A stretch of 7,361 bases of DNA from the NCBI GenBank assembly GCA_016931875.1, contig JAFGDX010000066.1, forward strand, positions 1 through 7,361, given 5' to 3'. Positions 1 through 7,361 of this stretch are shown in pieces (the stretch's first letter is position 1; each line of letters begins with the position of its first letter). The notes under the pieces were generated by a model. That model had not been told where the DNA came from. It worked only from the letters and a program-made list of their open reading frames with translations, and made no database searches. The DNA is from Prolixibacteraceae bacterium. Lineage in GTDB: Bacteria; Bacteroidota; Bacteroidia; Bacteroidales; Prolixibacteraceae. Position numbers and translations under genes: made by a program.

Positions 1-526
1 CACCTACACAGAAATCAAGCGGCGTGTTGTTTTTTAAATCTTCTTCCAGATATTTTCCGTTTTTCAGGTCGTTAATTTGTTTTACCAACTGAACTGCATT
101 GGAGTGACCGTTGGGTTCGGGCTTAAAAACATGCTGGTTTTTTATCCCGTCGCCACGCAGGGCAAGAACATTTTCAATGCCCAGAAAATGCAAATCGATT
201 AAAACATGTTCGGTTTCACTTTTTGTAAAACCGCCACACAAAATATGCGGCACCACCGGAATTCCGTATTTGTGTTGAATAGATGCGGCAATGGCTACGG
301 TACCGGGGCGTTTTCGTACGGTTTGTTTTATTATTGACCCGTTTTCCAGTTCTTTGAACTCAATTTCATCACGGTGGGTGGTAATGTTAATGTACTTCGG
401 GTCAAACTCTGTTAAACTTTCAATGGTACGAAACAACTTGCTTGTATCGTTTCCTTTCAGAGGTGGTAAAAGTTCAAATGAAAAAACGGTTTTTTTGGCG
501 TTATTGATAATGTCGATTACTTTCAT
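1..526 (-). CDS. metF: Methylenetetrahydrofolate reductase, partial (N-terminal 175 codons)
   Basis: Reduces 5,10-methylene-tetrahydrofolate to 5-methyl-tetrahydrofolate in the cytoplasm, the methyl donor used by the adjacent MetH. The reading frame opens at ATG 526-524 and stays open to the window edge, giving 175 residues plus one base; the family is usually about 290-320 residues, so the C-terminal part lies outside. Visible family landmarks are the first beta-strand motif FSFELLPPLKG with the catalytic Glu at residue 18 (E. coli Glu28 equivalent), ITTHRDE near 48-54, TVAIAASIQHKYGIPVVPH at 76-94, and the flavin-site LALRGDG with Asp126 (E. coli Asp120 equivalent). The last visible residues, LDFCVG, match the conserved strand of the FAD-binding barrel. 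It lies downstream of metH in the same direction but behind a strong hairpin, and has its own candidate promoter. No frameshift is seen. Product call is secure; only completeness is unknown. Confidence 0.95.
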   Translation of the reverse strand, partial: MKVIDIINNAKKTVFSFELLPPLKGNDTSKLFRTIESLTEFDPKYINITTHRDEIEFKELENGSIIKQTVRKRPGTVAIAASIQHKYGIPVVPHILCGGFTKSETEHVLIDLHFLGIENVLALRGDGIKNQHVFKPEPNGHSNAVQLVKQINDLKNGKYLEEDLKNNTPLDFCVG

Positions 527-544
527 AATGATTTACTTTCCATA

Positions 545-552
545 CAAAATTA
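545..552 (-). promoter_or_regulatory. Candidate metF promoter, -7 box TAATTTTG
   Basis: The minus strand reads TAATTTTG here, a perfect match to the Bacteroidota -7 consensus TAnnTTTG and identical to the box of the operon promoter at 7199-7206. Transcription would start near 538, leaving a leader of only about a dozen bases before the metF ATG. No good TTTG -33 element is visible at the expected distance, which lowers confidence. No SAM riboswitch lies in front of metF. Confidence 0.5.
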
Positions 553-644
553 ATAAAAAGATACTTTTAGTTTCTGTATTCATATGAATCCCGCTGCATT
601 TTGTCTGTTTTTTTAACTGTTCGTTGAAATCGAAAAAATTATTC

Positions 645-665
645 CTGAAAGGGGCTTTTTTTCAG
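645..665 (-). terminator. Weak hairpin, possible second terminator or attenuator upstream of metF
   Basis: CTGAAA (645-650) and TTTCAG (660-665) form a 6-bp stem around a 9-nt loop. On the minus strand the stem is followed by GAATAATTTTTTCG, which has a six-U stretch but offset from the stem base. This could be a backup terminator for metH read-through or a chance repeat. The rest of the metH-metF gap (527-771) shows only this, the stronger hairpin at 704-746 and the metF promoter. Confidence 0.2.
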
Positions 666-703
666 ATTCAAAATCGTGTGCTTTTTTGCTGGTATTTTAA
701 AAT

Positions 704-746
704 TCACCCTGAAATTCAAAAGCCTGACTTTGAATTTTCAGGGTGA
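704..746 (-). terminator. Strong stem-loop after metH, probable terminator
   Basis: Arms 704-720 and 729-746 pair over 17 bp with a single bulged base; the loop is 8 nt (721-728). The core arm reads TCACCCTGAA. On the minus strand the stem is followed by ATTTTAAAA, a short U-run; on the plus strand it is followed by GTTTTTATTTTTT, so the element looks bidirectional, but no plus-strand gene ends here. It begins 26 bases past the metH stop codon, so it most likely ends the riboswitch-controlled transcript or weakens read-through into metF. Confidence 0.75.
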
Positions 747-771
747 GTTTTTATTTTTTACTCTTGCTCCT

Positions 772-3700
772 TTATTTGTAGTTTAAATTGGTTGGAAGAA
801 ATTTTTCAACAAAGTCAACCGTTTGGTTTTTTCGTCGTGCATAATCTTCCACCTGGTCTTTGCCCACTTTTTCCAGGCTGAAATACCGGGATTCGGGATG
901 AACAAAAAATTCACCTGAAACCGATGCATTCGGGTACATTGCAAAATGCTCTGTTAAAGTAATTCCCACTTCCTGAGCTTTAAGCAAATTAAAGAGGTTG
1001 TCCTTTTCCGAGTGTTCGGGACAGGCCGGGTAGCCCAGTGCCGGGCGGATTCCCTGGTATTTTACTTTTAGCAACTCTTCGTGTGTGAGGTTTTCATCCG
1101 GGGCGTAACCCCAGAATTCTTTGCGAACACGTAAATGCAACAGTTCGGCAAAGGCTTCACTGAGCCTGTCGGCCAGGGCTTCGAGCATTATGGCATGGTA
1201 ATCGTCGTTTTCTTCCCTGTATTTATTCTTCCATTTTTCAATACCAATTCCGGCCGTGGTTGCAAAACCGCCGCAGTAATCAATTCTGCCTGAATCCAAA
1301 GGTGCTACAAAATCGGCAAGGCAAAAATTGGCCATTCCTTCTTTTTTCTTTTCCTGCTGGCGAAAATGGTAAAACCGCCCGATTTCGTTTTTCCGGGTCT
1401 CGTCTTCGTATAAAATTACATCGTCAACATCGGCATTTGCGGGCCATATTCCAAAAACAGCGTTGGCTTGCAACATTTTCTTTTCGATAATTTCGTCGAG
1501 AAATTCATTGGCTTCGGCATAAAGTTTTTGCGCGGCTTCACCCTGTTTTTCATCTTCAAGAATGGCGGGATAATGTCCTTTCAGCCCCCAGGTTAAAAAG
1601 AAGAAGGTCCAGTCGATGTAATTTCTCAGTTCTTCCAGCGGGTAGTCAACCAGTTGTTTAACCCCCGTAAAATTGGGTTGGTAAATCGGCGTATTTTCCC
1701 AGTTGATTTTGTATTTGTTTTCCCGGGCCTTTTCCAGTGTCAGATATTCTTTTGCTTTTCGCTGGCTCTGAAAATCGCGGATTTCAGCATATTCTTTTTT
1801 AACTGCGTCGAGGTAACTTTGGTTTTTGGCTACCAAATTGGAAACCACATTTACGGCCAGTGAGGCATCTTTTACATGAATGACCGGGTTCGAATACTCA
1901 GGTTCAATTTTAACAGCGGTATGAATTTTAGATGTGGTGGCGCCACCAATCAACACCGGGATATTCATTTTGCGGCGTTCCATTTCACGGGCAATGTCGG
2001 CCATAATTTCCAGTGATGGAGTAATTAAACCGCTTAACCCAATAACATCCACGTTTTCCCGGATGGCTGTGTCGAGGATTTTTTCGGTAGGAACCATCAC
2101 TCCCAGGTCGATAATATCGTAGTTGTTGCAGCTTAAAACTACGCCAACGATATTTTTCCCGATATCATGAACGTCACCTTTTACGGTTGCCATTAACACT
2201 TTTTTCCGATTATCAACGGTATTGTTTTTTAGTTTATCCGCTTCAATATAAGGCAGTAAAAAGGCCACTGCTTTTTTCATCACCCGGGCCGATTTTATTA
2301 CCTGCGGAAGAAACATTTTGCCGGAGCCAAAAAGCTCACCCACAACGTTCATCCCGTCCATCAGCGGACCTTCGATTACATTAAGAGCCGGTTCAATTTT
2401 TTGTACCGCCTCAGCCATATCCTCGTCTACAAATTCAGGGATTCCTTTTACCAGCGAGTGTTCAATTCTTTTTTCCAAAGGCAGCTGGCGCCACTCGTCC
2501 TTTTTTACTTCTTTTGTTCCTTCCGATTTCAGATTTTCAGCAAATTCGAGAAGTTTTTCAGTGGCATCGGGACGGCGGTTTAAAACCAGATCTTCTACCT
2601 TTTCAAGCAAATCTTTAGGAATTTCATCGTAAATCTGGAGCATTTCCGGGTTTACGATTCCCATATCCAAACCGGCTTTGATGGCATGAAAAAGAAAAAC
2701 CGAATGGATGGCTTCGCGAACCACATTGTTGCCACGGAATGAAAAGGAAACATTGCTGATTCCCCCGCTTGTTTTGGCATACGGAAGATTTTCCTTTATC
2801 CATTTTACGGAATTGATATAATCGACCGCATAATTGTTGTGTTCTTCCATTCCGGTTCCAATGGTTAACACGTTGGTATCAAAAATGATATCCTGCGGAG
2901 GAAAATGCACTTCTTCGGTCAGAATTTTATAGGCGCGGCTACAGATTTCGATACGACGTTCGAGATTGTCGGCTTGTCCTTTTTCGTCGAAGGCCATAAT
3001 AATAACTGCGGCACCATACTTTTTAATGGTTTTGGCTTGTTGTATAAAACTTTCTTCTCCTTCTTTTAAACTAATGGAGTTTACAATCGCTTTTCCCTGC
3101 AAACATTTTAACCCGGCTTCAATTACTTTCCATTTTGAAGAGTCAATCATTACAGGCAGTTTGGCAATGTCGGGTTCAGCCATCAGCAGATTAAGAAAGG
3201 TTACCATCTCTTTTTCGGCATCCAGCATGGCATCGTCAAAATTTACATCAATTACCTGTGCGCCGTTTTCTACCTGCGACCGCGCGATGGAAAGTGCCTC
3301 TTCGTATTTTTTCTCGCTGATTAAACGGGCAAATTTTCTGGAGCCTGCCACATTGCAACGTTCGCCAATGTTTACAAAGTTGGTATTTTCGGTAAAGGTA
3401 ACCGGTTCCAGTCCGCTTAAACGGGTGTAGCTGTCGGCTTGTTTTACCGGGTGGGGTTTTGCATTTTTTGCGATTTTTACAAATTCATGGATATGATCGG
3501 GTGTTGTACCACAGCATCCTCCAATAATATTTACAAAGCTGTTGTCGAGATAATCTTTGATATAACCGGCCATAATTTCAGGGGTTTCATCGTAGCCCCC
3601 AAACTGGTTGGGCAGCCCGGCATTTGGGTGGGCACTGATATAAAACGGCGCTTTATTGGAAAGTTCTTTTACATAAGGCCGCAAGTCTGAGGCGCCCAGA

Positions 3701-4437
3701 GAACAGTTTAACCCCACACTCAGTAAATCGACATGTGATACCGAGTTGAGGAATGCTTCCAGGGTTTGCCCGGAAAGGGTGCGTCCGCTGGCGTCGGTAA
3801 TGGTTCCTGATACCATCAGCGGGAGTTTGATGTTGCGGGCTTCCAGTGCCTCTTCAACAGCAAATATGGCTGCTTTGGCATTTAAGGTGTCAAAAACGGT
3901 TTCAATCAGAAGTAAATCCACACCGCCATCCAGCAATCCTTCCACCTGCTCGCGGTAAGCATCTTTTACTTCATCAAAAGTAACGGCCCGGTAGCCTGGA
4001 TCATTTACATCGGGGGAAAGCGATAGTGTTTTGTTGGTTGGACCAAGCGAACCGGCAACAAAACGCGGTTTCGACGGATTTTTTTCTGTGAATTTTTCGG
4101 CTGCTTTTTTGGCAATTTCGGCCGATACTTTATTTATATCGTACACATATTTTTCAGTATGATAATCGGCTTGTGAAATCCGTGTGGCATTGAAGGTGTT
4201 GGTGAGAATAATATCGGCACCTGCCTCCAGATAACGTGTGTGCAGTTCATCTACTATTTCGGGTTTGGTAAGCGCCAGAATATCATTATTCCCTTTTTGG
4301 TCGAACTCAAAGTTTTTTAAAAGTTCGCCACGGTAATCTTCTTCGGTTAATTTATATTCCTGCAGCAGTGAGCCGGTTGCACCGTCCATTACCAATACGC
4401 GGGTTTCGAGTTCTTTTTTTATGTTTTTGCTTGTCAT
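772..4437 (-). CDS. metH: Cobalamin-dependent methionine synthase (5-methyl-THF--homocysteine methyltransferase)
   Basis: Transfers the methyl group of 5-methyl-THF to homocysteine through cobalamin; cytoplasmic, final step of methionine synthesis. The ATG at 4437-4435 gives 1221 residues, against 1227 in E. coli. A TTG ten codons upstream would also be in frame but falls at the base of a hairpin. All four modules are present. The homocysteine/zinc barrel has GLNCSLG (Cys245) and GGCCGTT (Cys308, Cys309), matching E. coli Cys247/310/311. The folate barrel has NIGERCN and [10 protein letters not shown] around 355-410. The cobalamin module has GDVHDIGK with the cobalt-ligating His757 (E. coli His759). 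The C-terminal reactivation domain has [12 protein letters not shown] from about 1131, which binds SAM. The enzyme therefore needs B12 and a flavodoxin- or ferredoxin-type reductant for reactivation. It lies 78 nt behind the UPF0280 gene in the same direction. Every key residue checked is intact. Confidence 0.98.
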
Positions 4438-4467
4438 GGTTTTCGTTATTTTACCGCCAAGCTGCAA

Positions 4468-4493
4468 AAGCGCTGCGACTTTTTTCGGCGCTT
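4468..4493 (-). other. Hairpin in the UPF0280-metH gap (attenuator or mRNA-processing candidate)
   Basis: AAGCGC (4468-4473) pairs with GCGCTT (4488-4493), and CGA (4476-4478) with TCG (4485-4487). The result is a 9-bp stem with a 2-nt bulge and a 6-nt loop in the 78-nt gap before metH. On the minus-strand RNA it is followed by only a short U-stretch, so full termination is unlikely. Partial attenuation or stabilisation of a processed metH transcript is possible. No -7 promoter box was found in this gap, so metH is probably transcribed with the upstream genes. Confidence 0.4.
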
Positions 4494-4515
4494 CCGTTTT
4501 TTTCGCGGTTCTTAT

Positions 4516-5265
4516 TTACTTTAATAATCGTATTTCAAAATCTCCCCGAATGCCTATTTGGTCTTCACATATGATAAGCATTGAAATTATTTCGGGATAT
4601 TTTTCTGACATATGTATCACTTTTTCCACATCGTTTGGCGATTTTACCTTATTCCCAAAAGCGGTGGCAAATGCATCGGCCAGCAGCACATCTTTGCAGA
4701 TAACAACCACTGCATCGGCTTTTCCGTAACTTAAGGATGGCCCGACTGTGCCTGCCGAGGTGCAAATCCCAAATTCTCCCATTTCTTCAGGAATGGCCAG
4801 CCCAATCCTGTTTGAAAGAGGCGAACTACCAGCAAAAACGGATAATAGCATCTCTTTGTTCAGCAGGGCAAAAATATCACCACCGTTTTCGATAATCATT
4901 TCTTCCACCCGGAAATTCTGCATAAACTCTCTTCCCACCTCGCGGGCAAACAATCCGGCTACGGCTGCCATGGGGCCAGTGCCAATTTTCCCGGCAGCCA
5001 GAGCCATTTCTTTGGCTTCCAGCGGGGCATGCTCCGAAGGTTGAAACGGTTTCAGGCTTTTCTGAAAAAAAGGTTCACTTTTAATATAGGCATCCAGTTT
5101 CTCCCGGAGAGATTTTATTTTTGAAAACGCAATATCTTTCATTTCTGTTTTAAAAGAAGACGGATTGATTCCTATCCAGACATCGGTTTCAAGGTAGTTT
5201 ATTTCAAAACCTGTAAAACGCGAGGTGTTGAACTGAGAGCGGTATGTTCGTTCTTCAAAAATCAT
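4516..5265 (-). CDS. UPF0280 / COG2122 ApbE-like protein associated with homocysteine synthesis
   Basis: This 249-residue protein belongs to the UPF0280 (COG2122) family, distantly related to the ApbE flavin transferases. Visible motifs are SEHAPLEAKEMALAAGKIGT (77-96) followed by GPMAAVAGLFAREVG, the ApbE-like ENGGDIF (126-132), GICTSAGTVGPSLSYGKADA (167-186) and the helix LLADAFATAFGNKV (194-207). No signal peptide or membrane segment is visible, so it is probably cytoplasmic, unlike the lipoprotein ApbE. From what is known of the family, it recurs with DUF39 and NIL-ferredoxin genes, and genetic work in sulfate reducers tied it to homocysteine formation; its biochemical role is not settled. 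Its ATG (5265-5263) shares one base with the stop of the ferredoxin gene, indicating translational coupling. Candidate roles, all inference, are sulfide or persulfide delivery, or maturation of the sulfurtransferase. The length agrees with the family. Confidence 0.88.
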   Translation of the reverse strand: MIFEERTYRSQFNTSRFTGFEINYLETDVWIGINPSSFKTEMKDIAFSKIKSLREKLDAYIKSEPFFQKSLKPFQPSEHAPLEAKEMALAAGKIGTGPMAAVAGLFAREVGREFMQNFRVEEMIIENGGDIFALLNKEMLLSVFAGSSPLSNRIGLAIPEEMGEFGICTSAGTVGPSLSYGKADAVVVICKDVLLADAFATAFGNKVKSPNDVEKVIHMSEKYPEIISMLIICEDQIGIRGDFEIRLLK

Positions 5266-5675
5266 CAGCTAAAATCAATTTGAAACAGTTTCAACGGACA
5301 GGCCGGAATACATAATTCGCAAACCACGCACTTGTTTTTGTCGAATTCAAGTTTCCATGTGGTTTTATTCATGGTAAGTGCCCCGGGAAAACAAACAGCC
5401 GTGCAATTTCCACAATCGATGCATTTTTCCTCCTGGAAATGAATACGTTTATCCAGCGGTTCGCAAATAACATGGTGCCGGATGAGGTAGTGCACCCCCT
5501 TCTCAATGTTTTCCTTAGTGCCCTGAAGTTCGAGCAAAAGACTTCCCCGTTTCCCGGGATAAACTTCGGCTTTCAGAATGTTAATCCGGATATCATATTC
5601 CTTTACCAACTGGTAACTCAGTGGCTTATCGCCGCTTTGCGGAGGAAAATTCAGTACATATCGTTTTTTAATCAT
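5265..5675 (-). CDS. NIL-domain 2x[4Fe-4S] ferredoxin, iron-sulfur subunit of the aspartate semialdehyde sulfurtransferase
   Basis: This 136-residue protein has an N-terminal ACT-like NIL domain (about 3-75) and a C-terminal bacterial ferredoxin domain. The first cluster motif is Cys85, Cys88, Cys91, Cys95; the second is Cys116, Cys119, Cys122, Cys126-Pro. It resembles the NIL/ferredoxin partner (MA1822 type) that works with DUF39 proteins in methanogens and sulfate reducers, where it is thought to supply electrons or assist persulfide chemistry while sulfide is built into homocysteine. The NIL domain is also found in methionine ABC-transporter ATPases, where it senses methionine, so a regulatory function is possible (inference). 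The start ATG lies inside the end of the upstream gene (8-nt overlap) with GGAGG six bases before it, and the stop shares a base with the next gene. Cluster one reads CFPGA instead of the usual Cys-Pro, a one-residue insertion. An extra Cys71 sits at the domain junction. Confidence 0.92.
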   Translation of the reverse strand: MIKKRYVLNFPPQSGDKPLSYQLVKEYDIRINILKAEVYPGKRGSLLLELQGTKENIEKGVHYLIRHHVICEPLDKRIHFQEEKCIDCGNCTAVCFPGALTMNKTTWKLEFDKNKCVVCELCIPACPLKLFQIDFS

Positions 5676-6831
5676 GTTCGGCCTCCATTTCTTTTAAACT
5701 GTTTAACGATGTATTTTGCGGGAACATTTGTACGGGTTTGCTGATTTCAAAATTCCCTTCTTTGAGCCACTTCTTTAGTTCATGTGCAATTTTTCTTGCT
5801 TTTGCAAGACTGGCAACCGGGGCGGTTCGTATTTTTTGGCCGTTTACTTTTATTGTTCCCGAGCGAAGTTCTTCATAAGAAACCTCTCCCAGTTTGGGCA
5901 TTCCCACGGTTCCGTAATCGAGCACCGAGGTTTGAATCTGCCGGTTGTTTACCGAAACCCGTTTGGCCATTTCAACATCCAGAACCGGAATGGGGATGCC
6001 GATTCCGACAAACATGCTCACTCCGTATTTTTCAAAATAAGCAGCCTGAATATATTCGGACGACATTTCTTTCAGGTTTCCCATTACGGCAAGTGTGGCG
6101 GCATTGGTAACCGGGATTCCATGCTCATTTTTGGGCCGGGTAGTATGAAACTGGGTTCCCGGCCAAACTACAAATCCCTGTGTACCACCCAGGAATATTC
6201 GGGTGCCTATGCCAATGGTTTTGAATTCGGGGTCGTTTAACAGCGGACTCAATTCGCCTGAAGTGGAGTAGGTTGCATTTCGTAATCCCGGAAGTAAGGT
6301 GCCCATGTAGGTGTGAATCATTTTTTTGGTTGTGTTGACGGCCACATTGTAATTCTGGTATGCATTCCGTGGGTTAAAAAGAATCAGTTCATTAATTGTG
6401 TGGATGTTGATGGTGGTTTTTATGTGTTTTCTGGGGTAACAATCGGTGCCTTTGCCCCAGGCTTCAAGTGTTATATCTTTCCCTTCCAGCAAATCCTGAA
6501 TTACATGAGCACCGCCATAAGCCGGATTTTCAGGGTCACAGGCTGTTGCTCCAATATAAGAATCAACGGCAGCCAGACCTTCGTAACAGGGCACACCGTT
6601 GAGCCTAATTTTTTCCATACGAATGGGTGGATGTGTGTGCCCAAAGTTGATGATTGCACCGGAGGAGCACATTGCACCAAAAGTTGCTGTAGTGACCACA
6701 TCTACTTTTTCAGCAATTTCTTCGGGGCTGGCTTCCAGTGCCATTTTTGATACCTCTTCGGCTGTTAAAATCACGGCTTCTCCTGCCCTGAGTTTTTTGT
6801 TAATTTCTTCGTAGGTTTTTGTTTTTGACAT
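5668..6831 (-). CDS. L-aspartate semialdehyde sulfurtransferase (DUF39/HcyS family homocysteine synthase)
   Basis: The DUF39 (HcyS) family converts aspartate semialdehyde and sulfide to homocysteine through a protein persulfide, bypassing acyl-homoserine and cystathionine intermediates. The ATG at 6831-6829 gives 387 residues; a GTG seven codons upstream is also in frame. ATG is preferred because it places the two conserved cysteines at 55 (GAMCSSG) and 131 (GKGTDCYPR), close to Cys54 and Cys131 reported as important in the Methanosarcina enzyme MA1821. Other family landmarks are INFGHTHPPIRM (62-73), GVPCYEGLAAVDSYIGAT (79-96) with Cys82, NPAYGGAHVIQDLL (102-115), GIGTRIFLGGTQGFVVWPGT and VGIGIPIPVLDVEMA. 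MA1821 carries extra C-terminal CBS domains; none is present here, so this is the catalytic domain alone. It is the first full gene after the SAM riboswitch and overlaps the ferredoxin gene. Function is assigned by family and context; no heme, PLP or transmembrane features are seen. Confidence 0.93.
   Translation of the reverse strand: MSKTKTYEEINKKLRAGEAVILTAEEVSKMALEASPEEIAEKVDVVTTATFGAMCSSGAIINFGHTHPPIRMEKIRLNGVPCYEGLAAVDSYIGATACDPENPAYGGAHVIQDLLEGKDITLEAWGKGTDCYPRKHIKTTINIHTINELILFNPRNAYQNYNVAVNTTKKMIHTYMGTLLPGLRNATYSTSGELSPLLNDPEFKTIGIGTRIFLGGTQGFVVWPGTQFHTTRPKNEHGIPVTNAATLAVMGNLKEMSSEYIQAAYFEKYGVSMFVGIGIPIPVLDVEMAKRVSVNNRQIQTSVLDYGTVGMPKLGEVSYEELRSGTIKVNGQKIRTAPVASLAKARKIAHELKKWLKEGNFEISKPVQMFPQNTSLNSLKEMEAEHD
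5682..5686 (-). promoter_or_regulatory. Shine-Dalgarno-like GGAGG before the ferredoxin start
   Basis: The minus strand reads GGAGG followed by six bases and ATG (5675-5673). It lies within the 3' end of the sulfurtransferase gene. Strong Shine-Dalgarno sequences are uncommon in Bacteroidota, and the other starts in this window lack one. It supports the overlapping start and suggests re-initiation that keeps the two subunits balanced. Confidence 0.5.
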
Positions 6832-6848
6832 ATGGTTTGATTTTCGAT

Positions 6849-6920
6849 TCACATTAAAATAAATTTGAAACTGATATGGTTTTGAGCAACGGGGGCCAAT
6901 ATTGTTTCTGCACCCATCAT
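6849..6920 (-). CDS. Possible short upstream ORF, 23 codons
   Basis: ATG at 6920-6918, directly followed by a second ATG, opens a frame of 23 sense codons that ends TTA-ATG-TGA. The TGA overlaps the in-frame GTG that could extend the sulfurtransferase gene, and ends 17 nt before its ATG. This could be a coupling ORF, but a 23-codon frame is easily produced by chance. The peptide resembles nothing recognisable. Confidence 0.15.
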   Translation of the reverse strand: MMGAETILAPVAQNHISFKFILM

Positions 6921-6971
6921 TGTATTACTCGTATTTTTGAGCGTGTCAATAATTTACCATTGCAACAAGAT

Positions 6972-6985
6972 GCGGTTAAAACCGC
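6972..6985 (-). other. GC-rich dyad over the leader-ORF stop codon
   Basis: GCGGTT (6972-6977) and AACCGC (6980-6985) are inverted repeats around two bases. In RNA they make a five-base-pair hairpin with a 4-nt loop. It covers the TAA (6976-6978) of the short leader ORF and is not followed by a U-run, so it is not a standard terminator. It could belong to the expression platform or be a protein operator. Confidence 0.3.
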
Positions 6986-7053
6986 CGTTTCATACACATA
7001 TTTGCCCCGTGCATGTAGGTTATAAAAAATAATTTATGCAGTTGTCTTTTCAT
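6976..7053 (-). CDS. Possible leader peptide ORF (25 codons) directly after the SAM aptamer
   Basis: ATG at 7053-7051 lies four bases beyond the 3' strand of riboswitch stem P1. The frame runs for 25 sense codons to TAA at 6978-6976. The peptide begins MKRQLHKLFF and has methionine at positions 1, 14, 19 and 21. The second half, YMHGANMCMKRRF, is notably Met-rich. A ribosome translating this ORF would respond to charged methionyl-tRNA. There is no visible Shine-Dalgarno sequence and no homology is recognised, so it may be a chance ORF. Confidence 0.3.
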   Translation of the reverse strand: MKRQLHKLFFITYMHGANMCMKRRF

Positions 7054-7057
7054 GATA

Positions 7058-7172
7058 GTGCTTCAATTATAATTCCGTTCCCGGCCGGGTATTGGCACCT
7101 TGTCCTCATTTTGGAATGGTTGCCAGAGTTTCTCTGAGCCCGATCTCTCCACTCTTCTGTATAATCAAACAC
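7058..7172 (-). promoter_or_regulatory. SAM-I (S-box) type riboswitch
   Basis: The minus-strand RNA carries the S-box core in order: AGAAGAGUGGAGAGA (7158-7144), UGGCAACC (7125-7118) and AAGGUGCCAAU (7101-7091). These correspond to the consensus kink-turn segment, the GGCAACC block and the GGUGCCAAU junction of SAM-I. Closing stem P1 is well supported: GUGUUUGAUUAUA (7172-7160) pairs with UAUAAUUGAAGCAC (7071-7058) over 13 bp with one bulged G and two G-U pairs. A CG-rich P4-like segment (CCGGCCGGG) lies between. It starts about 20 nt after the predicted transcription start, at the head of a methionine operon, as expected. SAM binding should lower expression of the downstream genes. The lower part of P2 departs from consensus, so a SAM-I/IV-like variant is possible. 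Confidence 0.85.
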
Positions 7173-7198
7173 CCTGTTGAAGAATATTTGATATGCTG

Positions 7199-7228
7199 CA
7201 AAATTAACTGAAAAAAACAGATTTCAAA
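7199..7228 (-). promoter_or_regulatory. Operon promoter, Bacteroidota type (TTTG-N18-TAATTTTG)
   Basis: On the minus strand TTTG (7228-7225) is followed after 18 bases by TAATTTTG (7206-7199), matching the Bacteroidota primary sigma consensus TTTG / TAnnTTTG. Transcription would start around 7192-7195, just before the riboswitch P1 stem at 7172. The agreement in position between promoter and aptamer supports both. Confidence 0.7.
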
Positions 7229-7287
7229 TCATTTTGGGAATGTGGATGCAAAACATTCTGTTTTCGGAATGAATTTCAAACATTTTG
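7220..7287. repeat. Three related short direct repeats upstream of the operon promoter
   Basis: GATTTCAAATCATTTTG (7220-7236), GATGCAAAACATTCTG (7245-7260) and GAATTTCAAACATTTTG (7271-7287) share the pattern CAAA(n)CATT(T/C)TG with starts 25-26 bases apart. The first overlaps the -33 element of the operon promoter. They may be sites for a regulator or simply reflect AT-rich promoter composition. Confidence 0.3.
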
Positions 7288-7319
7288 TTTGTGTATTTTC
7301 GGGTAAAGTTGTAAACTTG
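7288..7319 (+). promoter_or_regulatory. Possible divergent plus-strand promoter
   Basis: TTTG (7288-7291) is followed after 20 bases by TAAACTTG (7312-7319), one mismatch from TAnnTTTG. It would serve a plus-strand gene beginning beyond the right edge. No coding start is visible before position 7361. Confidence 0.3.
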
Positions 7320-7361
7320 CACTCCGAAATTCGATTTTAAGTTCAGGTTTTATTGTCTTTA

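Follow-up and report, generated by a model that had tools for sequence, protein, structure and literature searches.

A SAM riboswitch and a short methionine-codon leader ORF precede a probable second homocysteine route in Prolixibacteraceae

Introduction

A cassette of sulfur and methionine genes lying behind an S-box (SAM-I) riboswitch in a Bacteroidota genome raises the question of whether it replaces the acyl-homoserine route to homocysteine or works beside it, and of how it is controlled. The DNA analysed here (the window, 7,361 nucleotides) is a whole contig of a Prolixibacteraceae MAG (583 contigs, 70.87% complete), in keeping with the Bacteroidota origin that a first-pass annotation had proposed from the sequence. 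That annotation had also claimed that methionine is made here without acyl-homoserine intermediates. We think it quite probable that the S-box, a short leader ORF and the genes for HcyS, a NIL-ferredoxin, UPF0280 and MetH constitute a second homocysteine route in which the riboswitch responds to SAM and the leader ORF probably responds to methionine supply.

Results and discussion

A predicted homocysteine and methionine gene cassette

The window carries on one strand, in this order, an S-box, HcyS, NIL-ferredoxin, UPF0280 and MetH (Table 1). The profile matches and RF00162 confirm the initial description of four same-strand genes with overlapping or short junctions behind an S-box, and the protein family matches support their identification as the known DUF39/NIL-ferredoxin/COG2122 set plus MetH. 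HcyS and NIL-ferredoxin overlap by 8 nt and NIL-ferredoxin and UPF0280 by 1 nt, and a 78-nt gap separates UPF0280 from MetH. HcyS, a predicted L-aspartate-semialdehyde sulfurtransferase, was taken to start at the ATG at 6831 (an in-frame GTG lies at 6852); when aligned with 29 proteins chosen from 79 loci, its Cys55 was kept in 30 of 30 and its Cys131 in 27 of 30 sequences, and a profile search found no CBS domain in it. The NIL-ferredoxin has two CxxCxxCxxxC motifs (cysteines 85/88/91/95 and 116/119/122/126). Residues 4–246 of the 249 of UPF0280 are covered by NF003323, at a score under the cut-off of that model, and a Pfam search of this protein returned no match. MetH (start taken as the ATG at 4437) exceeds the cut-offs of both NCBIfam models (1497 for NF007024) and contains five Pfam domains. 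A survey of relatives had been suggested for the gene order; 34 of 37 Prolixibacteraceae-like loci share it, the exceptions being L024 and L026, which end too early, and L030, which shows no UPF0280 or MetH.

Table 1. Features of the window, from the 5' end of the leader to the downstream gene
Feature	Positions	Strand	Evidence
TAATTTTG box	7199..7206	-	exact TAnnTTTG in 31/32 S-box leaders
5' hairpin P0 (7192-7186 pairs 7170-7164)	7164..7192	-	alignment of 32 leaders
S-box (SAM-I) riboswitch aptamer	7064-7167	-	RF00162 70.1 bits, E 2.9e-15
Leader ORF, 25 codons, MKRQLHKLFFITYMHGANMCMKRRF and stop	6976..7053	-	between aptamer and HcyS
Hairpin GCGGTTTTAACCGC	6972..6985	-	straddles leader-ORF stop codon; by eye from alignment
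HcyS (DUF39 / COG1900a / HcyBio)	5668-6831	-	PF01837 496 bits (cut-off 26.2)
NIL domain + two 4Fe-4S ferredoxin	5265-5675	-	PF09383 55.5 bits + Fer4 families
UPF0280 / COG2122 (ApbE-like)	4516-5265	-	NF003323 233 bits, under cut-off 271
MetH, cobalamin-dependent methionine synthase	772-4437	-	NF007024 2010 bits, TIGR02082 1747 bits
metF, 5' part, cut by contig end	1..526	-	PF02219 79 bits (cut-off 24)

The TAATTTTG box upstream of the aptamer is presumably a Bacteroidota-type -7 promoter box, for which we assume the consensus TAnnTTTG. An exact TAnnTTTG lies about 104–122 nt 5' of the aptamer core in all of the 32 S-box leaders checked except L022, which has none. A single promoter serving all four genes of the cassette is plausible; a single transcript is less well supported in relatives, since of 23 UPF0280-MetH gaps examined there 7 exceed 500 nt and 5 include a TAnnTTTG box. 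Downstream of MetH lies metF as a fifth methionine gene, and its partial protein scores 120 bits against TIGR00676 (cut-off 294). Because a strong hairpin is found behind metH and metF has its own TAATTTTG box 29 nt before its ATG, metF is unlikely to share the transcript of the cassette and is probably a separate transcription unit; a similar box is located 32–36 nt before metF in five of the nine relatives examined.

The S-box accompanies HcyS in the family

The covariance search that had been proposed for the leader gave a full-length RF00162 match (model positions 1–108), well above the gathering score of 44.4; with 150 of 237 candidates scored, the MAG yielded no other S-box. Across the genomes searched, in each of which the best 101–150 of up to 499 first-look candidates were scored, S-boxes were present in 18 of 23 family genomes with HcyS and in none of 16 without it (Fisher p 1e-6), and all 18 sit directly before HcyS. 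The five HcyS-bearing genomes in which none was found are two Mariniphaga, G074, G149 and G117, the last with an HcyS truncated by a contig end. At the level of loci, 31 of 37 Prolixibacteraceae-like HcyS loci have an S-box, two of the six negative ones being cut by a contig end; S-boxes were also looked for in genome G151 and at locus L010, and none was shown. Of the 42 other HcyS loci, 22 were scanned and none showed an S-box. These counts tie the S-box to the HcyS cassette in the family genomes checked, where it was seen in no other setting. The co-occurrence supports a methionine role of the DUF39 module; the riboswitch link, which had been put forward as evidence for that role, is conserved and provides good, independent evidence for it in Bacteroidota.

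A conserved leader ORF with NMCM close to its end

Between aptamer and HcyS lies a short ORF that the first-pass annotation had overlooked. Of 32 S-box leaders, 25 have an ORF that carries NMCM, or a motif closely resembling it, near its 3' end, with its ATG 43–50 nt behind the aptamer core; its frame (frame 0) is open in all 25, frame 1 in none and frame 2 in 15. In-frame pN/pS is 0.36 (12 leaders) and 0.22 (8 leaders), as against 0.86–1.93 out of frame. The leader ORF is under purifying selection and, given this coding selection, we infer that it is translated. Seven of the 32 S-box leaders have no NMCM ORF. In three leaders devoid of a leader ORF (L003, L005 and L013), the HcyS ATG lies 47–48 nt behind the core, that is, in the place of the leader-ORF ATG, and in L006, L008 and L009 a further short ATG comes ahead of HcyS, which starts 65–67 nt past the core. 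Neither the S-box nor the NMCM ORF can be essential, since some genomes and loci have HcyS and no S-box and seven leaders have no such ORF. A search for the pattern [S/A]NMCM in 16 genomes returned 17 matches (three for the reversed-pattern control). The HcyS leader accounts for 11; the remaining six, none with a GGTGCCAA core in the 1 kb upstream, resemble by eye stretches of other genes or chance matches, and NMCM ORFs before other genes of these genomes were therefore rejected. The exact tandem of S-box and NMCM occurred in three of 395 Bacteroidota genomes, namely the window's own and two chance-like cases.

The 5' hairpin P0 overlaps the 5' strand of the aptamer stem P1 and is a candidate anti-P1 switch. 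Each of its pairs is present in 29–32 of the 32 aligned leaders and most are invariant, one pair being changed on both sides; the proposed P0/P1 competition leans on these nearly invariant pairs. Around the stop codon of the leader ORF, the four-pair stem of the GCGGTTTTAACCGC hairpin, read by eye, is whole in 13 of 14 leaders of that alignment, with a compensatory GCGC/GCGC in L019, and is broken in L012. Its perfect form is absent from L004 and L007, which lie outside the alignment, and leaders of the SFMYFSNMCM type are devoid of this hairpin. The predicted fold of the window leader was no better than that of shuffled sequences (z -0.33), an uninformative result. The leader has a conserved ORF rich in codons for the end product, as leader-peptide attenuators do, and no conserved intrinsic terminator, or terminator/antiterminator pair, was seen 3' of the ORF in the aligned leaders (22 of the 25 with the ORF); because of this lack we describe it as working like an attenuator and do not class it as a member.

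Comparable wiring may extend beyond the family. Of 30 S-boxes taken from the order outside this family, 21 have an ATG at 45–57 nt (6.1 expected). Of the 156 terminal residues in 21 short ORFs met first at 40–75 nt, 29 are Met, compared with a Met share of 1.7% after shuffling and 2.6% at randomly chosen places; such looser, Met-rich ends are seen ahead of unrelated genes that include MetY and AK. We give even chances to the idea that in many families of the order the S-box is wired to a Met-codon leader ORF as a joint gate for SAM and charged Met-tRNA, and that Prolixibacteraceae have this gate on the HcyS cassette while their acyl-homoserine route has no S-box. If the leader ORF works as proposed, the S-boxes of the order would read SAM and Met-tRNA, two signals of one pathway. 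The literature that our search reached held no description of an S-box and a Met leader ORF reading two signals in this order.

An acyl-homoserine route in most relatives

Of 140 family genomes, 122 encode MetA; so do 65 of the 75 that have HcyS, and 32 of the 37 genomes of the window's genus. Its neighbour is a PF01053 protein of MetY size in 14 of the 16 genomes inspected; in Maribellus maritimus, the sole genome typed, both MetA and MetY exceed their NCBIfam cut-offs. The claim of methionine synthesis free of acyl-homoserine intermediates thus fails for the lineage, and direct sulfhydrylation encoded elsewhere in the genome, which had been named as grounds for abandoning that claim, is what most relatives have. 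The genome search proposed with it found no MetA, MetY-sized PF01053 protein or full-length MetX in the window's MAG; at 71% completeness, the missing MetA and MetY are indistinguishable from an assembly gap. For MetX, no genome exceeded the cut-off and the best stretches scored below 34 bits, although this cut-off says little because all of the 14 control genomes failed it too. HcyS and MetA are distributed independently over the 140 genomes (Fisher p 1.0), which led us to reject HcyS as a replacement for MetA; when only genomes with completeness of 90% or more and contamination of 5% or less are counted, 6 of the 8 that lack MetA and 49 of the 95 that have it carry HcyS (p 0.28). No S-box was found at the MetA/MetY route of relatives. 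We regard the cassette as a second route rather than the only one because in most relatives it runs beside this S-box-free MetA/MetY route; there, it is likely a facultative and separately controlled route, not a replacement.

It is nonetheless conceivable that in the window's own organism the cassette is the only source of homocysteine and acyl-homoserine chemistry is absent. The gene content of the MAG fits this idea, as do the 10 of 75 HcyS-bearing family genomes without MetA, including G130 (100% complete, 8.0 Mb) and G149 (98%), and the observation that none of the 37 genus genomes lacks both HcyS and MetA. However, the entries for G130 and G149 concern MetA, the MAG is fragmented and incomplete, and the 16 kb around metY-metA of M. 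maritimus gave only two matches of less than 100 nt in it (40 of 89 candidates scored), as a gap would. Together with the frequency of MetA in the genus and its independence from HcyS, this makes a sole route improbable.

Proposed mechanism and other readings

The cassette is predicted to make homocysteine from aspartate semialdehyde and sulfide and to turn it into methionine. HcyS would hand sulfur on via Cys55, the ferredoxin would supply electrons, UPF0280 may assist the sulfur step and MetH would carry out the methylation. When SAM is bound, P1 would form and hide the start region of the next ORF, which is the leader ORF in most leaders and HcyS itself in L003, L005 and L013; SAM-I riboswitches with the ribosome-binding site in the 3' strand of P1 have been described (PMC2258182). 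When SAM is missing, P0 would compete with P1 and the next ORF would be translated. Plentiful SAM would, in this way, likely shut down expression of the cassette. Scarcity of charged Met-tRNA (perhaps also of Cys-tRNA) would slow ribosomes at the Met-Cys-Met codons and favour expression.

The leader ORF might be something other than a methionine sensor, either a riboswitch-gated ORF whose translation is coupled to that of HcyS or protects the RNA against Rho, or the source of a small functional peptide. The leaders in which HcyS occupies the place of the ORF behind the aptamer are compatible with this, and the residues ahead of NMCM are also kept within each leader type; yet the block common to both types is chiefly NMCM, and Met-rich ends recur before MetY and AK in other families, so we hold a non-sensor role to be possible but somewhat unlikely. 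We judge it quite unlikely that the S-box acts by intrinsic termination of transcription, the usual mode in Firmicutes. Most leaders would be long enough for it (about 150–270 nt from core to HcyS), but across the 22 aligned leaders the stretch from leader ORF to HcyS is unconserved and has no shared hairpin with a U-run, six leaders have only about 12–31 nt between aptamer and HcyS, and translational control is described by Barrick and Breaker (PMC2258182) as the commonest mode outside Firmicutes. As for the enzyme, HcyS could perform some other sulfur transfer, for instance in coenzyme M synthesis like its relative MMP16, given a distant TIGR03287 match (138 bits). That score is far under the cut-off of 364, and the MMP16/ComF coenzyme M synthase identity was rejected on it; no ferredoxin domain was found in HcyS, which has the L-ASST-type Cys55 and Cys131 and shares its unit with an S-box and MetH, and this alternative appears extremely improbable. 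A SAM- and probably methionine-gated homocysteine route is the reading that we retain, with one organism able to carry two homocysteine routes under different control.

Comparison with known systems

DUF39, NIL/ferredoxin and COG2122 proteins are reported to be required for homocysteine formation in Desulfovibrio vulgaris (PMC5764234), with which the cassette shares these three proteins and the direct conversion of aspartate semialdehyde and sulfide. In that study the locus numbers of the three genes (DvMF_1464, 0262 and 0044) lie far apart, whereas here the genes are clustered; clustering alone is not new, since the Dehalococcoides cluster DET0921:DET0919 is already named there. What differs in the window from the systems of PMC5764234, the main text of which does not contain the word "riboswitch", is the inclusion of MetH in the unit and the S-box. 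The full-length S-box aptamer matches RF00162 and is placed here ahead of a DUF39 cassette; this link may have a precedent in Oleidesulfovibrio alaskensis, where an S-box precedes RS11395, annotated as a "hypothetical protein" (PMC11124144). Sinorhizobium metA has a SAM riboswitch too, likewise with a translation start away from the aptamer, but of another class (SAM-II) and, as described in PMC9373788, with AUG1 and AUG2 in frame in metA and no separate Met-rich leader ORF. With amino-acid leader-peptide attenuators the leader shares a short ORF with end-product codons before a biosynthetic operon, and it differs in that this ORF is joined directly to a riboswitch and no conserved terminator is seen. 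Within Bacteroidota, clues to leader-peptide attenuators come from Flavobacterium psychrophilum (PMC9723704), and short ORFs within long 5' UTRs are reported from B. thetaiotaomicron (PMC7366714).

The Methanosarcina acetivorans L-ASST MA1821-MA1822 (PMC12068725) has in common with the window a COG1900a protein, two conserved cysteines and a NIL-ferredoxin partner. Cys54 (essential) and Cys131 reported for MA1821 correspond to Cys55 and Cys131 of the window HcyS, an equivalence by position, MA1821 being outside our alignment. Unlike the window HcyS, MA1821 contains a CBS domain that has been suggested to be a SAM sensor (PMC12068725); a CBS domain is present in a Lokiarchaeota relative and absent from two Desulfobacterota relatives, so that its absence is not special to Prolixibacteraceae. 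Against this background, the pathway itself was already known and its wiring to an S-box and a leader ORF is new and would place SAM feedback on the HcyS route at the mRNA, whereas in archaeal relatives the CBS domain is proposed to sense SAM on the enzyme.

Organization of the HcyS cassette and its S-box

The window is one entire contig (7361 bases) of a metagenome-assembled genome (583 contigs, 3.23 Mb, 70.87% complete) whose best named relatives are Draconibacterium, Maribellus, and Mariniphaga, which places it in the Prolixibacteraceae and bears out the Bacteroidota origin proposed by the first-pass annotation. The S-box aptamer that this annotation had seen in the leader is likewise matched by RF00162. 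The UPF0280 protein falls below the cut-off of its model, yet the match spans almost its full length. A partial metF follows metH; it is probably a unit of its own, given the strong hairpin 3' of metH and the TAATTTTG box 29 nt upstream of metF.

Features of the window and RNA matches at related loci
Feature	Location	Strand	Remarks
S-box aptamer	7064-7167	-	RF00162, 70.1 bits
Leader ORF	7053-6976	-	25 codons, MKRQLHKLFFITYMHGANMCMKRRF; between aptamer and HcyS
HcyS	5668-6831	-	
Ferredoxin	5265-5675	-	NIL plus two 4Fe-4S
UPF0280	4516-5265	-	233 bits vs model cut-off 271
MetH	772-4437	-	
Acido-Lenti-1 RNA match	L005 2947-2991	opposite	UPF0280-MetH gap
Acido-Lenti-1 RNA match	L007 5140-5184	opposite	UPF0280-MetH gap
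Acido-Lenti-1 RNA match	L010 11791-11835	opposite	UPF0280-MetH gap
Acido-Lenti-1 RNA match	L018 10404-10448	opposite	UPF0280-MetH gap

Prolixibacteraceae-like loci (78-90% identity; L002-L035, L071, L075, and L076) account for 37 of the 79 HcyS loci from named genomes. A survey of these 37 for the cassette gene order, as proposed initially, found HcyS, NIL-ferredoxin, UPF0280, and MetH kept in 34, including four (L006, L018, L027, and L028) where MetH extends to the contig end. The contigs of L024 and L026 end too early; at L030, UPF0280 and MetH were not seen downstream although the contig continues. Since the UPF0280-MetH gap exceeds 500 nt at 7 of the 23 loci read and contains a TAnnTTTG box at 5 of the 23, co-transcription of MetH with the upstream genes is not assured at such loci. 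Acido-Lenti-1 RNA matches also occur in this gap (see table). At L035 and L071, HcyS was matched as two overlapping pieces (likewise in G029, the genome of L071), as if split by a frameshift or an assembly error.

An S-box lies upstream of HcyS at 31 of the 37 loci. At two S-box-negative loci (L016 and L032) the contig begins within 184 nt, and none was found before HcyS at L010 and three Mariniphaga loci (L017, L021, and L024). At these last three we saw by eye a TAAATTTG box ~30 nt upstream of the HcyS ATG, so that HcyS looks unswitched there. Among the 42 other HcyS loci (Desulfobacterota, Spirochaetes, Lokiarchaeota, and others), the 22 scanned had no S-box.

In the family genomes checked, the S-box goes with the cassette. 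When the 101-150 top-ranking first-look candidates of each genome were scored, an approach that may miss individual S-boxes, one S-box each turned up in 14 of 16 whole genomes, all reached via HcyS loci or the window, and none in two. Among 24 further genome handles (G060, which shares coordinates with G002, was counted once), the same scoring found S-boxes in 4 of 7 HcyS-positive and 0 of 16 HcyS-negative genomes. Pooled, this gives 18/23 HcyS-positive versus 0/16 HcyS-negative genomes (Fisher p 1e-6), and by coordinates all 18 S-boxes lie immediately upstream of HcyS. Two more family genomes scanned with stricter filters, G151 (HcyS-positive) and G148 (HcyS-negative), had none.

HcyS beside the MetA/MetY route

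The methionine synthesis without acyl-homoserine intermediates envisaged by the first-pass annotation does not hold for the lineage, given the presence of MetA in 65 of the 75 HcyS-positive genomes of the family. Across 140 family genomes, MetA occurs in 122 (121 above cut-off); 65 encode both proteins, 10 HcyS only, 57 MetA only, and 8 neither, with no association between the two. Within the genus (37 genomes), HcyS occurs in 33 and MetA in 32, and none lacks both. In 14 of the 16 whole genomes reached via HcyS loci or the window, MetA (PF04204) adjoins a PF01053 protein whose open frame measures 434-462 aa, the exceptions being the window's own and G002, a 3.3-Mb metagenome-assembled genome. 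In Maribellus maritimus, the only genome typed, the pair corresponds to homoserine O-acetyltransferase MetA (493 bits, cut-off 460.5) and O-acetylhomoserine sulfhydrylase (662 bits, cut-off 495). Because MetA so commonly co-occurs in family and genus genomes, HcyS is probably a second route to homocysteine in most cases. G130 (100% complete) and G149 (98%), with HcyS and without MetA, are candidates for HcyS as the sole route; G130 has an S-box and a leader ORF ending in NMCMR (L159).

The 16-kb metY-metA region of M. maritimus gave only two matches (<100 nt) in the window's genome, with 40 of 89 candidates scored. The sole full-length PF01053 enzyme found in the window's genome has 395 aa (L107 4155-5342, G000:C500). 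For the 14 genomes carrying metY-metA, the best 101-150 candidates per genome included no S-box besides that of HcyS, and a full Rfam scan of the metY-metA surroundings, run on five of these genomes, returned just a tRNA and a DUF805 RNA. The gene directly upstream of metY-metA in M. maritimus (L102 4806-8521), which we take from its likeness to be an aspartokinase, had no NCBIfam match at E below 1e-60.

A Met-rich leader ORF

Of the 32 S-box leaders (31 loci plus the window), 25 contain a leader ORF with NMCM, or a closely similar motif (NVCM in one, NGCM in two), near its end. This ORF begins 43-50 nt downstream of the GGTGCCAA core, with a TTG start at L035. Frame 0 is open in 25/25, frame 1 in 0/25, and frame 2 in 15/25. 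In-frame pN/pS is 0.36 for a set of 12 leaders and 0.22 for one of 8, versus 0.86-1.93 in other frames, five leaders of other lengths being omitted. No such ORF was found in seven leaders (L003, L005, L006, L008, L009, L013, and L025): at L003, L005, and L013 the HcyS ATG itself lies 47-48 nt downstream of the core, and at L006, L008, and L009 it lies at 65-67 nt, preceded by another short ATG. The sequence 3' of the ORF is not conserved across 22 aligned leaders, except that leaders of one type keep a small hairpin spanning the stop codon.

The 5' hairpin P0 and the aptamer stem P1 have columns 40-42 in common, which suggests that SAM-bound P1 would hide the beginning of the ORF that follows; the P0/P1 pairs are almost invariant. 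One study of SAM-I riboswitches describes a ribosome-binding site within the 3' side of P1 (PMC2258182). The Met-Cys-Met codons near the end of the leader ORF suggest that methionine supply might be sensed there.

Of 295 genomes of the order, 87 have an RF00162 match above cut-off; outside the family we count 97 such matches. We read 30 of the best of these, one per genome (L129-L158), and typed their target genes by tblastn with our own query set: MetY (60-71% identity) in 11, MetY-related (32-35%) in 6, MetH in 7, aspartokinase in 5, and no match in 1. In 21/30 the core is followed at 45-57 nt by an ATG (expected 6.1, maximum 15 over 500 shuffles), and in 24/30 by one at 40-75 nt (expected 14, maximum 22); six have none in the latter range, and in three the MetH ATG itself occupies the position. 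Of the 156 terminal residues of the 21 short ORFs first met at 40-75 nt, 29 are Met, versus 1.7% in shuffles (maximum 5.8% among 200) and 2.6% at random positions within these loci (maximum 9.7% among 300). Such ends include ...SMCMR (L137), ...PMCMRR (L156), and ...TMPRMR (L147); some of the short ORFs, those with 3 and 4 codons among them, surely do not encode leader peptides. From the ATG position, the terminal Met excess, and the exceptions, we conclude that S-boxes in the order are often, but not always, accompanied by a Met-rich leader ORF.

Comparison with known systems

In the portion of the open-licence literature consulted, itself weak evidence of absence, we found no description of this pathway joined to this aptamer, of the Met-Cys-Met leader ORF, or of coexistence with an S-box-free MetA/MetY route. 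The DUF39-type homocysteine pathway and the S-box aptamer are each already known. The roles of the cassette enzymes are predicted by analogy from genetic work in D. vulgaris (PMC5764234) and from studies of M. acetivorans (PMC12068725). Cys55 is found in 30/30 and Cys131 in 27/30 aligned HcyS proteins, and the window's HcyS has both. It lacks the CBS domain present in a Lokiarchaeota relative, as do two Desulfobacterota relatives.
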